NCBI GenBank assembly: GCA_015664885.1 | Contig: DQPL01000089.1 | Span: 62,001-126,000, forward strand | Source: Gemmatimonadota bacterium | GTDB taxonomy: Bacteria; Gemmatimonadota; Gemmatimonadetes; Longimicrobiales; Gaopeijiaceae | Reading direction: 5' to 3' | Length of the DNA stretch: 64,000 nt | Shown here: in pieces, positions 1 through 64,000 of the stretch | Layout of the letters: the number at the start of each line of letters is the position of its first letter | Numbering within the stretch: position 1 is the stretch's first letter | Notes under the pieces: generated by a model | Databases searched by the model: none | What the model was told of the DNA's origin: nothing | Seen by the model: only the letters and a program-made list of their open reading frames with translations | Made by a program: the position numbers and the translations under genes

Positions 1-1201
1 CGACCTCAACGATCACTTTGCTGGCGCGGTCTCGGCGCTCTCGTACAACGACAACGTTGTCTCGTTCAGAGTGATCGCAGGCAATCGCAGCGGAGTGCGA
101 CCCGAGGTGCAAACGGTACCGGACCACGCCGGCCTCGACGTCGTGAACAACGCACTGACGGTCACCGGTCGAGCGCGCCCGCGCCTCGCCATTTTGCGCG
201 AGAACCCGCTTGATCCCATTCGGATCGAGGGTCGTGTCACGCGAGGGGCACGCGACGTATGGCGCCAGATGACGGTGTCCTCCCCGCCACACTTCGCGGC
301 ATCCGCGCTGCGAGCCGTGCTCGTGGAGCGCGGGATCCGAGTGCAAGGCGGAATCCGTGTCGTGGAGACACCCGCCAACTCGATTGTTGGGCGCATTACA
401 GCCCCCACGGTCACGGGTCGCCGCCGAACCCGGATCCTCGCCAAGCACGTCTCCGCGCCTCTGCACGAATACCTGGCCGTGGTCAACAAGAGAAGCAACA
501 ATCTCTACGCGGAGCTTCTCTTCCGTACCGTCGGCCGTAGTGTCGAGGGTAGCGGCAGTCCGGCGGCGAGCTCGAAAGCCGTTCTGGATGCTGCCGCCGA
601 GCTCGGCGTGGCGACCGCGGATCTAGTGCTGCTGGACGGCTCTGGACTCTCGGCCGGGAGTCGTGTAACGGCTGCCTCGTTCGTCGCCCTGCTCGCGGGC
701 ATGGCCGAGACCGAGCAGTGGCCCGAGTATTGGGCGTCGATGCCGGTGGCCGGACAACGTAGGGAGCTCGGCCGCATGTACCGTACCGCGGCCGCCGGCA
801 ATCTACGTGCAAAGACCGGCACGATCGAAGGTGTGTCCGCACTCAGCGGCATGGTGCGCTCTCGAGATCAAGAGCGTCTGGCGTTCTCGATTCTCCTGAA
901 CGGGGCACCGTCGACCACGAGGGCGAAGCGTGTCGAGAACATCATCGGCGCCCGCCTCGCTCAGTTCCAAAGAGCGCCGGGCCAAGCTCCGATGGTCACG
1001 GTCGCCGAGACGACCTCTGCCACGGAGGGGACAGCCGACGACGGTAGGTACCGGGTACGTAGCGGCGAGAGCCTCAGCCTGATCGCCCAACGTCTAGGGC
1101 TTACGCTCGACGCCATGCTTCGAGCCAACCCTCGTGTCGAGCCCAACCGCATCTTCGCCGGGCAGTGGCTCGCGGTTCCTCAACCTGGCGGAGGGAGCTA
1201 G
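1..1201 (+). CDS. dacB: D-alanyl-D-alanine carboxypeptidase/endopeptidase (PBP4 type) with C-terminal LysM, 5' truncated
   Basis: The reading frame is open from base 2, so the gene begins upstream of the window. The visible part has the SxN motif of penicillin-binding transpeptidases (SNN, codons at 494-502, in KRSNNLYAELL) and the KTG motif (KTGT, 812-823), which fit the S13/PBP4 family. The N-terminal SxxK serine is off the window. The last ~50 residues read as one LysM repeat (YRVRSGESLSLIAQRLGL ... FAGQWLAVP), a peptidoglycan-binding module not usual on E. coli DacB; here it probably tethers the enzyme to the cell wall. The protein would act in the periplasm, trimming or cutting peptide cross-links. 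One base separates its stop from the stop of the convergent aminotransferase gene. Confidence 0.9.
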   Translation, partial: DLNDHFAGAVSALSYNDNVVSFRVIAGNRSGVRPEVQTVPDHAGLDVVNNALTVTGRARPRLAILRENPLDPIRIEGRVTRGARDVWRQMTVSSPPHFAASALRAVLVERGIRVQGGIRVVETPANSIVGRITAPTVTGRRRTRILAKHVSAPLHEYLAVVNKRSNNLYAELLFRTVGRSVEGSGSPAASSKAVLDAAAELGVATADLVLLDGSGLSAGSRVTAASFVALLAGMAETEQWPEYWASMPVAGQRRELGRMYRTAAAGNLRAKTGTIEGVSALSGMVRSRDQERLAFSILLNGAPSTTRAKRVENIIGARLAQFQRAPGQAPMVTVAETTSATEGTADDGRYRVRSGESLSLIAQRLGLTLDAMLRANPRVEPNRIFAGQWLAVPQPGGGS

Positions 1202-1202
1202 C

Positions 1203-2351
1203 TCAACCCGCTGCTAGCAGCCCCACAACGCGCTCCATCTCTTCGACGGTGTTGTAGAAGTGCGGCGCGAAGCGAATCGCGCCGTCACGCACCGAGAATA
1301 CCACCCGCTCCCGCCGCAGGTCGGCAGCCACCGTGCTGACATCGGGGGGGAAGAACGAGATGATGCCGGCACGCCTCGCGGACTCCAACGGCGTCCACAT
1401 GCGCACGTCGGACCTCGCCGACGCCCACTCGATGAGCGGCTCATGCACGTGGAGGATGTGGTCCCGAATGGACTCGACCCCCACCTCGAGCAGAATCTCA
1501 ACCGACCGGGCTAGCCCGAGGTAGTCCTGAACGCCCAGAGTGGCTGGCTCGAACTTGCGGGCGTTGCCCCGCCACTCCTGTTCGTACTGTCGCGTATCCA
1601 AGACCCTCGGGGATCCCTCCAGGGCCAACCATGATGGTACCGGAGGATCGAAGCGACCGAGTAACTCCCGGCGAATCCAGGTAAAGCCGGATCCGAAGGG
1701 AGCGCATAGCCATTTCTGACCGCCCGCAGAGACGACGTCCGCGTGCACGTCGTGGACGCGAAACGGTGCCGCACCCAGGCCCTGAATCGCGTCGACACAG
1801 AACAACACATCGTGGGCCTTGCAACCGGCTCCGAGGCGCGCCAGGTCTGCTCGATATCCCGACGCGAACTGCACCATCGACACCGAGAGCGCTCGCACTC
1901 CCTGGCGCTCGACGGCGGCGAGAAGCGCTGTTTCGTCCGGCAATGCGTCCGAGTCACAGGGTACCACGACGACTCGGAAGCCGCGCTGCTGCAATGACTT
2001 CCACGGCAGCACGTTGGCCGGGAACTCACCGGCGCTGACGATCACGTCCCCCGGTGGTCCGCTTCCCACCAAAGCCGCTGCCAGGGTCATGCCGAACGTG
2101 GTGTTCGGTACGAGCGCGATTTCGCTTGCGGAACCGCCAATCAGCTCCGCGAGAGCGGACCGGCACCGGTGCTGCGCGGCTCCCAGTTCCCGCTCCTCGA
2201 AGCCATGCGTTCGGTTTCGGGAGAGCGTGAGATCGGCCGACTCGCGCGCCGAGGAGTCCGGCACCAATCCCCAGCTCGCGCTGTTGAAGAAGATGCCCTC
2301 GCAGGGCCGAGCGTACTCGCGGGCGCAGACCCGCGCGATGGTTTCGCTCAC
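1203..2351 (-). CDS. Class V aminotransferase family protein (PLP-dependent)
   Basis: This 382-residue protein has the fold-type I PLP layout of the class V group (cysteine desulfurase, isopenicillin N epimerase, kynureninase-like). It has an N-terminal FFNSASWGLVP segment, the aspartate that contacts the PLP ring nitrogen at about 187 (VDAIQ), and the Schiff-base lysine at about 213 in SAGGQKWL. The exact substrate cannot be read; the desulfurase cysteine loop is not evident, so an epimerase/lyase-type member is as likely as a desulfurase. It is the last gene of a minus-strand set (AraC-like regulator, 82-residue protein, this gene), 16 bases after the small gene, and is probably co-transcribed with it. 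Confidence 0.85.
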   Translation of the reverse strand: MSETIARVCAREYARPCEGIFFNSASWGLVPDSSARESADLTLSRNRTHGFEERELGAAQHRCRSALAELIGGSASEIALVPNTTFGMTLAAALVGSGPPGDVIVSAGEFPANVLPWKSLQQRGFRVVVVPCDSDALPDETALLAAVERQGVRALSVSMVQFASGYRADLARLGAGCKAHDVLFCVDAIQGLGAAPFRVHDVHADVVSAGGQKWLCAPFGSGFTWIRRELLGRFDPPVPSWLALEGSPRVLDTRQYEQEWRGNARKFEPATLGVQDYLGLARSVEILLEVGVESIRDHILHVHEPLIEWASARSDVRMWTPLESARRAGIISFFPPDVSTVAADLRRERVVFSVRDGAIRFAPHFYNTVEEMERVVGLLAAG

Positions 2352-2367
2352 GGCCCCCGAACGAGCG

Positions 2368-2616
2368 TCACGCCGGAGGTAGCGCGGTATCCCGCCCGAC
2401 CGCCGACTTGAGCCTCTTGCGCAGCTCTACGATGGACATCGTCATGAGCGTGCGCCGTGCAGTGCGCTCGGAGTTCCAGCGAACGTCCACCAGACAACTC
2501 TCCTCGCCCACGTCGTCCGCGAGTACCAGATAGAACCGACCCTTGTAGTCCGCGCCGTCCTGCTCACGGACGGACGCGGTCCAGGTCCGGCCTTCCGCGT
2601 CTGAAAAGTCTCGCAT
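2368..2616 (-). CDS. Small conserved-looking hypothetical protein (82 aa)
   Basis: The ATG at 2616 opens a short frame beginning MRDFSDAEGRTWTASV and containing GADYKGRFYLVL and a basic C-terminal helix (IVELRKRLKSAVG). The frame remains open further upstream, but that part overlaps the regulator gene in another frame and reads as shadow sequence. There is no signal peptide, membrane segment or recognised domain. The mix of a small beta-rich N-terminal half and a C-terminal helix suggests a small cytoplasmic protein. It sits 31 bases after the AraC-like gene and 16 bases before the aminotransferase gene on the same strand, so an operon is likely. Function unknown. Confidence 0.65.
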   Translation of the reverse strand: MRDFSDAEGRTWTASVREQDGADYKGRFYLVLADDVGEESCLVDVRWNSERTARRTLMTMSIVELRKRLKSAVGRDTALPPA

Positions 2617-2647
2617 CGTTCTCTCGATTCGGGTGCGACCGACGTCG

Positions 2648-3427
2648 CTACACGACGAACAAACCTCGCGGCTGGTGCCGTCCCAAGCCACACGTCGCCA
2701 GGAATGCGTCCAGCACCGGCTCGAGGCCTCCGGCCTCCCGGATCTCCATCGGGGTCGCGCCCGTGTAGTTCCGAAGAGCGCGACGAAACCCTGCGCCGCT
2801 GGAATATTCCAGTTGCCGAGACACACTCTCGCCTGTGCGACCAGCGTCCCCGAGCCAACGGCCCGCGTGCAGGAGCTTGGCCCACACGAGCAAGTGACCC
2901 GCCGAGGGAAGTCCGCTCGCCTTCAAGCGTACAGACAGGTGGGCCCTCGTGACCCCTGCACGTGCCGCCAGCTCGTCGGTCCTCCACCCGAGCTGCGCAC
3001 CGCGCAGCGCAAGGCGCACCGCCAAGGTCTCGCTGGCCGGTAGGTGGGCACTCACCGCGCGAGTCACCAGAGCCTCAGTGCTCAGGCCGAAGCCGGTGCG
3101 AATCGCCCTCGCGACCCCCGCATGCAACTCGTCGAGGTGAGTGAGCACGAGGTTTCCAAGCCCCGCACGTCCGAGCCGAAAGAGACCCCATGGATCGGTA
3201 CCCGAGCGCGCCACGAGTACGAGCCAGAGGCTGGGGAAGCGCACCGTGAACTCCTCGACAGCAGCCTTCAAGCCCACATCTTCGGGAACCAGCTCCGCAT
3301 CGAGCACCACGCCGGTCACCGGTCGCTCTGCGGCCAGACCCATCAAACACGCCCACGAACTCGCGTGCACGATCGCGATAATCCTCGAACCGGAGAACGT
3401 TCGAAGTGGACACAACTCTCCTCCCAA
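2648..3427 (-). CDS. AraC-type helix-turn-helix regulator
   Basis: The protein has 259 residues. The last ~95 match the general shape of an AraC/XylS DNA-binding domain: a first helix-turn-helix around AARAGVTRAHLSVRLKASGL and a second ending in GFRRALRNYTGATPMEIRE, the usual closing signature of the family. The N-terminal ~150 residues are not a cupin and look like a receiver- or GAF-like alpha/beta domain; no phospho-acceptor motif is convincing. It is the first gene of the minus-strand group with the small protein and the aminotransferase, and it diverges from the EamA transporter across a 76-base gap, so it may control either side. The ligand is unknown. Confidence 0.75.
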   Translation of the reverse strand: MGGELCPLRTFSGSRIIAIVHASSWACLMGLAAERPVTGVVLDAELVPEDVGLKAAVEEFTVRFPSLWLVLVARSGTDPWGLFRLGRAGLGNLVLTHLDELHAGVARAIRTGFGLSTEALVTRAVSAHLPASETLAVRLALRGAQLGWRTDELAARAGVTRAHLSVRLKASGLPSAGHLLVWAKLLHAGRWLGDAGRTGESVSRQLEYSSGAGFRRALRNYTGATPMEIREAGGLEPVLDAFLATCGLGRHQPRGLFVV

Positions 3428-3503
3428 ATACTATGTCGGAGGCACACTTCAATTTAGCGAACACCGCGAGGGTCCCACAACGACCCAGCGTCACCTATTC
3501 CCC

Positions 3504-4409
3504 ATGACTCTTCGCACGCGTGGCCTCCCCACCGATCTCGGACTGCTTTTCATGGCCGCGATCTGGGGCGTCAACTTCTCGGTCCTCAAGCTCGTGCTGA
3601 GGGACCTCGATCCGCTCGCGCTCAACGCGCTGCGCTTTCCGCTGGCGTCACTGGCGCTGTGGACCCTCGTCCGGCGGCTTCCTGGAGCCTCGAGGCCGAA
3701 GCCCGGTGACGTCGTCCGTATCCTCGCCCTGGGCATCTTCGGCAACATCGCCTACCAGCTCTGCTTCATCTTCGGGCTGGACTGGACCCTGGCGGGCAAC
3801 GCTAGCCTCTTGTTGGCGACTACCCCGATATGGACCGTCATTCTCTCGAGCGCCGTGGGGCACGAGCGGCCCGGGACGTGGGTGTTCGCCGGGATCCTCG
3901 GCACCTTCGCCGGCATGTTCCTGGTGATCGCGGGACGTGGCGACGCGCTCGACTTCGGCAACGATTCGCTACGCGGCGATCTCCTCATGGTAGTTTCCGC
4001 GATTCTATGGTCGATCTACACGGTCGGGGGCCGCACGCTCGTACGCAAATACGGCGCCCTACGCATGACCACGTGGACACTGTCGGCCGGGACGCCGGTT
4101 CTGGTGCTCATGGGGGTTCCGTCGCTTCTCAGCACCGACTTCAGTGCGGTCTCGACCGGCGCCTGGTTTGGCGTGCTGTTTTCAGGAGTGTTCGCGATCG
4201 GGGTCGCCTACCTGCTCTGGTACCGGGGCGTGCAGCGCCTGGGCAATAGCCGCACGGCGGTCTACTCCAACCTGGTGCCGGTAGCGGCTCTGATCACCGC
4301 ATGGATCTGGCTCGGCGAGGTGCCGACAGGACCGCAAATCGCGGGCGCCGGAGTGATTCTTGTGGGCCTGTCGGTGGCGAGGCTAGCTCAGGCGCCGGAG
4401 CCCAGCTGA
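3504..4409 (+). CDS. EamA/DMT-family transporter
   Basis: This 301-residue polytopic membrane protein has about ten hydrophobic segments in two homologous halves, as in drug/metabolite transporters of the EamA type. Family-like sites are the first helix with MAAIWGVNFSVLKLVLRDLDP and the second-half segment GVAYLLWYRGVQRLGNSRTA, followed by NLVPVAALITAWIWLGE. I chose the ATG at 3504 because it places a short cytoplasmic tail before helix 1; the frame remains open upstream, but that sequence overlaps the divergent regulator and looks non-coding. It would sit in the inner membrane, exporting amino acids or small metabolites; substrate not determinable. Its last 22 bases overlap the convergent zinc-ribbon gene. 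Confidence 0.88.
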   Translation: MTLRTRGLPTDLGLLFMAAIWGVNFSVLKLVLRDLDPLALNALRFPLASLALWTLVRRLPGASRPKPGDVVRILALGIFGNIAYQLCFIFGLDWTLAGNASLLLATTPIWTVILSSAVGHERPGTWVFAGILGTFAGMFLVIAGRGDALDFGNDSLRGDLLMVVSAILWSIYTVGGRTLVRKYGALRMTTWTLSAGTPVLVLMGVPSLLSTDFSAVSTGAWFGVLFSGVFAIGVAYLLWYRGVQRLGNSRTAVYSNLVPVAALITAWIWLGEVPTGPQIAGAGVILVGLSVARLAQAPEPS

Positions 4410-5164
4410 TCACGGTGGACGAGCTCGGGAAACTCGTAGTACAAGACGCCTTCCTTCGAGATTTCCGAGCGGATACGAAAGCCGTCGTCCATCGATGTGA
4501 GGATCTTGTCCGCCGTGGCAAGCGATAGGTTCATGTCCGCCGCGACCTCCGTGACGGTCAGCCTACCCCCCCTCATGCCGGCAAGCTTGAGGATCTTCCT
4601 TTCGAGTCCCTGCATGAGTGCCTTGCGGCGATCCTGCAGGCCCTGCCATCCCCAGTAAAACATGCCGGATCCACCAGCTCCGATGACGGAGCCGACCGCA
4701 ACCGCGGCCATCTCCCATTCCACGAACCCGATCAGCACCATCAAGCTCCCGAGCAGGACCATCCCCACACCAAGGACCCTGCGCTTGAGGCCCGCGCCCG
4801 GTAGGAGCTCGGCCGGCTGCGCCTCCATCATCATCATGCGCTCGGGCTCCGGACCCGTAACCGCGAGCGCTCTCGACGCATGCTCCCAACCCAGTCCGCA
4901 GCGCGGGCAGATCAAGTGCTTGCGACGGGCGGCCCAGTAGATGAGGCCACCAAATCCGTAGGTGAACAGCGACACACCGACGAGCATGCCCACGTGCCCA
5001 GCTCTACGGAAATACGGAATCCCCTCGCCCTGGTACGAGCATTTGGGGCACCGGCGCACGCCCGCCGGGCGCGTCAGTGCCGCTCCGACCGGCGTGGAGG
5101 TCCCGCAAGTGGGACACCGCGCAGCGCCCGGTTGGAGATTCTCGCCGCAAGTTGAACAGCGCAT
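4388..5164 (-). CDS. Zinc-ribbon membrane protein with C-terminal winged-helix-like segment
   Basis: The protein has 258 residues. Residues 1-22 form a four-cysteine zinc ribbon (CSTCGENLQPGAARCPTCG). A CPKC pair lies near 39-42 and a CPRC pair near 86-89, with a hydrophobic helix between them (MLVGVSLFTYGFGGLIYWAA). Two more hydrophobic helices follow at about 130-170. The C-terminal ~65 residues (RLTVTEVAADMNLSLATADKILTSM ... GVLYYEFPEL) read as a winged helix. The arrangement suggests an inner-membrane protein with cytoplasmic metal-binding and DNA- or protein-binding ends. Function unknown. The 3' end overlaps the convergent transporter gene by 22 bases. Confidence 0.75.
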   Translation of the reverse strand: MRCSTCGENLQPGAARCPTCGTSTPVGAALTRPAGVRRCPKCSYQGEGIPYFRRAGHVGMLVGVSLFTYGFGGLIYWAARRKHLICPRCGLGWEHASRALAVTGPEPERMMMMEAQPAELLPGAGLKRRVLGVGMVLLGSLMVLIGFVEWEMAAVAVGSVIGAGGSGMFYWGWQGLQDRRKALMQGLERKILKLAGMRGGRLTVTEVAADMNLSLATADKILTSMDDGFRIRSEISKEGVLYYEFPELVHRDQLGSGA

Positions 5165-5258
5165 GGACCGCCGGAAACAGATGGTTGCCTAAATCGACTC
5201 TGCTCCTTACGGGGAGCCAAGTGAGAAGATTCAGCCGTTTTTAGCCTGTTATTCCAGG

Positions 5259-7391
5259 CTAGTCCAGCCGAATCACGCGCATCCTGAGCACCGCGCCAGA
5301 GGGGCTCGCCCCCCCGGCCTCACCACCGAGCCGCAACGTCACCGAGCCCTGCAAGGTCGGTACCACAATGTAGTACTGCACGGACGAGGACCATAGCGAT
5401 CCCGACCGAGTGAAGTCAGCGGAGCCGAGCGCTTCAGGGTTCAAGGCAAAATCGTTGGCGAGGAATTCACGCAAATCCAGTCCCGGATACGTGAGTCGGC
5501 TCGCCACACCGTCCTGGCCATCCAGATAGACCGCTGCCCACCAGTCTGCGAGCAGTTCTTCCCATGGGACGCCAACACGAGCCGTGACATTGTCCGTCCC
5601 GGTGGTGGTCGTGCGCGTGAGCTGCCCGAGAACGCCGACTCCCTTCTGCGCGGCGAGATACAAGACGTGCAGCCACCCCACACCTCGCTCCTCAAGCGAC
5701 CCTCTACCACCCGCCCCCACGAGCAAGCTCGTCGAGGACGGGTTGGCCAGGTACCGGCGGGCCCGGCCCGAATTGCCTACTCTGAAAAGCTGGGTGGCGA
5801 AGGAGTTCTCTGCCAGCTCATACTCGCTGGCGACCAGCTCCTCCGCCATCTGCGCCAGCCCCTCGGAAAGCCACAGCGCCTCGGTGGACGCGGCCTCGAG
5901 CACTAGGACGCGTTCGTTGAAGTGCACCATGTGTTGGAACTCGTGTGCCAAAACCGCGGGCGTCACTTCGAGCACATTCTGCTTCGGCCTGGCGTCGGAA
6001 AACTCTCCGGCCGGGTCCGGCACGAGCGAGTAGAAAATCTCCCCGTTGTTGCTGCCTTCGCGATCGGGCAGCAGATCGATACCGTAGTAGAAACCGCCCA
6101 CGAAGCCGGTCGAGCCCCTCGGAGTGAGACTATTCACGGTGGGCGTGAAGAGGATCACCACGCGTTGGTTGCCATCCAGGTCCGACTCATCTCCAAACGC
6201 ATTCCTCACCGTTGGATAAATGACCTCGTCGAAGCGTCGCCCGAAGTCCGCCAGGTCGGACGTGCTGAGGCCGCCTCCGGGAGCCTTCTCATCGACGTAG
6301 AGCGCGGCCCGAGCACCCACGTACTTCGCTACTGCGTTGACTTCATCGAACTCACTGTCCGCATTGAATACCTGGAACGTCCGGGTGTGGCCTACGCTCG
6401 GCACCGCCCCCTCTACTCGAAGCGGTCCTGTCTGCCTGCGAGCGACCCCTTCGCGAACGAGCACCGCCTCGCTGCGCCTCAGCAGCTCCTCGAAACGCGC
6501 TTGGGGGCTTACCCCCCCCGCCACCTCGAGCGTCGCTTGAGCGCCGGCCTGCCGTTGAGCTTGCGGCGAAGCATCCCCTACGAGCCCGGTAACCTCGAAG
6601 TCATGCTGTGCCCCACCGATCGTGCTGGCCGACATCGCCTGCACTAGGTACGACGCACCACCGAGCCCCGACAGGCGCAGGCACGGAAAACTCGAGTCAT
6701 CGGCCATGTCGACGACCTCGCCCACGCTGAGCACAGTCGCGTCTGAAGCGCCCGTCACTTCAAGCGCGAGGGCTTCGCTCTTTACGGCGCCCAGCTGAGC
6801 GGTCACCTGAACCGACCGGGTAGGCAGGCACACAGGCACGAGCACCTCGAGCTCGGTCGAGCTCGCAGAGGTCACGCGCCCGCGGATGCCCGAGAAGAGA
6901 ACGACGTTGTGGTCTGGCGTTGGGCTGAAATTGTTTCCGGAGAGTGTGATCGCGGTGCCCGCGGCCGCCTCTGAGACAGACAGCGCATCCAAGGCCGGGC
7001 GGTCGACTGCGAAGACCGTGAAGTTGACGGTCGCGGACTCCTGCTCCGTGACGGAGGCCTTGATCACGACATCACCCGGCACACTGCCGAGCCGTATGCT
7101 CGCAAACGAAGAACCCGACTTGTCCGTCAGGGTAGCGGGTGAGCCCGAGAACGTCGCGTCGCCTTCGACGACCTGCCAGAGTACCCCGACTTCCTTCCTC
7201 GGCGTCCCAGTCGAAGTGGTACTCACCACTACTTGTAAGCGCGCAGGCAGCGCCTGTCCCACGGCCCCGAACTGTCCGTCGCCGCTCGCCGCCACGATCG
7301 ACACGGGCGGCAGACCTGGCTCGGTCGGATTCTCCCCACACGCGACCAAACAGAGCAAGAGGGCGGACGCCCGTACACGAACGGCCCTCAA
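5259..7391 (-). CDS. Secreted or lipid-anchored HExxH metalloprotease with Ig-like and IPT/TIG domains
   Basis: The 710-residue product starts with a lipoprotein signal (LLLCLVACGE, cysteine near 18). Residues ~27-129 look like an Ig-like (Big-type) domain and ~132-212 like an IPT/TIG domain (SVSEAAAGTAITLSGNNFSP). The catalytic part has HEFQHMVHFNE near 483-493 and WLSEGLAQMAEE near 507-518, a gluzincin layout with the downstream glutamate as third zinc ligand, similar to M30 hyicolysin-like peptidases. The start is a TTG that overlaps the TGA of the upstream SH3b gene in a TTGA quartet, which implies translational coupling. A small hairpin (5242-5248 with 5255-5261) covers the stop codon. 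It probably acts on the outer surface or in the periplasm. Confidence 0.8.
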   Translation of the reverse strand: MRAVRVRASALLLCLVACGENPTEPGLPPVSIVAASGDGQFGAVGQALPARLQVVVSTTSTGTPRKEVGVLWQVVEGDATFSGSPATLTDKSGSSFASIRLGSVPGDVVIKASVTEQESATVNFTVFAVDRPALDALSVSEAAAGTAITLSGNNFSPTPDHNVVLFSGIRGRVTSASSTELEVLVPVCLPTRSVQVTAQLGAVKSEALALEVTGASDATVLSVGEVVDMADDSSFPCLRLSGLGGASYLVQAMSASTIGGAQHDFEVTGLVGDASPQAQRQAGAQATLEVAGGVSPQARFEELLRRSEAVLVREGVARRQTGPLRVEGAVPSVGHTRTFQVFNADSEFDEVNAVAKYVGARAALYVDEKAPGGGLSTSDLADFGRRFDEVIYPTVRNAFGDESDLDGNQRVVILFTPTVNSLTPRGSTGFVGGFYYGIDLLPDREGSNNGEIFYSLVPDPAGEFSDARPKQNVLEVTPAVLAHEFQHMVHFNERVLVLEAASTEALWLSEGLAQMAEELVASEYELAENSFATQLFRVGNSGRARRYLANPSSTSLLVGAGGRGSLEERGVGWLHVLYLAAQKGVGVLGQLTRTTTTGTDNVTARVGVPWEELLADWWAAVYLDGQDGVASRLTYPGLDLREFLANDFALNPEALGSADFTRSGSLWSSSVQYYIVVPTLQGSVTLRLGGEAGGASPSGAVLRMRVIRLD

Positions 7392-8434
7392 CGTCGTCCA
7401 CCCTCGCGCGTGACGCTCAGGAGGTCGACGATTGGCGTACCGGTCAGGACGGACGCCCCAGTTCGGACTCTAGCCGTCACCGTCATGTACTCGAGCGGGA
7501 CGAAACCCTCCACTTCCGACAAGCGATCGGGCGGGATGGCCACGTATACGAACTGTCCGCCGTCGCCACCAAAACGACACAAGAGAAACGGCTCTCCCTC
7601 GAAAAAGTCGGTGCGTACCGCCTCCGCCTTCTCCTGGGAGATGAACTGCAAGCGCCACGAGATGACGCGCCCGGCAAACGCCTCGGAATCCAGCGCGATG
7701 TCATCCGGCGACAGGGCCCCGGGTTCAAGCGAACCATCCTGTGCGCTAGGGGTGTTCGGCTGCCATATCCACCCCTCCACGCGGACGCGGACCCAGTTCC
7801 CTTGCCTGGCGGTCACCTCGAGCTCGGCCCCTGGGGCCGCGGTTGCAAGCGTGTCGCCGTCCGGCGCACTGAGAATGACAGCCCCGACGTCTCCGACACC
7901 CGTGAACCCGGCGGGCCGGCTCACCGACGGAGACGAGGGAGTCGAGCTGGCGTCCGAGGGCGTCGCGCCGGTCGGCGAGGCGTCCGTGGGCGAGCCCGCA
8001 ACCTCCGCCACCGAGGGACCCCACACCCACCCCCTACGACGGATCAGAATCCACCCCGGTACTCGGCGGACCTCTTCGAGTAACGTGCCGCGCTCCAAGC
8101 GTCCAAGGATCGTCCCCGAGGGCGCGTCCCTGAGGTTTTCTCCCTCCGGCTCGGAAACCACGAGCTCGAACGCGGCGTCGCGACTCACCTGCAGGGAACG
8201 CGTCCACATCCATCCCTCGAGATCCACCTGGACCCAATTGCCCTGCCGCGCCACGATCTGCACCGAAACTCCCCCGGCCAGGCGGGCGAGGATCTGTCCA
8301 TTGGGGGTCCCGCGAAAATTCTCCTCCGCGCGCAAGCTTGCTAGGCCTTGTGCACGGACGCCCTCGGCGCCCAGTCCGAGCAACGACACGAGCAGGAGCA
8401 ACCATCCGTTCGTAGTACCTTTCGGGTTCGGCAT
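7388..8434 (-). CDS. Exported protein with three SH3b domains
   Basis: This 348-residue protein has a Sec signal (WLLLLVSLLGLGAEGVRAQG, cleavage near AQG). Three bacterial SH3-like units follow: ENFRGTPNGQILARLAGG ... WVQVDLEGWMW, ENLRDAPSGTILGRL ... WILIRRRGWVW, and a more degenerate third unit ending WVRVRVEGWIWQPN. A Ser/Pro/Thr-rich linker separates the second and third, and the last ~95 residues form a separate mixed alpha/beta region. SH3b domains commonly bind peptidoglycan or proteins in the envelope. The gene is directly upstream of the HExxH protease and overlaps its TTG start by 4 bases, so this protein may anchor or regulate the protease. Confidence 0.82.
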   Translation of the reverse strand: MPNPKGTTNGWLLLLVSLLGLGAEGVRAQGLASLRAEENFRGTPNGQILARLAGGVSVQIVARQGNWVQVDLEGWMWTRSLQVSRDAAFELVVSEPEGENLRDAPSGTILGRLERGTLLEEVRRVPGWILIRRRGWVWGPSVAEVAGSPTDASPTGATPSDASSTPSSPSVSRPAGFTGVGDVGAVILSAPDGDTLATAAPGAELEVTARQGNWVRVRVEGWIWQPNTPSAQDGSLEPGALSPDDIALDSEAFAGRVISWRLQFISQEKAEAVRTDFFEGEPFLLCRFGGDGGQFVYVAIPPDRLSEVEGFVPLEYMTVTARVRTGASVLTGTPIVDLLSVTREGGRR

Positions 8435-8552
8435 CAGGGCTGAAACGATCCGGGTCTGGTGGTGTTAGATGTGCGTTCGGTCAGCCTGAAGTCTGGCCGG
8501 GCTGTCGATTAGCGTCAATCAATCCAACGTAGGAGAGGAGCGCTCCGCCCCC

Positions 8553-9248
8553 ATGCGCGTTTCGTTTCGTACTCTTAGCAGCGCCGCGATGTTAGCGCTC
8601 ACGCTAGCGCCGTCGTGGGTGGAGGCCCAGAGCATTCCGTCTCCGTACTTGTATCTCACGGCCAAGAAGGAGACCGGTCCAGTCATCGGGTACATGAACG
8701 CCGCCACCGGTCGTTTCGGTTTCGGCCCTCCGGGAGGACGGTTGCTGGGAGTCCGCTGGGGAATCGAGCTCACAGGACCACTGTCCTTCGAGGTTGTGAG
8801 CGGCATGGTCGAGGGCATCCGAGACATCGTGAACCCCGGTCGCGACGAAGGAGAGCGCAAGGTTGGTGAAGCCGACGTGCGCATGATGACCGTGGACGCT
8901 CGCCTTAAGTTCAGCCTCACGGGAGACCGTACCTGGCACAGCATCGCGCCGTTCATCGTATTCGGGGGCGGCATGGCTTTCGATCTTGCCGGTGTCGATG
9001 CGGTCGAGGAGGACCTGCTACCGGAAGACCGGTTCGCGTTCGGCAAGTCCTTCTTCGGTACGCTCGGCGGGGGAACTCGATGGTTTCTCACAGATCGATT
9101 CGGTCTGCGCGCAGACGCTGTATTCTCGCTCTGGAGGCTCAAGACGCCCCCCGGTTTCAGTGATCCTGAGCGTGACTTCGGCAACGTTGAAGAAGGTGAG
9201 TGGGCCCGAGGCCTCACCTTCACGGTCTCTGGCCTTTGGCGCTGGTAG
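8553..9248 (+). CDS. Predicted outer-membrane beta-barrel protein
   Basis: The 231-residue protein has a Sec signal peptide (AMLALTLAPSWVEAQS, cleavage near EAQ). Alternating hydrophobic/aromatic strands rich in glycine follow (RFGFGPPGGRLLGVRWGIEL, TLGGGTRWFLTDRFGLRADAVF), and the protein ends in an aromatic residue (SGLWRW), as expected for small outer-membrane barrels. No enzyme motif is seen. It diverges from the SH3b gene over a 118-base gap. The purine-rich GGAGAGGAG lies about 12 bases before the ATG, somewhat far for a ribosome site. Its stop is 10 bases before the moeA start, so the two are probably on one transcript without an evident functional link. Confidence 0.72.
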   Translation: MRVSFRTLSSAAMLALTLAPSWVEAQSIPSPYLYLTAKKETGPVIGYMNAATGRFGFGPPGGRLLGVRWGIELTGPLSFEVVSGMVEGIRDIVNPGRDEGERKVGEADVRMMTVDARLKFSLTGDRTWHSIAPFIVFGGGMAFDLAGVDAVEEDLLPEDRFAFGKSFFGTLGGGTRWFLTDRFGLRADAVFSLWRLKTPPGFSDPERDFGNVEEGEWARGLTFTVSGLWRW

Positions 9249-9258
9249 CGACAGAACG

Positions 9259-10569
9259 GTGAGCGATCCCTCTCCCACTCAGTTCGAAATCCGTGGCGCG
9301 GACTGGCTGAGTCTCGACGAGGCACAGAGCCGCATCTTTGAGGACGTCGGCCGACTACCGGCGGAACTCATCGACGTCGGTGACAGCCTGGGGCGAGCGT
9401 TGGCGGAGAACCTCAAGGCGACTGCGACGCTGCCGCCGTGGGACAACAGCGCCATGGACGGCTACGCCGTGCTCGGTGACGACATCGCGGGCGCGAGTGC
9501 GTCCACTCCGGTCGTGCTGACCGTGGCGGGGGCGGTTCGCGCGGGCGAAGTGCCCAGCACGCCCGTCGAGCCCGGGCAGGCCGTTCGCATCATGACCGGG
9601 GCTCCGGTCCCCGCAGGCTCAGATACCGTAGTGCGCGTGGAAGACACCGACGCCGAAGCCAATCCCGGACGGGTGTGCGTCCTTCGCGACCGGGATCGGG
9701 GCCGCAACATCCGGCCCGCCGGAGCCGACATGCAGCTGGGCGACGTGGTGCTCCTGGCTGGCCACGTGGTGACGCCGGGGTCGGTCGCGGCTCTCAGCGC
9801 CCTCGGTCTCACGTCGGTTTCCGTCGTGCGTCGCCCCTCGGTCGCGATTCTGGCCACGGGAGATGAACTGCGCACACCCGATCGATATGACGACGTCCGC
9901 ATCGGCGCCGGTGTACCCGAATCGAACGGGCCGATGTTGGCCGCCGCGGTATTGCACGCCTCAGCGGTCCCAGTCCGACTGGGAACTGCCATCGATGACG
10001 AGCACGACCTGCGCGAGCGAATCGAGAGCGCGGCAGATGCCGACACGCTCGTGACCATCGGAGGCGCCTCCATGGGTGAGGCCGACCTGGTGAAGCGGGT
10101 TCTCGACGACCTGGGATTCGAGCAGAGCTTCTGGCGAGTCCGCATGCGCCCCGGCAGCCCGTTCGGCTTCGGCTGGCTTCCGCGGCAGGACCGCAAGCAG
10201 CCGGTATTCGGGCTGCCCGGAAATCCGTCTTCGGCGTTCGTCACCTTCGAACTCTTGGTTCGACCGTTCCTACTCGCGCTGGCCGGGCACCGCAACATCT
10301 TGCGCCGAACCGTTCGGTGCATTGCGGGAGAGCCATTGAAGGGTCCGTCCGACGCGACTTGTTTCCTCAGGGTGGGCCTCGATTCGGCCTCACATCCGCC
10401 ACGCATCACTTTGGTCGGGCCGCAGGGCTCCGGACTGGTGCGAACGCTGCATGCTGCCGACGGGCTGGCGGTGCTGCCAGATGGAGTCCGAGAGATCGCG
10501 GAGGGAGAGCTCGTCGACGTGATGTTGATCGACGACGCTCCGGCGGCCGAGCCGTTCAGGGCGGTGTGA
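9259..10569 (+). CDS. moeA: Molybdopterin molybdenumtransferase
   Basis: MoeA inserts molybdate into adenylylated molybdopterin in the cytoplasm. The 436-residue product has the family signatures in order: PPWDNSAMDGYAV (about 59-71), GAPVPAGSDTVV, ATGDEL, a GVPESNGPMLAA segment, GGASMGEADLVKRVL and GLPGNPSSAFVTFELLVRP. The GTG at 9259 is chosen because it follows the previous stop by 10 bases and gives a normal-length N-terminus; upstream in-frame sequence runs into the outer-membrane gene. No other molybdenum-cofactor gene is in view. The gene overlaps the start of the M23 lipoprotein by 4 bases (GTGA). Confidence 0.94.
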   Translation: MSDPSPTQFEIRGADWLSLDEAQSRIFEDVGRLPAELIDVGDSLGRALAENLKATATLPPWDNSAMDGYAVLGDDIAGASASTPVVLTVAGAVRAGEVPSTPVEPGQAVRIMTGAPVPAGSDTVVRVEDTDAEANPGRVCVLRDRDRGRNIRPAGADMQLGDVVLLAGHVVTPGSVAALSALGLTSVSVVRRPSVAILATGDELRTPDRYDDVRIGAGVPESNGPMLAAAVLHASAVPVRLGTAIDDEHDLRERIESAADADTLVTIGGASMGEADLVKRVLDDLGFEQSFWRVRMRPGSPFGFGWLPRQDRKQPVFGLPGNPSSAFVTFELLVRPFLLALAGHRNILRRTVRCIAGEPLKGPSDATCFLRVGLDSASHPPRITLVGPQGSGLVRTLHAADGLAVLPDGVREIAEGELVDVMLIDDAPAAEPFRAV

Positions 10570-11018
10570 GGGGCGTCTGCCTGGCTCTAGCGACCTGCGG
10601 GGTCGTCGCTTGCTCGGTGCCGCGATGGCCGGTCGATGCTCCGATGTCCTCTCCTTTCGGCCTGCGACTCACCGGGCTGCGACCGAACATCCATCGAGGC
10701 GTCGACCTGGAGGTGCCGGAGGGGACGCTCGTACGGGCGATGAACGACGGCCGCGTGCGCTTCGCCGGCATGATGAGCGGATACGGGAACGTCGTGTGGC
10801 TCGAGCATGGGAGGAACCTGCTCAGCCTATACGCGCATCTGTCCCGGATCGAAGTCGCTCGCGGGGATCAAGTAGGCGCCGGCGCCGTCATCGGGCTCAG
10901 CGGTGCGACCGGAGACGTAACCGGGCCCCACCTCCACTTCGAAGTGTGGAGATGGGGCCGCGAGGTCGATCCTGTGCCGCTCTTGGGTGGGCGCCCCGGG
11001 CGCCACTACTTGGATTGA
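10566..11018 (+). CDS. M23 (LytM-type) peptidase domain lipoprotein
   Basis: The 150-residue product starts at a GTG overlapping the moeA stop (GTGA). It begins with a short lipoprotein signal (LALATCGVVAC, cysteine about 16) and consists almost entirely of a LytM fold: the first zinc-ligand motif is HRGVDLEV, followed by YGNVVWLEHG, LYAHLSRIEVARGDQVG and the GPHLHFEVW motif. Both ligand-bearing motifs are intact, so it could be an active peptidoglycan endopeptidase rather than an EnvC-type activator. It is short for the family, with no coiled coil. It ends 17 bases from the stop of the convergent etfA. Confidence 0.85.
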   Translation: MRGVCLALATCGVVACSVPRWPVDAPMSSPFGLRLTGLRPNIHRGVDLEVPEGTLVRAMNDGRVRFAGMMSGYGNVVWLEHGRNLLSLYAHLSRIEVARGDQVGAGAVIGLSGATGDVTGPHLHFEVWRWGREVDPVPLLGGRPGRHYLD

Positions 11019-11035
11019 AGACGGACTGGTCGGCT

Positions 11036-12025
11036 TCAGTCGGCTGCTTTCAGGGCTGCCACTTCTTCCGCGAGCCGCGGTAGGATCTCGAAGAGATCCC
11101 CTACGATGCCGTAGTCGGCCACCCCGAAGATGGGTGCGTCCGCATCCCTGTTGATCGCCACGATCGTCTGGGAGGTGCGCATTCCGGCGAGGTGTTGAAT
11201 CGCGCCTGAGATTCCGACCGCGAAGTACAGCTTCGGCGCCACAGTCTTGCCCGTCTGACCCACCTGCTCACCGTGTGGGCGCCATCCGGCGTCCACCACC
11301 GCCCTGGAGGCGCCGAGCGCCACGCCGGGCCCCAGAGCGTCTCTCAGCGACTCCAGTAGGCCCCAGTTCTCGGGATCCTTCATGCCGCGCCCTCCCGAGA
11401 CGATGGTGGTCGCCTCGGACACGTCGAGCGCCCCGTCCGCCGCAGCCTTGCGTTCTATGACGCGAATCCGCCACGCGGAAGGGTCGATGTCGGGCGTGAA
11501 CGTGCTCACGGCGCCCCCCGCAGCATGCTGCTCGACCGGGAAGATGTTGGGCCGGATCGTGACCATCGCCGGCACTGCATCGACCGACAGGTGCGCGAAG
11601 GCCTTGCCCGAGTACACCGGCTTGGTAATCGACAGCACTCCGTCGTCCACATCGATACTGGTGACGTCCGAGGCCAGCGGTACGTCGAGCATCGCCGCGA
11701 CGCGCGGGGCGACGTCCTTGCCGACCGTAGTGGCCGGCAAGATCACTGCCGCGAAGTCACCCGCTCGGACGTGGTCCGCTATAACCTGCGCGTAACCCTC
11801 TGGGTTGTACTCCACCAGCGCTTCGTGCTCTCCAACTGCGATCGAGGCCGCACCGACCTCGCCGAGCGCGCCGGCCGACTCGAACAGCCCTGGACCACCC
11901 AGGGTAATGACGTGCGCCGATCCACCTAGCTGGCCCGCCAGTCGCGCGGCAGTGCTGACCGCCTCGCGCGCAGCACTCCCGATTTGTCCGGCCCTTTGTT
12001 CTGCGAAAGCGAGTACGTCGCTCAT
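11036..12025 (-). CDS. etfA: Electron transfer flavoprotein subunit alpha
   Basis: EtfA carries FAD and passes electrons from acyl-CoA and related dehydrogenases to the quinone pool via ETF-QO. The 329 residues show an N-terminal alpha/beta domain (VLAFAEQRAGQIGSAAREAV) and the C-terminal FAD-binding signature: GVALGASRAVVDAGW, QVGQTGKTVAPKLYFAVGI, SGAIQHLAGM and INRDADAPIFGVADYGIVGD. The start codon overlaps the etfB stop in ATGA, giving tight coupling and equal subunit synthesis. Length is typical. Confidence 0.95.
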   Translation of the reverse strand: MSDVLAFAEQRAGQIGSAAREAVSTAARLAGQLGGSAHVITLGGPGLFESAGALGEVGAASIAVGEHEALVEYNPEGYAQVIADHVRAGDFAAVILPATTVGKDVAPRVAAMLDVPLASDVTSIDVDDGVLSITKPVYSGKAFAHLSVDAVPAMVTIRPNIFPVEQHAAGGAVSTFTPDIDPSAWRIRVIERKAAADGALDVSEATTIVSGGRGMKDPENWGLLESLRDALGPGVALGASRAVVDAGWRPHGEQVGQTGKTVAPKLYFAVGISGAIQHLAGMRTSQTIVAINRDADAPIFGVADYGIVGDLFEILPRLAEEVAALKAAD

Positions 12026-12765
12026 AGCGCGTTCGCCTCCTCACGCAGAAGCCGGAGCAGCTCGGGCACAGCGTCGGGGCCTTCGCCTACGATCCGGCCG
12101 GCCGCGCGCGCAGGAGGCTCGCTCAAGCGATCCACGCGAAGACGCTCAGGGACGGAGGTGGCCTCTTTCTCTTCGAGCGGCTTCCGCTTGGCGGCCATGA
12201 TGCCCTTCAGCGAGGCATAGCGTGGCTCGTACTCACCCTTGGTGATCGTGAGCACCGCCGGCAGGTCGACTTCGATGACCTCGACGCCCCCTTCTACCTC
12301 GCGGTGACAAACCGCCATGTCGCCTTGTACTTCAAAGGATGCCACCCCGGTCACGCAGGGGCGGTTCAGCAGCGTCGCCACCATCGGGCCGACCTGTTGC
12401 TGGTCGTCGTCGGCTGCCTTGACGCCAAAGAGGATCAACGCATCGTCAGAGCCCTGCAATTCGTTCGCCAATGCCTTGGCCGTCGCCAGCCCGTCGAGGC
12501 CCACGTCGGCAGTCAGGAGAAGCGCGCTGTCAGCGCCCATCGCAAGGCCCGCACGCAGCGACTCCGCCGTGGAGGCGTCGCCGAGACTCAACAAGGACAC
12601 GGCCCCGTCGCCGGCGGCTTCCTTGGTTCGAAGCGCTGCCTCGACCGCAAATTCATCGTAAGGACTGACGATGAACTTGACCCCGGTCGTCTCGATTCCG
12701 GTTCCATCGATTCGAACGCGGGTCTCGGTGTCAGGAACCCGCTTCACACAGACTGTGACGTTCAA
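12022..12765 (-). CDS. etfB: Electron transfer flavoprotein subunit beta
   Basis: The partner subunit of EtfA binds AMP structurally. The 247 residues begin NVTVCVKRVPDTETRV, the normal EtfB start, and end with the family signature LTITKGEYEPRYASLKGIMAAKRKPLE. I chose a TTG start at 12765 because no ATG or GTG occurs at the conserved N-terminus and a GGAG lies nine bases upstream. An in-frame GTG about 15 codons further up would add residues not expected in the family. It is the first gene of an etfB-etfA pair; the 86 bases to the nhaC stop contain only a short CCCTG/CAGGG hairpin. Confidence 0.93.
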   Translation of the reverse strand: MNVTVCVKRVPDTETRVRIDGTGIETTGVKFIVSPYDEFAVEAALRTKEAAGDGAVSLLSLGDASTAESLRAGLAMGADSALLLTADVGLDGLATAKALANELQGSDDALILFGVKAADDDQQQVGPMVATLLNRPCVTGVASFEVQGDMAVCHREVEGGVEVIEVDLPAVLTITKGEYEPRYASLKGIMAAKRKPLEEKEATSVPERLRVDRLSEPPARAAGRIVGEGPDAVPELLRLLREEANAL

Positions 12766-12851
12766 CGAGGTGCACTCCGCTGTGGCGTGGACGCTACCGC
12801 CCACCGTGTTATTGTCGCGCCGGGGTACCCCTGTCGCAGGGTCGTGATCCG

Positions 12852-14264
12852 CTACAATGTCGCGCCTAGAAGACCGAAGCAGACCGTGGCGATCGCGCCA
12901 CCGACCAGGGCGTAAGGCAGCTGAGTTCGAACGTGGTCGATGTGGTCGGTCGCCGACGCCATCGACGATATGATCGTAGTGTCGCTGATGGGTGAGCAAT
13001 GGTCGCCGAAGATGCCGCCAGACAACGCCGCGGCCAAGAACGGAGCGATCGGCAGACCCAGTCCCGCGGCAGCCGGTACCGCGATGGGGAGCATGATCGC
13101 GAACGTGCCCCAACTGGTGCCAGTGGAGAACGCGATGCCTCCCGAGACTAGAAACACGAGCGGTAGGTACACGAAGTTGGGCATCGTGCCTCTGGTCACC
13201 TCGGCGACGTATTCACCGGTCCCCATGAGCTGAACGACATCGCCGAGTGCGATCGCGAGCAGCAGGATCAGCGCGAGCGGCACCAGCCCCCCTGCTCCCT
13301 TCAGCCCGACCTTGACCAACTCGCTGGTGGTGAACGCTCCTTGCACGCGCAGCATCAACCACGCCACCGCAAGCCCGAAGAGCACCGACCACAGCACGCT
13401 CGTCGAGCCGCTGCCGTCGGCAAACACGCCGTTCCCGGTGATATAGAGCCCGATGGGCATGAAGAGAACCATCGCGGCGATCGGCGCGACCATGTTGATC
13501 GCTCTAGGCGGTATCGTGTCGATGGGATCGGGCGACAGCACGTCCTCGTCGATCATCGGGGTCGCGTCCGGCCACAGCAGCTCACCCGCCTTGGTGCGCT
13601 CCTCAGCCTTCTTCATCGGCCCCAAGTTGATGTTCCATAAGATCACAGCCAGTACCAGCAGTACCGCCACGATCGCGTAGAAGTTGAAGGCGATCGACTG
13701 CACGAAGACGCCCAGCGCATTCTCCACACCAAGACCCTCGAGAATCTGCAGGTTGTACGCCCCCCACGCGTTCAACGGGATGAGGATGCAGATGGGAGCG
13801 GATGTCGAGTCGATGATGTACGCGAGCTTTTCTCTCGAGCACTTGTAGCGATCGAAAAGAGGCCGAGCGGTCGAGCCGGCGACGAGCACTGTGATGTTCG
13901 ATTCGATGAAGATCACGACTCCGGTTGCCCACGCGAGCAGTTGCGCGCGTTTCGCAGAATTGACCCACTTGTTCTGCTCCAGGAAGAGCACGAAGCCGCG
14001 TACCCCCCCGGAGGCCTCCACCGTCGCGATGAGCGCTCCGATCGCGATCGTGAACATGATCGCGCGCGCGTCGCCGTCGCTGCCGAATACGTCGACCGTA
14101 CCTTGGATCGCCGCCGAGAGCCCGGTCAGGGGGTTCCAATCCGAGACGATGGTCCACGCCAGCCACAGCCCCCCCGCCAACGACAGATAGACCTGCTTCG
14201 TCCATATGGCGAGCACGATCGCGAGCACGGGCGGCAGCAAGGTGATCCAGGTCGGATCGCTCAT
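12852..14264 (-). CDS. nhaC: Na+/H+ antiporter, NhaC family
   Basis: The 470-residue inner-membrane protein has about eleven hydrophobic helices. Family-like parts include an N-terminal PPVLAIVLAIWTKQVYLSL, the segment ATGVVIFIESNITVLVAGS, SAPICILIPLNAWGA, SGGIAFSTGTSWGTFAIMLPIAVP and GGIFGDHCSPISDTTIISSMAS, where the GDHCSP element is characteristic of NhaC-type carriers. It would exchange sodium for protons (or organic counter-ions in related members). The ATG at 14264 overlaps the stop of the glycosylase gene by 4 bases (ATGA), which also fixes the start; the frame is open further upstream only as shadow of that gene. Confidence 0.9.
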   Translation of the reverse strand: MSDPTWITLLPPVLAIVLAIWTKQVYLSLAGGLWLAWTIVSDWNPLTGLSAAIQGTVDVFGSDGDARAIMFTIAIGALIATVEASGGVRGFVLFLEQNKWVNSAKRAQLLAWATGVVIFIESNITVLVAGSTARPLFDRYKCSREKLAYIIDSTSAPICILIPLNAWGAYNLQILEGLGVENALGVFVQSIAFNFYAIVAVLLVLAVILWNINLGPMKKAEERTKAGELLWPDATPMIDEDVLSPDPIDTIPPRAINMVAPIAAMVLFMPIGLYITGNGVFADGSGSTSVLWSVLFGLAVAWLMLRVQGAFTTSELVKVGLKGAGGLVPLALILLLAIALGDVVQLMGTGEYVAEVTRGTMPNFVYLPLVFLVSGGIAFSTGTSWGTFAIMLPIAVPAAAGLGLPIAPFLAAALSGGIFGDHCSPISDTTIISSMASATDHIDHVRTQLPYALVGGAIATVCFGLLGATL

Positions 14265-14923
14265 TCTTGGCTTCCTTCGGTCGCGGTTGCAGACGGTTTC
14301 GTCGGCCCCGGATGACGGGACACTCCAGAGGCGCCGAGAACATAGAACCGATAGGGCCAGTCCGCCGCCGCGCTCACCCCGATACGTGTGGAGATGCCCA
14401 CCATGTCGTGAGCCACGGCCCATCCGGCCTGCAGTCGCAGCGGTTCCTCTCGCAGGTCGTGTCCGTACAGCTCGCCGGTGATGCCGAGCGCCTCGCAGAG
14501 CCGGCCCGGACCCGTGCTCAACGGCTCGCAACCTCGGCGTTGCTTCATCACCTTCTGCCCCTCCATCGCGTGCAATCCTCGCAGCAGCACAGCTCCCGCG
14601 TCGCCTTCGGGCCCCGTGACCACGTTCATGCACCAGTGCATGCCGTAGATGCGATACACGTAACTGAAGCCCGCTGGGCCGAACATCACGGCGTTGCGCT
14701 TCGTCGGACCTCGGAGAGTCGCGGCATGTGACGCGGGATCATTGGGGCCGTCATAAGCCTCCGTCTCGACGATCACCCCCGACGTGCGTCGTCCGCCGAT
14801 CGTCGATACGAGTCGATACCCGAGCAGACCCCTAGCCACTTCGAGCGCGGGCCGAAGCAGGAAGCCCGCGGGAAGCTCGGCGCCAGGAGCGAGTCCGGAC
14901 TGCCACGGCAGGGGGCTCGGCAT
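14261..14923 (-). CDS. 3-methyladenine DNA glycosylase (AAG/MPG family)
   Basis: This monofunctional base-excision repair glycosylase removes alkylated purines. The 220 residues contain ARGLLGYRLVS, the catalytic glutamate in VIVETEAYDG, the DPASHAATLRGPTKRNAVMF element, the intercalating tyrosine region SYVYRIYGMHWCMNVV, GAVLLRGLHAMEG and STGPGRLCEALGI, all typical of the AAG family. Length is normal. It overlaps the nhaC start by 4 bases; there is no obvious functional link, so the coupling probably reflects genome compaction. It starts 42 bases after the stop of the NYN-domain gene on the same strand. Confidence 0.93.
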   Translation of the reverse strand: MPSPLPWQSGLAPGAELPAGFLLRPALEVARGLLGYRLVSTIGGRRTSGVIVETEAYDGPNDPASHAATLRGPTKRNAVMFGPAGFSYVYRIYGMHWCMNVVTGPEGDAGAVLLRGLHAMEGQKVMKQRRGCEPLSTGPGRLCEALGITGELYGHDLREEPLRLQAGWAVAHDMVGISTRIGVSAAADWPYRFYVLGASGVSRHPGPTKPSATATEGSQE

Positions 14924-14965
14924 CGCGCTGCTCAGGCGCCGCTCCTGTTAGAAGGCTGTAGCCGT

Positions 14966-16834
14966 CTAGGACCGACTCCGCGAGCCACGGCCTCGACCGC
15001 CTCTACGTCCGCCACGTCCGCTCTCGCTTCCGCCCCCGTCCGATTCGCCGGCAGTCCGCCTGCTGTAGTCGGCGCGCCACGCTTCGAGCACCTGCTCCGC
15101 GCGGGCGGGTGGGACGGCTGCTGAGATCGCGGCCGGGTCATCGCGTAGGGTTCTGAAGAGGTCCGGGCCGAAGCGCTCGACCAGCGTCTCCGCGGTCTTG
15201 TCCCCCACGCCCTTGTAGCGGTGCGCCAGATAGCGGACGATGGCATCGGGCTCGCTCGGGAGACCGAGCGAGCCGAGATCGACTTCGCCGGCCGCTGCCG
15301 TCTCTGCGACTTGCGGCGACGCGGCCTCCACGGGCGCATCTTCAGTCGCCTCATCCGGCGCCACATACGGCGCCGGACTTGAAGCAGCGAAGGCCTGGCC
15401 CTCGAACAGTAACGGCTGGTCCTCGGCCCCTCGGCGGCGCGTGGACCCACGCCGCGGACCGAGACGCAGACCCAGGTCTGCCAGGTCGGAGGGCAGCACC
15501 TCGACGATCCTGGGCTCGCTGCTCTCCGCGACAGGCTCGGACGCCGACTCGGCATCGGGCACGTCGTCAGCCGCCGCTTGGGACTCGAGTCCTCTAGGAT
15601 CCTCATCCGCGACCGCCACCTCCGCAGCACCGGTCACCAGGCTCACCTGGAAGTTGCCGCGGTCCGTCCGCTCCGCTTCGATGATGCCGTGTTCTGTGGC
15701 CTGGGCCAGGAATTTCGAGAACTTCGGGAAGCCCAGCTCGGCCTCGTCGAACGAGCGGTCTCTCTGAAGCATCTTTCGCTTCACGTCGGAGTCACGAACG
15801 GACTCACGCCCCGCTGCTCGGAGATCCTCCAGCGCGGCCCTCAGCAAAGAATAGGCATCCTGGAGTGGGTCATCGGAGGCCTCCGACGCGTCCGCCGACC
15901 CGGACCCCTCTTCGGGCGTGTCGCGGTCAACGCGATCACGTCTGCCTCGGCCGCCGCCCCGGCGAGTGTGGCTCTCACGCGAGTTACTCGTGGCTGCGGG
16001 GCGCCGCCCGCGCCCTCTCATGGGCCCGACCTCGTACTGGCCGTTCTCCAGCTTCTTCAGCTTCACGAGCCCGCGCGAAGAAGCCTCCGCAAGGAACTTG
16101 CTGAACTTGCTGAAGCCCATGCCGGCCTCGTCGAAGTTCGCATCCAACTCCTGCATGACTTGCTTCAGCCGATCCGAGCGCATGACGTCGCTTCGCGCCA
16201 CCATTTTTTTCAGCGCCTCGCCGACAAGCACCCAGGGGTCCCGAGCCTTCTGGTGGAGTTCGGTCGTCTTGGTGAGACCGGTGAGGCTCGTGTAGGAGTA
16301 ATACTCGTCGCAGTTCTGAACGAGGATGTCCGAGCTCGATTCCTGAATGCCCACGCCGATGACGTACTTCCCGTACTCCTTGAGCTTGAGCACCAAGCTG
16401 GAAAAATCCGAATCCCCCGTGAGCAGGATATACGTCCCGATCTCGGGTCGAATGAAGACGAGCTCGACCGCGTCGATCGCCATGCGAATGTCGGTCGCGT
16501 TCTTCTTGTTGCTCCCGTAGGCGGGCGCGAAGATCAGATCGACCGACGCCTCCGAGAGCGGCACGATGTATTGCGGATAGCGACGCCAGTCGGCATAGGC
16601 TCGCTGGACGCTGACCTTGCCCTTGATGACATCGGTGTCGAGAAGGCTTTTGAGTTCCTTCGAGAGGTCGCTGCGCACACCCATCGTGACGTTGTCGAAG
16701 TCGATGAGCAGCGCTGCGTGAGGCGTGTCTTGCGCCGAGGAGCCCGGTCCCCCTTGGTGGGGGGCCCTGGTATACGGTGTACCCATTTGATTTTGTCTCG
16801 CAAACTGAATTGTCTTGCCGCGAGACCTCCCCAC
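14966..16834 (-). CDS. NYN ribonuclease-like protein with two OST-HTH/LOTUS domains and a helix-hairpin-helix
   Basis: The 622-residue product has four parts. Residues ~38-185 form an NYN/LabA-like PIN-fold domain with acidic residues in LLIDFDNVTMG, NATDIRMAIDAVELV and LLTGDSDFSSLVLKLKEYG. Two LOTUS-like repeats lie at ~198-270 and ~325-398, sharing the FDEAxxGFxKFSKFLAxA element. A helix-hairpin-helix follows at ~533-590 (HRYKGVGDKTAETLVERFG), then an Arg/Gly-rich tail. The GTG start at 16834 gives this length; an ATG at 16786 would drop 16 residues, and neither has a strong ribosome site. The likely role is RNA cleavage or RNA binding in the cytoplasm. An acidic low-complexity linker spans ~400-525. 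Confidence 0.87.
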   Translation of the reverse strand: MGRSRGKTIQFARQNQMGTPYTRAPHQGGPGSSAQDTPHAALLIDFDNVTMGVRSDLSKELKSLLDTDVIKGKVSVQRAYADWRRYPQYIVPLSEASVDLIFAPAYGSNKKNATDIRMAIDAVELVFIRPEIGTYILLTGDSDFSSLVLKLKEYGKYVIGVGIQESSSDILVQNCDEYYSYTSLTGLTKTTELHQKARDPWVLVGEALKKMVARSDVMRSDRLKQVMQELDANFDEAGMGFSKFSKFLAEASSRGLVKLKKLENGQYEVGPMRGRGRRPAATSNSRESHTRRGGGRGRRDRVDRDTPEEGSGSADASEASDDPLQDAYSLLRAALEDLRAAGRESVRDSDVKRKMLQRDRSFDEAELGFPKFSKFLAQATEHGIIEAERTDRGNFQVSLVTGAAEVAVADEDPRGLESQAAADDVPDAESASEPVAESSEPRIVEVLPSDLADLGLRLGPRRGSTRRRGAEDQPLLFEGQAFAASSPAPYVAPDEATEDAPVEAASPQVAETAAAGEVDLGSLGLPSEPDAIVRYLAHRYKGVGDKTAETLVERFGPDLFRTLRDDPAAISAAVPPARAEQVLEAWRADYSRRTAGESDGGGSESGRGGRRGGRGRGSRSRS

Positions 16835-16859
16835 CCTACTCGCGTCGTTGGATCACGAG

Positions 16860-16910
16860 CGGGGTCGGGGAAGCCTGCCGGGGGCGCCCACCGTGGACGC
16901 CGCGACCCCG
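16860..16910. repeat. Terminator-like inverted repeat between the ligase gene and the NYN gene
   Basis: CGGGGTCG at 16860-16867 is the exact complement of CGACCCCG at 16903-16910, allowing an 8-base stem with a 35-base GC-rich loop that can itself fold. It sits 19 bases beyond the stop of the acyl-CoA ligase gene and 26 bases before the NYN start on the minus strand. There is no T-run after the stem on either strand, so a classic intrinsic terminator is not supported. It may slow polymerase or protect the 3' end. Confidence 0.35.
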
Positions 16911-16928
16911 TTAGACCGATTCGCTCTC

Positions 16929-18506
16929 CTACTGAACCACGCGGGAGAGCTCGACCCGCCGCACCTTACCCGTATCCGTTCGCGGTAGTCTGTCCAGGAA
17001 ACGAACCAGATCAGGGACCTTGTCCTCCGCGAGGGTCTCGCGGCACCAGTCCACGATCTCGTGACCTGTGACGATCGCACCTTCGACCAGAACGATGCAG
17101 GCGCAGATGGCTTCTCCGAGCAGCGCGTCAGCCATGCCGATCACCGCCACTTCTTGTACCGCCGGGTGAGACTCGATTCGAGTCTCTACTTCGCGGGGGT
17201 ACACGTTGAAGCCAGAACGGATGATAACCGTCTTGCGTCGGCCGACCAAATGCAGATACCCCTCTTCGTCCAGGAGCCCGAGGTCCCCCGTCAGGAAATA
17301 TCCCTTCTCGTCGTGGGCGTTCGCGGTCTCCTTCGGTTGTCGGTAGTAGCCGAGCATGACCCCGGGCCCTTTTACGGCGATCTCTCCAACACTCTCGACG
17401 GGCAGCTCTTCCCCGCTCGACTCGACGATGCGGATTTCCGTTCCAGGAAGCGGCTTGCCTACGGTGAATCGGCGCTTGTCCGCGGGGTCATCTATGCGGG
17501 CGACAGCGAGCGTCGAAGCGGTCTCCACCAGCGAGTATGCGTTCAAGACCGAAACCCTCAGATCATCCCCGATGCGCGCAATGAGATCGTCGTGCACAGG
17601 CGCCCCGGCCACCACAGCCAACCGCAGCGAGCTCAGGTCGCGGCGGCGAGCCGACAGCTGAGCGAGTTCACTCACGAAGAGCGTCGGAATCCCATAGTGG
17701 ACCGTAGCATCGTGCTGCTCAGCCAAATCGAGCGTGGCGGCGGCGTCCGCTTCATCCTGCAAGATGATGCTCGCGCCGACGAGCACCGCGGAGAGCAGCC
17801 CTGGCCCCAGTCCAAAGACGTGGAAGAGTGCCGTCACACCCACCAGCCGATCCGATTCCGTCAGCCCGAGCGCATCTGCCGTGCCCGCGGCCGTGTGAAT
17901 CAAGTTGGTATGACTGAGCTCGACCCCCTTCGGCTTTCCCATGGTTCCCGACGTATATACGATCGCGAAACAGTCGCGGCCCGGATCGACTACAGCGGCG
18001 GGAAAGTCGCGCCCCGCACCAGCGGAGATCAGGTCTTCGAACTGAAAGATGCGATCGTCATACCAAAGATTCTCCTCTCCGACGGTGGCCAAATACTGCA
18101 GCTCCGGGAGCTGCGGCATCAGGTCCTCGAAGAGCTGGAGATAGTCGACCCCGAAGGCGTGTTCCACCGTGACCGCACAGACCGCCTCCGAGTGCCGCAG
18201 CACGTACTTCAATTCGGATGTGGTGAGACGAGGATTGAGCGGCACGATCGTGGCTCCGAGCTTCGCCGCCGCGAACATCGCCACCACGAACTCCGGACAC
18301 GGCGGCAGTAGCAACGCGACTCGGTCACCGGCCTCGATGCCCAGGTTGGAGAAGGCTGCGGCGAGCGCTTCGGCGTCGCGCTCGATCTCACCGTAGGTCA
18401 GCACGCGGTCGTGGAGGCGCAGGTACACATGTCCGGGATCGGAGGTAGCCCTGTTGGCCAGTGCTGACGCGATCGTGAAGCCTCTGAAGCGCTCGGTGAG
18501 CGCCAT
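16929..18506 (-). CDS. AMP-dependent acyl-CoA synthetase/ligase
   Basis: The 525-residue ANL-superfamily enzyme activates a carboxylate with ATP and CoA. Visible core motifs are the P-loop-like IVYTSGTMGKPKGVELSHTN, TALFHVFGLGPG, LNAYSLVETAST (the aromatic-xx-x-Glu site, here with serine where glycine is usual), FLTGDLGLLDEEGYLHLVGR and the C-terminal catalytic lysine in PRTDTGKVRRVELS. The ATG at 18506 is preferred over one 15 codons upstream because GGAGGTG lies just before it. Similarity of layout is greatest to long- or medium-chain fatty-acyl-CoA ligases; the etf genes nearby would suit beta-oxidation, but substrate is inference only. Confidence 0.9.
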   Translation of the reverse strand: MALTERFRGFTIASALANRATSDPGHVYLRLHDRVLTYGEIERDAEALAAAFSNLGIEAGDRVALLLPPCPEFVVAMFAAAKLGATIVPLNPRLTTSELKYVLRHSEAVCAVTVEHAFGVDYLQLFEDLMPQLPELQYLATVGEENLWYDDRIFQFEDLISAGAGRDFPAAVVDPGRDCFAIVYTSGTMGKPKGVELSHTNLIHTAAGTADALGLTESDRLVGVTALFHVFGLGPGLLSAVLVGASIILQDEADAAATLDLAEQHDATVHYGIPTLFVSELAQLSARRRDLSSLRLAVVAGAPVHDDLIARIGDDLRVSVLNAYSLVETASTLAVARIDDPADKRRFTVGKPLPGTEIRIVESSGEELPVESVGEIAVKGPGVMLGYYRQPKETANAHDEKGYFLTGDLGLLDEEGYLHLVGRRKTVIIRSGFNVYPREVETRIESHPAVQEVAVIGMADALLGEAICACIVLVEGAIVTGHEIVDWCRETLAEDKVPDLVRFLDRLPRTDTGKVRRVELSRVVQ

Positions 18507-18552
18507 GTCACCTCCAATCAAGACGGATACGTGCCGTCGGTCGTTTCGCAAT

Positions 18553-19683
18553 TCAAGCGATCTCCGCGAGCACGTCGCGCACGAGCGAGTCCGGAATCTC
18601 GCGACTCCACGCTTCTTCGTCCTCCACCTCGCCGAGCCGACGAAGTAATACGTATCGTGGCCTCCCGGAGCGAGCCTTCTTGTCCGAAGCGAGGAAACCC
18701 ATCGCCGCTTCCAGGTCGACCGATGGCACCGAGTCGAGCGACAGGCCCAGCCGGGAAAGACTGGATGCTATCTGGGCTCTCGTCCCGCCCTCGGTGATAC
18801 CGAGGCGTTCCCCGAGCTCCGCTTCGAGCAACATCCCCGCCGCCACCGCGGTGCCGTGGCCCATGGCGTACCCGGTAGCCGCCTCGAGCGCGTGGCCCAC
18901 CGTGTGGCCGAAGTTGAGCACTTGTCGAACGCCGCCCTCCCGCTCATCCCTCGTAACCACATCCGCCTTGATGCGGACCGAGCGCACGATGGCCTCCGTT
19001 GCGGTCTCGGTGTCGACCGCCAGAAGCATGTCAGCGGCGGTGGTGAGCCACTCGAGGTAGGCAGCGTCGAGAATCGCTCCGTGCTTGAAGGCTTCCACCA
19101 GCCCCTGTACGCGCTCAGCGTCGGGCAACGTCGCGAGCGTGTCGGAGTCGGCGAATACAGCTCTTGGCGCGTGGAACGAACCCACGAGATTCTTTCCCGC
19201 GCGCACATCGACCCCGGTCTTTCCGCCGACCGACGCATCGATCATCGCGAGGTAGCTCGTTGGGACTTGCACGACAGGAATGCCGCGCAGATACGTCGAG
19301 GCGACAAAGCCAGCCAGGTCCCCGGTAACACCGCCACCCACTGCGACTACACAACTATCGCGACCATGCCCATCGTCGAGCATGGCGTCCGTGAGCATCG
19401 ACCAATTCTCGCGGGTCTTGCTAGCTTCCCCGGGCGGAAAAGAGTAGAGCCGCGCGTCGACCCCGGTCGACGTCAACGCTTCGAGCACGGCAGAGCCGTA
19501 CAGCGGCGCTACGTTCTCGTCGGAGATCACCGCGTATCGGTGTGCCCGGGCGTTGTTTGGCAGCAACGTAGGGAGGCGAGCGAGCAACCCGGAGCCAACG
19601 ACGACTTCGTAGCTCCCGCCGGAGACTCCGACCTCGACGCCGGTCCCATGGGCGAGGTCCGGCACAGGAAGGCCGTCCGTCAC
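18553..19683 (-). CDS. aroB: 3-dehydroquinate synthase
   Basis: AroB makes 3-dehydroquinate from DAHP in the shikimate pathway. The 376 residues have the NAD-binding GGGVTGDLAGFVASTYLRGI, the VPTSYLAMIDASVGGKTGVD block, and zinc-ligand regions LVEAFKHGAI, LNFGHTVGHALEA and MGHGTAVAAGM. The start is a GTG that overlaps the TGA of the HExxH lipoprotein gene (GTGA), so translation is probably coupled. Its stop is 46 bases before the ligase start, so the three genes from 20918 down to 16929 could form one transcript. No other aro gene is in view. Confidence 0.95.
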   Translation of the reverse strand: MTDGLPVPDLAHGTGVEVGVSGGSYEVVVGSGLLARLPTLLPNNARAHRYAVISDENVAPLYGSAVLEALTSTGVDARLYSFPPGEASKTRENWSMLTDAMLDDGHGRDSCVVAVGGGVTGDLAGFVASTYLRGIPVVQVPTSYLAMIDASVGGKTGVDVRAGKNLVGSFHAPRAVFADSDTLATLPDAERVQGLVEAFKHGAILDAAYLEWLTTAADMLLAVDTETATEAIVRSVRIKADVVTRDEREGGVRQVLNFGHTVGHALEAATGYAMGHGTAVAAGMLLEAELGERLGITEGGTRAQIASSLSRLGLSLDSVPSVDLEAAMGFLASDKKARSGRPRYVLLRRLGEVEDEEAWSREIPDSLVRDVLAEIA

Positions 19684-20918
19684 GGACGACCTGGAAGCGT
19701 AACCTCTACCGAGACGCCATCGGTGGCGCCGACGCGGAGCACGGTGGCGGCCCGACCACCTACCTCCATGACCTCGAGCGACGCGCCGCCGCCGAGCGAG
19801 CCGAGCGCGTCACGGAAGCGCTCCACAAATCGGTCTCGGGCTGCCTCGTCGTCCCAGACCGAGTACCAGATCAGACCGCGTTCGCCCGTTCCTACTTCGA
19901 CGAGTACGTACCGGTCGCCACCCCAGCCGTCCGCGAAGCGGGCGCTCCCGGGCCCCAGGTGCTGGTCGAGCATCACGCCCAGCTCCAGGCGGCCGAGCAC
20001 ATCCTCGTGCAGGATGTCGGCGCCGGAGACCGACATCGCCAACTCGATCGGCACGTCATCGGCAGTGCCACCGAGGATCTGTTCGGTCGATTTAGGCAGG
20101 TACTCACCAAACGGCGCGACCCTATCCCCCTGCGCCCACAGGCCATGCACGTAACCCGCGCCCTCGAGGTACGGAAAGAGCAAGCTCTCCTGGATCACGG
20201 GGGGCGCGGCGGCGAGCGCCGGGAACTGATCTCTCGCGCCCTCGAGTTGAGAGCGCAGCAGGTTGGCGAAGTTGGGAAGCGCCCCCAAGTCAACTGGCGT
20301 GCCTTGCGCCTGCTCGGCCATGTACTCGAGCATCACGAGCGTCGCGTGACCTTCGATCGCCGCCTGAGCGGCGGTCGCCCGATCGCTCCCGAGCTTCGGG
20401 TCGGTAAGCGCGCCGAGGTCGACCCACTGGTCCTGCACTGCGTGCACGAGCTCGTGCACCAGCAGCCCCTCGAGCAAGGCTTCCGGTTGATCGTCCATCA
20501 CGAAGAGCGCGGTGGAGTCCGGTTCATAGAAACCCGCGACCTGCTCCGTGTACAGCGCCAGCAACACCTCGCGCAAATCAAGCGTGTCGGGCACGAGACC
20601 GAAGAGTGCATAGGCTTCGACCGTGGCCCGGGCCTCCTCCTCGGGCAGCTCCTCGTCGAGCTTGCTCTCGAGGTAGCGGACCAATTCCTCGCGGCTGCGC
20701 ATCTCGAGGCGCACGGGTTCGCGCAATTCGAGGCCGGAGCGTGCAGCGAGGTCCGGCAACAGCTCCGACGCCAGCTTCCGCAGCGTCGCGTCCGACGACA
20801 CCACCAGCTCGGACTCCGGTTGCTGCGCGGTCCCGCCGCACGCACCGAAGACGAGCAGCGCCACAGAGCAAGCGAGAATCCTGGTGACCCTGACCCCCGC
20901 CGAGATCCGCTCGATCAT
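19680..20918 (-). CDS. HExxH-motif lipoprotein (predicted zinc metallopeptidase)
   Basis: The 412-residue product has a lipoprotein signal (ACSVALLVFGACGG, cysteine about 27). The core has HELVHAVQDQ at about 155-164 and a glutamate about 30 residues later in AAIEGHATLVM, an arrangement seen in gluzincin-type peptidases. The C-terminal third is beta-rich and ends VSVEVTLPGRP. The start is taken at the ATG 20918, which places a charged stretch directly before the hydrophobic core; an ATG at 20951 is also possible, and neither has a good ribosome site. It would be anchored to a membrane facing the periplasm. It overlaps aroB by 4 bases. Substrate unknown. Confidence 0.75.
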   Translation of the reverse strand: MIERISAGVRVTRILACSVALLVFGACGGTAQQPESELVVSSDATLRKLASELLPDLAARSGLELREPVRLEMRSREELVRYLESKLDEELPEEEARATVEAYALFGLVPDTLDLREVLLALYTEQVAGFYEPDSTALFVMDDQPEALLEGLLVHELVHAVQDQWVDLGALTDPKLGSDRATAAQAAIEGHATLVMLEYMAEQAQGTPVDLGALPNFANLLRSQLEGARDQFPALAAAPPVIQESLLFPYLEGAGYVHGLWAQGDRVAPFGEYLPKSTEQILGGTADDVPIELAMSVSGADILHEDVLGRLELGVMLDQHLGPGSARFADGWGGDRYVLVEVGTGERGLIWYSVWDDEAARDRFVERFRDALGSLGGGASLEVMEVGGRAATVLRVGATDGVSVEVTLPGRP

Positions 20919-21056
20919 CCTACTTTCGGGCGCTATTTGCTGCACGGTCATCGGGAGCATCACGTGGCGTATAGGGACGTGCGAGCGCGTACGAGGCGCC
21001 AGGCCCCGGAGCTTCGCCCCCACAATGCACGGGGTCAAGCCACGGTGGCTTTGCCT

Positions 21057-21074
21057 GTAAACGCCGGCGCTTAC
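21057..21074. promoter_or_regulatory. 18-base near-palindrome in a divergent intergenic region
   Basis: GTAAACGCCGGCGCTTAC is a palindrome except for one pair of positions. It lies 66 bases before the GTG of the outer-membrane-like gene on the plus strand and 138 bases before the divergent HExxH lipoprotein gene. A TTGACA occurs just after it (21082-21087), but no good -10 follows at the right spacing. A dimeric repressor site is possible; no regulator is identified. Nothing else stands out in 20919-21139. Confidence 0.3.
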
Positions 21075-21139
21075 AGATTGCTTGACACGTGGAGCGGACC
21101 CGTCCCGCGCGTCGGTTCAACACGGATTGGAGGCAGCTA

Positions 21140-21871
21140 GTGAACGTACGGGCTACATGGATCGTCTCGGGCTTGTTGGCGCTGGCGCTCGTCCCCCCTT
21201 CACTCATCGCTCAGGACGGCTGGACGGTCCGGCTCGCAGGTGAGGTGGGTGGTTTCCTCTCCACTCGGGACCTTGGCAAGAACGTAGGGACTGTGCAGGA
21301 GCTCCAGGTGTTGCAGGTGACGTCCAGGATGGACCAGGCACCAGTCGTCGGAGGCGGTTTCGAGGCGGTGATGCCTGACGGTCGAACAATGTTTCGGGCG
21401 TTGTTTCGTACCACGGTGAGCGGGTCCGCTTCGGCTAAGGTGGCCTTATGCAAGATTGCCGATGACCGGGGCGCATTGTGCGTCCCGCGCGTAGTGGACG
21501 TCACAATGGCATCATTCCTCGGTGAGATCGTCTTCCTGCAAGGCGAAGCAGACGACACGTTCCGCCAGAACTTCATTATCGGCACCGGCCTCCGCTCCTA
21601 CCGCTTCACCGCCGAGGCTTGTGACCCCGATGTCAGCCTCTACGCCCTGTTCACAATCTGTGAGCTGGTGCTTCCGATGTTCCAGGACCAGGTGTCCGTG
21701 CAACCGTTTGTCGAGTTCGGCTTTGGGTGGTCGTACGGAGCGGGGCCGATCAACGCCTACGTACGCGCGCTTGGCGTCGTGGGGCCATACGCGGGCGGCC
21801 GCGGCACCGCGGAGGGCAGCTACCAGACGGACGCTACCTTCGTGGGCGGGCTCAGCTTCCGCGTGCGTTGA
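21140..21871 (+). CDS. Predicted exported outer-membrane-type protein
   Basis: The GTG at 21140 is preceded by GGAGG at a seven-base spacing, which decides the start against an upstream in-frame ATG at 21089. The 243 residues begin with a Sec signal (TWIVSGLLALALVPPSLIAQDG, cleavage near IAQ). Alternating beta-strand-like segments follow, with repeated FRA/FRV and GFGWSYGAG stretches and four cysteines between about 110 and 190, which may form disulfides. It ends GLSFRVR, without a terminal aromatic residue but with F two positions earlier. No enzyme motif. The next gene (GWxTD protein) starts eight bases after its stop, so an operon is likely. Confidence 0.7.
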   Translation: MNVRATWIVSGLLALALVPPSLIAQDGWTVRLAGEVGGFLSTRDLGKNVGTVQELQVLQVTSRMDQAPVVGGGFEAVMPDGRTMFRALFRTTVSGSASAKVALCKIADDRGALCVPRVVDVTMASFLGEIVFLQGEADDTFRQNFIIGTGLRSYRFTAEACDPDVSLYALFTICELVLPMFQDQVSVQPFVEFGFGWSYGAGPINAYVRALGVVGPYAGGRGTAEGSYQTDATFVGGLSFRVR

Positions 21872-21878
21872 TCCGGCT

Positions 21879-23771
21879 GTGGCGAAAGGACTTAGCGGGG
21901 TGGCGATCGCGTTGCTCGCGTGGGCCACACCTGGGCTAGCCCAGAGCAACAGCGACCTCTTCACGCGAGCACACACGCTGGAGCGACAGGGAGACTGGCA
22001 GGGCGCTCTCTCTCTTTGGGCCAGCGCTCCGGACAGCGCCATCGGTACCGGTCGGTCGGACCCTCGCATCGGACCGGCGTTCATCGCCACGGCAATCGAG
22101 AACGACGCCCGTGACCGCCTGGAGGAGGCGTCCGCCCTGTATCTCTGGAGCTTCTCGGCCCCTGACCCGGAGGCCGATCGCGAGCACGTGACGCTCGAAG
22201 CCAGGCGGATCACGCCCCTGCTGACGCTGCGGGATTCCGCACGCTGGCAGCCCCTGTTGGAGGGGGACACGCCTACCTTGTCCATGCGCATCGCTCGCTA
22301 CTGGCTAGAGCACGACCCCACGCCGGAGACCGTACTCAACGAACGACTCGTGGAGCACTGGCAGCGCATCGTAGAGGCTCGGAAACGGTATCAATACAAC
22401 CGTTCGAGCGTTTACGAGACCGATGACCGGGGCATCATCTTCGTGAAGTACGGCCCGCCGGGCACCAGAAATCACGGCTTTCTGGGTTCGAACGAGATGG
22501 AACTCAAGATCCGGGTCGCCGACCCGATCGCGCGAGAGGTGATACGGCGCATGGACCCGCACCCGCAGTTCGATCTGTGGAAGTACGCGGGCCTCAACGC
22601 TGAGGAGTACACGTTCTACCTATTTGGCAACGTATGGGGCACCGGGCCCTTCGAGTTGGTCGAAGGTCCGCTCGACCTCATAAGCTCCAGCGCGCGCAAC
22701 CTCTCGTCCGCCAGCAAGAGCCCCGGCGGCGTTCGCGTGCAATACTACCACGAGCTCTTCTACTACCGTGACCTTGCCATCCTGGGTGGACGCTTTGGCC
22801 GCCGCTTCGACGAATTGGCGACGCTCTGGGACGGTTATACGATGCGGCGGAACGCATACGGCGCCGGGGCCGGTCAAGCTCCGACCGCTCCCACACTCCA
22901 GACCTACAGCTACCGTTTCGCGGAGGAAGACCGGTACGCGCCGGAAGGCGTGCCAAGCATCGAAGTGCGTTCAGAGTACGAGGGTGCCGCGCGCGCCGTA
23001 GAGATGGTCGTCCAGCCGGTACGAGTCTTGGACCCGTCGGACCAGCCGATGATCGTGGTGCAAGCTCTCTCAGCGCCCAGGCTGCGCCTAGGAGATCGGG
23101 CTGGGGCGGGCTACGTCTCGCCCCTGAGGGACACCGAACACACGCTGATCCTCCGAAACCGGGAAATGGAGGAGGCCGGCCGCATGACCCAGCTCGCGCC
23201 GGCGAGAGTCGGAGGAGTCTCGGTATTTCGCCTGAGACACCCGTCCCAGCCGGTGCACCTCACCGTGTATGCAAAGGCGATCGGCTCTCCGGTGATGGAC
23301 GCCGACACTATGACCTTGGCCGGGCAGGGCCACGCGTATATCGACGCGCCGCTGGTCGCCGATGCTTCGGTCTTCGAGGTGAGCGACCTGGCGGTCGGGA
23401 CTCCTGTCGACGCAGGGGCGCTCGAGCATGCACTCCCCTTCCCTCTGCTGCCCAGCGCCCGCATCTGGACCGGAGACGCGCTGCGCGTCTATCTCGAGCT
23501 CTATCATTTGACGGCAGATGCCGGGGGGACCGCGCGGTACGATCTCCGCTTCCGACTGCTGCCTTTGGACGACGTGGGCGAAGTGAAATCGTCCCCACCT
23601 CCCGTCACGCTCGGCATCCAGTTGGAGTCCTTCGACGAGCGAGCCCAACGTCACTTCGACATCGGGCTCGCCGGGCTCGAAATCGGCCTCTACCGGCTCG
23701 AGGTGGACGCCACCGACCTCGTCTCGGGCGCCTCGCGCTCGCGGGCGACCGAGATCGAGATCATCGGTTAG
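21879..23771 (+). CDS. GWxTD-type domain protein, exported
   Basis: The 630-residue product starts at GTG 21879 with a Sec signal (GVAIALLAWATPGLAQS). A helical, TPR-like stretch (DLFTRAHTLERQGDWQGAL) precedes the family core, TDDRGIIFVKYGPPGTRN at about 181-198, which matches the GWxTD consensus except that the Gly-Trp pair is replaced by Val-Tyr. The last ~200 residues are beta-rich. Proteins of this family are common in Gemmatimonadota, Acidobacteria and Bacteroidetes and are of unknown function. The gene follows a predicted outer-membrane protein by seven bases, and its stop lies two bases before a 34-base inverted repeat. Confidence 0.8.
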   Translation: MAKGLSGVAIALLAWATPGLAQSNSDLFTRAHTLERQGDWQGALSLWASAPDSAIGTGRSDPRIGPAFIATAIENDARDRLEEASALYLWSFSAPDPEADREHVTLEARRITPLLTLRDSARWQPLLEGDTPTLSMRIARYWLEHDPTPETVLNERLVEHWQRIVEARKRYQYNRSSVYETDDRGIIFVKYGPPGTRNHGFLGSNEMELKIRVADPIAREVIRRMDPHPQFDLWKYAGLNAEEYTFYLFGNVWGTGPFELVEGPLDLISSSARNLSSASKSPGGVRVQYYHELFYYRDLAILGGRFGRRFDELATLWDGYTMRRNAYGAGAGQAPTAPTLQTYSYRFAEEDRYAPEGVPSIEVRSEYEGAARAVEMVVQPVRVLDPSDQPMIVVQALSAPRLRLGDRAGAGYVSPLRDTEHTLILRNREMEEAGRMTQLAPARVGGVSVFRLRHPSQPVHLTVYAKAIGSPVMDADTMTLAGQGHAYIDAPLVADASVFEVSDLAVGTPVDAGALEHALPFPLLPSARIWTGDALRVYLELYHLTADAGGTARYDLRFRLLPLDDVGEVKSSPPPVTLGIQLESFDERAQRHFDIGLAGLEIGLYRLEVDATDLVSGASRSRATEIEIIG

Positions 23772-23773
23772 TT

Positions 23774-24097
23774 CTAACAGCCCGCGGTAGAAGTACAGTG
23801 GGCCGCGCGCAGGGGTCTCGCGCGTTCAAAAGTAGGCACGACGACGAGTCGTAGTTGTTCGGGCACCGCCGCCGAAGGCGGTGGTCGGAGGAGGAGAAAC
23901 GACCTATTGGGCCGCGACCCCCCTGCGCCCAACACCGTAACGAAAGGATACGCATGTTTGTGGGTTGCGGTGGCACGGCCCCATCTCCGTCGTTGGGGCT
24001 CCTAGCCGTAGCGACGGCTATGGCGTCGTCGCCCGCCTAGGATTTAGGGCCGTGGCACCGCAACGCGGCCCACTGTACTTCTACCACGGGCTGCTAG
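23774..24097. repeat. 324-base structured non-coding element bounded by 34-base inverted repeats
   Basis: Bases 23774-23807 are the reverse complement of 24064-24097 at 32 of 34 positions (mismatches at 23777/24094 and 23785/24086). Inside, two arms can form. The left arm pairs 23808-23815 with 23920-23927, 23818-23822 with 23913-23917, and 23831-23836 with 23903-23908, and is capped by a 7-bp hairpin (23864-23870/23877-23883). The right arm pairs 23965-23981 with 24047-24063 with one G-G mismatch and holds a 7-bp hairpin (24003-24009/24014-24020, loop AGCG). A 35-base linker (23929-23963) joins the arms. No credible gene is present. It fills the gap between convergent genes. It could be a structured RNA or a MITE-like element; a TA lies at matching positions just inside each outer end (23775-23776, 24095-24096). 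Confidence 0.85.
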
Positions 24098-24579
24098 CGC
24101 CGCACTCCCGTACGAATCTCGAGCGACATGTCCATGAACACCTGATCGAAAACGTCTTCAGCCTCATCGGGAACAGGCGCGGGACGCCAGTCGGTCGACA
24201 CGCCACCGCGAACTTCGTATTCGCCGTCGAAGGTGACACGGAACTGCAGTCCACCGTCCAGTTCCGCGACCATCCCGCGTCCCCGGATAATGATGCGCAT
24301 GCGCGCGTCCGTGGGACCGGTTACAGCCGCGCCTACGGGTGGCTCGAACGGCCGCCACTGAGACTCCCAGTACACCCTCGTTTGCGTGTTTTCCTGGCGC
24401 TGGACGTGCCAATTATCCTTGGCCCAAACCTTCATTACCGCCTCTTCCAGCGTCGGTACGAGTTGTCGTCCCAGGTCGCGGGTGTAGCGAGAGGACAGGC
24501 CCCCAGTCCCGCCCGAGGCACACGCGGCCAGAATCATGACGCACGGTGCGCAAACCAAGAACCTCTGCAGCTTCTTCAT
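24094..24579 (-). CDS. Small lipoprotein of unknown function
   Basis: The ATG at 24579 has GGAGG seven bases upstream and is chosen over an upstream in-frame start. The 161 residues begin with a lipoprotein signal (FLVCAPCVMILAACAS, cysteine about 20). The mature part is a small mixed alpha/beta domain with LVPTLEEAVMKVWAKDNWHV and a C-terminal FDQVFMDMSLEI helix; no catalytic motif is seen. It would sit in the outer or inner membrane facing the periplasm. Its stop codon lies inside the right arm of the 34-base inverted repeat, so that element touches its 3' end. It is separated from the susD operon upstream by an intrinsic terminator. Confidence 0.7.
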   Translation of the reverse strand: MKKLQRFLVCAPCVMILAACASGGTGGLSSRYTRDLGRQLVPTLEEAVMKVWAKDNWHVQRQENTQTRVYWESQWRPFEPPVGAAVTGPTDARMRIIIRGRGMVAELDGGLQFRVTFDGEYEVRGGVSTDWRPAPVPDEAEDVFDQVFMDMSLEIRTGVRR

Positions 24580-24651
24580 CCTATCCCTCCTGAGAACCTG
24601 AAGTACGCGCTTCACGCCGAGTATTCGCCACCAGCACCCGATCGTCAAGGC

Positions 24652-24690
24652 AAAAAGGCGGGCCACCGCGCTCGCGCGCGGCAGCCCGCC
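24652..24690 (-). terminator. Rho-independent terminator of the susC-susD operon
   Basis: Read on the minus strand, GGCGGGC (24684-24690) pairs with GCCCGCC (24657-24663). The loop carries a further CCGCG/CGCGG pairing, and a TTTTT run (24652-24656) follows at once. It lies 39 bases beyond the susD stop. This is the clearest intrinsic terminator in the window. Confidence 0.85.
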
Positions 24691-24728
24691 AAGTTCAGAA
24701 CTTAGAACTGGCTTTGCACAGCGTGACC

Positions 24729-26375
24729 CTAGTTGATCACCTGACCATGCTTCCCCTCGGCCTGAACCACTTCATCGTAGGCCTCGAGAGCTTTACGCTT
24801 CCAGCGGATCGACTCGGGGTCGATCGCGTCACGCCTGTTCTGAGGAGCGGCACCCGGGTTGCCCGCGCCACCGAAGGAGTAGATCTCCATCAGCAGCAGG
24901 TCCAGCTCGGCGCCCGGCACCGGGAACTGAATCGTGGTGTTCGTTACCAGGTCTCCCCAGCCACGATCATCGAAGAAGTCCGACCCTGCGCCGTAGTGGA
25001 ACAGCTCAATGCGCTTTTCGTACTTGATCGCCTCCCACAGGTCTTGGCAAGCACCGGTCGTGGGATGCCGTGGCACGCAACGGGCCGATTGGTCACCGTC
25101 TACGGTCACCGGAGGTAACTCGCCGTTGGCGACGCGGTGCACGTTGATCAGGTCCGCGGCACCCTGCATGTTGCCCGTCCGGTAGAGAGCCTCGGCCTTG
25201 ATGTAGTCGAGCTCCTTGGCCGGGAACGCACCGTGGATGCCGTTGCCACTGTTCAAACGTATGTGACGCCACCGCGAGTCGACGTAGTTCCCCCAGTGGT
25301 ACGTGCCACGCTCCGCGCGCATGTTGTTACCAGCTTGGAACTTCTGGTATTTTCCGTCCGCCGTCGGCGAACCGGCCGTGATGCGGCGGTCGTCCGTGTC
25401 GATATGGAACGGAGTGCGCAACTGGACGTTGGTGAGATTGGCCCACGCCTGGAACTCGCCGCTCTGGTCTGAGGGTCCGATCCATTGATAGTCCGACCGC
25501 CCCCAACCTTCGTGGGATCCCGCACGATAGTGCAGACGGGACCACGCCCAGTTGGTGTCGTCGCCGAGCAACTCGAAGTCCGTGTTGCCCGCGGCTGCGA
25601 CTTCGGCCAGCACCCCGCTCCAGTTCACTGCGGCGCGCGCGGCTTCGTCGCGCGCTACCTCGATCATCAGCCTCGCTTTGTAGGCATGCGCCATCTCAGC
25701 CAAACGCCCGTTGCTCCAGGAGCTGTTGTAACCGACCCAGGCCGCGGGTATCGTGAACGATGAGCTCGCCCCCGAGACGGCTGCGTCGAACTTGGCGATC
25801 GCGGCCGCCGCGACCTCCGTGTACGAAGACAGTTCCGGCAGAGCATTCGGATCATCGAGAGAAGTATTCTCGTCGATGATGAACGCCTTATCGAACGTCG
25901 TGGCGATCCGCGCAAGCGCCATGCCTTGAACGAACGAAGCGAACGCTAGCGCGCGGGCGTTGTCGGCACCGTCTACGCCTAACGCAACACCGCCCTGGAC
26001 CGCGAGAACGCCGTCCCGAACACCAGACAGCGCCTTGTAACTGTCGCGCCACACATTGAACAACGACGATGCATATGTAGCCGACGGATCGTTGTTCCAG
26101 CCCTCTCTGGGCTCAGAACCCATCTCGCGCATCCCGAAGTTGCCCCATGACGACGACCATGCGTCGGCCATGGTGGTCATCGGGATGAAGATGCGACTGT
26201 AGTGCCCCGATCCCCACCAACTCGAGAACGAGCCGGCGATGAGGGCCTCTACGTCGGTGGGGGTGGAGATCGCGCGCTCGCGGTCCGGATCGTTGAGGTT
26301 GACCACCTCAAGGTCACCGCATGCCGCTGCGCTTACTGCGATCACTACCACAGCAAGAAGTTTAGACAGCTTCAT
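24729..26375 (-). CDS. SusD/RagB-type outer-membrane lipoprotein
   Basis: The 548-residue product starts with a lipoprotein signal (LLAVVVIAVSAAACGD, cysteine about 19) followed by DLEVVNLNDPDRERA, the usual SusD N-terminus. Helical TPR-like stretches (ALAFASFVQGMALARIATTFDKAF, LAEMAHAYKARLMIEVARDE) and a C-terminal LWEAIKYEKRIELFHYGAGSDFFDDR block, typical of the family, are visible. SusD proteins are surface lids that bind nutrients for the SusC transporter. The gene follows susC with nine bases between, forming one operon closed by the terminator at 24652-24690. No glycoside hydrolase is nearby, so the substrate may be peptide or other organic matter. Confidence 0.9.
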   Translation of the reverse strand: MKLSKLLAVVVIAVSAAACGDLEVVNLNDPDRERAISTPTDVEALIAGSFSSWWGSGHYSRIFIPMTTMADAWSSSWGNFGMREMGSEPREGWNNDPSATYASSLFNVWRDSYKALSGVRDGVLAVQGGVALGVDGADNARALAFASFVQGMALARIATTFDKAFIIDENTSLDDPNALPELSSYTEVAAAAIAKFDAAVSGASSSFTIPAAWVGYNSSWSNGRLAEMAHAYKARLMIEVARDEAARAAVNWSGVLAEVAAAGNTDFELLGDDTNWAWSRLHYRAGSHEGWGRSDYQWIGPSDQSGEFQAWANLTNVQLRTPFHIDTDDRRITAGSPTADGKYQKFQAGNNMRAERGTYHWGNYVDSRWRHIRLNSGNGIHGAFPAKELDYIKAEALYRTGNMQGAADLINVHRVANGELPPVTVDGDQSARCVPRHPTTGACQDLWEAIKYEKRIELFHYGAGSDFFDDRGWGDLVTNTTIQFPVPGAELDLLLMEIYSFGGAGNPGAAPQNRRDAIDPESIRWKRKALEAYDEVVQAEGKHGQVIN

Positions 26376-26384
26376 GTCGGTCTC

Positions 26385-29300
26385 CTAGAAAACTAGTTCG
26401 AGAACCGCCGTAATCATACGGAAGTTCGGGTATTGGTAGTAATCCTCGGTGCCGATGATGCCACCGACCTCGGGATCGTAGCCCTGGTAATCGGTCCAAG
26501 TGAAGATGTTACGACCCGTGAGGGAAACGGCCATGGACTCGAGGCCCATGCCACCACCACCAAGACGCTCAAGCAGCTCGCTGTCCAGCGTGTAGCGCAG
26601 TCCGAGCTCGCGCAGCTTGATGTAGGTGCCGTCTTCTACGTAGTGGTCGTTGTCGGCGAAGATGTTGTAGAGGTCCGAGTAGTAAGCCACAGGCTTCTTG
26701 AGACCATCTTCCTTGCCGTACTGATCCGTCTCACCGCTGCGCCAGTCGCGCGCGGCCCACTGACGTGTGGAGTTGTACTTGTCTGCACCGAACTCACCGT
26801 CGAACAGCACGTTGAGCTGCAGGTTGCCACGGCGGATCGTGTTCGACCAGTTCAGGTTGAAGTCCGGAACCGCTACGCCGAGGAACAAGAAGGGGCTTCC
26901 CGTGTCCGGGTCCTTCATCTTGATGGGCCGGCCCCACTTCTCGCCGTTTGCGCCCGACGTGCCCCAGAGACCCTTGGCGATGCCGTCGGTGTAGCTGTTG
27001 CCGGCACCGACGTAGACCATGTATCCATCGTCGTTGGCCTGGAACATCGAGCAGTCGGTGCCCGCGGCCAGGTCGGCGCAACTCCGGGACCAGCGATCGC
27101 CGTAGAACGTGCCCAGCGCCTCACCCTCACGGATGTAGGTCGAGCCGCGGCGATATGCCGGTCGGTTGAGGTACGTGATTTCCTGCCTGGTACGGTCGTA
27201 GTTGATGCGCGACGACCAACCCATGTTCGGACTGTCGATGATCGCGGCTTCGATCGAGCCTTCCCACGTGTTGCTCTCGAGCGTACCGGCATTCTGCCAC
27301 TGGCTCCGGAAGCCTGCGTAACCCGGTAGCGGCACGTTGATCAGTTGATCTTCGATCTTGTTCTCGACGTACGCAGCTGTGATCATGAATTTGCCGTACA
27401 ACAACATCTCCAAACCAAACTCCTGCTCGGTGGACAGCTCAGGCTTGAGCTGGGTGTTGCCTAGCGTGTTCGGCGAGATGATGCCGCCCGAAACGCTGTA
27501 GGTCTCGTACTGGTTGGAGAAACTCGGACGACCGCCGGCCGTCCCGACCGAGTAGCGCAGCTTGAACTCGTCCATAAAGTCGATGGGCCACCAGCTTTCC
27601 TGCGCTATGCGCCACGCAGCGGAAGCACGGAAGTACGTCTGCCAGCGCTCCTTGGGGCCGAACAGCGAGCTGCCGTCGCGGCGCACCAGGAAGTCACCCA
27701 TGTACTTGCCCTGATAGTCGAGTGAGCTGATGAAGAAGTAACCCTGCGCAATGACGTCGCTCAGGCTCGACGAAGCCGTCGTCTGACCGGGTTCCGTGTT
27801 GTCCAGAACAAAGACGTTGCCGACGGTGAAGTTCTGACCCGTGACGCTGTAGTTCTCGCCGTGCTGATCCTCGAGCAGGTACCGCATCTTGGTGCGCGTG
27901 GTGAGGTCACCGAACGCACGGTTGAACGAAGCCGTGATCGACGCATTGATGTCGTTGCTGAGGCTGTTGTAACGGTGCAGCGAACCTGGGTCACGAGTGA
28001 TCGGCTGACCCGGCCCCAACTGTGTCTGCGCGTAGTTCAACGGAATGATGTTGAGCCGGTGGAAGTCGTACCGGTCGACGCTGTAGTTGGCTTCGAGGTC
28101 GAACCACGAGGCTGGGGACCAGCGCGCGTCCACCGCAGCCATGAAGCGCTGACGGTCGTCGTTGTAGTCCCGGTTCTCGATGCTGTACAGCGGGTTCCCC
28201 GTATTAGCGTGCGGGTCGGGGTTGATGAAGAGGCAGCCGCCCATCTTCTCGGCGAGCTTGCACTCCATGTCGTCCGGGTTCCGCGCGGCGAGATTAATGT
28301 GCGGGCCCATGAACGTCAGGCTGTAGAAGACGCTGCCGGTGACTTCGTCCTGATGGGACTTCGCGTAGTACGTGTTCAACGAGATGCTGAAGTTGTCGCG
28401 AACCTGGTGATCCAGGTTGACGCGGAACGTGCGACGGTCAAAGCCGTCGTTCCCCGCCATGACCCCCTGCTCTGCGCTGTTCGAGAACGACGCGCGGTAG
28501 TTCGTGTTACCCGAGCGGCCTTCGACCGCGATGTAGTTGACGTACGCGTCACCGGGATTGAAAAACAGATCGATCTGATCGTAGAGCGTGCCCGGATACG
28601 CGTTGTCCTGGAAGGCCGTATCAGGCGTGCCGCCATCAGCGAGCATGGGATCGCCGCTGTTGTACGGGTCGTTGTAGTCTACGAAATTGCCGTCTGAGTC
28701 GATGAAGTTACCCTGCGCGTCGAGCGCGTAGGGGTGGTACTTCGTCAGCGCGATCGAGTTGACGAGGTCGGACTTGCCGTACTCGTTGCGCACGGTCATG
28801 CGCGACTGATCGACTCGCAGGCCAGCGCCGCGGCGCGTCCTGATGTTGATCACGCCGTTCGATGCACGCGAGCCGTAGAGTGAGGCAGCGGCTGCGCCCT
28901 TCACGATTTCTACCGACTCGACGTCGAGTGCGTCGATGTCGGCCATCGTGTTGTCCGTGATCACGCCGTCGATGATGACGAGCGGCGAGTTACTCTTCGA
29001 GATGCTCGTCGGGCCACGCAGCATGATCTGCGCCGCGTCACCCGGCTTGCCGCTGCCGCTCTGTACTTTCACACCAGCGACTTGGGCCTGGAGAAGTCCG
29101 TCGGCGGACGGCGCCGGTATCGGCATGTCCGAGAAGTCCAGGTGCTCCACCGTGAACGGCAGCTTGATGCGAGGAGTCGAACCCGCCACGCCGGTCACGA
29201 TCAGCTCCTGCAGACGCAGGGCCGTGCCCCTAAGTCCCACCTCTACGATGGTTGTCTGACCCGCGGTCACCGTGATGGTCTGGGTGCCTGACGTGTAGCC

Positions 29301-29555
29301 GATGATCTCGGTAGTTAGCTCGTGCGAACCGGTCGGCACGTTGAGAATGAGGAACCGGCCCTGGTTGTTCGACAGTCCGCCAATATTGAGGGCGGAAATG
29401 TAAACCTGGGCCGATTCTAGAGTCTGCCCGGTCTCCTGGTCGGCGACTGTACCGGTGATGGTACCGGTCGCCTGCGCCAGAACGGGCGCGGCCGAGACAG
29501 CAAAAACCAGCGCTGCCCCTGCCAAAATCGGAATGCACTTACCCCAAAATTTCAT
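26385..29555 (-). CDS. SusC/RagA-type TonB-dependent receptor
   Basis: The 1056-residue outer-membrane transporter begins with a Sec signal (CIPILAGAALVFAVSAAPVLAQ). A carboxypeptidase-D-like regulatory domain follows (GTITGTVADQETGQTLESAQ), then the plug with the SusC signature ASLYGSRASNGVINIRTRRG, preceded by LVIIDGVITDNTMADIDALD. The long barrel ends in a terminal phenylalanine (ITAVLELVF), the expected C-terminal signal for barrel assembly. The ATG at 29555 is chosen because it directly precedes the signal peptide; earlier in-frame residues look non-coding. It pairs with SusD downstream to import bound nutrients using TonB energy. Confidence 0.93.
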   Translation of the reverse strand: MKFWGKCIPILAGAALVFAVSAAPVLAQATGTITGTVADQETGQTLESAQVYISALNIGGLSNNQGRFLILNVPTGSHELTTEIIGYTSGTQTITVTAGQTTIVEVGLRGTALRLQELIVTGVAGSTPRIKLPFTVEHLDFSDMPIPAPSADGLLQAQVAGVKVQSGSGKPGDAAQIMLRGPTSISKSNSPLVIIDGVITDNTMADIDALDVESVEIVKGAAAASLYGSRASNGVINIRTRRGAGLRVDQSRMTVRNEYGKSDLVNSIALTKYHPYALDAQGNFIDSDGNFVDYNDPYNSGDPMLADGGTPDTAFQDNAYPGTLYDQIDLFFNPGDAYVNYIAVEGRSGNTNYRASFSNSAEQGVMAGNDGFDRRTFRVNLDHQVRDNFSISLNTYYAKSHQDEVTGSVFYSLTFMGPHINLAARNPDDMECKLAEKMGGCLFINPDPHANTGNPLYSIENRDYNDDRQRFMAAVDARWSPASWFDLEANYSVDRYDFHRLNIIPLNYAQTQLGPGQPITRDPGSLHRYNSLSNDINASITASFNRAFGDLTTRTKMRYLLEDQHGENYSVTGQNFTVGNVFVLDNTEPGQTTASSSLSDVIAQGYFFISSLDYQGKYMGDFLVRRDGSSLFGPKERWQTYFRASAAWRIAQESWWPIDFMDEFKLRYSVGTAGGRPSFSNQYETYSVSGGIISPNTLGNTQLKPELSTEQEFGLEMLLYGKFMITAAYVENKIEDQLINVPLPGYAGFRSQWQNAGTLESNTWEGSIEAAIIDSPNMGWSSRINYDRTRQEITYLNRPAYRRGSTYIREGEALGTFYGDRWSRSCADLAAGTDCSMFQANDDGYMVYVGAGNSYTDGIAKGLWGTSGANGEKWGRPIKMKDPDTGSPFLFLGVAVPDFNLNWSNTIRRGNLQLNVLFDGEFGADKYNSTRQWAARDWRSGETDQYGKEDGLKKPVAYYSDLYNIFADNDHYVEDGTYIKLRELGLRYTLDSELLERLGGGGMGLESMAVSLTGRNIFTWTDYQGYDPEVGGIIGTEDYYQYPNFRMITAVLELVF

Positions 29556-30039
29556 CGGGTGCCTCCGCGGGGGTTGGGAAGAGCGCGTAGGATGGTCGTC
29601 CCCCACGCGCGCGAACGAGCGTCCTAGCCCTCGTGGGCTGGAACACCAATATGGAAACGATCCCTTGGCCTGATCGGCCAACGGTTCGATCACTTACAAC
29701 AGTTTGTCGGAGAGTTTCGAACGGAAAACGCTTCAAAAGCTCAACTCCGAGTAGCACGGACAATATGGGACTCCCCCCTCACACCACCTCACCCGCCACC
29801 CTAAGGAGCCTTCCTCCTGACCAGAAATCTCCTGGCGATCATAAACTGTGACGCCAGCATGGCCAATGTCAAGCAGCAATCGTCCCTGGGTTACGAGAGC
29901 TTTCGTCGTTCGGCACCCTTTAGCCACGATCGTGTTTGAGGCGTAAGCCGAGCTTGCACTAGCTTCATGGGGCGGACGCGCTGGCATTCCGCTTGCATCG
30001 GTACCGGACAGACACTCCTTACCGACGGAAGCCGCACTG
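29556..30039. other. 484-base divergent intergenic region between susC and the PBP1A gene
   Basis: No convincing gene is present. The region holds a candidate minus-strand promoter for susC (29838-29866) and a perfect 6-bp hairpin TTGGCC/GGCCAA with loop TGATC at 29665-29681, within what would be a susC leader of about 270 bases. The part near 30039 must hold the PBP1A promoter, but I see no strong -35/-10 pair there. Confidence 0.5.
29838..29866 (-). promoter_or_regulatory. Candidate sigma70-type promoter for susC-susD
   Basis: On the minus strand, TTGGCC (29861-29866) and TATGAT (29838-29843) are separated by exactly 17 bases. A TTGACA overlaps just upstream but at an unfavourable spacing. 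Transcription would begin near 29831, leaving a leader of about 275 bases before susC. Sequence evidence only. Confidence 0.35.
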
Positions 30040-32232
30040 ATGACGAGAGCAAGGCCGGACACCGATAGCGAGCCGGAACGGGGCCTACGCGCCCTCCTCA
30101 GTAGGTTCTGGCACCCCCGGGCTTACCTGCTGGGCAGCGTCTTCCTGGTCGCGGGCGCGATCGGCGGAGTATGGGGCTCCTGGCAGAACATCTGCTCCGG
30201 CGACGGCTGCCCCTCCATCGCGCAGATCCGAACCTTCGAGCACGAGCAGACGAGCAAGCTGTTCTCCTTCGACGGCCGTCAGATTCACGAAATCGGGTTT
30301 GAGCGCCGCTCGCCGGTGTCGATCCACGCCATGCCGGACTATGTCCCCCATGCCGTCGTCGCGATCGAGGACAAGCGCTTCTACGAGCACAACGGGTTCG
30401 ATCCCATCGGAATCGCGCGTGCTGTATTCGGCGTACTCACGTTCCGCAACCTCGGGGGCGGCTCGACCATCACGCAGCAGCTCGCGCGCAATCTCTTCGA
30501 CGAAATCGGCTTCGAACGCCGAATGGTGCGGAAACTCAAGGAAGTTCAGGTCGCACGCGACCTCGAGCGCTCGTATACCAAAGACCAGATCCTGGAAGCT
30601 TATCTGAACGAAATCTACATGGGCCGCGGGTATGGCTTCCAAAACGCAGCGCGGGCCTATCTCGGCAAGAATGTCACCGACGTGAACGTGGCCGAGGCGG
30701 CACTACTGGCGGCGATCCTGAATGTGCCCGCGTGGTACGACCCATTCCGACATCCGGAGCGCGCGAAGAATCGTCGCGACCTGGTCCTGACGCGCATGGC
30801 AGCAGAGGGCTACCTCACCGTCGACGAGGCCGAGCGCTGGAAGCGCTTCCCGTTACCCGACACGGCACCGACGGGGAACGTCACGTCGGTGGCACCCTAC
30901 TTCGAAGAGTGGGTCCGTCAGATCCTGGACGATCGCTTCGGTGCCGAGATCTACCGGAGAGGCCTGCGCATCTTCACAACGCTCGACATCGACATACAGC
31001 GAGCGGCACGAGCATCGATGGAGGAGGGGTGGGCGGCCATCGAGGGAGACACGGTCAACTTCAAGCACCCCCACTATTCCGAGTTCGATACCGTGGCCAA
31101 GTTTCCTGGCTCCACGCCGTACCTGCAGGGAGCGTTCGTAGCGCTCGATCCCGTCACGGGGCACGTGAAAGCGATGATCGGAGGGCGGGACTTCGACCAG
31201 TCCAACTTCGACCGGGCTCGTCAAGCGGAACGCCAGGCGGGCTCCTCTTTCAAGCCGTTCGTATACACGTCGGCGATCGCGAGCGGGATCCCGGCGTCGT
31301 TCGTCATCGTCGACTCCCCAGTTGTGTACCCCCAGGTGAGCGGCGAAGACTGGCGTCCCGCGAACTTCGGCAATGACTTCAAGGGGCCGATGACGATCCG
31401 AGAGGGGCTGGTCACGTCGACGAACATGATCGCGATCAAGCTCGGCTGGGAAGAAGTAGGCATTGAGACCGTAGCGCAGACCGCGCACCGCATGGGCATT
31501 CGGACCGAGATCGAGCGGTTCCCATCGACCACGATCGGTGCCGCCGAGGTCAAGGTGCTCGAGGTTGCTGAAGCGTACTCGACATTCCCGAGCCTGGGCA
31601 CCAAGGTCCGTCCCTTCCCCATCATCCGTGTAGAGGACTCTCAGGGGAACCTACTCTGGGAGCCCCAGCCGGAGCGGACACAGGTGCTCGACAGCCTCGT
31701 CACGCGCATCATGGTGTCGATGCTCGAAGACGTGGTGACGCGCGGAACTGGCGCCAACGTCCGCCGGGCCGGCCTTCCTTTCTCGGTGCAAGCGGGTGGC
31801 AAGACCGGCACGACCAACGACGGCACCGACGTTTGGTTCAACGGCTTCACGCCGAGCTTGGTCGCAACCGTGTGGTTCGGCATGGACTCCCCCGTCCCGA
31901 TCTTCGAGGTGGGGCCGGGCAGGCGCCAGGCGACAGGAGGCGGGCTAGTCGCACCGGTCTGGGGTGCCTTCATGCGTCGCGTGTACGTGGGCGTCGACGG
32001 CGACGAAGACAACGGAGTCGCCGCTCAGCGTCCCTTGCTACCGATGCCGGACCGTATCCCCCTGCTTCCAGGACTGCACACCGTCCTGGTGGATCGAAAG
32101 ACCGGAAAGCTCGCTTCGCGCTGGTGCGCCGAAGAAGACCAGTACCTCGAGTACTACATCCCAGGCACGGCGCCGACCGAGTTCTGCGACCGATCGGATA
32201 GGCGCTTCAGGGTTCCGCGAGGCGGCCGCTAG
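30040..32232 (+). CDS. mrcA: Penicillin-binding protein 1A (bifunctional transglycosylase/transpeptidase)
   Basis: The 730-residue class A PBP has a short cytoplasmic tail and a membrane anchor at about 28-47. The GT51 transglycosylase domain carries catalytic glutamate about 110 in AIEDKRFYEHNGFDPIGI and GGGSTITQQLARNLF. The transpeptidase domain has SSFK (about 402-405), STN (about 460-462) and KTGT (about 588-591). All catalytic residues are present. It polymerises and cross-links peptidoglycan on the periplasmic face of the inner membrane. The symbol follows the E. coli orthologue type; a second class A PBP elsewhere cannot be excluded. Confidence 0.95.
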   Translation: MTRARPDTDSEPERGLRALLSRFWHPRAYLLGSVFLVAGAIGGVWGSWQNICSGDGCPSIAQIRTFEHEQTSKLFSFDGRQIHEIGFERRSPVSIHAMPDYVPHAVVAIEDKRFYEHNGFDPIGIARAVFGVLTFRNLGGGSTITQQLARNLFDEIGFERRMVRKLKEVQVARDLERSYTKDQILEAYLNEIYMGRGYGFQNAARAYLGKNVTDVNVAEAALLAAILNVPAWYDPFRHPERAKNRRDLVLTRMAAEGYLTVDEAERWKRFPLPDTAPTGNVTSVAPYFEEWVRQILDDRFGAEIYRRGLRIFTTLDIDIQRAARASMEEGWAAIEGDTVNFKHPHYSEFDTVAKFPGSTPYLQGAFVALDPVTGHVKAMIGGRDFDQSNFDRARQAERQAGSSFKPFVYTSAIASGIPASFVIVDSPVVYPQVSGEDWRPANFGNDFKGPMTIREGLVTSTNMIAIKLGWEEVGIETVAQTAHRMGIRTEIERFPSTTIGAAEVKVLEVAEAYSTFPSLGTKVRPFPIIRVEDSQGNLLWEPQPERTQVLDSLVTRIMVSMLEDVVTRGTGANVRRAGLPFSVQAGGKTGTTNDGTDVWFNGFTPSLVATVWFGMDSPVPIFEVGPGRRQATGGGLVAPVWGAFMRRVYVGVDGDEDNGVAAQRPLLPMPDRIPLLPGLHTVLVDRKTGKLASRWCAEEDQYLEYYIPGTAPTEFCDRSDRRFRVPRGGR

Positions 32233-32257
32233 TGCAGAGGCCCGTTAGCCACCAGAT

Positions 32258-33592
32258 CTAGAGAGGGACCACCCCGCGCTCGTCGACCCGGTGAGAGACG
32301 AGCTGGCGGAGCTCGGGGGCTTGCTCGACGTCGCCCACGGTCACTGCACGGCGCACCACATGCTCGCCCGTGTTGGCACCCTCGGCGTCCCTGGCGTGCA
32401 CGGTCGCGAGCAGGTCCCCCGCCGACACCTCGTCACCCGGCTGCACGTGCATCTGGAAACCGACGCTCAGGTCCGGTTTCTGATCCATGTTGCGGCGCCC
32501 TCCGCCGAGCGCCACGACTCCCTGCCCCAGCATCTTGGGCGCCACCGCCAGAACGGTGCCTGCGCCCGCCGCAACCACGTCGAGCCTCTCAGGGGCCGTC
32601 ACGAGTCGCTCCGGAGAATCGATCACACCAGTATCTCCGCCCTGCGCCTCCACGAGGCGAGCCAACCGTGCGAGCGCAGCGCCCGAGTCGAGAGCCGCTT
32701 CGACACGTGAGACGGCTGCCTGCTCGGCAAGCCCGGGCTCCGCGAGCCGCACCATCTCGACGGCCTGGAGTTGCACGATCACGCGCAAGTCCTCCGGGCC
32801 CTCTCCGCTCAGGCACAGGATCGCCTCGGCGGTCTCCAAAGCATTGCCGATGGCGTAGCCGAGTGGTCGATCCATCGCGGTAAGCAACGCCACGGTAGGT
32901 AGACCGCGCCCGACACCGATCTCGACCATCGTCTGCGCCAGCTCGATCGCACGATGCTCCTCGGGAATGAATGCCCCGGCGCCGACCTTGACGTCGAGCA
33001 CCAGCCCGGTGAGCCCTTCCGCGAGTTTCTTGCTCATGATACTGGCGGCGATCAGCGGGCGGATGGGTACGGTCGCGGTGACATCGCGCAGCGCGTACAA
33101 ACGCCCGTCCAGCGGAGCGATCTCCGCAGTCTGCCCGATCATCGCACAACCGACTTCCCCGAGGACACGCTGAAATTCGTCCAGCGATAGGTCGGTTCGG
33201 AATCCCGGAATCGCCTCGAGCTTGTCCAGCGTACCACCGGTATGTGCCAAACCGCGCCCGGACATCATGGGCACATAGATGCCCAACGCGGCGACCAGCG
33301 GAGCGAGTGCTATGGAGACCTTATCGCCGACTCCGCCCGTGGAGTGCTTGTCGATGCGGGGGCCGGGCAGGTGACCCAGGTCCAGCACGGTCCCCGAGTG
33401 AAGCATGGTGTGAACGAAGACCTCGGTTTCTTCGGCGTCGAGGCCCTGATGGAATGCGGCCATCAAGAAGGCGGCCATCTGGTAGTCGGGGACCGAGCCT
33501 TCGAGGTACGCCGCAAGGAAAGCCGCGAGGGCTTTTCCGTCTATGGCACCGCCGTCGCGCTTCTGTTCGATGACCCTGCTCGGGATCATCAA
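32258..33592 (-). CDS. deoA: Pyrimidine-nucleoside/thymidine phosphorylase
   Basis: The enzyme splits thymidine or uridine with phosphate in nucleoside salvage. The 444 residues carry the phosphate-binding KHSTGGVGDKVSIALAPLVA, the family block SGRGLAHTGGTLDKLEAIPG, and MSKKLAEGLTGLVLDVKVGAGAF, and end in the C-terminal alpha/beta domain with a glycine loop (ALGGGRRNMDQKPDLSVGF). Whether it is the thymidine-specific (DeoA) or the broader pyrimidine (Pdp) form cannot be told from motifs. It is convergent with the PBP1A gene (25 bases between stops) and begins 46 bases after the YtxH stop. Confidence 0.93.
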   Translation of the reverse strand: MMIPSRVIEQKRDGGAIDGKALAAFLAAYLEGSVPDYQMAAFLMAAFHQGLDAEETEVFVHTMLHSGTVLDLGHLPGPRIDKHSTGGVGDKVSIALAPLVAALGIYVPMMSGRGLAHTGGTLDKLEAIPGFRTDLSLDEFQRVLGEVGCAMIGQTAEIAPLDGRLYALRDVTATVPIRPLIAASIMSKKLAEGLTGLVLDVKVGAGAFIPEEHRAIELAQTMVEIGVGRGLPTVALLTAMDRPLGYAIGNALETAEAILCLSGEGPEDLRVIVQLQAVEMVRLAEPGLAEQAAVSRVEAALDSGAALARLARLVEAQGGDTGVIDSPERLVTAPERLDVVAAGAGTVLAVAPKMLGQGVVALGGGRRNMDQKPDLSVGFQMHVQPGDEVSAGDLLATVHARDAEGANTGEHVVRRAVTVGDVEQAPELRQLVSHRVDERGVVPL

Positions 33593-33638
33593 CGGCGCCT
33601 CCAGCCCATTCCGATCACCCCGCTAGTGTTCAGGCGCC

Positions 33639-33884
33639 CTAGCTCGCGAAGCGCTTCCTGGCCCCATCGATCGCGTCATCGACCTTGCCTTTCACTTCGT
33701 CGGCGAGGTCGTCCCAACGGTCGGTCGCGGAGTCGCGGATGGTGAGGGCAGTCTTCTTGATGCGTCGGCGCGTGCGGTGACCCAACTGCGGAGCCGTGAG
33801 CAAAGCTACGCCGGCGCCAATGACTGCTCCGAGCAGCAGCCCTGAAATGAAGTTGATAACCTGCGTCTCGTGATCGTATTCCAC
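33639..33884 (-). CDS. YtxH-like small membrane protein
   Basis: The GTG at 33884 has GGAGGGGG just upstream, which decides this start. The 81 residues have one membrane helix near the N-terminus (VINFISGLLLGAVIGAGVALLTAP) followed by a basic, helical cytoplasmic tail (RTRRRIKKTALTIRDSATDRWDDLADEVKGK, described here only by its charge pattern). This is the YtxH/gas-vesicle-GvpP-like layout, linked in other bacteria to envelope stress. A good promoter lies across the 78-base gap shared with the divergent V4R gene. Confidence 0.78.
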   Translation of the reverse strand: MEYDHETQVINFISGLLLGAVIGAGVALLTAPQLGHRTRRRIKKTALTIRDSATDRWDDLADEVKGKVDDAIDGARKRFAS

Positions 33885-33918
33885 GGTCCCCCTCCGGTCA
33901 GCGCACGCGCATCGTTGT

Positions 33919-33947
33919 TGTATATTAGCCTTTCCACGTACCGGCAA
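33919..33947 (-). promoter_or_regulatory. Candidate promoter for the YtxH-like gene
   Basis: On the minus strand TTGCCG (33942-33947) and TATACA (33919-33924) are 17 bases apart. The start point would fall near 33912, giving a leader of about 28 bases that contains the GGAGGGGG ribosome site. The same AT-rich patch (TATATT, 33921-33926) could be the -10 of the divergent V4R gene, so the two may be controlled together. Confidence 0.45.
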
Positions 33948-33962
33948 CGAGACGGGAGGACG

Positions 33963-34499
33963 ATGGACGCACCGGCCACGACGCTTCGGGAAATCGCGGT
34001 TCCGGTTTCGATCTTCGTTACGCTCCGCACCGAGTTGGCGAAAGAGGCGGGGGCGCTGCCAACAATTCACGCACTTCACCACGCCGGCTACCAAGCCGGG
34101 TCGGAGGCCGCAGCCACCTTCGCGGTGGGACGCGAAGTCGGCAGCATGGGGCAGTCGGCCTTCTGGGTCAGGCTCTCGGAGTTCTTTTCCCGGAGAGGCT
34201 GGGGAACCCTCCGGCAAAGCGGTGATCACTCCGGAATCGCCTTGCTCTCAAGTCCAGACTGGGCCGAGGCTTCACCCGATGCGGACGACTCGGAAGCGAG
34301 TTGCTGCTTCAGCACGGGGTTCTTGTCGGGCCTGCTCTCCGAGCTGGCGGGAGGCCCAGTGGCGGTTTTGGAAGTCGACTGCCGCGCGCGAGGCGACGAG
34401 CAATGTTGCTTCGCCTTCGGATCCGAAGTCGCGATCCACGACCTGTATGGCCGATTGCTCGATGGGACCAATCTGGAAGGCGCACTCGCCGCGTTGTAG
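33963..34499 (+). CDS. V4R-domain protein
   Basis: The ATG at 33963 has GGGAGGA six bases before it. The 178 residues have a helical N-terminal half (LRTELAKEAGALPTIHALHHAGYQAG) and a C-terminal half typical of 4-vinyl-reductase/V4R small-ligand domains, ending in LEVDCRARGDEQCCFAFGSE, where the cysteine-rich motif is the usual V4R signature. In other bacteria V4R domains bind hydrocarbons, bacteriochlorophyll intermediates or redox ligands and often regulate transcription. No DNA-binding or kinase domain is fused here. It is alone on its strand and diverges from the YtxH gene. Confidence 0.78.
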   Translation: MDAPATTLREIAVPVSIFVTLRTELAKEAGALPTIHALHHAGYQAGSEAAATFAVGREVGSMGQSAFWVRLSEFFSRRGWGTLRQSGDHSGIALLSSPDWAEASPDADDSEASCCFSTGFLSGLLSELAGGPVAVLEVDCRARGDEQCCFAFGSEVAIHDLYGRLLDGTNLEGALAAL

Positions 34500-34511
34500 C
34501 CACGTGTCCCT

Positions 34512-34654
34512 TCCCAGAAGTTCGGCGGGCACCGAGGGTGCCGAGGCGCCGCCCTGGCAAGGCGCGACGACGAGGAATAGCAGGGCTATTTTGAGGAGGA
34601 GCAACGCAGCCAGGGTGGATGCATCGGCGCCCGAATGCCGGCGAACTTCTGGGA
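34512..34654. repeat. 13-base inverted repeat flanking a small hairpin
   Basis: TCCCAGAAGTTCG (34512-34524) recurs in perfect reverse complement at 34642-34654. Between them lie a 6-bp hairpin AATAGC/GCTATT (34576-34590, loop AGG) followed by TT, and GAGGAGGAG. The element fills the 166-base gap between the V4R and ruvX genes. The short hairpin with following T residues could be a weak terminator of the V4R transcript; the role of the outer repeat is unknown. Confidence 0.45.
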
Positions 34655-34665
34655 CGGGACACTGA

Positions 34666-35094
34666 GTGCGTGCGCTTGGAATCGACTATGGCCTGAGGAG
34701 GATCGGCCTGGCTTTGAGTGACCCGACCGGCACGATCGCGTCTCCGCTCGAAACGCTGGTGCGGCGAGCAGGCAAGCGGCCTCCGATCACGAAGCTCGAA
34801 ACCATCGCTCGGGAGGGGAACGTGGAACACCTCGTCGTCGGCCTACCCCTCGACCTCGACGGAAGCGAGAACGAGTGGTGCGCCGAGGTGCGCTCAGTCG
34901 GGGAGCGACTCGCCGGACGCCTTTCGGTGGAGGTGTCATTCGTGGACGAGCGCCTGACATCGGTTGCCGCTGAACGCGCCGTGCGGGCGTTGGGCCTGCC
35001 TAAACGCAAGCGCGAGGACAAGCGCCGCATCGACGCTGCGGCCGCCCAGCTGATCTTGCAGGCCTGGCTCGACCGGCGGACTGTATCGTCATGA
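34666..35094 (+). CDS. ruvX: Putative pre-16S rRNA nuclease/Holliday junction resolvase-like RuvX (YqgF)
   Basis: The 142-residue RNase H-fold protein begins at GTG 34666 with ALGIDYGLRRIGLALSDPTG, which carries the first catalytic aspartate. It continues with the glutamate in VDERLTSVAAE and the last aspartate in RRIDAAAAQLILQAWLD. Length and motif order are normal for YqgF. It overlaps mltG by 4 bases (ATGA); adjacency of ruvX and mltG is found in many bacteria. It would act in the cytoplasm in 16S rRNA 5'-end maturation and possibly in recombination. Confidence 0.92.
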   Translation: MRALGIDYGLRRIGLALSDPTGTIASPLETLVRRAGKRPPITKLETIAREGNVEHLVVGLPLDLDGSENEWCAEVRSVGERLAGRLSVEVSFVDERLTSVAAERAVRALGLPKRKREDKRRIDAAAAQLILQAWLDRRTVSS

Positions 35095-36140
35095 ATCTGA
35101 AGAGAGTCGCCGCTGCTGGTGTCTTGGTCGCAGCTTCGGCCGCCGTGTTTGTTGTATTCGTGCTGGGCGCCGGAGGAGGAGGACCACGCGAGCCGGTGCA
35201 GATCACCGTGCCACCGGGGGCGATACTCTCCGAGGTCGCTGACACGCTTGCCGCACGCGGCGTAATCCGGTCCCAGCGCATATTCGGGCTCTACGCCCGC
35301 TTGCGCGGGGACGACCGGCGCGTCAAGTCGGGCATGTACGAGCTGCGAACGTCCAGCTCGTGGGATGAAGCACTCGAGCACCTGACACTGGGTACGGTCC
35401 TCACACGACTCATGACGATTCCGGAGGGCTTTCGCCTGCGCCAGATGGCGCCGCGCATCGCGCAGATCACAGGCACGGCAGTCGACTCCGTCGTCGCGCT
35501 CATGGAGGCCCCTGGCATCGAGCGACGACTAGGAGTCCCCGGGCCAGGGGTAGAAGGCTACCTCTTCCCGGATACGTACCGCTTCGCTCCGGGCGTTCCC
35601 GTGGAATCCGTGCTCAACGCAATGGTGGAACGCTACCAAGTGGTCTGGACCGAGGACCGCCGTTCCCGCCTCGCGGAGCTCGAGATGTCCGAGGCCCAGC
35701 TCGTGACGCTGGCGTCCATCGTGCAAGCAGAGGCCCGCGAAGTGACAGAGATGCCCAGCATCTCTGCGGTCTACCACAACCGCCTGCGTGACGGGTGGCT
35801 ACTGCAGGCCGACCCTACTGTGCTCTACGCCCTGGGAGGCCCACGCTCACGACTCCTCTACGCAGCGATCGATTCGGTCGCGGACAGCCCGTACAACACG
35901 TACAGCCAGCGAGGTCTCCCGCCCGGGCCAATCGGAGCACCGGGTGAGGCCGCGATCGACGCGGCGCTCCACCCCACCCAAGAGGACTTCATGTACTTCG
36001 TCGCTCGCCCAGACGGCTCACACCACTTCACCCGCACCCTCGCGGAGCACAACCGGGCCAAGGCCGACGCGCGACGCGCGTGGGATCGACTGGCGGCGGG
36101 GATCGACGGGTCAGACGGATCCAGCCCCAACCCTCGGTAA
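35091..36140 (+). CDS. mltG: Endolytic peptidoglycan transglycosylase MltG
   Basis: The 349 residues have an N-terminal membrane anchor (GVLVAASAAVFVVFVLGAGG), a LysM-like segment (ITVPPGAILSEVADTLAARG) and the YceG catalytic domain. Its glutamate (about 214) lies in LASIVQAEAREV, with EGYLFPDTYRF, SAVYHNRL, LQADPTVLYALGG and the closing SPYNTYSQRGLPPGPIGAPG also present. MltG cuts new glycan strands and sets their length in the periplasm, working with PBPs. It overlaps ruvX by 4 bases and is followed 16 bases on by thiE. Confidence 0.95.
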   Translation: MNLKRVAAAGVLVAASAAVFVVFVLGAGGGGPREPVQITVPPGAILSEVADTLAARGVIRSQRIFGLYARLRGDDRRVKSGMYELRTSSSWDEALEHLTLGTVLTRLMTIPEGFRLRQMAPRIAQITGTAVDSVVALMEAPGIERRLGVPGPGVEGYLFPDTYRFAPGVPVESVLNAMVERYQVVWTEDRRSRLAELEMSEAQLVTLASIVQAEAREVTEMPSISAVYHNRLRDGWLLQADPTVLYALGGPRSRLLYAAIDSVADSPYNTYSQRGLPPGPIGAPGEAAIDAALHPTQEDFMYFVARPDGSHHFTRTLAEHNRAKADARRAWDRLAAGIDGSDGSSPNPR

Positions 36141-36156
36141 CCGACACGCAGCCATC

Positions 36157-36810
36157 TTGACGCGGACGACCGACTCGATCTCGCTGCGCGAGGCGCTTCG
36201 TGTGATGGTGGTCGTGGAGGCCGGACTAGCCGCACCCCGGTCCTTGGTAGAGGTCGTGCAAGCCGCGCTGGCCGGCGGCGCGAGGGCGATTCAGCTGCGC
36301 AATAAGGGTGACGCCGCATCGGAGCTCGTGGCCGCCGGCGCACGATTGGCCCCGCTGCTGAGACAGGCCGGCGCGTTGTTCTTCGTCAACGACCGGCTCG
36401 ACGTAGCGCTCACCCTTGATGCGGACGGGGTGCACCTGGGTCCCGACGATCTGCCCGTCGCTGCGGTCCGCGCCGCGGCTCCGAAAGGATTCCTGATCGG
36501 GCGATCAGCCGACGAGCCACGGGTTGCGTTGCAAGCGGCCTCGGAGGGTGCCGACTACATCGGGTGCGGGACGGTCTTTCCAACCTCGACCAAGCCCGAC
36601 GCCGGGCAGGTCATCGGCGTGGAAGGACTTCGCCGAGTGGTGGAAGCAGTGCCGGTACCCGTGGTGGGAATCGGTGGAGTCACCGTCGAGAGAGTCCGCG
36701 ACGTCGCGCGAACCGGGGCTGCGGGCGTCGCGGTGGTCAACGCAGTAATGAGCGCCTCAGACCCGGCGTCCGTCGTGCGCCGCATGCTGCAAGGCTTCGC
36801 CGGCAACTAG
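36157..36810 (+). CDS. thiE: Thiamine-phosphate synthase
   Basis: ThiE joins HMP-PP and thiazole phosphate to give thiamine phosphate. The TIM-barrel signatures are ALAGGARAIQLRNK, FVNDRLDVALTLDADGVHLG, LIGRSADEP, DYIGCGTVFPTSTKPDAG and VPVVGIGGVTVERV. The start is uncertain: an ATG at 36205 would cut the first barrel strand (LRVMVVVEAG), so a TTG at 36157 is preferred, giving 217 residues; no ribosome site is clear. It probably shares the ruvX-mltG transcript. Its stop codon shares CTAG with the stop of the convergent lipoprotein gene. Confidence 0.9.
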   Translation: MTRTTDSISLREALRVMVVVEAGLAAPRSLVEVVQAALAGGARAIQLRNKGDAASELVAAGARLAPLLRQAGALFFVNDRLDVALTLDADGVHLGPDDLPVAAVRAAAPKGFLIGRSADEPRVALQAASEGADYIGCGTVFPTSTKPDAGQVIGVEGLRRVVEAVPVPVVGIGGVTVERVRDVARTGAAGVAVVNAVMSASDPASVVRRMLQGFAGN

Positions 36811-37751
36811 CGCCTCCGGTACCAGTCCTCGCGCATCAGGCGGAAGTGCATCAAGAAGGCTACCTTGCCAGCTCCGGTGCCGGTCACGCCCACGCCGTCG
36901 TCTTCGTAGTCCTTACGCTGATAGCAAACACCACCGCCGTTGATCTCACCGGTCGGACAAGGCGGAGCCCACAGGTAGGCGCCCCATCCGTACCATATTC
37001 CGTCCCGAGCCGGATTGTCAGCAAGCCAGGCGTTCAATGCGTGCCCCTCTTCGTAGCTCAGCGGCTCGGCGTGCCCTGGGTCGGACGAAAAACCGCCGTA
37101 ACTCCGGGATGACGTGTATACCGCCTGCACGTTCGAGAAGAAGGAGGGCACGCGACGAGAGAAGGCGGTCAGGTTGTTGTAGAACGCATCGTAGTCGGAC
37201 CCGGCGCTTGGGTACTCCGGGAGAACCGTTCCGTCCTCACGCGTCGTAAACTCGTTGGCCGCCTTGTGATAGATGACACGAACCTGGTCCGGCCGCAGGC
37301 CATGGAGGAGCCTCAGCCCCAGCAAGCATTCCTCCCAGAGGAAGTCGTACTCGGGGTCGATCCAATGTTCGATGGCGTGCCCGACCCTCCCACAGTTCAG
37401 GACCAGCACCTGGAACGAGACGTCGAAGATCCAGTGGGAGTTGATGCGCGCGGTGAAGTCTCCGCACTCCGAGCGAGCGTTGCTCATGCCGACGCATATC
37501 ACGACTATCCTACCGTCGACCGGAGTCACGACCGGCGAACCATTGTCTACGAGCCTGAGCCACAGCCCCTTGTACTTGCCCGGCGTCTGAATGCCGTCGT
37601 CGCCCCGGTCGATCGGGAACGGCTCGATGACGTCCAAACCGGGAGGAGACCCGTCCGAAGGGTTGGGGTTCAGGCCTGAGTCGCATGCGGAGAGGGCACA
37701 CGCTACGAACACCGGCACACACCAGCGCGTTGCGCAGGACTGTGAGCGCAT
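36807..37751 (-). CDS. Lipoprotein resembling SGNH/sialate O-acetylesterase-like hydrolases
   Basis: The 314-residue product has a lipoprotein signal (VPVFVACALSACDSG, cysteine about 23). RIVVICVGMSNARSE at about 81-95 resembles the nucleophile elbow of carbohydrate esterases of the SGNH class (usually GQSN), with serine about 90. A C-terminal DPGHAEPLSYEEGHALNAWL could supply the Asp-His pair, but this is not certain. Four or more cysteines may form disulfides. An upstream in-frame GTG (37784) is an alternative start. The protein would act at the cell surface or in the periplasm; substrate unknown. Its stop shares the CTAG palindrome with thiE. Confidence 0.6.
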   Translation of the reverse strand: MRSQSCATRWCVPVFVACALSACDSGLNPNPSDGSPPGLDVIEPFPIDRGDDGIQTPGKYKGLWLRLVDNGSPVVTPVDGRIVVICVGMSNARSECGDFTARINSHWIFDVSFQVLVLNCGRVGHAIEHWIDPEYDFLWEECLLGLRLLHGLRPDQVRVIYHKAANEFTTREDGTVLPEYPSAGSDYDAFYNNLTAFSRRVPSFFSNVQAVYTSSRSYGGFSSDPGHAEPLSYEEGHALNAWLADNPARDGIWYGWGAYLWAPPCPTGEINGGGVCYQRKDYEDDGVGVTGTGAGKVAFLMHFRLMREDWYRRR

Positions 37752-37825
37752 TCCAGGAGATGTCGTCAGACGTTTCGAGAGCACAGGCTGTCGCTTGGAA
37801 TCCCAGTCGGTAAAGTCACGCTACC

Positions 37826-37837
37826 CTTCGTACGAAG
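37826..37837. promoter_or_regulatory. 12-base perfect palindrome upstream of a large VCBS lipoprotein gene
   Basis: CTTCGTACGAAG is fully self-complementary and lies in the 217-base divergent gap (37752-37968) between the esterase-like lipoprotein gene and the VCBS gene. It could be an operator. A second, weaker feature is a TCACC/GGTGA stem around 37880-37895. No convincing promoter hexamers are seen. Confidence 0.25.
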
Positions 37838-37968
37838 TATCGGATGAAACATGACTGCCCGCGAACCGGCAAGGTGGCTCACCCTCCTCCGGTGAACTCA
37901 CCAGGGTTGCGGTTCGCGGCGCCGACTTCCTCCTTTCCCGGGTCCTGACCGCTCGCTGCCGCCAAAAC

Positions 37969-40900
37969 GTGACGACGCCAAGAGCCCTGACACGCTTCGC
38001 TGTTCCGTGGATGCCGCTCGCCCCATGTGTGGCGGCACTGCTGCTCGTGAGTTGCGGTGACGCGCCGCCCGAGTGGATCGGAGAGTCGCCCCTCCGCTGG
38101 CACCAGCTGAATGTGAGCGGAACGGAAGCTGCCGGCTTCACGGCTCTCGGCGCGCGACAAACCGGCGTCGATTTCACGAATGACCCAAGCGCCGAGATGG
38201 TGACGCGCAACCAGCATCTGGCCAACGGCGGGGGAGTCTCCCTCGGCGACGTCGACGGCGATGGTCGCGTAGACATCTTCCTCGTCAATACGCGTGGCGC
38301 CAACGGCCTCTTCTTGAATCGGGGCGGCATGCGATTCGAGGACGCCAGCGATGCCGCCGGAGTGAACTTCGGTGACCGCCGGCCCAGCGGCTCCGCGCTG
38401 GTCGATATCGACGGAGACGGTGACCTGGACCTACTCGTCTCCTCGATGGGCGCGCCCGTCACGCTGCTCGAGAACGACGGCCTGGGCGTATTCACCGATC
38501 GCTCGCTGGAGTCCGGTTTCGAGACTTCGCGCGCTGGTAGCACGATGACCTTGGCCGACATCGATGGCGATGGAGATCTGGATCTGTACGCCGCCAACTA
38601 CCGCCTCGATCGCGCCGCCGACGTCTTCTCTTCCGCGGATCGACGGGAGACGCCGGTGCTCGAGCGGCGCGACGGAGAGTGGGTCGTGAACGAGATGTAT
38701 CGGGAGTACTACCGTGTCATCGAGGACGCTGAGGGCGTATTGAGCTGGGAATTCGGCCAAGCCGACGACCTCTACCTAAACGACGGCACCGGTGCCTTTC
38801 AGCGAGAGCCCATTTCAGGGAGTCGATTCCTCGACGCTGAAGGTGAGCCGCTGGAGGTAGAGGCGCAGGAGTGGGGACTGGCCGCGCGCTTCCGCGACCT
38901 CAACGGCGACGGCGCGCCGGACCTCTACGTCGCCAACGACTTCGAGAGTCCGGACCAACTGTGGATCAACGACGGGGCAGGAACCTTCCGGCTGACCGGT
39001 GCGGGGGCGCTGCGAAAAACGAGTCATGCTTCGATGTCCATCGCCTTCGCCGACGTCGACGCCAACGGTACCACCGATATCTTCGTGGCGGACATGCTCC
39101 CGCTCTCGAGCCGGCTCAGGAAAACGCAGGTCTCGACCTTGATGGAAGTCCGGCCGCCACCCGGCTCCGTCGAGGTCACGATGCAGGTGAACCGAAACAC
39201 GCTCTTGCTTGGAAACGATGACGGCGCCTGGACGGAGGCGGCGCAACAGGCTGGCCTCGACGCCTCCGGTTGGTCCTGGGGTGCGGAATTCGTGGACGTC
39301 GACCTCGATGGTCATCAGGACTTGCTGATTGCGACAGGCCACCCCTGGAACGCAATGGACGCAGACACGGGGGAGCGTCTGCGGCGCACCCAGGCTGGCG
39401 CCGAGTGGAAAGATGTGATGAACCTCTTCCCCGCGCTCAGACTACCCAACCGAGCGTTTCGCAACTTGGGGGACGGGACCTTCGAACTCGTGGAAGGCGC
39501 ATGGGGATTGGACCGAGGAGAAGACATCTCCCACGGCTTGGCGACCGCAGATCTGGACGGCGACGGCGACCTTGACGTCGTGGTCAATCGTCTGGGCGAT
39601 CCTGCCCTCGTGCTACGCAATGACTCCGAGGCGGCCCGACTCGCCGTGAAGCTCGTGGGCTTGGCACCCAACACGGGCGCGGTGGGCGCGAAGATCCTCG
39701 TCTCGGGCGGCCCCGTCGACCAGGTACGCGAAGTGGGCGCCGGCGGACTCTACCTCTCGCACTCCGACGGTCTGCAGAGCTTCGCCACGGGCTCGGCTTC
39801 CTCGCTAACGATCGAAGTCACCTGGCGGTCCGGGGCACGAACCGTGGTGGAGGCCGAACCAAATCGCCTCTACGAGATCACGGAAGTATTGAACCAGGGG
39901 GCAGGCCCGGCTCCGACAGGGTCACCCCAAGCCACCGAGGGCCCGCTCTTCGAGGACCTGCGCGCGGCACTCGCGCACACGCACGCCGATCGGCCCTTCA
40001 ACGTCACTGTCGCGCAGCCTCTTATCCCCCGCGAGCTGAGCCGACTCGGTCCCGGAATCACTTGGACGGACAGCGATGGCGACGGCGACCCGGATCTGGT
40101 AGTCGGCGCAGGTGCGGGCGGCGCTGTGGCGTACTTCGAGAACCAGAACGGTACGCTGCGCAGGGCGGTCGCCGGACCCGCGCTCGAGTATGATGTGACC
40201 ACGCTGCTTCCCGAGCCAGACGGGCGTTCCCTGTTGGCGGGAGTCGCCAACTACGAGGCCCCGTCTCCCACGGCCGCTGTCGAAGTGCCGACGGCTGTCT
40301 CGATCCGACTCGGCCCGGGCGGCCCCGGGATGGGCGTGCCTGCGCTTTCGTCGGACGGCTCGTCCACAGGCGCTCTGGCGTCGGCTGATGTGGACGGAGA
40401 CGGAGACCTCGACGTATTCGTCGGCGGGCGTGTCTACGCGAGTGCCTACCCGCTGCCTCCCACGTCACGGCTCTTCAGGCGCCAACAGGACGGCAGTCTC
40501 GTGTACGACTCCGCCGCGTCAGCGCCGTTTTCGCGAGTGGGACTAGTATCGGGTGTGACCTTCACGGACATCGACGGCGACGCCGACCCCGACTTGGTGG
40601 TCGCCACGGACTGGGGTCCACCGCGTCTTTTCATCAACAACCGCGGCGGCTTCACCGAGAGTACGCGGTCGTGGGGCCTCTCTCCATATCTGAGCTGGTG
40701 GAACGGCGTTACGGCCGGCGACCTGGACGGCGACGGCCGCATGGACCTGGTGCTTACGTCCTGGGGCCGCAACATCGGTCTCGAGGCTCGCACGGACCGG
40801 CCGCTGCTCGGCTACTGGGGTGACTTCGACCGGAACGGTCAGCTCGACTTCCTTCTGGCTGCACGGGACGACCGGATTGGATCAGTTGCCCCGCTCACCA

Positions 40901-41679
40901 GCTTCGGGCGTCTTTCGAGCGGACTGCCCTATGTCCGCCGGCAGACCACGACCACGTACGGTGCTTATGCCGACGCTTCCCTTGCCCAGGTGTTAGGACC
41001 CGCGATAAGCAGCGGGCAGGTGTCGGAGATCACCACGCTTCAGCACATGATTTTCCTGAACCGCGGGGATCGTTTCGAGCCGCGCGTGCTGCCGGCCGCG
41101 ACCCAACTCGCGCCTGCTTTCCATCCCTCGGTCGCGGACTTCGACGGGGACGGGCACGAGGACCTGCTGCTCACCCAGAACTTCTTCCCCAACACACTCG
41201 GAGCCGAGCGCTTCGATGCCGGTCGAGGACTGCTGCTGCTAGGGGATGGGTCGGGCGAATTCGTGCCCCAAACCCCCTCGCAGTCCGGCATAAACCTGAG
41301 AGGAGATCAGCGCGGAGCCGCACTCGCGGACTACGACGGCGACGGGCGTATCGACCTCGCGATCGGACAGAACAATGGGCAGACCGTGCTGCTTCACAAC
41401 CGCCGCGGCCGCCGCGGAATCCGGGTCCGCCTGCGAGGCGGCGCGGCTAATCCACACGGCATCGGAGCCACCCTGCGCGTGGTTTATGCGGACGGACTCG
41501 GACCCGCACGGGAGCTGCGGCTCGGCTCGGGTTATTGGTCCGTCGACGATCCGGTGGCGGTGCTGGGCCTACGAACGGAACCGGAAGGCATCGAAGTGCG
41601 CTGGCCAGATGGGGTTGTGCAGCGCGTGGACGTCACGAACGATCAGCTCGGCATCACAGTCGTGCGGGCGAACCGCTAG
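37969..41679 (+). CDS. Large FG-GAP/VCBS-repeat lipoprotein with ASPIC/UnbV domains (CRTAC1-like)
   Basis: The product has 1236 residues from a GTG (an ATG at 38011 is a shorter option). It has a lipoprotein signal (VAALLLVSCGD). Many VCBS/FG-GAP calcium-binding loops of the D-x-D-G-D-G-x-x-D kind follow (GDVDGDGRVDIFLVN, DIDGDGDLDLYAANY), enough for two beta-propellers. Each propeller is followed by an ASPIC/UnbV module (NTGAVGAKILVSGG and NPHGIGATLRVVYADG). A conserved LGSGYWSVDD precedes the end. It is a close architectural paralogue of the 52151-55828 gene (shared TGVDF and GSGYWS..D elements). Likely a cell-surface adhesion or binding protein. Its stop overlaps the stop of the convergent operon. 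Confidence 0.88.
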   Translation: MTTPRALTRFAVPWMPLAPCVAALLLVSCGDAPPEWIGESPLRWHQLNVSGTEAAGFTALGARQTGVDFTNDPSAEMVTRNQHLANGGGVSLGDVDGDGRVDIFLVNTRGANGLFLNRGGMRFEDASDAAGVNFGDRRPSGSALVDIDGDGDLDLLVSSMGAPVTLLENDGLGVFTDRSLESGFETSRAGSTMTLADIDGDGDLDLYAANYRLDRAADVFSSADRRETPVLERRDGEWVVNEMYREYYRVIEDAEGVLSWEFGQADDLYLNDGTGAFQREPISGSRFLDAEGEPLEVEAQEWGLAARFRDLNGDGAPDLYVANDFESPDQLWINDGAGTFRLTGAGALRKTSHASMSIAFADVDANGTTDIFVADMLPLSSRLRKTQVSTLMEVRPPPGSVEVTMQVNRNTLLLGNDDGAWTEAAQQAGLDASGWSWGAEFVDVDLDGHQDLLIATGHPWNAMDADTGERLRRTQAGAEWKDVMNLFPALRLPNRAFRNLGDGTFELVEGAWGLDRGEDISHGLATADLDGDGDLDVVVNRLGDPALVLRNDSEAARLAVKLVGLAPNTGAVGAKILVSGGPVDQVREVGAGGLYLSHSDGLQSFATGSASSLTIEVTWRSGARTVVEAEPNRLYEITEVLNQGAGPAPTGSPQATEGPLFEDLRAALAHTHADRPFNVTVAQPLIPRELSRLGPGITWTDSDGDGDPDLVVGAGAGGAVAYFENQNGTLRRAVAGPALEYDVTTLLPEPDGRSLLAGVANYEAPSPTAAVEVPTAVSIRLGPGGPGMGVPALSSDGSSTGALASADVDGDGDLDVFVGGRVYASAYPLPPTSRLFRRQQDGSLVYDSAASAPFSRVGLVSGVTFTDIDGDADPDLVVATDWGPPRLFINNRGGFTESTRSWGLSPYLSWWNGVTAGDLDGDGRMDLVLTSWGRNIGLEARTDRPLLGYWGDFDRNGQLDFLLAARDDRIGSVAPLTSFGRLSSGLPYVRRQTTTTYGAYADASLAQVLGPAISSGQVSEITTLQHMIFLNRGDRFEPRVLPAATQLAPAFHPSVADFDGDGHEDLLLTQNFFPNTLGAERFDAGRGLLLLGDGSGEFVPQTPSQSGINLRGDQRGAALADYDGDGRIDLAIGQNNGQTVLLHNRRGRRGIRVRLRGGAANPHGIGATLRVVYADGLGPARELRLGSGYWSVDDPVAVLGLRTEPEGIEVRWPDGVVQRVDVTNDQLGITVVRANR

Positions 41680-44600
41680 CGGCTCCCGCCACCCAGAACC
41701 GCCATGGGCGTCGGCGCCCGAGTATGGTACCGCCGCACGATGTCGGGATGCGGGTATACCTCACTCGGACCATAAGGGTACTCGGACATCGCGTGGAAGG
41801 GCAGCGGCTCCACCCTCCATCCGTCCGCGGTATTCAAGTCCGCGTCCTTGATCCATCCGTCCGAATAGATCATGAAATCCCGGGTCCACCCTTCGGGGAG
41901 CGGCGGAGCCTTGGCAGCATCGAAGCGAAGCGTGATCTCGTCACCCGGACCCATGATCGGGTAGATATCGTCCGACTCGCTTACCAAGTCGAGCACCGAG
42001 CCGTAGCGAGTGTACGCACCCACGATCGGCCGCCACGGTGACTGCATGGACACGCTTGCATAGTCGAACCAATGGGGGCCGAACCGCCCCCCCTTGCGGT
42101 ATAGCTCGGAAAAGCCACGATAGTGAAAGTCGGCCGCGACGGGCTGCAGAGTAGTGACCTCGATGGGGGCTGTTACCGCTCCGACGGTGAAGAACGCGTG
42201 GTCCCAGTAGATGTTCATGTTGGTTCGGATGCGCACGCGATGGTCTTCGCTGCGAAAGAGCCCAGATAGATCCTGAACGACGACCTTGTTCTTCCCCGCC
42301 GGGAAACTCAACGCTTCGACTGCGGTCACCCACGCTCCGGAGACGTCGATGACCTCGAGGTACGGCATGATCGTGCCCAGCGTCTCGGACTGTGAGAGCG
42401 CCACGTTGATGCTGGCGTCGGTCGGGAAGATCCAGCCACGCAGGTACAGCTCGACAGGCGCATCCACCGCGAATGCCCCGAGGTCGAGCACGAGATCGTG
42501 CAGCGCGCTCACGCCCTGGTAGCGATCTGGCAGGAATTCGTCCACGTACCGGTCGTCCGCGTGCAGCAGCCGAGGCAACACATCGGTCCCGTGCCCATCG
42601 ACCGCCGAGAGCGGCGTTCGTTGCTCGGCTACCTGGTGAAGCACGAGCGGCGGGTTCGGTTCCGGGAATACGAAGCGCTCGTCCACGAAGACGTCCACCG
42701 AATCCGGATGGTCCACGACGACGAGCTCCACCTCGTCGATGTAGAAGACCTCCCACAGCTCACCCGTGATCTGGAGCTCGTATGCTCCGTCGCGCGGCTG
42801 CAAAGCGTGTCCAGGAATCTTCACGAAGCCCTGAGACGCGGCAGGCGGCGCGTACGCCGTCCCGCCCTGAGCCATGAGACCCATGGGCATGCCCAGTGCG
42901 CTCTTCCACATGAGATCGGTCAAAAACTCGAAGCGCTCTCCATTCCACGTGTACAAGAAGGGGCAAGAGCCTTTCAGAATCTGCTCCTCGATCATCGACT
43001 GATTCGCGTTGGGATAGAACAGGTTCTGCGGGACTCCGTTGGTCCAGCGAACACGGACCACGTCGGCTCGGCTGTGTTGGCCCAGACCGATATGGATCTC
43101 GGGACCCGTAACCACTCGGGTCTGGTACAGGCCGCCCGCGCGCACCTCGATCTTCGCGCCGATCCCGAAGTGGTTGTTCTTGCCGCTGCCCGTCGATAGG
43201 CCGACGAGCTGCATTTTGAGGTACCGGTTCGCATTGCCGCCATCGTTGCGGATCAGTCGCACCGAGCCATCGACGGCTGATACGAACAGGTCGAGGTCGC
43301 CGTCATCGCCAAAGTCGGCGAACTCCAGTCGACGCAACGCAGGCAACTCGCCTTGCACGAGGCTGGAGAGGTCGTCGAATCGACCTGCCGAGGAGTTTCT
43401 GAAGAGGCGAATGGCCCCTGCCCCGCCGTCTTCGGACTCTCCGACCAGCACGACATCGAGCCATCCGTCGTTGTCGAAGTCCACCAGGGCCGCGTCGTGA
43501 ATGATGAGCGTCGCGGCACCTTCCAACAGTACCGTCGGGCGCTCGTCCACCGCGAACCCGCCGTCTCCGTCGTTCAAGTGCAGCACCAGCCCCCGACCGC
43601 CTCGTGGTGCCGTCAGCAGATCGAGAAAGCCGTCGTTGTTGTAGTCGCCCACACGCACCACGCCTGCGCTGCCTGGCGTGAGGCCCCGGGCATCGCTCAC
43701 CTCGACGAAGACCCCCGACCTCTGATTGTCGAAGAGGCTAGTCGTGGACGCGCCCGAAAAGATCAGTTCCAAGTCATCGTCGTCGTCGAAATCCCCGAAG
43801 GCGGCGGCGCCTTGCACGCCCCCTGTCGCGGCCTCCGTGCCGGCGCGCCCGCGTACATCGGTGAACGTCCCGTCCAGGTTGTTGCGGTACATGCCGGTAC
43901 TCAGGCTGCCCGCCACGACCAGATCGAGGTCTCCGTCCTGATCGAAGTCGATGAACAGCGGCGCCCCGCCAGCCAGCGACACCTCGAGCTGAGCCGAGAC
44001 GTCTTCGAACGTGCCGTCGCCCAGGTTACGGAACAGGACTCCGGTCGCGCCTCGGGAGAGAAACAGGTCGAGCGCGCCGTCGTTGTCGTAGTCGCCGAAG
44101 AGCGCGTGGTCCGGGGCCGACCCGGTCACACCCGCCTGCGTCGAGACGTCAACGAACCCGGTGGGATCGTTCCGCCATAGAGCGCCCCCGGAGAAGACGT
44201 CCCGGTCACCGTCACCATCATAGTCCGCCACCGCGAGCGAGCGCCCACCGCCCGCGCCGGGACCAGGCATGCCCACGGTCTGCGTCACATCCGTAAATCG
44301 CAGCGCGGCCAACACGGTCTCTGGATCGCGTACCCCGGGTGTGAGCGTCTCGCTGAACGTGACCACGGGGAAGCCGAGCAGTACCCCGCCAGGCCCACGC
44401 AGCTCGAGCAAACCCTGCTGGTAGATCGGTGTCGTGCGCATCACGTTGTGGAACGCGAACGCGGCGCCCTGAGCGCCCGCGGCGTCACCACGTTGCGCGG
44501 CGAGCGAGGCTTGTTCGAATAGGTCTCTCCCTTCGACCGGGATCTCGGGCACTAGCTGACGGATCTGCCCCAGATGGATCGAGGCGCCTTCGGCCGCGCC

Positions 44601-45161
44601 TGCCGCGAGGTGCGCATCCACCAACTGTACACGTGCGCTCACGTTGCCCGGTTGCAGCGCGACAACGCGCTCGAGTTGAGCGGCACGGCGGGCGGCTGGA
44701 CCGGCATCGGTCGAGTCGGCGTCCAGCGTCGCAAGCGCGTACAGCGTTTTCACGTGGCTAGAGTCGATGAGCAAAGACGCTTCGAGCTCCTGCCTGGCCT
44801 CCAGCTCACGCTCCTGCGAGCGGAGAATTTCGACGAGAATTAGTCGCACGTCGGGGTCGGAGGGCAGCAGCTCGATCGCATGTCGCAGCTCGGTCTCCGC
44901 GTCGGCCAGCCGCCCCTGCCTCAAATACGTGAGCCCCAGGTTCGCATAACCCAGTGGCTCGCCCGGCGCCATTTCCACGAGTCGCTGGAACTCTGCCTCG
45001 GCCTCCGGCAATCGATTTTCCTCCAGATACGCCAAGCCTAGTGTGCGGACGGTGAGCAGTGCGGCGGGATCGGCCGGAGCGTCCGCGTCCGCGCACACGG
45101 TCAGCAGAAGCGATGCCAGCATCAGGGAAGGAGCGCGACGGCGGGCACTGCGAACGTTCAT
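41676..45161 (-). CDS. TPR-VCBS-ASPIC/UnbV protein with a large C-terminal domain
   Basis: The product has 1161 residues. The signal-like N-terminus (PSLMLASLLLTVCAD) is followed by TPRs (LGLAYLEENRLPEAEAEFQR, LGLTYLRQGRLADAETELR) to about residue 230. A VCBS propeller (VADYDGDGDRDVFSGG and similar) and an ASPIC/UnbV module (NNHFGIGAKIEVRAGG) come next. The last 430 residues start at CPFLYTWNGERFEFLTDLMW and belong to no domain I can name. The ATG at 45161 overlaps the stop of the upstream gene (ATGA) and sets the start. It is the last gene of the five-gene operon and ends convergently on the 1236-residue VCBS gene, sharing CTAG. Confidence 0.88.
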   Translation of the reverse strand: MNVRSARRRAPSLMLASLLLTVCADADAPADPAALLTVRTLGLAYLEENRLPEAEAEFQRLVEMAPGEPLGYANLGLTYLRQGRLADAETELRHAIELLPSDPDVRLILVEILRSQERELEARQELEASLLIDSSHVKTLYALATLDADSTDAGPAARRAAQLERVVALQPGNVSARVQLVDAHLAAGAAEGASIHLGQIRQLVPEIPVEGRDLFEQASLAAQRGDAAGAQGAAFAFHNVMRTTPIYQQGLLELRGPGGVLLGFPVVTFSETLTPGVRDPETVLAALRFTDVTQTVGMPGPGAGGGRSLAVADYDGDGDRDVFSGGALWRNDPTGFVDVSTQAGVTGSAPDHALFGDYDNDGALDLFLSRGATGVLFRNLGDGTFEDVSAQLEVSLAGGAPLFIDFDQDGDLDLVVAGSLSTGMYRNNLDGTFTDVRGRAGTEAATGGVQGAAAFGDFDDDDDLELIFSGASTTSLFDNQRSGVFVEVSDARGLTPGSAGVVRVGDYNNDGFLDLLTAPRGGRGLVLHLNDGDGGFAVDERPTVLLEGAATLIIHDAALVDFDNDGWLDVVLVGESEDGGAGAIRLFRNSSAGRFDDLSSLVQGELPALRRLEFADFGDDGDLDLFVSAVDGSVRLIRNDGGNANRYLKMQLVGLSTGSGKNNHFGIGAKIEVRAGGLYQTRVVTGPEIHIGLGQHSRADVVRVRWTNGVPQNLFYPNANQSMIEEQILKGSCPFLYTWNGERFEFLTDLMWKSALGMPMGLMAQGGTAYAPPAASQGFVKIPGHALQPRDGAYELQITGELWEVFYIDEVELVVVDHPDSVDVFVDERFVFPEPNPPLVLHQVAEQRTPLSAVDGHGTDVLPRLLHADDRYVDEFLPDRYQGVSALHDLVLDLGAFAVDAPVELYLRGWIFPTDASINVALSQSETLGTIMPYLEVIDVSGAWVTAVEALSFPAGKNKVVVQDLSGLFRSEDHRVRIRTNMNIYWDHAFFTVGAVTAPIEVTTLQPVAADFHYRGFSELYRKGGRFGPHWFDYASVSMQSPWRPIVGAYTRYGSVLDLVSESDDIYPIMGPGDEITLRFDAAKAPPLPEGWTRDFMIYSDGWIKDADLNTADGWRVEPLPFHAMSEYPYGPSEVYPHPDIVRRYHTRAPTPMAVLGGGSR

Positions 45162-46945
45162 CGGTGTTCTCGTACCGTAATCGTCTGGCCGGTGGGAACT
45201 GGACCAAGCTCGACCGTGCGCCCACCCCGAGGCCAACTGACGACGAAACTGTCCACCGCCGCAGCCTCCCCTAAAGCGAAGAGCAGCGGGTTCAGGACCG
45301 ACTGAGAGAGATAGGACGAACCCGCGCCCACATACCGCCGCTGGACTCCCGCCTCCGTGTAGACGAGAACCAACGCGCCCAAGGCGTCCCGGTTCGGATG
45401 CGCGCCTTCGAGCCTGAGCTCGATCCACTGAGCGGACCCGGGGTTCAGGTCGTTGCGGTAGAGCCTGGGCGCCCCGCCGTTCACGGTGAGCAGCGCGTCG
45501 AGATCGCCGTCACCATCGATGTCCGCGGTCACCACGCCTCGGCCCACGATGGGAGCCGCGAACGCTTCGCCGACCAGCCCACTGACGTCGGAGAAGCGCC
45601 CCGAACCGTCGCCCAAGAAGAGTTGCGGCGGCTGCTCGAACGTCTGGTCCGCCTGCACCGCATTCACACCGGGTTCGATGTGTCCGTTCGCGCTCATCAA
45701 GTCCGGATGGCCGTCCAGGTCGAAGTCCGCGAACAGCACGCCGAAGGTCAGCGGCCCCAGCGTCGAGCGCGTAAGGCGAGCGGCACCGGCTCGGTCCTGG
45801 AAGAGGTTGTCCCCAATCTGCGTGAAAAGCGCGAGCGGCTCGTGCGCGAAGTTGCCGATCGCGATCGACCACCGGCCCTCACCGGTCAGGTCCGCCACGG
45901 CAACACCCATGCCGGCGCGGGCCCTGCCGGCCTCATCGAACGCGACGCCCGCGCGCACTGCGATGTCGGAAAAGGAGCCATCGCCGACATTTCGGTACAG
46001 GAAGTTGCGCTGGGTGTCGTTGGCCACGATCAGGTCGGGCCACCCATCCGCATCGAAGTCCGCTACCGCGACGCCGAGCGATTTCCCTTCCGGGTTCGAC
46101 ACGCCGGCCGACTCGGTGACGTCGGCAAAGCGCCCGGACCCGTCGTTTCGGTAGAGCCTACACGACTCACCTTGGTACTGCTGGGGAGTCGCGTATGACT
46201 TGGTCGTGCCGTCGATGGTCGCGAACAGGTCGGTCTCGCTCGTCCAGCGCACGTAGTTGCAGACGAACAGATCGAGCCAGCCGTCTCGATCGTAGTCGAG
46301 CCACGCCGCTCCGGAAGACCACGCCGCCGGCGCGCCGGGTGCATTGCCCGTGACCCCGGCAGATACGGTGACGTCGGTAAAGCGTGCTCCGTCGTTGCGC
46401 AGAAGCACGTTGTCTCCGACCGCGGTCAAGTAGATGTCCGGGTCGCCGTCGCCGTCATAGTCCGCGACGGTCGCCCCCATCCCGTAGATCGACAAGGCGA
46501 GACCGGCACTGGCCGTGACGTCCTCGAAATGGCCGTCCCCCAGGTTGCGGTAGAGCCGCTGCGTAGGCGGGCGGCCCGTTCCCTCGTGTCCCGGCCACCA
46601 GGTCCCGTTTACGAGCAGGAGGTCGGGAGAACCGTCTCCATCGTAGTCGAAGAAGGCCGCTCCGCTGCCCACCGTCTCCGGCATCCACTTCTCGCCGAAG
46701 GCACCGTTCTCGTGCACGAAGTCGAGGCCCGATTCCCGAGCCACCTCGGTGAAGCGCAAGTCGGTGCCCTCACCGGCGCCGGGTGCCGTGGCATACGCGC
46801 CCTCCGAGTACTCGGGCGCGGATTCTTCGACTGGCTCTTCTCCCCCGCATGCCGAAATCGCGAGCACGCACGCGAAACGCAGGGCCGACGAGGGCTTCGC
46901 GACGTGCCACCTCGAGACATGGCTGGCCAGACCGAGCCGCTTCAT
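45158..46945 (-). CDS. CRTAC1-like VCBS/ASPIC-UnbV lipoprotein
   Basis: The 595-residue product has a lipoprotein signal (FACVLAISACGGEE, cysteine about 33). After it comes the CRTAC1 N-terminal element FTEVARESGLDFVHENGA, then about seven FG-GAP/VCBS loops (FFDYDGDGSPDLLLVNG, VADYDGDGDPDIYLTAVG, DIDGDGDLDALLTVNG) forming one propeller. A C-terminal ASPIC/UnbV module follows at about 500-590 (NRDALGALVLVYTEAGV, VGAGSSYLSQS). Coupled by ATGA overlaps to both the cytochrome gene upstream and the TPR-VCBS gene downstream, so the three products are probably made together and may form a surface complex. Enzyme activity is not indicated by sequence. Confidence 0.88.
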   Translation of the reverse strand: MKRLGLASHVSRWHVAKPSSALRFACVLAISACGGEEPVEESAPEYSEGAYATAPGAGEGTDLRFTEVARESGLDFVHENGAFGEKWMPETVGSGAAFFDYDGDGSPDLLLVNGTWWPGHEGTGRPPTQRLYRNLGDGHFEDVTASAGLALSIYGMGATVADYDGDGDPDIYLTAVGDNVLLRNDGARFTDVTVSAGVTGNAPGAPAAWSSGAAWLDYDRDGWLDLFVCNYVRWTSETDLFATIDGTTKSYATPQQYQGESCRLYRNDGSGRFADVTESAGVSNPEGKSLGVAVADFDADGWPDLIVANDTQRNFLYRNVGDGSFSDIAVRAGVAFDEAGRARAGMGVAVADLTGEGRWSIAIGNFAHEPLALFTQIGDNLFQDRAGAARLTRSTLGPLTFGVLFADFDLDGHPDLMSANGHIEPGVNAVQADQTFEQPPQLFLGDGSGRFSDVSGLVGEAFAAPIVGRGVVTADIDGDGDLDALLTVNGGAPRLYRNDLNPGSAQWIELRLEGAHPNRDALGALVLVYTEAGVQRRYVGAGSSYLSQSVLNPLLFALGEAAAVDSFVVSWPRGGRTVELGPVPTGQTITVREHR

Positions 46946-49845
46946 CGACGGATCTCCAAGCGATGGGTCGGGATCGGCTGGGCCATGATGTTGGCTCCGG
47001 GATCACGTGCTCGGTACGCCCGAGTGATCTCCTGTGCCGACTCGTCGATGCCGTAATACAAGTAGGCTGCCTCGGCGCGATCAGCCTCTGCCTCCCGCCC
47101 GAGCGCTCTCAAGGCAAGCATGCGGTTATAGTGCGCGACGCGGTCCTCAGGATCGATCTCGAGCACCTCCGCCAACGCTTCGAGCGCGCGTTCGAATTGC
47201 TGATCCAGGAAGAGCGTGCGCCCCATGGCCCGCCAGGTCGCGCGGTCCTCGGGGAAGACCTCGAGCACGCGCTCGTACGCGAGCACGGCCTCGGAGTAGC
47301 GGCCGTCTTCCTGTAAAACGCGGCCCCAGACCCACGCCGCACGAGCGTCGCCGGTGGCCACTTCCTCCGCGCGTGCCAACGCGTCGTAGGCGGCCGTGAG
47401 GTTGCCTTCCGCCAAAGCCGTCTTGGCGAGATTCAACGGTCCGTCCGAGACGTCCGGGCGCAACGCGGCTACAATCTCGAATGCGTTAGCGGCGCCTCGG
47501 GTATCTCCCTCGAGCAGCAGCCCGATACCGTAGTCGTTGTAGCGAACCCATTGTTCCGGGAGCCGAGGAAACGATGGACCCCCGTCGACTGCCGTCTGGC
47601 CCACCACGAGCACGCGCGCCGAGTCCGATGCGATTTCTGTGACCGGCAGGTCGGGCACGTCATCGAAGCTGGCAAAGCCCGCCGGGTTGCCTGCAAAGGC
47701 GAACTCCGTGTACGCGCGGTCGAACTTCCTCCACAGCAGCCGAGCCCGAACCGTAAGGCGCGACTCCACCCACGCATCGGGAAGTACGAGCTCGAAGTGC
47801 GCGATATCGGCTGAGCCTGGACCAATCACGTTCTGGTAGACCGTGACGTGGATGTCCTGCGCGTTACGCCTGTGGATGGCGTCTCCGTCCTCATCGACGA
47901 TGACCGCCTTGAACGTGTGCGCCATGGGGTCGAGGTAGCCGTCCGCGCCGATCTCGCCACTCGCGACGAGCAGGTTGCCCTCCTCGTCCTCGATCGTGAA
48001 CTCGAGCCAACCCTCATTCGAGTCGTTGGTACCGCCCGGGAACGTGTGTCCGACGCCCGCGTTGCGGACCACGACATCGAACGTTAAGGGAACGCCGGCC
48101 TCCACCTCGGAAGCATCCCACTCGAGCGGCATTGTCACGGCTCGACCAGGTGCCTTCACGGCCAGAACGTCCACGGTGAGCTTCGAATCTCTCAGGAACT
48201 CCTCGATGCGCCGGACCGTGGCGGTATCCGCACGCAGATAAGGCAGCGCGGTGTTGACGGCCAAGAAGCGATGAGAGCGTACCATGCCATTGTCCGCCGC
48301 CACATCGCCACGAGGCGCCGGCTCCAAGGGCATATGACAGTCCTGACAAACGCGTTTGCTCGGCGGTAGATAGAACGTGCGCGCCGCGTTCAGTGCGACT
48401 CCACTGTCGTCCCAATTGTCGAAGTCGTCCTGCCCCCGCAGCCATCGGTAGTTGTTGACCGGCTCGGTGAGGCTGACCTTGTGGCACGTCGCACAGAATG
48501 CGCTCTCTGAGTGGAACGGCTTGAGCAGTCGCGCCTTGTGCACCGCTGGCCGAGCCTTGACCGCCAGGTCATGCAGGTACCTGCCTGACGAGCCTGGCGG
48601 GGACGCAGGAAAGAGATAGGGGTCCTCCTGTTCGTCCGGGATGTTGTAGTTCCCGTTGCCGGTCTGGTCATGGACGCGGTCGATCGCGTGGCACGCCAGA
48701 CACGTCAGCCCTGCCTGGGCTTCGAGGCTGGTACGATCGATCTCCCGCCCCATGGTGCCTGCGAGCATCAACGCAGGGTCGTGACAGCCGCTGCACCACT
48801 TGCTCTTTCCGCGGCCAACGCCGTCAACGTCCTCGGGGAACGAAGCGATGTGCTCCTCCATCCACGGATTGGTCTCAAGTGCGCCTCTGCGCATATCCAT
48901 GATGGTCGCTTCGTAGAAGGGGTTGTTGAACGAAGCAAAACGGTGCGCCGAGGTCGCCCACTGATCGACCACGTCCGGATGGCAGGTCTCGCAGGACTCT
49001 GCGCCGATGCGCGCCTCCATCACGAAACCGCGATCGGCCACTTCCGCGCGTACTGCATCCCGCGACGTCCCAAAACCCGGAGTAGTCAAGATTCTCGCGG
49101 CCAGATACGCGCCGGTCGTGGTGGTCGTGGCAGAGGGGAAGAACGGGCTGGCAGGCGGCACCGCGGCAACCGGCACCCAGCCCGCCGGGCCGAACCTGCC
49201 CGCCAATAGCTGCTGTACATCGCGGTCCGCGCCGCCCGGAGCCGTCGACGGTGCGGCAAGTGTGCCGCCGCCGCCCAATACGAGCGCTCCGTGGGCCAGG
49301 AAGAGAGCGAGCGCGGCAACCGAGATCCCCCCCAGGTAGCGCGCGAACTGGAGCCCGTCAGGGCGGGCAAAGCTCACCATGCGATGCACGATGTACGCAC
49401 CCACCACGACCGACGATGCAACTACGTGCGTCCACCAAGCCCACTGGTTCTCTCGGGTTGCGGCGGCCGAGAGGATGAAGAGCCCGGTTACGAGCAACGT
49501 GATGCCCAGCACGGCGTACGCCCCTCCGGACCAAGCGGAGGCAGCGTGGTATCGGCGCCAGACAGTCGGCAGGTGCGCCACCAAGAACACGATCATTACG
49601 CCGACCAGCGCGATGCCCACCCCGGTGTGCGCGAGCAGCATGAACTGATAGAAGCGGGGTAGTGTGTCGGCTCCCAACGCAAAAGGCGTAAGCCCCACGC
49701 CTGATGCGAATCGCACCAGTAGTAGATAGACCGTATCCGCCAACAAGAACCCCGCCACCACAATCGCACCCGCGAGCAGCCGCCGTAGCCAGCCCGGCAA
49801 CAACGAGGGAAGTCGGGGACGTGGCTGCGCCTTCGAGCGACTCAT
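46942..49845 (-). CDS. Membrane-anchored multihaem cytochrome c (five CxxCH) with C-terminal TPRs
   Basis: The product has 967 residues. The N-terminal ~195 hold about five membrane helices with histidines in or near them (LLAHTGVGIAL, WWTHVVASSVVVGAYIVHRM, LFLAHGALVL), like a small di-haem cytochrome b or DUF4405-type unit. Five c-type haem sites follow: CETCH 285-289, CSGCH 351-355, CLACH 382-386, CATCH 451-455 and CQDCH 500-504. A beta domain spans about 545-760 and TPRs about 785-945. The haem domain must be in the periplasm. It is likely an electron conduit between membrane quinols and a periplasmic or surface partner. It sits in the middle of the VCBS operon, with ATGA overlaps on both sides. 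Confidence 0.9.
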   Translation of the reverse strand: MSRSKAQPRPRLPSLLPGWLRRLLAGAIVVAGFLLADTVYLLLVRFASGVGLTPFALGADTLPRFYQFMLLAHTGVGIALVGVMIVFLVAHLPTVWRRYHAASAWSGGAYAVLGITLLVTGLFILSAAATRENQWAWWTHVVASSVVVGAYIVHRMVSFARPDGLQFARYLGGISVAALALFLAHGALVLGGGGTLAAPSTAPGGADRDVQQLLAGRFGPAGWVPVAAVPPASPFFPSATTTTTGAYLAARILTTPGFGTSRDAVRAEVADRGFVMEARIGAESCETCHPDVVDQWATSAHRFASFNNPFYEATIMDMRRGALETNPWMEEHIASFPEDVDGVGRGKSKWCSGCHDPALMLAGTMGREIDRTSLEAQAGLTCLACHAIDRVHDQTGNGNYNIPDEQEDPYLFPASPPGSSGRYLHDLAVKARPAVHKARLLKPFHSESAFCATCHKVSLTEPVNNYRWLRGQDDFDNWDDSGVALNAARTFYLPPSKRVCQDCHMPLEPAPRGDVAADNGMVRSHRFLAVNTALPYLRADTATVRRIEEFLRDSKLTVDVLAVKAPGRAVTMPLEWDASEVEAGVPLTFDVVVRNAGVGHTFPGGTNDSNEGWLEFTIEDEEGNLLVASGEIGADGYLDPMAHTFKAVIVDEDGDAIHRRNAQDIHVTVYQNVIGPGSADIAHFELVLPDAWVESRLTVRARLLWRKFDRAYTEFAFAGNPAGFASFDDVPDLPVTEIASDSARVLVVGQTAVDGGPSFPRLPEQWVRYNDYGIGLLLEGDTRGAANAFEIVAALRPDVSDGPLNLAKTALAEGNLTAAYDALARAEEVATGDARAAWVWGRVLQEDGRYSEAVLAYERVLEVFPEDRATWRAMGRTLFLDQQFERALEALAEVLEIDPEDRVAHYNRMLALRALGREAEADRAEAAYLYYGIDESAQEITRAYRARDPGANIMAQPIPTHRLEIRR

Positions 49846-52055
49846 CGATCCGCTCCCAAAGCGAACGGCGCGCGCTCGAGCAACTCTGCCCCGGCAGCGC
49901 CTTCGGTCACCCGATAGGCCGAGTCCAATTCGAGGCCGATCAACTCCTGAGAGTTGCCTGTCGTCGGCCAGCGCACCGTGACCAACAAGACACGCTCGGC
50001 ACGGCCCAATCCAATGTCGAGCCGAAGAGGGTTACCGCCGAACGAGCTACCGCTCGACACGACTCGGTGGATATCTCGCGTTTCGCCATCCATCTCCACC
50101 GTGACGCGTACGCGCGCCCCGATCGCGGACCGATTGCTTTCGACTCCCACCAGCCAGAGGGAGAGCCAGCGATTGCCACGCCCTGGATTCTCGAAGAGCA
50201 CGTTGTGGGCTACGTCGCCCTCGTAGGCGCCACCCATCGCGGCAAACACGTCTTGATCGCCGTCGTGGTCGATATCGCCGAAAGCGACGCCATGGCCCTT
50301 CTGGATCAGCCCGAATCCCCCCGAAGTCGTCACGTCTTGAAAGTGCTCGCCCCTGTCGTTTCTAAACATCCGGTTGGGCATCAGCGCCTGGAAATATGCG
50401 TCCCCGGTGCCCACGTAGAAGTCGAGCCAACCATCGTTGTCAAGATCCCCGAAGTTGGACCCCATCGCGAACTGGATACGGTCGAGACGAACCGCCTCGG
50501 AGACCTCGTCGTAGGTGCCGTCGCCCCGGTTCCGATACAGACGGGGCAACTCCGATGCATGAGGCAAATCGAGGTACTCCGCGGCGATATCCCCGAAGTT
50601 CGTACGATACCCCGCCACGAAGATGTCGAGCCAGCCGTCGTTGTCGTAGTCCCAGAACCAGGTTGGGAACGCGTCGCGTGGCTCGGCCACGCCTGCCTCG
50701 CTCGTCCGGTCGCTGAAGCTCCACGCCCCGTCCGTCCCCGGGCCCTCGTTGCGCAGCAGGACGTTGGGCGCATTGGTGCGCGACACGTAGAGATCAGGGC
50801 GGCCGTCGTTGTCGTAGTCGCCCCACGTGACGCCCTTCACGATGCCCGTAATTGCCACACCCGCTTCATGGGCGATATCCAAGAACGTGCCGTCTCCAAG
50901 ATTTCGGAACAGTTGGCAGGGATGGGGCCGCTCGCCGAACGTTTCGTTGCCGACGAAGAGATCGAGCAACCCGTCGCCGTCGAAGTCCGCCCAGCTCGCG
51001 GTCTGGCTCGGATGCATGGGCCACAGAAGACCCGCCTGCTCCGTCACATCCTCGAACGTGCCGTCACCTCGGTTCCGCAACAGGGAGTTGACCTGCCCCT
51101 CGACCAGCCAACCGCCGCGCAGGACGAAAACATCGAGATCGCCGTCGTTGTCGTAGTCGGCCTGCACGAGGTTGCCGCCGCCCCAGAGACCCTCGAGCCC
51201 GGCCGCCCCAGTGAGTGACTCGAACGTGCCGTCGCCCCGGTTCAGGTGATATCTGAGCGGGTCCCGGAGCTGCCAAGACGACGCCATGAGGTCGAGCAGA
51301 CCATCTCCGTTGAAGTCGTCCATGACCCCGCCCCCTACGTGTCCGACATCGTCCACGCCCAGGGCTGGGGCGACGTCCCGGAACCGACCGATCTCGTATT
51401 CGGACCGGAAGGCAAGTTCGGGAATCCGGTGCGCATCAGGCACCCCCGTCGGGTACGTACCCACCATCATGTGGGCGACGTTGAGCATCCATCTGGCTCC
51501 GAGGTTGTCCGGGTCGCGCCCGAGCAGTTCTTCGTATATCGGAATCGATGCCAGCGCCCCCCTGGGAGCGGTGTGCACCAATTCCGCAGGCACAGGGACG
51601 AGGCAAGCGACCGCGCCGATGCCATCGATGCAGTTCTCGAACTCTCCAAGCCTAAGGTGTGCCGTCGCCAGGTAGTCCAGAAGAGACTCCAGGAAGCTCG
51701 CGGGCGCCCGCTCGGATGGCGGCGCATCAGCCTCGTACTCGGCCAGGTCGGCCCGCAAGGACTCCAGGAGCTCGATGGCGGTTTCGAGTCGTCCGGCGTA
51801 CAGCGTTTGCTCCGCGATGGCCAGCCGAAAGAGCATCCGTTCCCGGTCGTTCGTGCGAGCCGGCAGCGCCTCCATGGCCTCGAGCAGAGCGGAGTTCGCA
51901 AACCGGTTCTTCACCGGATCCACACCGACGACCGCCGCGTCCAGGTACGCGGCCATGTCGAATGGGGCCTCGGCTTCGGGCGAAGAGCACGCGACCGCCG
52001 CCAGGGCCAACGGGACACATAAGAGAAGCGCCGGCAGGCGGGAATCGATTGTCAC
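49842..52055 (-). CDS. VCBS/ASPIC-UnbV lipoprotein with helical N-terminal region
   Basis: The 737-residue product (GTG start) has a lipoprotein signal (LLLCVPLALAAVACSS, cysteine about 23). A helical, TPR-like segment to about 200 follows (MLFRLAIAEQTLYAGRLETA, LLDYLATAHLRLGEFENC). Then come FG-GAP/VCBS loops (VQADYDNDGDLDVFVLRG, WADFDGDGLLDLFVGN, DYDNDGRPDLYVSR) and a terminal ASPIC/UnbV module (NRSAIGARVRVTVEMDG). The VCBS loops are the propeller type that binds calcium. Its start is 95 bases after the stop of the 1225-residue gene, and its stop overlaps the cytochrome start (ATGA). Confidence 0.87.
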   Translation of the reverse strand: MTIDSRLPALLLCVPLALAAVACSSPEAEAPFDMAAYLDAAVVGVDPVKNRFANSALLEAMEALPARTNDRERMLFRLAIAEQTLYAGRLETAIELLESLRADLAEYEADAPPSERAPASFLESLLDYLATAHLRLGEFENCIDGIGAVACLVPVPAELVHTAPRGALASIPIYEELLGRDPDNLGARWMLNVAHMMVGTYPTGVPDAHRIPELAFRSEYEIGRFRDVAPALGVDDVGHVGGGVMDDFNGDGLLDLMASSWQLRDPLRYHLNRGDGTFESLTGAAGLEGLWGGGNLVQADYDNDGDLDVFVLRGGWLVEGQVNSLLRNRGDGTFEDVTEQAGLLWPMHPSQTASWADFDGDGLLDLFVGNETFGERPHPCQLFRNLGDGTFLDIAHEAGVAITGIVKGVTWGDYDNDGRPDLYVSRTNAPNVLLRNEGPGTDGAWSFSDRTSEAGVAEPRDAFPTWFWDYDNDGWLDIFVAGYRTNFGDIAAEYLDLPHASELPRLYRNRGDGTYDEVSEAVRLDRIQFAMGSNFGDLDNDGWLDFYVGTGDAYFQALMPNRMFRNDRGEHFQDVTTSGGFGLIQKGHGVAFGDIDHDGDQDVFAAMGGAYEGDVAHNVLFENPGRGNRWLSLWLVGVESNRSAIGARVRVTVEMDGETRDIHRVVSSGSSFGGNPLRLDIGLGRAERVLLVTVRWPTTGNSQELIGLELDSAYRVTEGAAGAELLERAPFALGADR

Positions 52056-52150
52056 CCCGCGCTACTCCTGTGTGTGGTGCTCGACACGCTGCCGAGGATC
52101 GGTGTGGCGTGCGTAAGGACTGCGGAAGATGTTGTGGCGTTTCTACGCGA

Positions 52151-55100
52151 TCAAGACGAGGGCAGGCGGATCACGATGTGGACAGATCCCGCCTCGAGCG
52201 GCGTTTCTGACACGCTCCCGTCTGGCCAACGGACCTCGACCGCTCGCGCCCGCCCTGAAACGCCCAGAACCTGAACCGCGTCGTCGCTCGACCAGTAGCC
52301 GGATCCCGAGCGAATCTCCCGAGCGGGTCCGACCGTGTCATCGTACAGGAGCCGCATACGCGCCCCGATGGCGGTCGGATTCGAGGGCGGCCCCTCGAGC
52401 ACCACCCGCAGGCCGGGGCGGGCCCCCACGTTGTGGAATAGCTTTGTCTGCGTGCCGTTCTGCGCCACCGCCAGATCGATCCGAGCATCTCCGTCGTAGT
52501 CGGCGAACGCAGCGCCACGTTGGTCTCCATATACGATCAGGCCCGAGCGCGCCGCCGAGAGCGCACTCAGATCTCCCGTGCCGTCACCGAGGAGCACCAA
52601 CCCACGACCGGCGTCGTACCGGGGCGTGAAGCCCTCCGTCGGGAAGAAATTCTGCGTGATGACGACGTCCTCGTGCCCGTCCCCGTCGATATCGGCCACC
52701 CCCACGTGATGGGCGGGGGCGAGCTGCGCCTCGACAGGAAGCGGTCTCGCTTCGAAGCGCCCGCCGCGATTCAGGAGCACCGTGTGCTCCAACGTTTCCG
52801 CTCGCAGGAGGAAGAAACTCGACACGTCGGTGCCAATCACACCGGCAAGCGTCGACTCGGCGTAGTCGCCGAAGTTACCCAAGCGAGCGCGCAGGGATGG
52901 CACGGCGCTCCGCATCTGCTCGTAGCGCGCCAATGGATAAAGAGGACCTCCCTCGGTGCGCGCCCGCGCGAGCAATACTTCCCATGTGCCACTCTGGTCG
53001 ATGTCGCCGTGGACTAGGGTGAGGAGCCGGTCTGGTGACGTCACCAGTCGCGAATTGAGGCCTTCGTTGGTCGCGACCAGATCCATGCGGCCGTCGCCGT
53101 CGAGGTCTCCTGATGTGATGCCCCGCCAAAGGCCTGTGAGCGAAGCCAATCCCCACCGCTCGGTGACGTCCGTAAAAGTACCGCCCTGATTCAGGAAGAG
53201 GCGGATCGGACCCCATTCCACAGCCAGAGCGAGGTCGGGGTCACCGTCGTTGTCAATGTCGGTGAAGACCGCGCCCGAAACGAGTCCGAGATCTTCGAAT
53301 CCGGTCTGCTCGGTATCGCGATACACGCCTTCTTCGTTGATGAGCAGGCGAGACGTAGCCGGCAGTGGGTAAAAAGCCGGCACCGTACGGCCTCCAACGA
53401 ACAGATCCAGGTCCCCGTCCCCGTCTACATCGGCCTGAGCGAGCGGACCTACGGAGCTGAGCAGCGGTTCGGCAACCGCCTCTGACTCCGATCCGCCTCG
53501 CCAAGCGAGCCGCGTCACGCCGGCGAGGCCCCGTGCCTCCGCCGCCGACTCGGCGTCGAAGCTCGTCCTGCCGACAAGCAACGACACCACACCAGCACGC
53601 CAGGAAGGCAGGATCGTCGTCTGGTCGTGCAGACTCGTCGTGCCCGGCACCGACGTGAATCGCCCACCGTCGTTGAGCAGAACCGACGTCCGGCCCCCCT
53701 GCGCGGCGGCAATGATGAGATCGGGATCTCCGTCTCGGTCCACGTCGGCCCAGGTCACGCCGGGCCCGAGCCGGGACAATTCGTACGGCAGCAGCGGCTG
53801 GCGCGCGAGGTCCGCGAACGGCTGTTCTCGGTGCCGGTGGTCGAGCGAGCTGGAAACGTCCTCGAAGATAGCTTCCACGAAAGGGGACCCCGTGACGTCC
53901 GGCACCCGCTGAGCGCCTGATTCACGGACCTCGTACAGGCGGTTCGCAGCAACCGAGATCAGTGTCACCCCACCCCTCGGCCAGGTCACCTCGAGCCGCA
54001 TCTCCCCTTCCGAGGCCCCCGCCGCGAAGGACACGAGCGTCTCTGAACCCGAGAGGTAGAGTCCGCCCGCAGTGATTTGCTTGTCCTGAAACGGTACCGG
54101 CGTGCCTGTACCACCACCGCCCAGCAGTCTGACCCGAGCTCCGATCGCCTGGGTGTTGGGGGCGTCCCCGACGAGGCGCACCGCGACCCGTGCCCCGGGG
54201 GCGTCGTTGCGAAGCATCAGCACGGGCATGTTCAGGCGACTGAGAACGACGTCCAGGTCTCCGTCTCCGTCGAGATCGCCTGATGCGATCCCGTGAGAGA
54301 CGTCGGGTGAGCGGGAAAACCCCCACTCCTCGGCGACTTCCTCGAAGGTGAGGTCGCCGCGATTGCGGAAAGCTCGGTTTCTCGTCGGCAACTCCGGATA
54401 CAGCGACTTCGCCTCGTTCCACGTGACCGAGCCGCGCAGCCCAGTGATGCGCTCGAGCGCGTCGCCGTCCCTCATGTCCCTGCCGTGACCGTTGGCCACG
54501 AGCAAGTCCTCGAACCCGTCGAGGTCCACGTCTAGGAACAGGCTCCCCCAGGTCCACTCCGAACCGTCGACGCCCGCCATCTCGGCGATCTGCGCCCAGG
54601 TACCGTCACCGCGTCCCAGAAACAACGTGTTGCGGCCGGCTTGAGGGCGGTCGGCGATTCGGCCCGGCGGCTTGTCGAGAGCGGCGTGCAAGGGGACTTG
54701 CTCCAGCCTCCGCCCTGCCTCCGAGCTCAGCATGTCGGCTACGAAGAAGTCGACGTGTCCGTCGCGATTCACGTCTGAGAAATCGACCGCCATTGAAGCA
54801 TGGCTCTGAGTGCGCAGCGCGAACGGGTCCGCGAGGCGGAACGTGCCCGAGCCGTCGTTGAGCCACAGGTAGTCGGGGTCGTCGAAGTCGTTGCACACGT
54901 AGAGATCCACGTCGCCGTCGCCGTCCACGTCATAGAAACGTGCCGCGAGGCCGAAGTCGTCTACGTCACGAGCGAGCGGCACGCCATCCGCGTCGAGGAA
55001 ACGTCCTCCCGTCCAGGAGACCGCCTCGAAGTGACCCGTACCGTCATTCAAGTAAAGGCGATCCGGATCCGCCTGCTCCGCCGCGACCTGCACGCCGTCG

Positions 55101-55828
55101 CGCATTTCGAGTCGAAAGTGTTGCTGGAATTCCTCCGCGATCCGACGCTCACCGTCCAGCTCGACGACCAGATCGACCGAGGCTCGCTCGTAGGGGCGCA
55201 GCACATCGGCAGCACTCTCGACCTTGTAGTTGGCCACATACAAGTCGAGGTCGCCGTCGGCGTCCACGTCCGCGAACGTGGCGCTGGTGCTACCGAGCGC
55301 CGAGGAGAGGCCCGCGTCCGCGGTTGCGTCCTCGAAAGAGCCGTCCCCAAGGTTCAGGAAGAGCGCGTTCGGACCTCCGAGTGCGGTGACGAAGAGATCC
55401 AGGCGACCGTCGCCGTCGACGTCCGCGAACGATGCGCCCGTGGAGTAGCGGCCGGGCGCGCCTACCCCCGCCTCTTCGGTCACGTCTTCGAAGCGCCATC
55501 CGCCCAGATTCCGGTAGAGAGCGTTGGAGCCCTCCAGGCGAGGAAAATACAGGTCGGCAAGTCCGTCACCGTCGTAGTCCCCCACTGCCACACCCGAGCC
55601 CACGAGCAGGTGGTCATGCTCGATGGCCGCGACCCGCGACAGTCGATTCCCGAAGTCCACGCCTGTGCGGCGAGTCGACATCTCGGTGAATCCCGGGTTT
55701 CCCCGCTCGCGTATCGAGAGCTCGCGCCATCGGAAGTCCTCCGCCTCCTGCCACGGAGGGGTAGCCTCGCTTGCACAGCCGGCGACAGCGAGAAGCAATA
55801 ACAAGGACGCGCGCAGCGGACACACCAT
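52151..55828 (-). CDS. Large FG-GAP/VCBS-repeat lipoprotein with ASPIC/UnbV domains, paralogue of the 1236-residue protein
   Basis: The 1225-residue product has a lipoprotein signal (RASLLLLLAVAGCASEA, cysteine about 18). GFTEMSTRRTGVDFGNR follows, then two sets of VCBS loops (VGDYDGDGLADLYF, FADVDGDGRLDLFVTALGG, FTDIDNDGDPDLALAVEWG), each ending in an ASPIC/UnbV module (NTQAIGARVRLLGG; NPTAIGARMRLLYDD with SGSGYWSSDDAVQ). GAGG eight bases before the ATG supports the start. It is the first gene of the minus-strand operon and diverges from the TonB receptor gene over 114 bases. The order of domains is the same as in the convergent gene at 37969-41679, so the two probably arose by duplication. 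Confidence 0.88.
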   Translation of the reverse strand: MVCPLRASLLLLLAVAGCASEATPPWQEAEDFRWRELSIRERGNPGFTEMSTRRTGVDFGNRLSRVAAIEHDHLLVGSGVAVGDYDGDGLADLYFPRLEGSNALYRNLGGWRFEDVTEEAGVGAPGRYSTGASFADVDGDGRLDLFVTALGGPNALFLNLGDGSFEDATADAGLSSALGSTSATFADVDADGDLDLYVANYKVESAADVLRPYERASVDLVVELDGERRIAEEFQQHFRLEMRDGVQVAAEQADPDRLYLNDGTGHFEAVSWTGGRFLDADGVPLARDVDDFGLAARFYDVDGDGDVDLYVCNDFDDPDYLWLNDGSGTFRLADPFALRTQSHASMAVDFSDVNRDGHVDFFVADMLSSEAGRRLEQVPLHAALDKPPGRIADRPQAGRNTLFLGRGDGTWAQIAEMAGVDGSEWTWGSLFLDVDLDGFEDLLVANGHGRDMRDGDALERITGLRGSVTWNEAKSLYPELPTRNRAFRNRGDLTFEEVAEEWGFSRSPDVSHGIASGDLDGDGDLDVVLSRLNMPVLMLRNDAPGARVAVRLVGDAPNTQAIGARVRLLGGGGTGTPVPFQDKQITAGGLYLSGSETLVSFAAGASEGEMRLEVTWPRGGVTLISVAANRLYEVRESGAQRVPDVTGSPFVEAIFEDVSSSLDHRHREQPFADLARQPLLPYELSRLGPGVTWADVDRDGDPDLIIAAAQGGRTSVLLNDGGRFTSVPGTTSLHDQTTILPSWRAGVVSLLVGRTSFDAESAAEARGLAGVTRLAWRGGSESEAVAEPLLSSVGPLAQADVDGDGDLDLFVGGRTVPAFYPLPATSRLLINEEGVYRDTEQTGFEDLGLVSGAVFTDIDNDGDPDLALAVEWGPIRLFLNQGGTFTDVTERWGLASLTGLWRGITSGDLDGDGRMDLVATNEGLNSRLVTSPDRLLTLVHGDIDQSGTWEVLLARARTEGGPLYPLARYEQMRSAVPSLRARLGNFGDYAESTLAGVIGTDVSSFFLLRAETLEHTVLLNRGGRFEARPLPVEAQLAPAHHVGVADIDGDGHEDVVITQNFFPTEGFTPRYDAGRGLVLLGDGTGDLSALSAARSGLIVYGDQRGAAFADYDGDARIDLAVAQNGTQTKLFHNVGARPGLRVVLEGPPSNPTAIGARMRLLYDDTVGPAREIRSGSGYWSSDDAVQVLGVSGRARAVEVRWPDGSVSETPLEAGSVHIVIRLPSS

Positions 55829-55942
55829 CAGGTCATCCTCGATTGTCCATGGCGTAGAGTAATCGGAAGCAGTTTGCCCGAGTTCCGTGCTCAGGCGAAT
55901 GTTCGCGTCGTCGTTTCACCCGCCCGCAACGAAAGCGTTCCT

Positions 55943-58900
55943 ATGGAAAGGGTTCCAAAACTGTTCGTCCGAGTGTTCGTCTGTCTAGCAGCCTGCCACC
56001 TGTTCCCGGCGGCAGGGCCCGGCGACGTCGCGGCACAGTCGCAAACCACGTCCGCGATACGAGGGATCGTACTCATGGCGAGCGATACCGCGCTAGCCGA
56101 CGCGACGGTGACGGTTCGGCACGTTCAGACGGGTGTCGAAAGGAGCGTGATCACCAACGCGGACGGGCGTTTCTTGTTGCTGCTCTTGCAGCCCGGCGGA
56201 CCCTACGAACTCACGGCCACGCACTTGGGTTACGCTGAACTCACGCTCGAGGGTATCCAGCTGCAGGTCGGGGAGATGCAGACGCTGGAATTGTACCTGT
56301 CCGAGCAGGCCATCGAGGTCGCGGGCATCGCGGTCAATGTCGAGCGTGCCGAGATCTTCAACCCAGGCCAGGTCGGGCCCGCCACGCTACTGAACGAGCG
56401 CTTCGTCGAGTCGGTGCCGATCCTCTCACGAGACGTCATGGAGCTGGCGCTCCTGTCCCCCCAGGTGACGACCACGGAGAACGGTGGCTTCTCGGTCGCG
56501 GGCCAGAACGACCGCTACAACCAGGTGCTCATCGACGGTGTGGGCAACAAGGACCCGTTCGGGCTGACGGCGGGCGGCGTGCCAGGCGGCCAGGCCGGCG
56601 CGAAGATGCTGCCCCTCGACGCCGTGGCCCAATACCAGATCCTGATCGCGCCCTTCGACGTTCGCCTCTCCGGCTTCGCCGGAGGCGTGATGAACGCGAT
56701 TACCAAGGTGGGCACCAACGAATGGAACTTCCGAGGCTTCGCCGTCGGGCGAAACGAAGCGCTCATGGGTGACCTCAATCTTCCGACCGGCATCGTCGAA
56801 GCGTCTGGCGTGGACCGATCGCTGTTCGGGTTCAGCGCGGGTGGGCCGATCGTTCGCGACCAGGTGCACTTCTTCATCGCGACCGAATTCGAGGAGCGAG
56901 CCAAACCTCCCACGGGCTTCAATCTCGTGCGCGACGATCCGGCCGTCATCCAGATATCACCGGCATCGATGGGGGCCTTCCAGGAACTGTTCGAGAGTTC
57001 GTTCGGCGTCGATACCGGAATCGGCGGTCCCTATTCGCTCAACCAGGAGCTCGCGAATATCTTCGCGCGAGTCGACGCAACGTTGGGAGGCGGTCACCGC
57101 CTCACGGCGCGCAACGTCTTTGCACGGGCACAAAACGACGATACGCCGAATCGCACGGTGTTCGAGCCCTACGAGCTGTCGTCCAACGCGGTCCTCCGCG
57201 AATCGGCGACGAATACGATGTCGATTCAGCTCTTCTCAGAGGCGAGCAACGGAGGAGGCAACGAGCTGGAGTTCTCGGTCCAGCGCACCACGGATCATAC
57301 GACGCCGATGAGTTCTTTCCCCCAAGTCGAAGTCGACCTCAAAAGTCCGGTCGGCGACGGTCTGGCTTTCACGCGCGCCGTCCGTGCCGGCGCTCAATTC
57401 TTCGCGCAGGCGAACGACCTCGAGCAAACGACGGTCAGGTTGACCAACACGTTCACGCTGCCGACCGCAGGGGGAAGCACCTACACGCTGGGCATGACCG
57501 GCTCCCTGAACAGTCTCCAGCACGAGTATCTGCCAGGCGCGCTCGGGGACTATTACTTCTCGAGCATGGGACACCTGGCTAACAACGCGCCCGAGAGATA
57601 CCAGCGTAGCATTCTGCTGCCGGGCCAGGATCCCGCGGTCAACTTCTCAGTGCTCGAGGTCGGCGCTTACGTCCAGAACGAGATCAACGCCGGAAAAGGG
57701 CTGACCATGCGCTTCGGCATGCGCGTCGACGTGCCGCACATGCTGGACACGCCCGAATACAACGCCGAATTCGACGACTTGTTCGGTTTCGACACGTCGA
57801 AGCCGCCGTCCGGGCAGATCCTCATCTCGCCGCGCTGGGGCTTCAATTGGCAGAGTGAGGGTCAGCGCACCACACAGGTCCGCGGCGGCGCCGGCTTCTT
57901 CACCGGACAACTGCCGTACGTGTGGCTCTCCAACGCGTTCCACAACACCGGTCTACGATCCATCACCGAGGTGTGCACGGGTCGGCGGACGGACGACCCG
58001 CTGACCGGAAACACGGCTCCCGGATATGATCTGGGCAACACCCCGGTGGGGTGCCTCAACGGCTCCCCCATTACCGTGCGGCCGGTCACGGTCTTCCACC
58101 CGGACTTCAAGTATCCACGCTACATCAAGTTCTCGGCGATCGTCGACCACGAGTTGACGTCGCGCCTGAGCGGATCGCTCGGCTTCCTGTTCAGTCACGC
58201 GCGCAAACAAGTCTCTGTCGAGGAGAGGAACCTCGACGGTCCGGACGGAGACATCGGCCCTCTCGAGGGATACGGAGGGTTCGAGCGTTCGCACTTCGGC
58301 AACCCCACGCCCAACGGATTCGCGCCGGTCCGCGACCATCCGGAGTACGACCAGGTGTTGCTCGTCACCAACAAGGGTAACGACTGGACCTATTCGCTCA
58401 CCGCAGAGGCACGCGGATTCATCACAGACGACCTGGCGTTCCAGGGCGGGTACTCGTTCGCGCGCTCGTTCGACAGACAAAGCCTGACCCAGGTCGACAT
58501 GATCTCCAATTTCGGATTCAACGCGACCGAGGGGAATCCCAACCAGCCGCTGATGACCGCTTCGAACTTCGACCGGCCTCACAAGTTCGTGATGTCAATC
58601 TACGGGAGTCCGCTGCCGGCTCTGAGAGACACCGACATCTCCCTGCTCTATACGGCTCAGTCTGGCCTGCCGTTCTCCTACGTTTACCGCGGTGACCTCA
58701 ACGGCGACGGGTATCCGGCGCTCGGGCCGGCGTTCGACCGCTTCAATGACCTGCTCTACGTTCCGAACCTCGCGACCGAACTGCCCGCAGGCTTCGCAAC
58801 CACTGCGCTGCTCGCCGCCGCATTGGTGGAGGACGAATGCCTTAGCGCGCATCGGGGAGAGATCCTTAGACGAAACGACTGCCGGGCTCCTTGGGAGCAC

Positions 58901-59233
58901 CGCCTCGACTTGCGCGTCACGCACGCGGTGCAGGCCGGTGACGCACGTATCCGCTTCGAGGTCGACATGATCAACCTGCTGAACTTCATCAACTCGGACT
59001 GGGGCGCCATTCAGTCCATCCGCAGCAACGTTCCGCTGCTGGAGCCGTCAGGGCGGGCGCAGAGCTTCGGCGAAGTGGGAGAGCTGTTCTCACGATGGGC
59101 CGGCGGAGCCTTGCCATCACGCGACCAAGAAGGGAGACTAGTACCACCGGACCCGTGGTCGGTGCTGACCCCCGATTCGCAATGGCAGGCGCAGTTCGGA
59201 ATCCGGGTAACGCTCGGGGGCAACCGGCGGTAA
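55943..59233 (+). CDS. TonB-dependent receptor with carboxypeptidase-like N-terminal domain (Oar-like)
   Basis: The 1096-residue product starts at ATG 55943 (a TTG 23 codons upstream gives extra residues before the signal). A Sec signal (VCLAACHLFPAAGPGDVAAQ) leads to a carboxypeptidase-regulatory-like domain (IRGIVLMASDTALADATVTV), then a plug (FSVAGQNDRYNQVLIDGVGN, FAGGVMNAITKVGTNEWNF) and a long barrel (FIATEFEERAKPPTG, GGFERSHFGNPTPNG). It ends FGIRVTLGGNRR, lacking the usual final aromatic residue. This layout fits Oar-type receptors rather than SusC. It diverges from the VCBS operon and may import or secrete something for that system; this is inference. Confidence 0.9.
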   Translation: MERVPKLFVRVFVCLAACHLFPAAGPGDVAAQSQTTSAIRGIVLMASDTALADATVTVRHVQTGVERSVITNADGRFLLLLLQPGGPYELTATHLGYAELTLEGIQLQVGEMQTLELYLSEQAIEVAGIAVNVERAEIFNPGQVGPATLLNERFVESVPILSRDVMELALLSPQVTTTENGGFSVAGQNDRYNQVLIDGVGNKDPFGLTAGGVPGGQAGAKMLPLDAVAQYQILIAPFDVRLSGFAGGVMNAITKVGTNEWNFRGFAVGRNEALMGDLNLPTGIVEASGVDRSLFGFSAGGPIVRDQVHFFIATEFEERAKPPTGFNLVRDDPAVIQISPASMGAFQELFESSFGVDTGIGGPYSLNQELANIFARVDATLGGGHRLTARNVFARAQNDDTPNRTVFEPYELSSNAVLRESATNTMSIQLFSEASNGGGNELEFSVQRTTDHTTPMSSFPQVEVDLKSPVGDGLAFTRAVRAGAQFFAQANDLEQTTVRLTNTFTLPTAGGSTYTLGMTGSLNSLQHEYLPGALGDYYFSSMGHLANNAPERYQRSILLPGQDPAVNFSVLEVGAYVQNEINAGKGLTMRFGMRVDVPHMLDTPEYNAEFDDLFGFDTSKPPSGQILISPRWGFNWQSEGQRTTQVRGGAGFFTGQLPYVWLSNAFHNTGLRSITEVCTGRRTDDPLTGNTAPGYDLGNTPVGCLNGSPITVRPVTVFHPDFKYPRYIKFSAIVDHELTSRLSGSLGFLFSHARKQVSVEERNLDGPDGDIGPLEGYGGFERSHFGNPTPNGFAPVRDHPEYDQVLLVTNKGNDWTYSLTAEARGFITDDLAFQGGYSFARSFDRQSLTQVDMISNFGFNATEGNPNQPLMTASNFDRPHKFVMSIYGSPLPALRDTDISLLYTAQSGLPFSYVYRGDLNGDGYPALGPAFDRFNDLLYVPNLATELPAGFATTALLAAALVEDECLSAHRGEILRRNDCRAPWEHRLDLRVTHAVQAGDARIRFEVDMINLLNFINSDWGAIQSIRSNVPLLEPSGRAQSFGEVGELFSRWAGGALPSRDQEGRLVPPDPWSVLTPDSQWQAQFGIRVTLGGNRR

Positions 59234-59287
59234 GGAGGAGTTGTAGGTTTCGCCGGAAGAGGCCGAAGCTTAGGCCAAGGAGGACGC

Positions 59288-60133
59288 ATGAGAACCCGAC
59301 GCACGGCGAGAGACCGAGCCTTACGAGGGGGGATCTTGACCGCGCTCGTCGTGCTGCTCGCGGCTGGGGCCGTGCCGGCCGAGGAAAGAGCTGCTAATCT
59401 GCTCGGTTACGTGCGCGGCCTCCAGACCCGTCAACCGATCACTGGGGCATCGGTCAAGCTCGAGTCGATGAACACCGTAAGGGTCACGAACGCGCTCGGC
59501 TTCTTCGCATTCACCGACGTACCGCTGGGAACGCACGAACTCGTCATCGAGTCGCTGGGGCACGAGGAGCGCCGCATCCAGGTGCGGCTCAGCGAGGACA
59601 AGAGCTACGAGACCGATGTCGAGCTCAGCACAGAGCCCATCTTGCTCGAGGGCTTGACGGTACGCGTGATCCCGCGGCGTACGTTCAACGAGCTCCGCGA
59701 TCTCGACATCCGCCTGTCGCGCGGCTTCGGCAATTTCGTGCTGCGCGAGGAGCTGGAACAGCGCGGAGGCAACCTCATCACGCTCATCCAGGGAATGCCG
59801 GGCGTCCGTGTCCAAGGTTCGGGCAGCACGATGATGGATCGGACAGTCGTGCTCCGGCGCGCGTCGCACATCGTGTCCCCTGAGCCAGGTGTCTACCGCA
59901 TCGAGTATTGCTACCCGGCAATCTTCGTCGATGGCCGCCGCTTCAGCCGCAGAGCATCGCTGGGTGATCAGCCCACGGACTTGACCGAGTTCCTGGCGTC
60001 CGACATGGACGCGGTGGAAGTGTACGGGGGAACGTCGGTGCCGGCGGCCTTCGGCGGAGGGGACGCCGCGTGCGGCGCGATCCTCATTTGGACCCGCCGC
60101 GGTCCGCGTTGGATCGGAGGCAGGGACAGCTAG
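59288..60133 (+). CDS. Barrel-less TonB plug-like protein with carboxypeptidase-type domain
   Basis: The 281-residue product has a Sec signal (ILTALVVLLAAGAVPAEE). A carboxypeptidase-regulatory-like domain follows (LLGYVRGLQTRQPITGASVK ... FFAFTDVPLGTHELVIESLG), then a plug-like domain with LITLIQGMPGVRVQGSG, AIFVDGRRF, MDAVEVYGGTSVPAAFGG and CGAILIWTRRG. It then stops; no barrel follows and the downstream gene is on the other strand, so this is not a frameshifted receptor. GGAGG five bases before the ATG sets the start. Such proteins occur in Gemmatimonadota-type genomes. It may interact with a receptor or TonB. It lies 54 bases after the Oar-like receptor gene and is probably co-transcribed. 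Confidence 0.85.
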   Translation: MRTRRTARDRALRGGILTALVVLLAAGAVPAEERAANLLGYVRGLQTRQPITGASVKLESMNTVRVTNALGFFAFTDVPLGTHELVIESLGHEERRIQVRLSEDKSYETDVELSTEPILLEGLTVRVIPRRTFNELRDLDIRLSRGFGNFVLREELEQRGGNLITLIQGMPGVRVQGSGSTMMDRTVVLRRASHIVSPEPGVYRIEYCYPAIFVDGRRFSRRASLGDQPTDLTEFLASDMDAVEVYGGTSVPAAFGGGDAACGAILIWTRRGPRWIGGRDS

Positions 60134-60164
60134 CCCGCGGTCGAAGAGGTCCAGCGGCGCTGGG

Positions 60165-60683
60165 TCAGAGGCAGTCTCGAATCGTCCAACCCTCGGGCTC
60201 GCGCTCTGCCGAACAGCGAAAGCTGTACCAAGTGTGGTTGTTCTCCCGGATGGTTGCAGTCACGCGCGCGAGATTCGGCGTCACCCACTGCGGGTGACTG
60301 ATCCCGATCGCGATCGCGCGAGCCCCCGACTCCACGAGCACTTCCGATAGGTCGTCGCCCCACTGGCAGGCCGAGATGGGCAGCACCCGCGGCCGTACCT
60401 GGGCAAGCCGGGACAGCAGATAGGCGGGCGGATCCATGTCCTCGCTCCTGGCCGCGATCGCGGTCGCGATGCGGTCTCGTCGTCCAGCCCGCTGGCCCAC
60501 GACAAGGCAAATCGCCTCGGGCTTGCCGAGAAAGTCCGAGGGGTCGTAGTGCTCCGCGAGATAACGCACCGCGGCGCCTTGCACCGCCTGCGCCTCCCGA
60601 GCCGGCGTGCGCCCGCCCCACACCTCCTGACTGGCCGCGCATGCACCGAGCGCGAAGACAGAAAGCACGATCAATCGCTTCAT
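60165..60683 (-). CDS. Small lipoprotein of unknown function
   Basis: The ATG at 60683 is preceded by GGAGG at five bases. The 172-residue product has a lipoprotein signal (LIVLSVFALGACAAS, cysteine about 15). The rest is a mixed domain with EAICLVVGQRAGRRD, RVLPISACQWGDDLSEVL and a C-terminal HTWYSFRCSAEREPEGWTIR; three cysteines (about 90-172) may pair. No known family is recognised. It is on the minus strand, convergent with the plug-like gene (31 bases between stops). Its start is 70 bases after the cyclophilin stop, so it could be the last gene of that transcript. Confidence 0.65.
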   Translation of the reverse strand: MKRLIVLSVFALGACAASQEVWGGRTPAREAQAVQGAAVRYLAEHYDPSDFLGKPEAICLVVGQRAGRRDRIATAIAARSEDMDPPAYLLSRLAQVRPRVLPISACQWGDDLSEVLVESGARAIAIGISHPQWVTPNLARVTATIRENNHTWYSFRCSAEREPEGWTIRDCL

Positions 60684-60753
60684 CGATCCTCCTGGCAATG
60701 CCGCACTAGGGCAATACGCCGCGGAGCGCCGGATGTTGCCTGCAGCAGGGGGA

Positions 60754-62661
60754 CTAGCCTGGAACGACCGTCGCCGAAAGGATCGCATCGAGTGGCTCGA
60801 GGAGGTCCACCACGTCCATGCCGCTGCTGACCCAACCGAAGGCCGTGAAGCCCCGAGCGAGGTGCGGCTGCCGCGAGTGCGTAATGAAGAACTGGCTGTT
60901 CTCAGAGTCGAGAGAGCCAAGGTTGGCCATCCCCACTACACCGGCCTCGAACGGAAGCTGTGTAAGCTCGGTTCGAATCGTGAAGCCTGGTTCACCCGTC
61001 CCGTCCCGCGCGACGATGTCGCCCGTCTGCGCCATGAAGTTCGGGAGTACGCGGTGAAACGGCACCCCATCGTAATGCCCGTCCAGCGCGAGCCTGGCAA
61101 CGGTCTGCACGGTGAGCGGCGCCTCGGCAGTCAGCAGCTGGAGGGTTACAGTGCCTCTCGTCGTTTCCAAGACCAGGCTAGGAGCGTTACCCAGTCCGCG
61201 CAGGAACCCCCAGTCGATGGTCTGCGCGTCCGGAAGCAGTGGTAGCGAGGGCTCGTCTTTAACCTGCGCTTCCGATGTTGGAGCCGAGGTTGCCCCGAGC
61301 GCTGCAAGGTCGAAGCTGCGGACTGCGAATTCTGGTGATTCGAGTCCTTGTCTCGCCGCCGCCGCGACCGAGGCTCGTGGGTCGTCGATCAGCTCTCTGA
61401 AGAGGTCGAAGTACAGATCATGAGCCTCCGCCGATTGGCGGTCCCCTTGCCACCGTCGCAGAAGCACCAAGGAAGCCTCCGCTGCGGTGCGTTCCGAGGG
61501 GTCGCGCGCCGCCCGAGCGATACGAGACAGCGACTCCTGCCCCGGGATGTAGGACAAGACCTCCAGTCCTACCACCCATCGACGCTCATCACCGGGTGCT
61601 GTGGCGTCCACCCATGCGAGGACCACGTCGATCTGCCGCATCAGCGCGAGTTGAATCAAGAGCTCACGGCTGACCGCGAGCCGGTTCGGATGACCCTCGA
61701 TCCAGCGCTCCAGGAGGGGCACCAGCGAGTCGTCCAAGGCCCCCCCGGTAAGTGCTCGCGCCGCCGCAAAAACAACGAGCGGTGACGGATCGGCGAGAGC
61801 GTCTACCAGCACCTGCACGGCCGAGCCAAGAGGATTGAGTCCCGACATCGCGTTTGCGCGTGTTCGCCAGTCCTGCGCCTGCGCGGCCCACCGTGAAAGC
61901 CGGCCGTAGTCGAGAAAGTCGTCAAGCCTCGCAAGGCCGACGACCAGATGCATCGCGGCCGGATCCGCCAGGTCGTAGCTGTCGAGGGCCTGTCTGACGT
62001 AGATCGCATGTCGGGCCCAGAGTCTGACGCCCGACTGGAGGCCAAAAAAGCTCGACGCGGCCAGCCGTACGGACGGGTCCTCGTGCGTCAGCGTCTCGAT
62101 CAAGTAGTCCCGCAAGCCCTCATGGCTGACCCCATACACGCCCCCGAGGACCGATAGCGAGCTAGCGCGGGCGGCTTCCTCCCAGCTTTCGAGATCGGCG
62201 CTGAGTAGCAGGTCCGCCGCTCGCTCGGTCGCCATGTGACCGAGCGCCTCGATCAGGCGCGAGCGTACGCCCGCATCCGCCTCCTCGGCCAAAGCGGCTC
62301 CGAGAGCACCCGTGCTCCCGGGATCACCGATCCGGCCGAGCGCAAAGGCCGCATCCCGTCGGACTTGGGCCTCCGCATCGTCGAGTAGTGGCGAAAGCGC
62401 AACGACGGACTCGGCAGCCTGAAAGGACGCCAGCGTCATCGCGGCTCGGGCGCGGACTTCGGGACGCTCGGCGAGCAAACGCTCGACGACGCCGTCGATA
62501 TCGCGCTGAATGCCCAGCTCCACCACGGTTTGCAGTTCGGCATCATCGAGCAGGCCGTCGGCGGGCCTCCCCGAGGAGGGCAATGAGGGTGCCGCCTCAC
62601 AACCCGCCGCACCGAATGTCGCGCATAGAACCACAGCCAAGCCCAGTCGTGGACGCCTCAC
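60754..62661 (-). CDS. HEAT-repeat lipoprotein fused to cyclophilin-type peptidyl-prolyl isomerase
   Basis: The 635-residue product begins at a GTG that overlaps the stop of the PHP gene (GTGA). A lipoprotein signal (LGLAVVLCATFGAAGCEAA, cysteine about 21) leads to HEAT-like helical repeats at about 60-430 (VRRDAAFALGRIGDPGSTGA, VRSRLIEALGHMATERAADL). The last ~160 residues are a cyclophilin (GTVTLQLLTAEAPLTVQTVA, VPFHRVLPNFMAQTGD, ENSQFFITHSRQPHLARGFT) with the active-site Arg and Gln-Phe-Phe present. It probably assists folding of envelope proteins in the periplasm, with HEAT repeats binding the client. Confidence 0.9.
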   Translation of the reverse strand: MRRPRLGLAVVLCATFGAAGCEAAPSLPSSGRPADGLLDDAELQTVVELGIQRDIDGVVERLLAERPEVRARAAMTLASFQAAESVVALSPLLDDAEAQVRRDAAFALGRIGDPGSTGALGAALAEEADAGVRSRLIEALGHMATERAADLLLSADLESWEEAARASSLSVLGGVYGVSHEGLRDYLIETLTHEDPSVRLAASSFFGLQSGVRLWARHAIYVRQALDSYDLADPAAMHLVVGLARLDDFLDYGRLSRWAAQAQDWRTRANAMSGLNPLGSAVQVLVDALADPSPLVVFAAARALTGGALDDSLVPLLERWIEGHPNRLAVSRELLIQLALMRQIDVVLAWVDATAPGDERRWVVGLEVLSYIPGQESLSRIARAARDPSERTAAEASLVLLRRWQGDRQSAEAHDLYFDLFRELIDDPRASVAAAARQGLESPEFAVRSFDLAALGATSAPTSEAQVKDEPSLPLLPDAQTIDWGFLRGLGNAPSLVLETTRGTVTLQLLTAEAPLTVQTVARLALDGHYDGVPFHRVLPNFMAQTGDIVARDGTGEPGFTIRTELTQLPFEAGVVGMANLGSLDSENSQFFITHSRQPHLARGFTAFGWVSSGMDVVDLLEPLDAILSATVVPG

Positions 62662-63476
62662 AACCCCCCCTCTTCGAGCAGCTGCTCGATTTCTGTCGCC
62701 TCTACGAAGAAGTCGCCCAGCGCGGTTCCGGCGTCGGGCGTATGCCAGTCCGAACCGCCACTCATGAGCAGGCCGGAGGTGCGGCAGATACCCTCGTAGC
62801 GAAGCATGTCATGGCGCTTGTGTGACGGGCGGTACACCTCCAATCCCCGTAGGCCGGCACGCACGAGCTCCGGCAGCAACGGATCCACTAAGTCTCCAGG
62901 TGGATGGGCCCAAATGGGAATGCCATGCGATGCCAGAATCAGCTCGACCGCTTCCACCGGCGTAAGCAAGCGCGTCGGAACGAAAGCGTCGCTGCCATCG
63001 CCGATGAGGGTGTTGAAGGCTCCATGCACGGACGAGGCGTGGCCGGCCGCCACCAAAGCTCTCGCCAAATGAGGTCGACCGATGGCAACGCGGTCAGGAC
63101 CGGCCTCCTCCTCGACTTGCTCGAACGTGATCTCGATCCCGCTCGCACTGAGCCTGTCCACCATCTCTTGCATTCGCTCGTCACGCCGGCTGGTCGCCCT
63201 CGCGCGGTGGGCGATCATCGCGTCGGCCTCGGGGTCGACGAAGTAGCCTAGCACGTGTACGTCACGATCGCGATGCGTCGAGCTGACCTCCAGCGCGGGA
63301 ATGACCTGTAGGCGCACTTCCGCAGCAACGGCCGACGCGGTCGCAAACGCCGCCGTTGTGTCGTGGTCCGAGACCGCGATTACATCGAGCCCGCCCTTCG
63401 CTGCTGCCCGCACAACGGCCTCGGGCGACCAAGCCCCGTCGGATGCGGTAGTGTGGATGTGCAGGTCGAGCTTCAT
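62658..63476 (-). CDS. PHP-domain phosphoesterase
   Basis: The 272-residue protein opens with KLDLHIHTTASDGAWSPE, the first metal-binding motif of PHP domains, followed by DVIAVSDHDTTAAF and IPALEVSSTHRDRDVHVLGY, a metal-binding order like that of YciV/RNase AM and 3',5'-nucleotide bisphosphate phosphatases. A C-terminal LEVYRPSHKRHDMLRY and MSGGSDWHTPDAG supply the remaining ligands. It is probably cytoplasmic, acting on a phosphorylated nucleotide or RNA end. It lies between atpC (27 bases) and the cyclophilin gene (4-base overlap), so it may be transcribed with the ATP synthase genes. Confidence 0.9.
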   Translation of the reverse strand: MKLDLHIHTTASDGAWSPEAVVRAAAKGGLDVIAVSDHDTTAAFATASAVAAEVRLQVIPALEVSSTHRDRDVHVLGYFVDPEADAMIAHRARATSRRDERMQEMVDRLSASGIEITFEQVEEEAGPDRVAIGRPHLARALVAAGHASSVHGAFNTLIGDGSDAFVPTRLLTPVEAVELILASHGIPIWAHPPGDLVDPLLPELVRAGLRGLEVYRPSHKRHDMLRYEGICRTSGLLMSGGSDWHTPDAGTALGDFFVEATEIEQLLEEGGL

Positions 63477-63503
63477 GCGCTAGGGCCGTGACGCACGACG
63501 ACG

Positions 63504-63824
63504 TCAGCCGTCGCTGTCGTCCGCGAACACGATCGCGTCGGCCGGAATCTGCTCGGGCGGTTCGTCACCCGCATACTCGGTCAGCAGCGTCACCCGATCG
63601 CGCTCCACTTTGAGCACGCCGGCGGCCACGTAGAACGAGTCACTTCCGCCGCTCGGCCGGTCGATGGTCATCTCGCCGGATCCGATCAGCGTCAGCATAG
63701 GGGCGTGCCCTCGCAGGATGCCGACCTGGCCATCCCACGCCGGCGCCACCACCGCAGATGCTTCGCCCTCGAAGACGATGCGATCCGGAGAGACTACGCG
63801 AACGTTCAGCAAACCGTCGGCCAC
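63504..63824 (-). CDS. atpC: ATP synthase F1 epsilon subunit
   Basis: The 106-residue protein (GTG start) has the beta-sandwich of the epsilon subunit: LLNVRVVSPDRIVFEGEASA, VGILRGHAPMLTLIGSGEM and FYVAAGVLKVERDRVTLLTE. The C-terminal helical domain found in E. coli AtpC is missing, so this is the short form. A GGAGGG lies in the end of atpD just before the start, and only three bases separate the two genes, typical of the atp operon. The subunit is part of the rotor stalk and couples F1 to the membrane ring. Confidence 0.93.
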   Translation of the reverse strand: MADGLLNVRVVSPDRIVFEGEASAVVAPAWDGQVGILRGHAPMLTLIGSGEMTIDRPSGGSDSFYVAAGVLKVERDRVTLLTEYAGDEPPEQIPADAIVFADDSDG

Positions 63825-63827
63825 GAG

Positions 63828-64000
63828 CTAGCCCTCCTTCTCTAGGCGTTCGCCTTCCGCGATGACACCTTCGATGCCGCCCTGGAAGTAGAACGCCTGC
63901 TCCGGCAGGTGGTCGAACTCCCCTGCCACAACGCGCTCGAAGGACTCGATCGTGTCATCGAGTTTCACGTACTGCCCGGGTGTGTTGGTGAACACTTCCG
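63828..64000 (-). CDS. atpD: ATP synthase F1 beta subunit, C-terminal end only
   Basis: The gene runs off the right edge; only the last ~57 codons are visible. They read [20 protein letters not shown], then [19 protein letters not shown] and a stop, matching the conserved end of AtpD (DhlPEqAFy element). The gene is followed by atpC after three bases. The rest of the ATP synthase operon should lie to the right. Confidence 0.92.

Follow-up and report, generated by a model that had tools for sequence, protein, structure and literature searches.

Bacterial proteins that fuse a DUF88/NYN domain to one or two OST-HTH (LOTUS) domains were recognized as a stereotypic bacterial form by Anantharaman, Zhang and Aravind (2010, PMC2848206), and bacterial LOTUS proteins have been predicted to be ribonucleases since then. 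LOTUS domains, bacterial ones included, have been reported to bind G4 RNA, according to work cited in PMC12247748. In our literature search, we found no description of a natural substrate of bacterial LOTUS proteins. The NYN domain of MARF1 (Limkain b1) has an acidic site and acts as a metal-dependent endoribonuclease (PMC6294520). Among other RNases, RNase E acts on its own rne 5' UTR in a feedback loop (PMC10989929), and T4 RegB cuts its own Shine-Dalgarno (SD) sequence (PMC3014915).

Here, we analyzed an NYN-LOTUS gene in a 64,000-nt stretch of DNA from a Gemmatimonadota bacterium (contig DQPL01000089.1; hereafter, the window). The minus-strand ORF at 14966-16834 is open and comprises 622 codons when counted from a GTG. 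A preliminary description had taken this whole ORF as the gene; the open frame was upheld, the extent was not. The methionine at position 17 (GTG numbering) is nearly invariant in 61 homologs, in contrast to the 16 codons before it, and the distance from a conserved upstream motif to the ATG is spread over all three frames among homologs (26, 18, and 12 cases). Translation therefore almost certainly starts at the ATG (16784-16786), giving 606 residues. The longer form starting at GTG 16834 was rejected because the 48 nt before the ATG, a non-coding leader, vary in length out of frame between homologs. The gene, the parts of its product, and its downstream neighbor are as follows.

14966..16786, minus strand: gene for the NYN-LOTUS-LOTUS-HhH protein, 606 aa, ATG start (open frame; near-invariant M17)
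16295..16717, minus strand: NYN (PIN-like) nuclease domain, residues 40-180, with D45, D82, D115, D141, and D143 (PF01936, invariant acids, structural matches)
16019..16240, minus strand: LOTUS/OST-HTH 1, residues 199-272 (PF12872; profile match to the bacterial OST-HTH 2kpm, E 7e-14)
15872..16018, minus strand: Arg/Gly-rich disordered linker between the LOTUS domains (low pLDDT; at least 3 RG/GR in 65 of 85 homologs)
15635..15871, minus strand: LOTUS/OST-HTH 2, residues 322-400 (PF12872, best stretch 349-394; hhalign with LOTUS1)
15281..15634, minus strand: long disordered linker, weakly conserved
15056..15280, minus strand: RecD2/XPF-type tandem HhH, residues 519-593 (NCBIfam RecD2 match, XPF match, model; one clade)
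14969..15055, minus strand: Arg/Gly-rich C-terminal tail, not conserved (RG/GR counts in homologs)
14261..14923, minus strand: methylpurine-DNA glycosylase (Mpg) gene, directly downstream (PF02245, E 1e-59; adjacency counts)

From N to C terminus, the protein thus reads NYN, LOTUS1, LOTUS2, RecD2/XPF-type HhH, and an Arg/Gly-rich tail. The domain matches are far beyond chance by sequence comparison, and Pfam, NCBIfam, hhalign, and AlphaFold2 together confirmed the set of one NYN, two LOTUS, and one HhH domain that the preliminary description had proposed. NYN (PF01936) matched residues 40-180 with an E-value of 8e-24, and matched all 61 aligned homologs, in which the five catalytic acids D45, D82, D115, D141, and D143 are invariant. 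When the protein was aligned with NYN-OST-HTH proteins from viral contigs (~25% identity), D115, D141, and D143 still fell on invariant columns, and D45 and D82 on columns kept in at least 90% of sequences. We enlarged the alignment with these distant viral-contig homologs to model the NYN domain because our own alignment was too uniform. The resulting model (mean pLDDT 81) best matched the bacterial NYN protein 2qip (Foldseek E 6e-8), followed by the mouse and human MARF1 NYN domains (E 8e-7 to 2e-5, TMt 0.73-0.79). Judged by fold and alignment rather than by geometry, the catalytic acids are intact.

PF12872 was found in two stretches of the protein (E 1.4e-7) and in 61 of 61 homologs, so that the assignment of the repeats to the LOTUS family, a point on which the preliminary description could have failed, held. 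LOTUS1 and LOTUS2 match each other as repeats (hhalign 99.6%, E 1.3e-24), and both were modeled as winged helices with a pLDDT above 90. The best single-domain structural match to the LOTUS model was a LOTUS domain of TDRD7 (TMt 0.78-0.79, rmsd 1.9). Together with the resemblance of the NYN model to MARF1 NYN, this bears out the view of the protein as a candidate RNase with RNA-binding modules.

On these sequence features (a PIN-like NYN/DUF88 domain, conserved acids, and two OST-HTH domains), the protein belongs to the bacterial NYN/DUF88 plus OST-HTH (LK-nuclease) family, for which ribonuclease activity is predicted. It shares with that family (PMC2848206) an N-terminal NYN/DUF88 with one or two OST-HTH domains behind it, the same catalytic acids, and profile matches to 2qip, 2kpm, and 2kzv. 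Unlike the sporadic occurrence of the family elsewhere, it is near-universal in one class, and it carries an extra HhH, long disordered segments, and a structured leader. With MARF1 (PMC6294520), it shares the NYN fold, the acidic site, and several LOTUS domains, modeled here without a C-terminal extension helix. However, MARF1 has RRMs, eight LOTUS domains, and decapping partners, whereas the protein here has two LOTUS domains and no RRM (none was found by Pfam scan in it or in 61 homologs) and resides in bacteria without such partners. The MARF1 NYN sequence is too distant for a direct match, and no MARF1 match was obtained by sequence or profile search; 2qip ranked above MARF1 by E-value in the structure comparison, and the best structural and sequence/profile matches are bacterial (2qip, 2kpm, and 2kzv). 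The protein is not a MARF1 ortholog, and the suggestion that its domain set is more eukaryotic, or MARF1-like, than bacterial was not supported: the arrangement is the stereotypic bacterial one.

Outside the LOTUS and HhH domains, the C-terminal half is predicted by AlphaFold2 to be disordered. The HhH region itself is helical in the model (pLDDT above 90). NCBIfam matched residues 525-590 to the N-terminal HhH region of RecD2 (E 1.6e-5; the RecD2 family, TIGR01448, matched partially in 61 of 61 homologs), and the HhH of XPF matched with an E-value of 2e-5. The region has in common with RecD2 N-terminal and XPF (HhH)2 domains a GVGxKTAExLVExFG hairpin and the helices of the second half. By contrast with those proteins, its second hairpin is degenerate, and it is joined to neither a helicase nor an XPF nuclease domain. 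Among Gemmatimonadota families (f1 being that of the window), the HhH is present in f1-f3, f7, and f9 and absent in f4, f5, and f6. HhH-bearing sequences form one clade (support 100/97), the root of which is unsure owing to long outgroup branches.

We noted other C-terminal ends in the families that lack the HhH. In place of it, the last 30 residues of the f4 homologs L144-L148 hold short ends resembling amphipathic helices (GLLKRVTSAIQKAV, SLFKRMSAALQKAL, and FWSRVKRGL; hydrophobic moment 0.38-0.61), which recall membrane-anchoring helices. Most of the f5 homologs L139-L143 and L158 end in basic repeats rich in Lys, Ala, and Pro, not in RG. As for the Arg/Gly-rich tail, the earlier claim was right for this protein, which has 8 RG/GR in 29 residues, a count close to expectation from R/G composition (P 0.09). 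The tail is not a conserved feature: at least 3 RG/GR occur in the tails of 42 of 85 homologs, and some ends are only 4-12 residues long. An RG tail was thus ruled out as a defining part of the protein.

By protein search, the gene was found in 278 of 298 Gemmatimonadota genomes and was absent from all six genomes sampled from the other class (f11). NYN and LOTUS1 were present in all 19 distant loci with a recovered gene frame. The architecture that the preliminary description had singled out therefore divides: NYN plus LOTUS1 is class-wide, the HhH belongs to one clade within Gemmatimonadota, and the RG tail is unconserved. Identity between families is 81-84% for NYN, 58-68% for LOTUS1, and 31-51% for LOTUS2; for Mpg it is about 50%, and when the window's genome is compared with six from other families, it is 52-58% for RNase E and 53-63% for RNase Y. 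This exceptional constraint on NYN points to a core function in NYN plus LOTUS1, with the HhH and the tails as lineage-specific extras. From these comparisons, the NYN-LOTUS protein looks like one with a core, slowly evolving function in the class Gemmatimonadetes. Both RNase E/G and RNase Y are found across the phylum; the enzyme is thus an addition rather than a replacement, and we rejected the idea that it fills a vacant RNase slot. RNase J (TIGR00649) gave no match above cut-off in 61 Gemmatimonadota genomes.

No close relative of the protein was found on viral contigs. NYN proteins with a single LOTUS domain do occur on viral contigs (L164-L193) and on a plasmid (L163), where the gene adjoins the relaxase gene traA. 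Three sequences (L085, L088, and L078) are labeled Gammaproteobacteria or placed in Pseudomonadota, yet their copies are of the Gemmatimonadota type; these labels are probably wrong.

Upon inspection of the leader, the following elements were delineated.

16787..16847, minus strand: non-coding leader element, conserved and present once per genome (model R1; covariation, slide controls, CM scan)
16826..16835, minus strand: conserved G-rich stretch GGTGGGGAGG including the Shine-Dalgarno sequence (nearly invariant alignment columns 13-22)
16818..16825, minus strand: hairpin 5' arm TCTCGCGG (leader alignment, covariation)
16796..16803, minus strand: hairpin 3' arm TTGCGAGA, ending 9 nt before the ATG (leader alignment, covariation)

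Read toward the ATG, the order is GGTGGGGAGG, TCTCGCGG, a variable loop (15-42 nt among homologs), (C)TGCGAGA, ~9 nt, and ATG, which places the hairpin between a strong SD and the start codon, with its 5' arm immediately 3' of the SD. We assessed covariation in 55 distinct leaders that had been selected on their 5' motif, irrespective of the 3' arm. For the 8-pair hairpin, 93% of cells were paired, compared with at most 61% when the arms were slid. Cells with a change on both sides numbered 19 versus 5.4 (sd 1.9) after shuffling (0/500), although related sequences are among those counted and the compensatory changes are concentrated in a few clades, which leaves fewer independent events than cells. 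Compensatory exchanges were clear (CG-UA and GC-AU), G-U pairs were common (35 of 55 at pair 29-57), and a perfect 6-bp partner arm was present in 44 of 55 leaders, whereas 2.9 were expected after shuffling. Single-sequence folding gave moderate support for the stem (z -1.9 in the window), and leaders L052 and L010 preferred another fold.

When 59 whole genomes were scanned with the covariance model, all 25 matches with E ≤ 1.4e-5 lay at the start of the NYN-LOTUS gene. The element occurs once per genome: the match in the window scored 65.4 bits, and the second-best in the same genome had an E-value of 0.095. No Rfam family matches it. Alignment and covariation thus indicate that a conserved structured RNA element is present at the enzyme's own gene. 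The linear distance from SD to ATG is 34-69 nt, and that from the end of the 3' arm to the ATG is 4-18 nt (median 9). Since the former is too long for ordinary use and the 3' arm lies ~9 nt from the ATG, the hairpin could join the SD and the start codon.

The element was detected mainly in f1, of which the g25 clade lacks it, and was not detected in f4-f6. In f2, f3, f7, and f9, individual stems near the ATG are suggestive, but most fall short of significance. The 75 nt preceding the ATG also hold, in the f9 leaders L155 and L157, another hairpin (GCCTCTCG...CGAGAGGC) directly ahead of the start codon and, in L017, TCCGGTG...CACCGGA in place of the usual stem.

On balance, we favor the reading that the protein is a housekeeping NYN-LOTUS endoribonuclease, with LOTUS domains that pick out G-rich or structured RNA, its own leader as a likely target, and negative feedback as the outcome. 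From family and fold, the PIN-like NYN domain would cut RNA at a metal site formed by D45, D115, and D141/D143, and single-stranded RNA is most likely what it cuts, after the precedent of MARF1 NYN. LOTUS1 and, secondarily, LOTUS2 would choose the RNA. In the window's clade, the tandem HhH and the basic disordered segments would raise affinity for nucleic acid, possibly structured RNA or transcription-associated DNA. The leader would set expression, with the hairpin placing the distant SD beside the start codon; by binding or cutting its own G-rich leader, the protein would part the SD from the start, and translation would fall. Given the binding of LOTUS domains to G4 RNA, as reported through PMC12247748, the best candidate target is this leader, whose G-rich SD is bridged by a hairpin, a feature of this gene alone. 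It suggests, indirectly, a substrate of the kind that the preliminary description, which was silent on the hairpin, had foreseen in speaking of defined RNA targets. The more specific proposal, that autoregulation proceeds by SD recognition and cutting of the bridging hairpin, and that the leader would thereby be the first natural target defined for any bacterial LOTUS protein, is tentative and rather doubtful in our estimate. Our literature search found no record of such cut-the-bridge feedback for NYN-LOTUS enzymes. Like the rne 5' UTR (PMC10989929) and T4 RegB (PMC3014915), the locus pairs a predicted RNase gene with a leader that is distinctive around the start of translation; unlike them, it involves an unrelated nuclease fold and a hairpin between SD and AUG, and its target is a candidate only. 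Since the element is missing in g25 and undetected in f4-f6, autoregulation via the leader cannot be a class-wide requirement.

The hairpin might instead do nothing more than tune translation (through temperature, Mg2+, or ribosome standby), unconnected with the activity of an otherwise ordinary NYN-LOTUS RNase. The SD-hairpin-AUG layout alone can serve initiation, and the median of 9 nt from hairpin to ATG is close to ordinary SD spacing, as the linear distance is not. However, a generic translation device need not be unique to one gene, as the element is in each genome, and feedback via the leader is well documented for genes of RNases (PMC10989929, PMC3014915); we regard this alternative as possible but unlikely. 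More improbable is that a transcription factor uses the inverted repeat as a DNA operator and that no RNA hairpin is involved, a view to which we give very little credence: the sequence does form an imperfect inverted repeat, TCTCGC-N-GCGAGA, but the loop of varying length, the common G-U pairs, the compensatory nature of the changes, and the start of the repeat immediately 3' of the SD all speak for RNA.

A role in DNA repair or R-loop control, in which the RecD2/XPF-type HhH would guide the nuclease to DNA or RNA-DNA hybrids in concert with the adjacent Mpg, also seems improbable to us. It draws on the best HhH matches, which are DNA-repair proteins, and on gene order: mpg lies directly downstream in 93 of 112 near relatives, in 5 of 6 f4 loci, and in all sampled f6, f7, and f9 loci, an arrangement thus kept in most of the class's families. 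Yet f4, f5, and f6 keep NYN and LOTUS1 without the HhH, which is thus not part of the core function, and mpg is kept at just 1 of 6 f5 loci. Acyl-CoA ligase and aroB are equally linked to the gene in near relatives, so that the mpg adjacency is partly general synteny.

The near-universality and constraint of the protein across the class, the HhH-bearing clade, and the leader element look new as far as we searched. The leader hairpin is a hint that synthesis of the enzyme may be under its own control. In this lineage, a near-universal protein has a nuclease domain that evolves at a much lower rate than RNase E or RNase Y, and its own mRNA carries an RNA element conserved in single copy. Together, these offer a concrete candidate target, which may also shed light on RNA choice by the LOTUS domains of animals.
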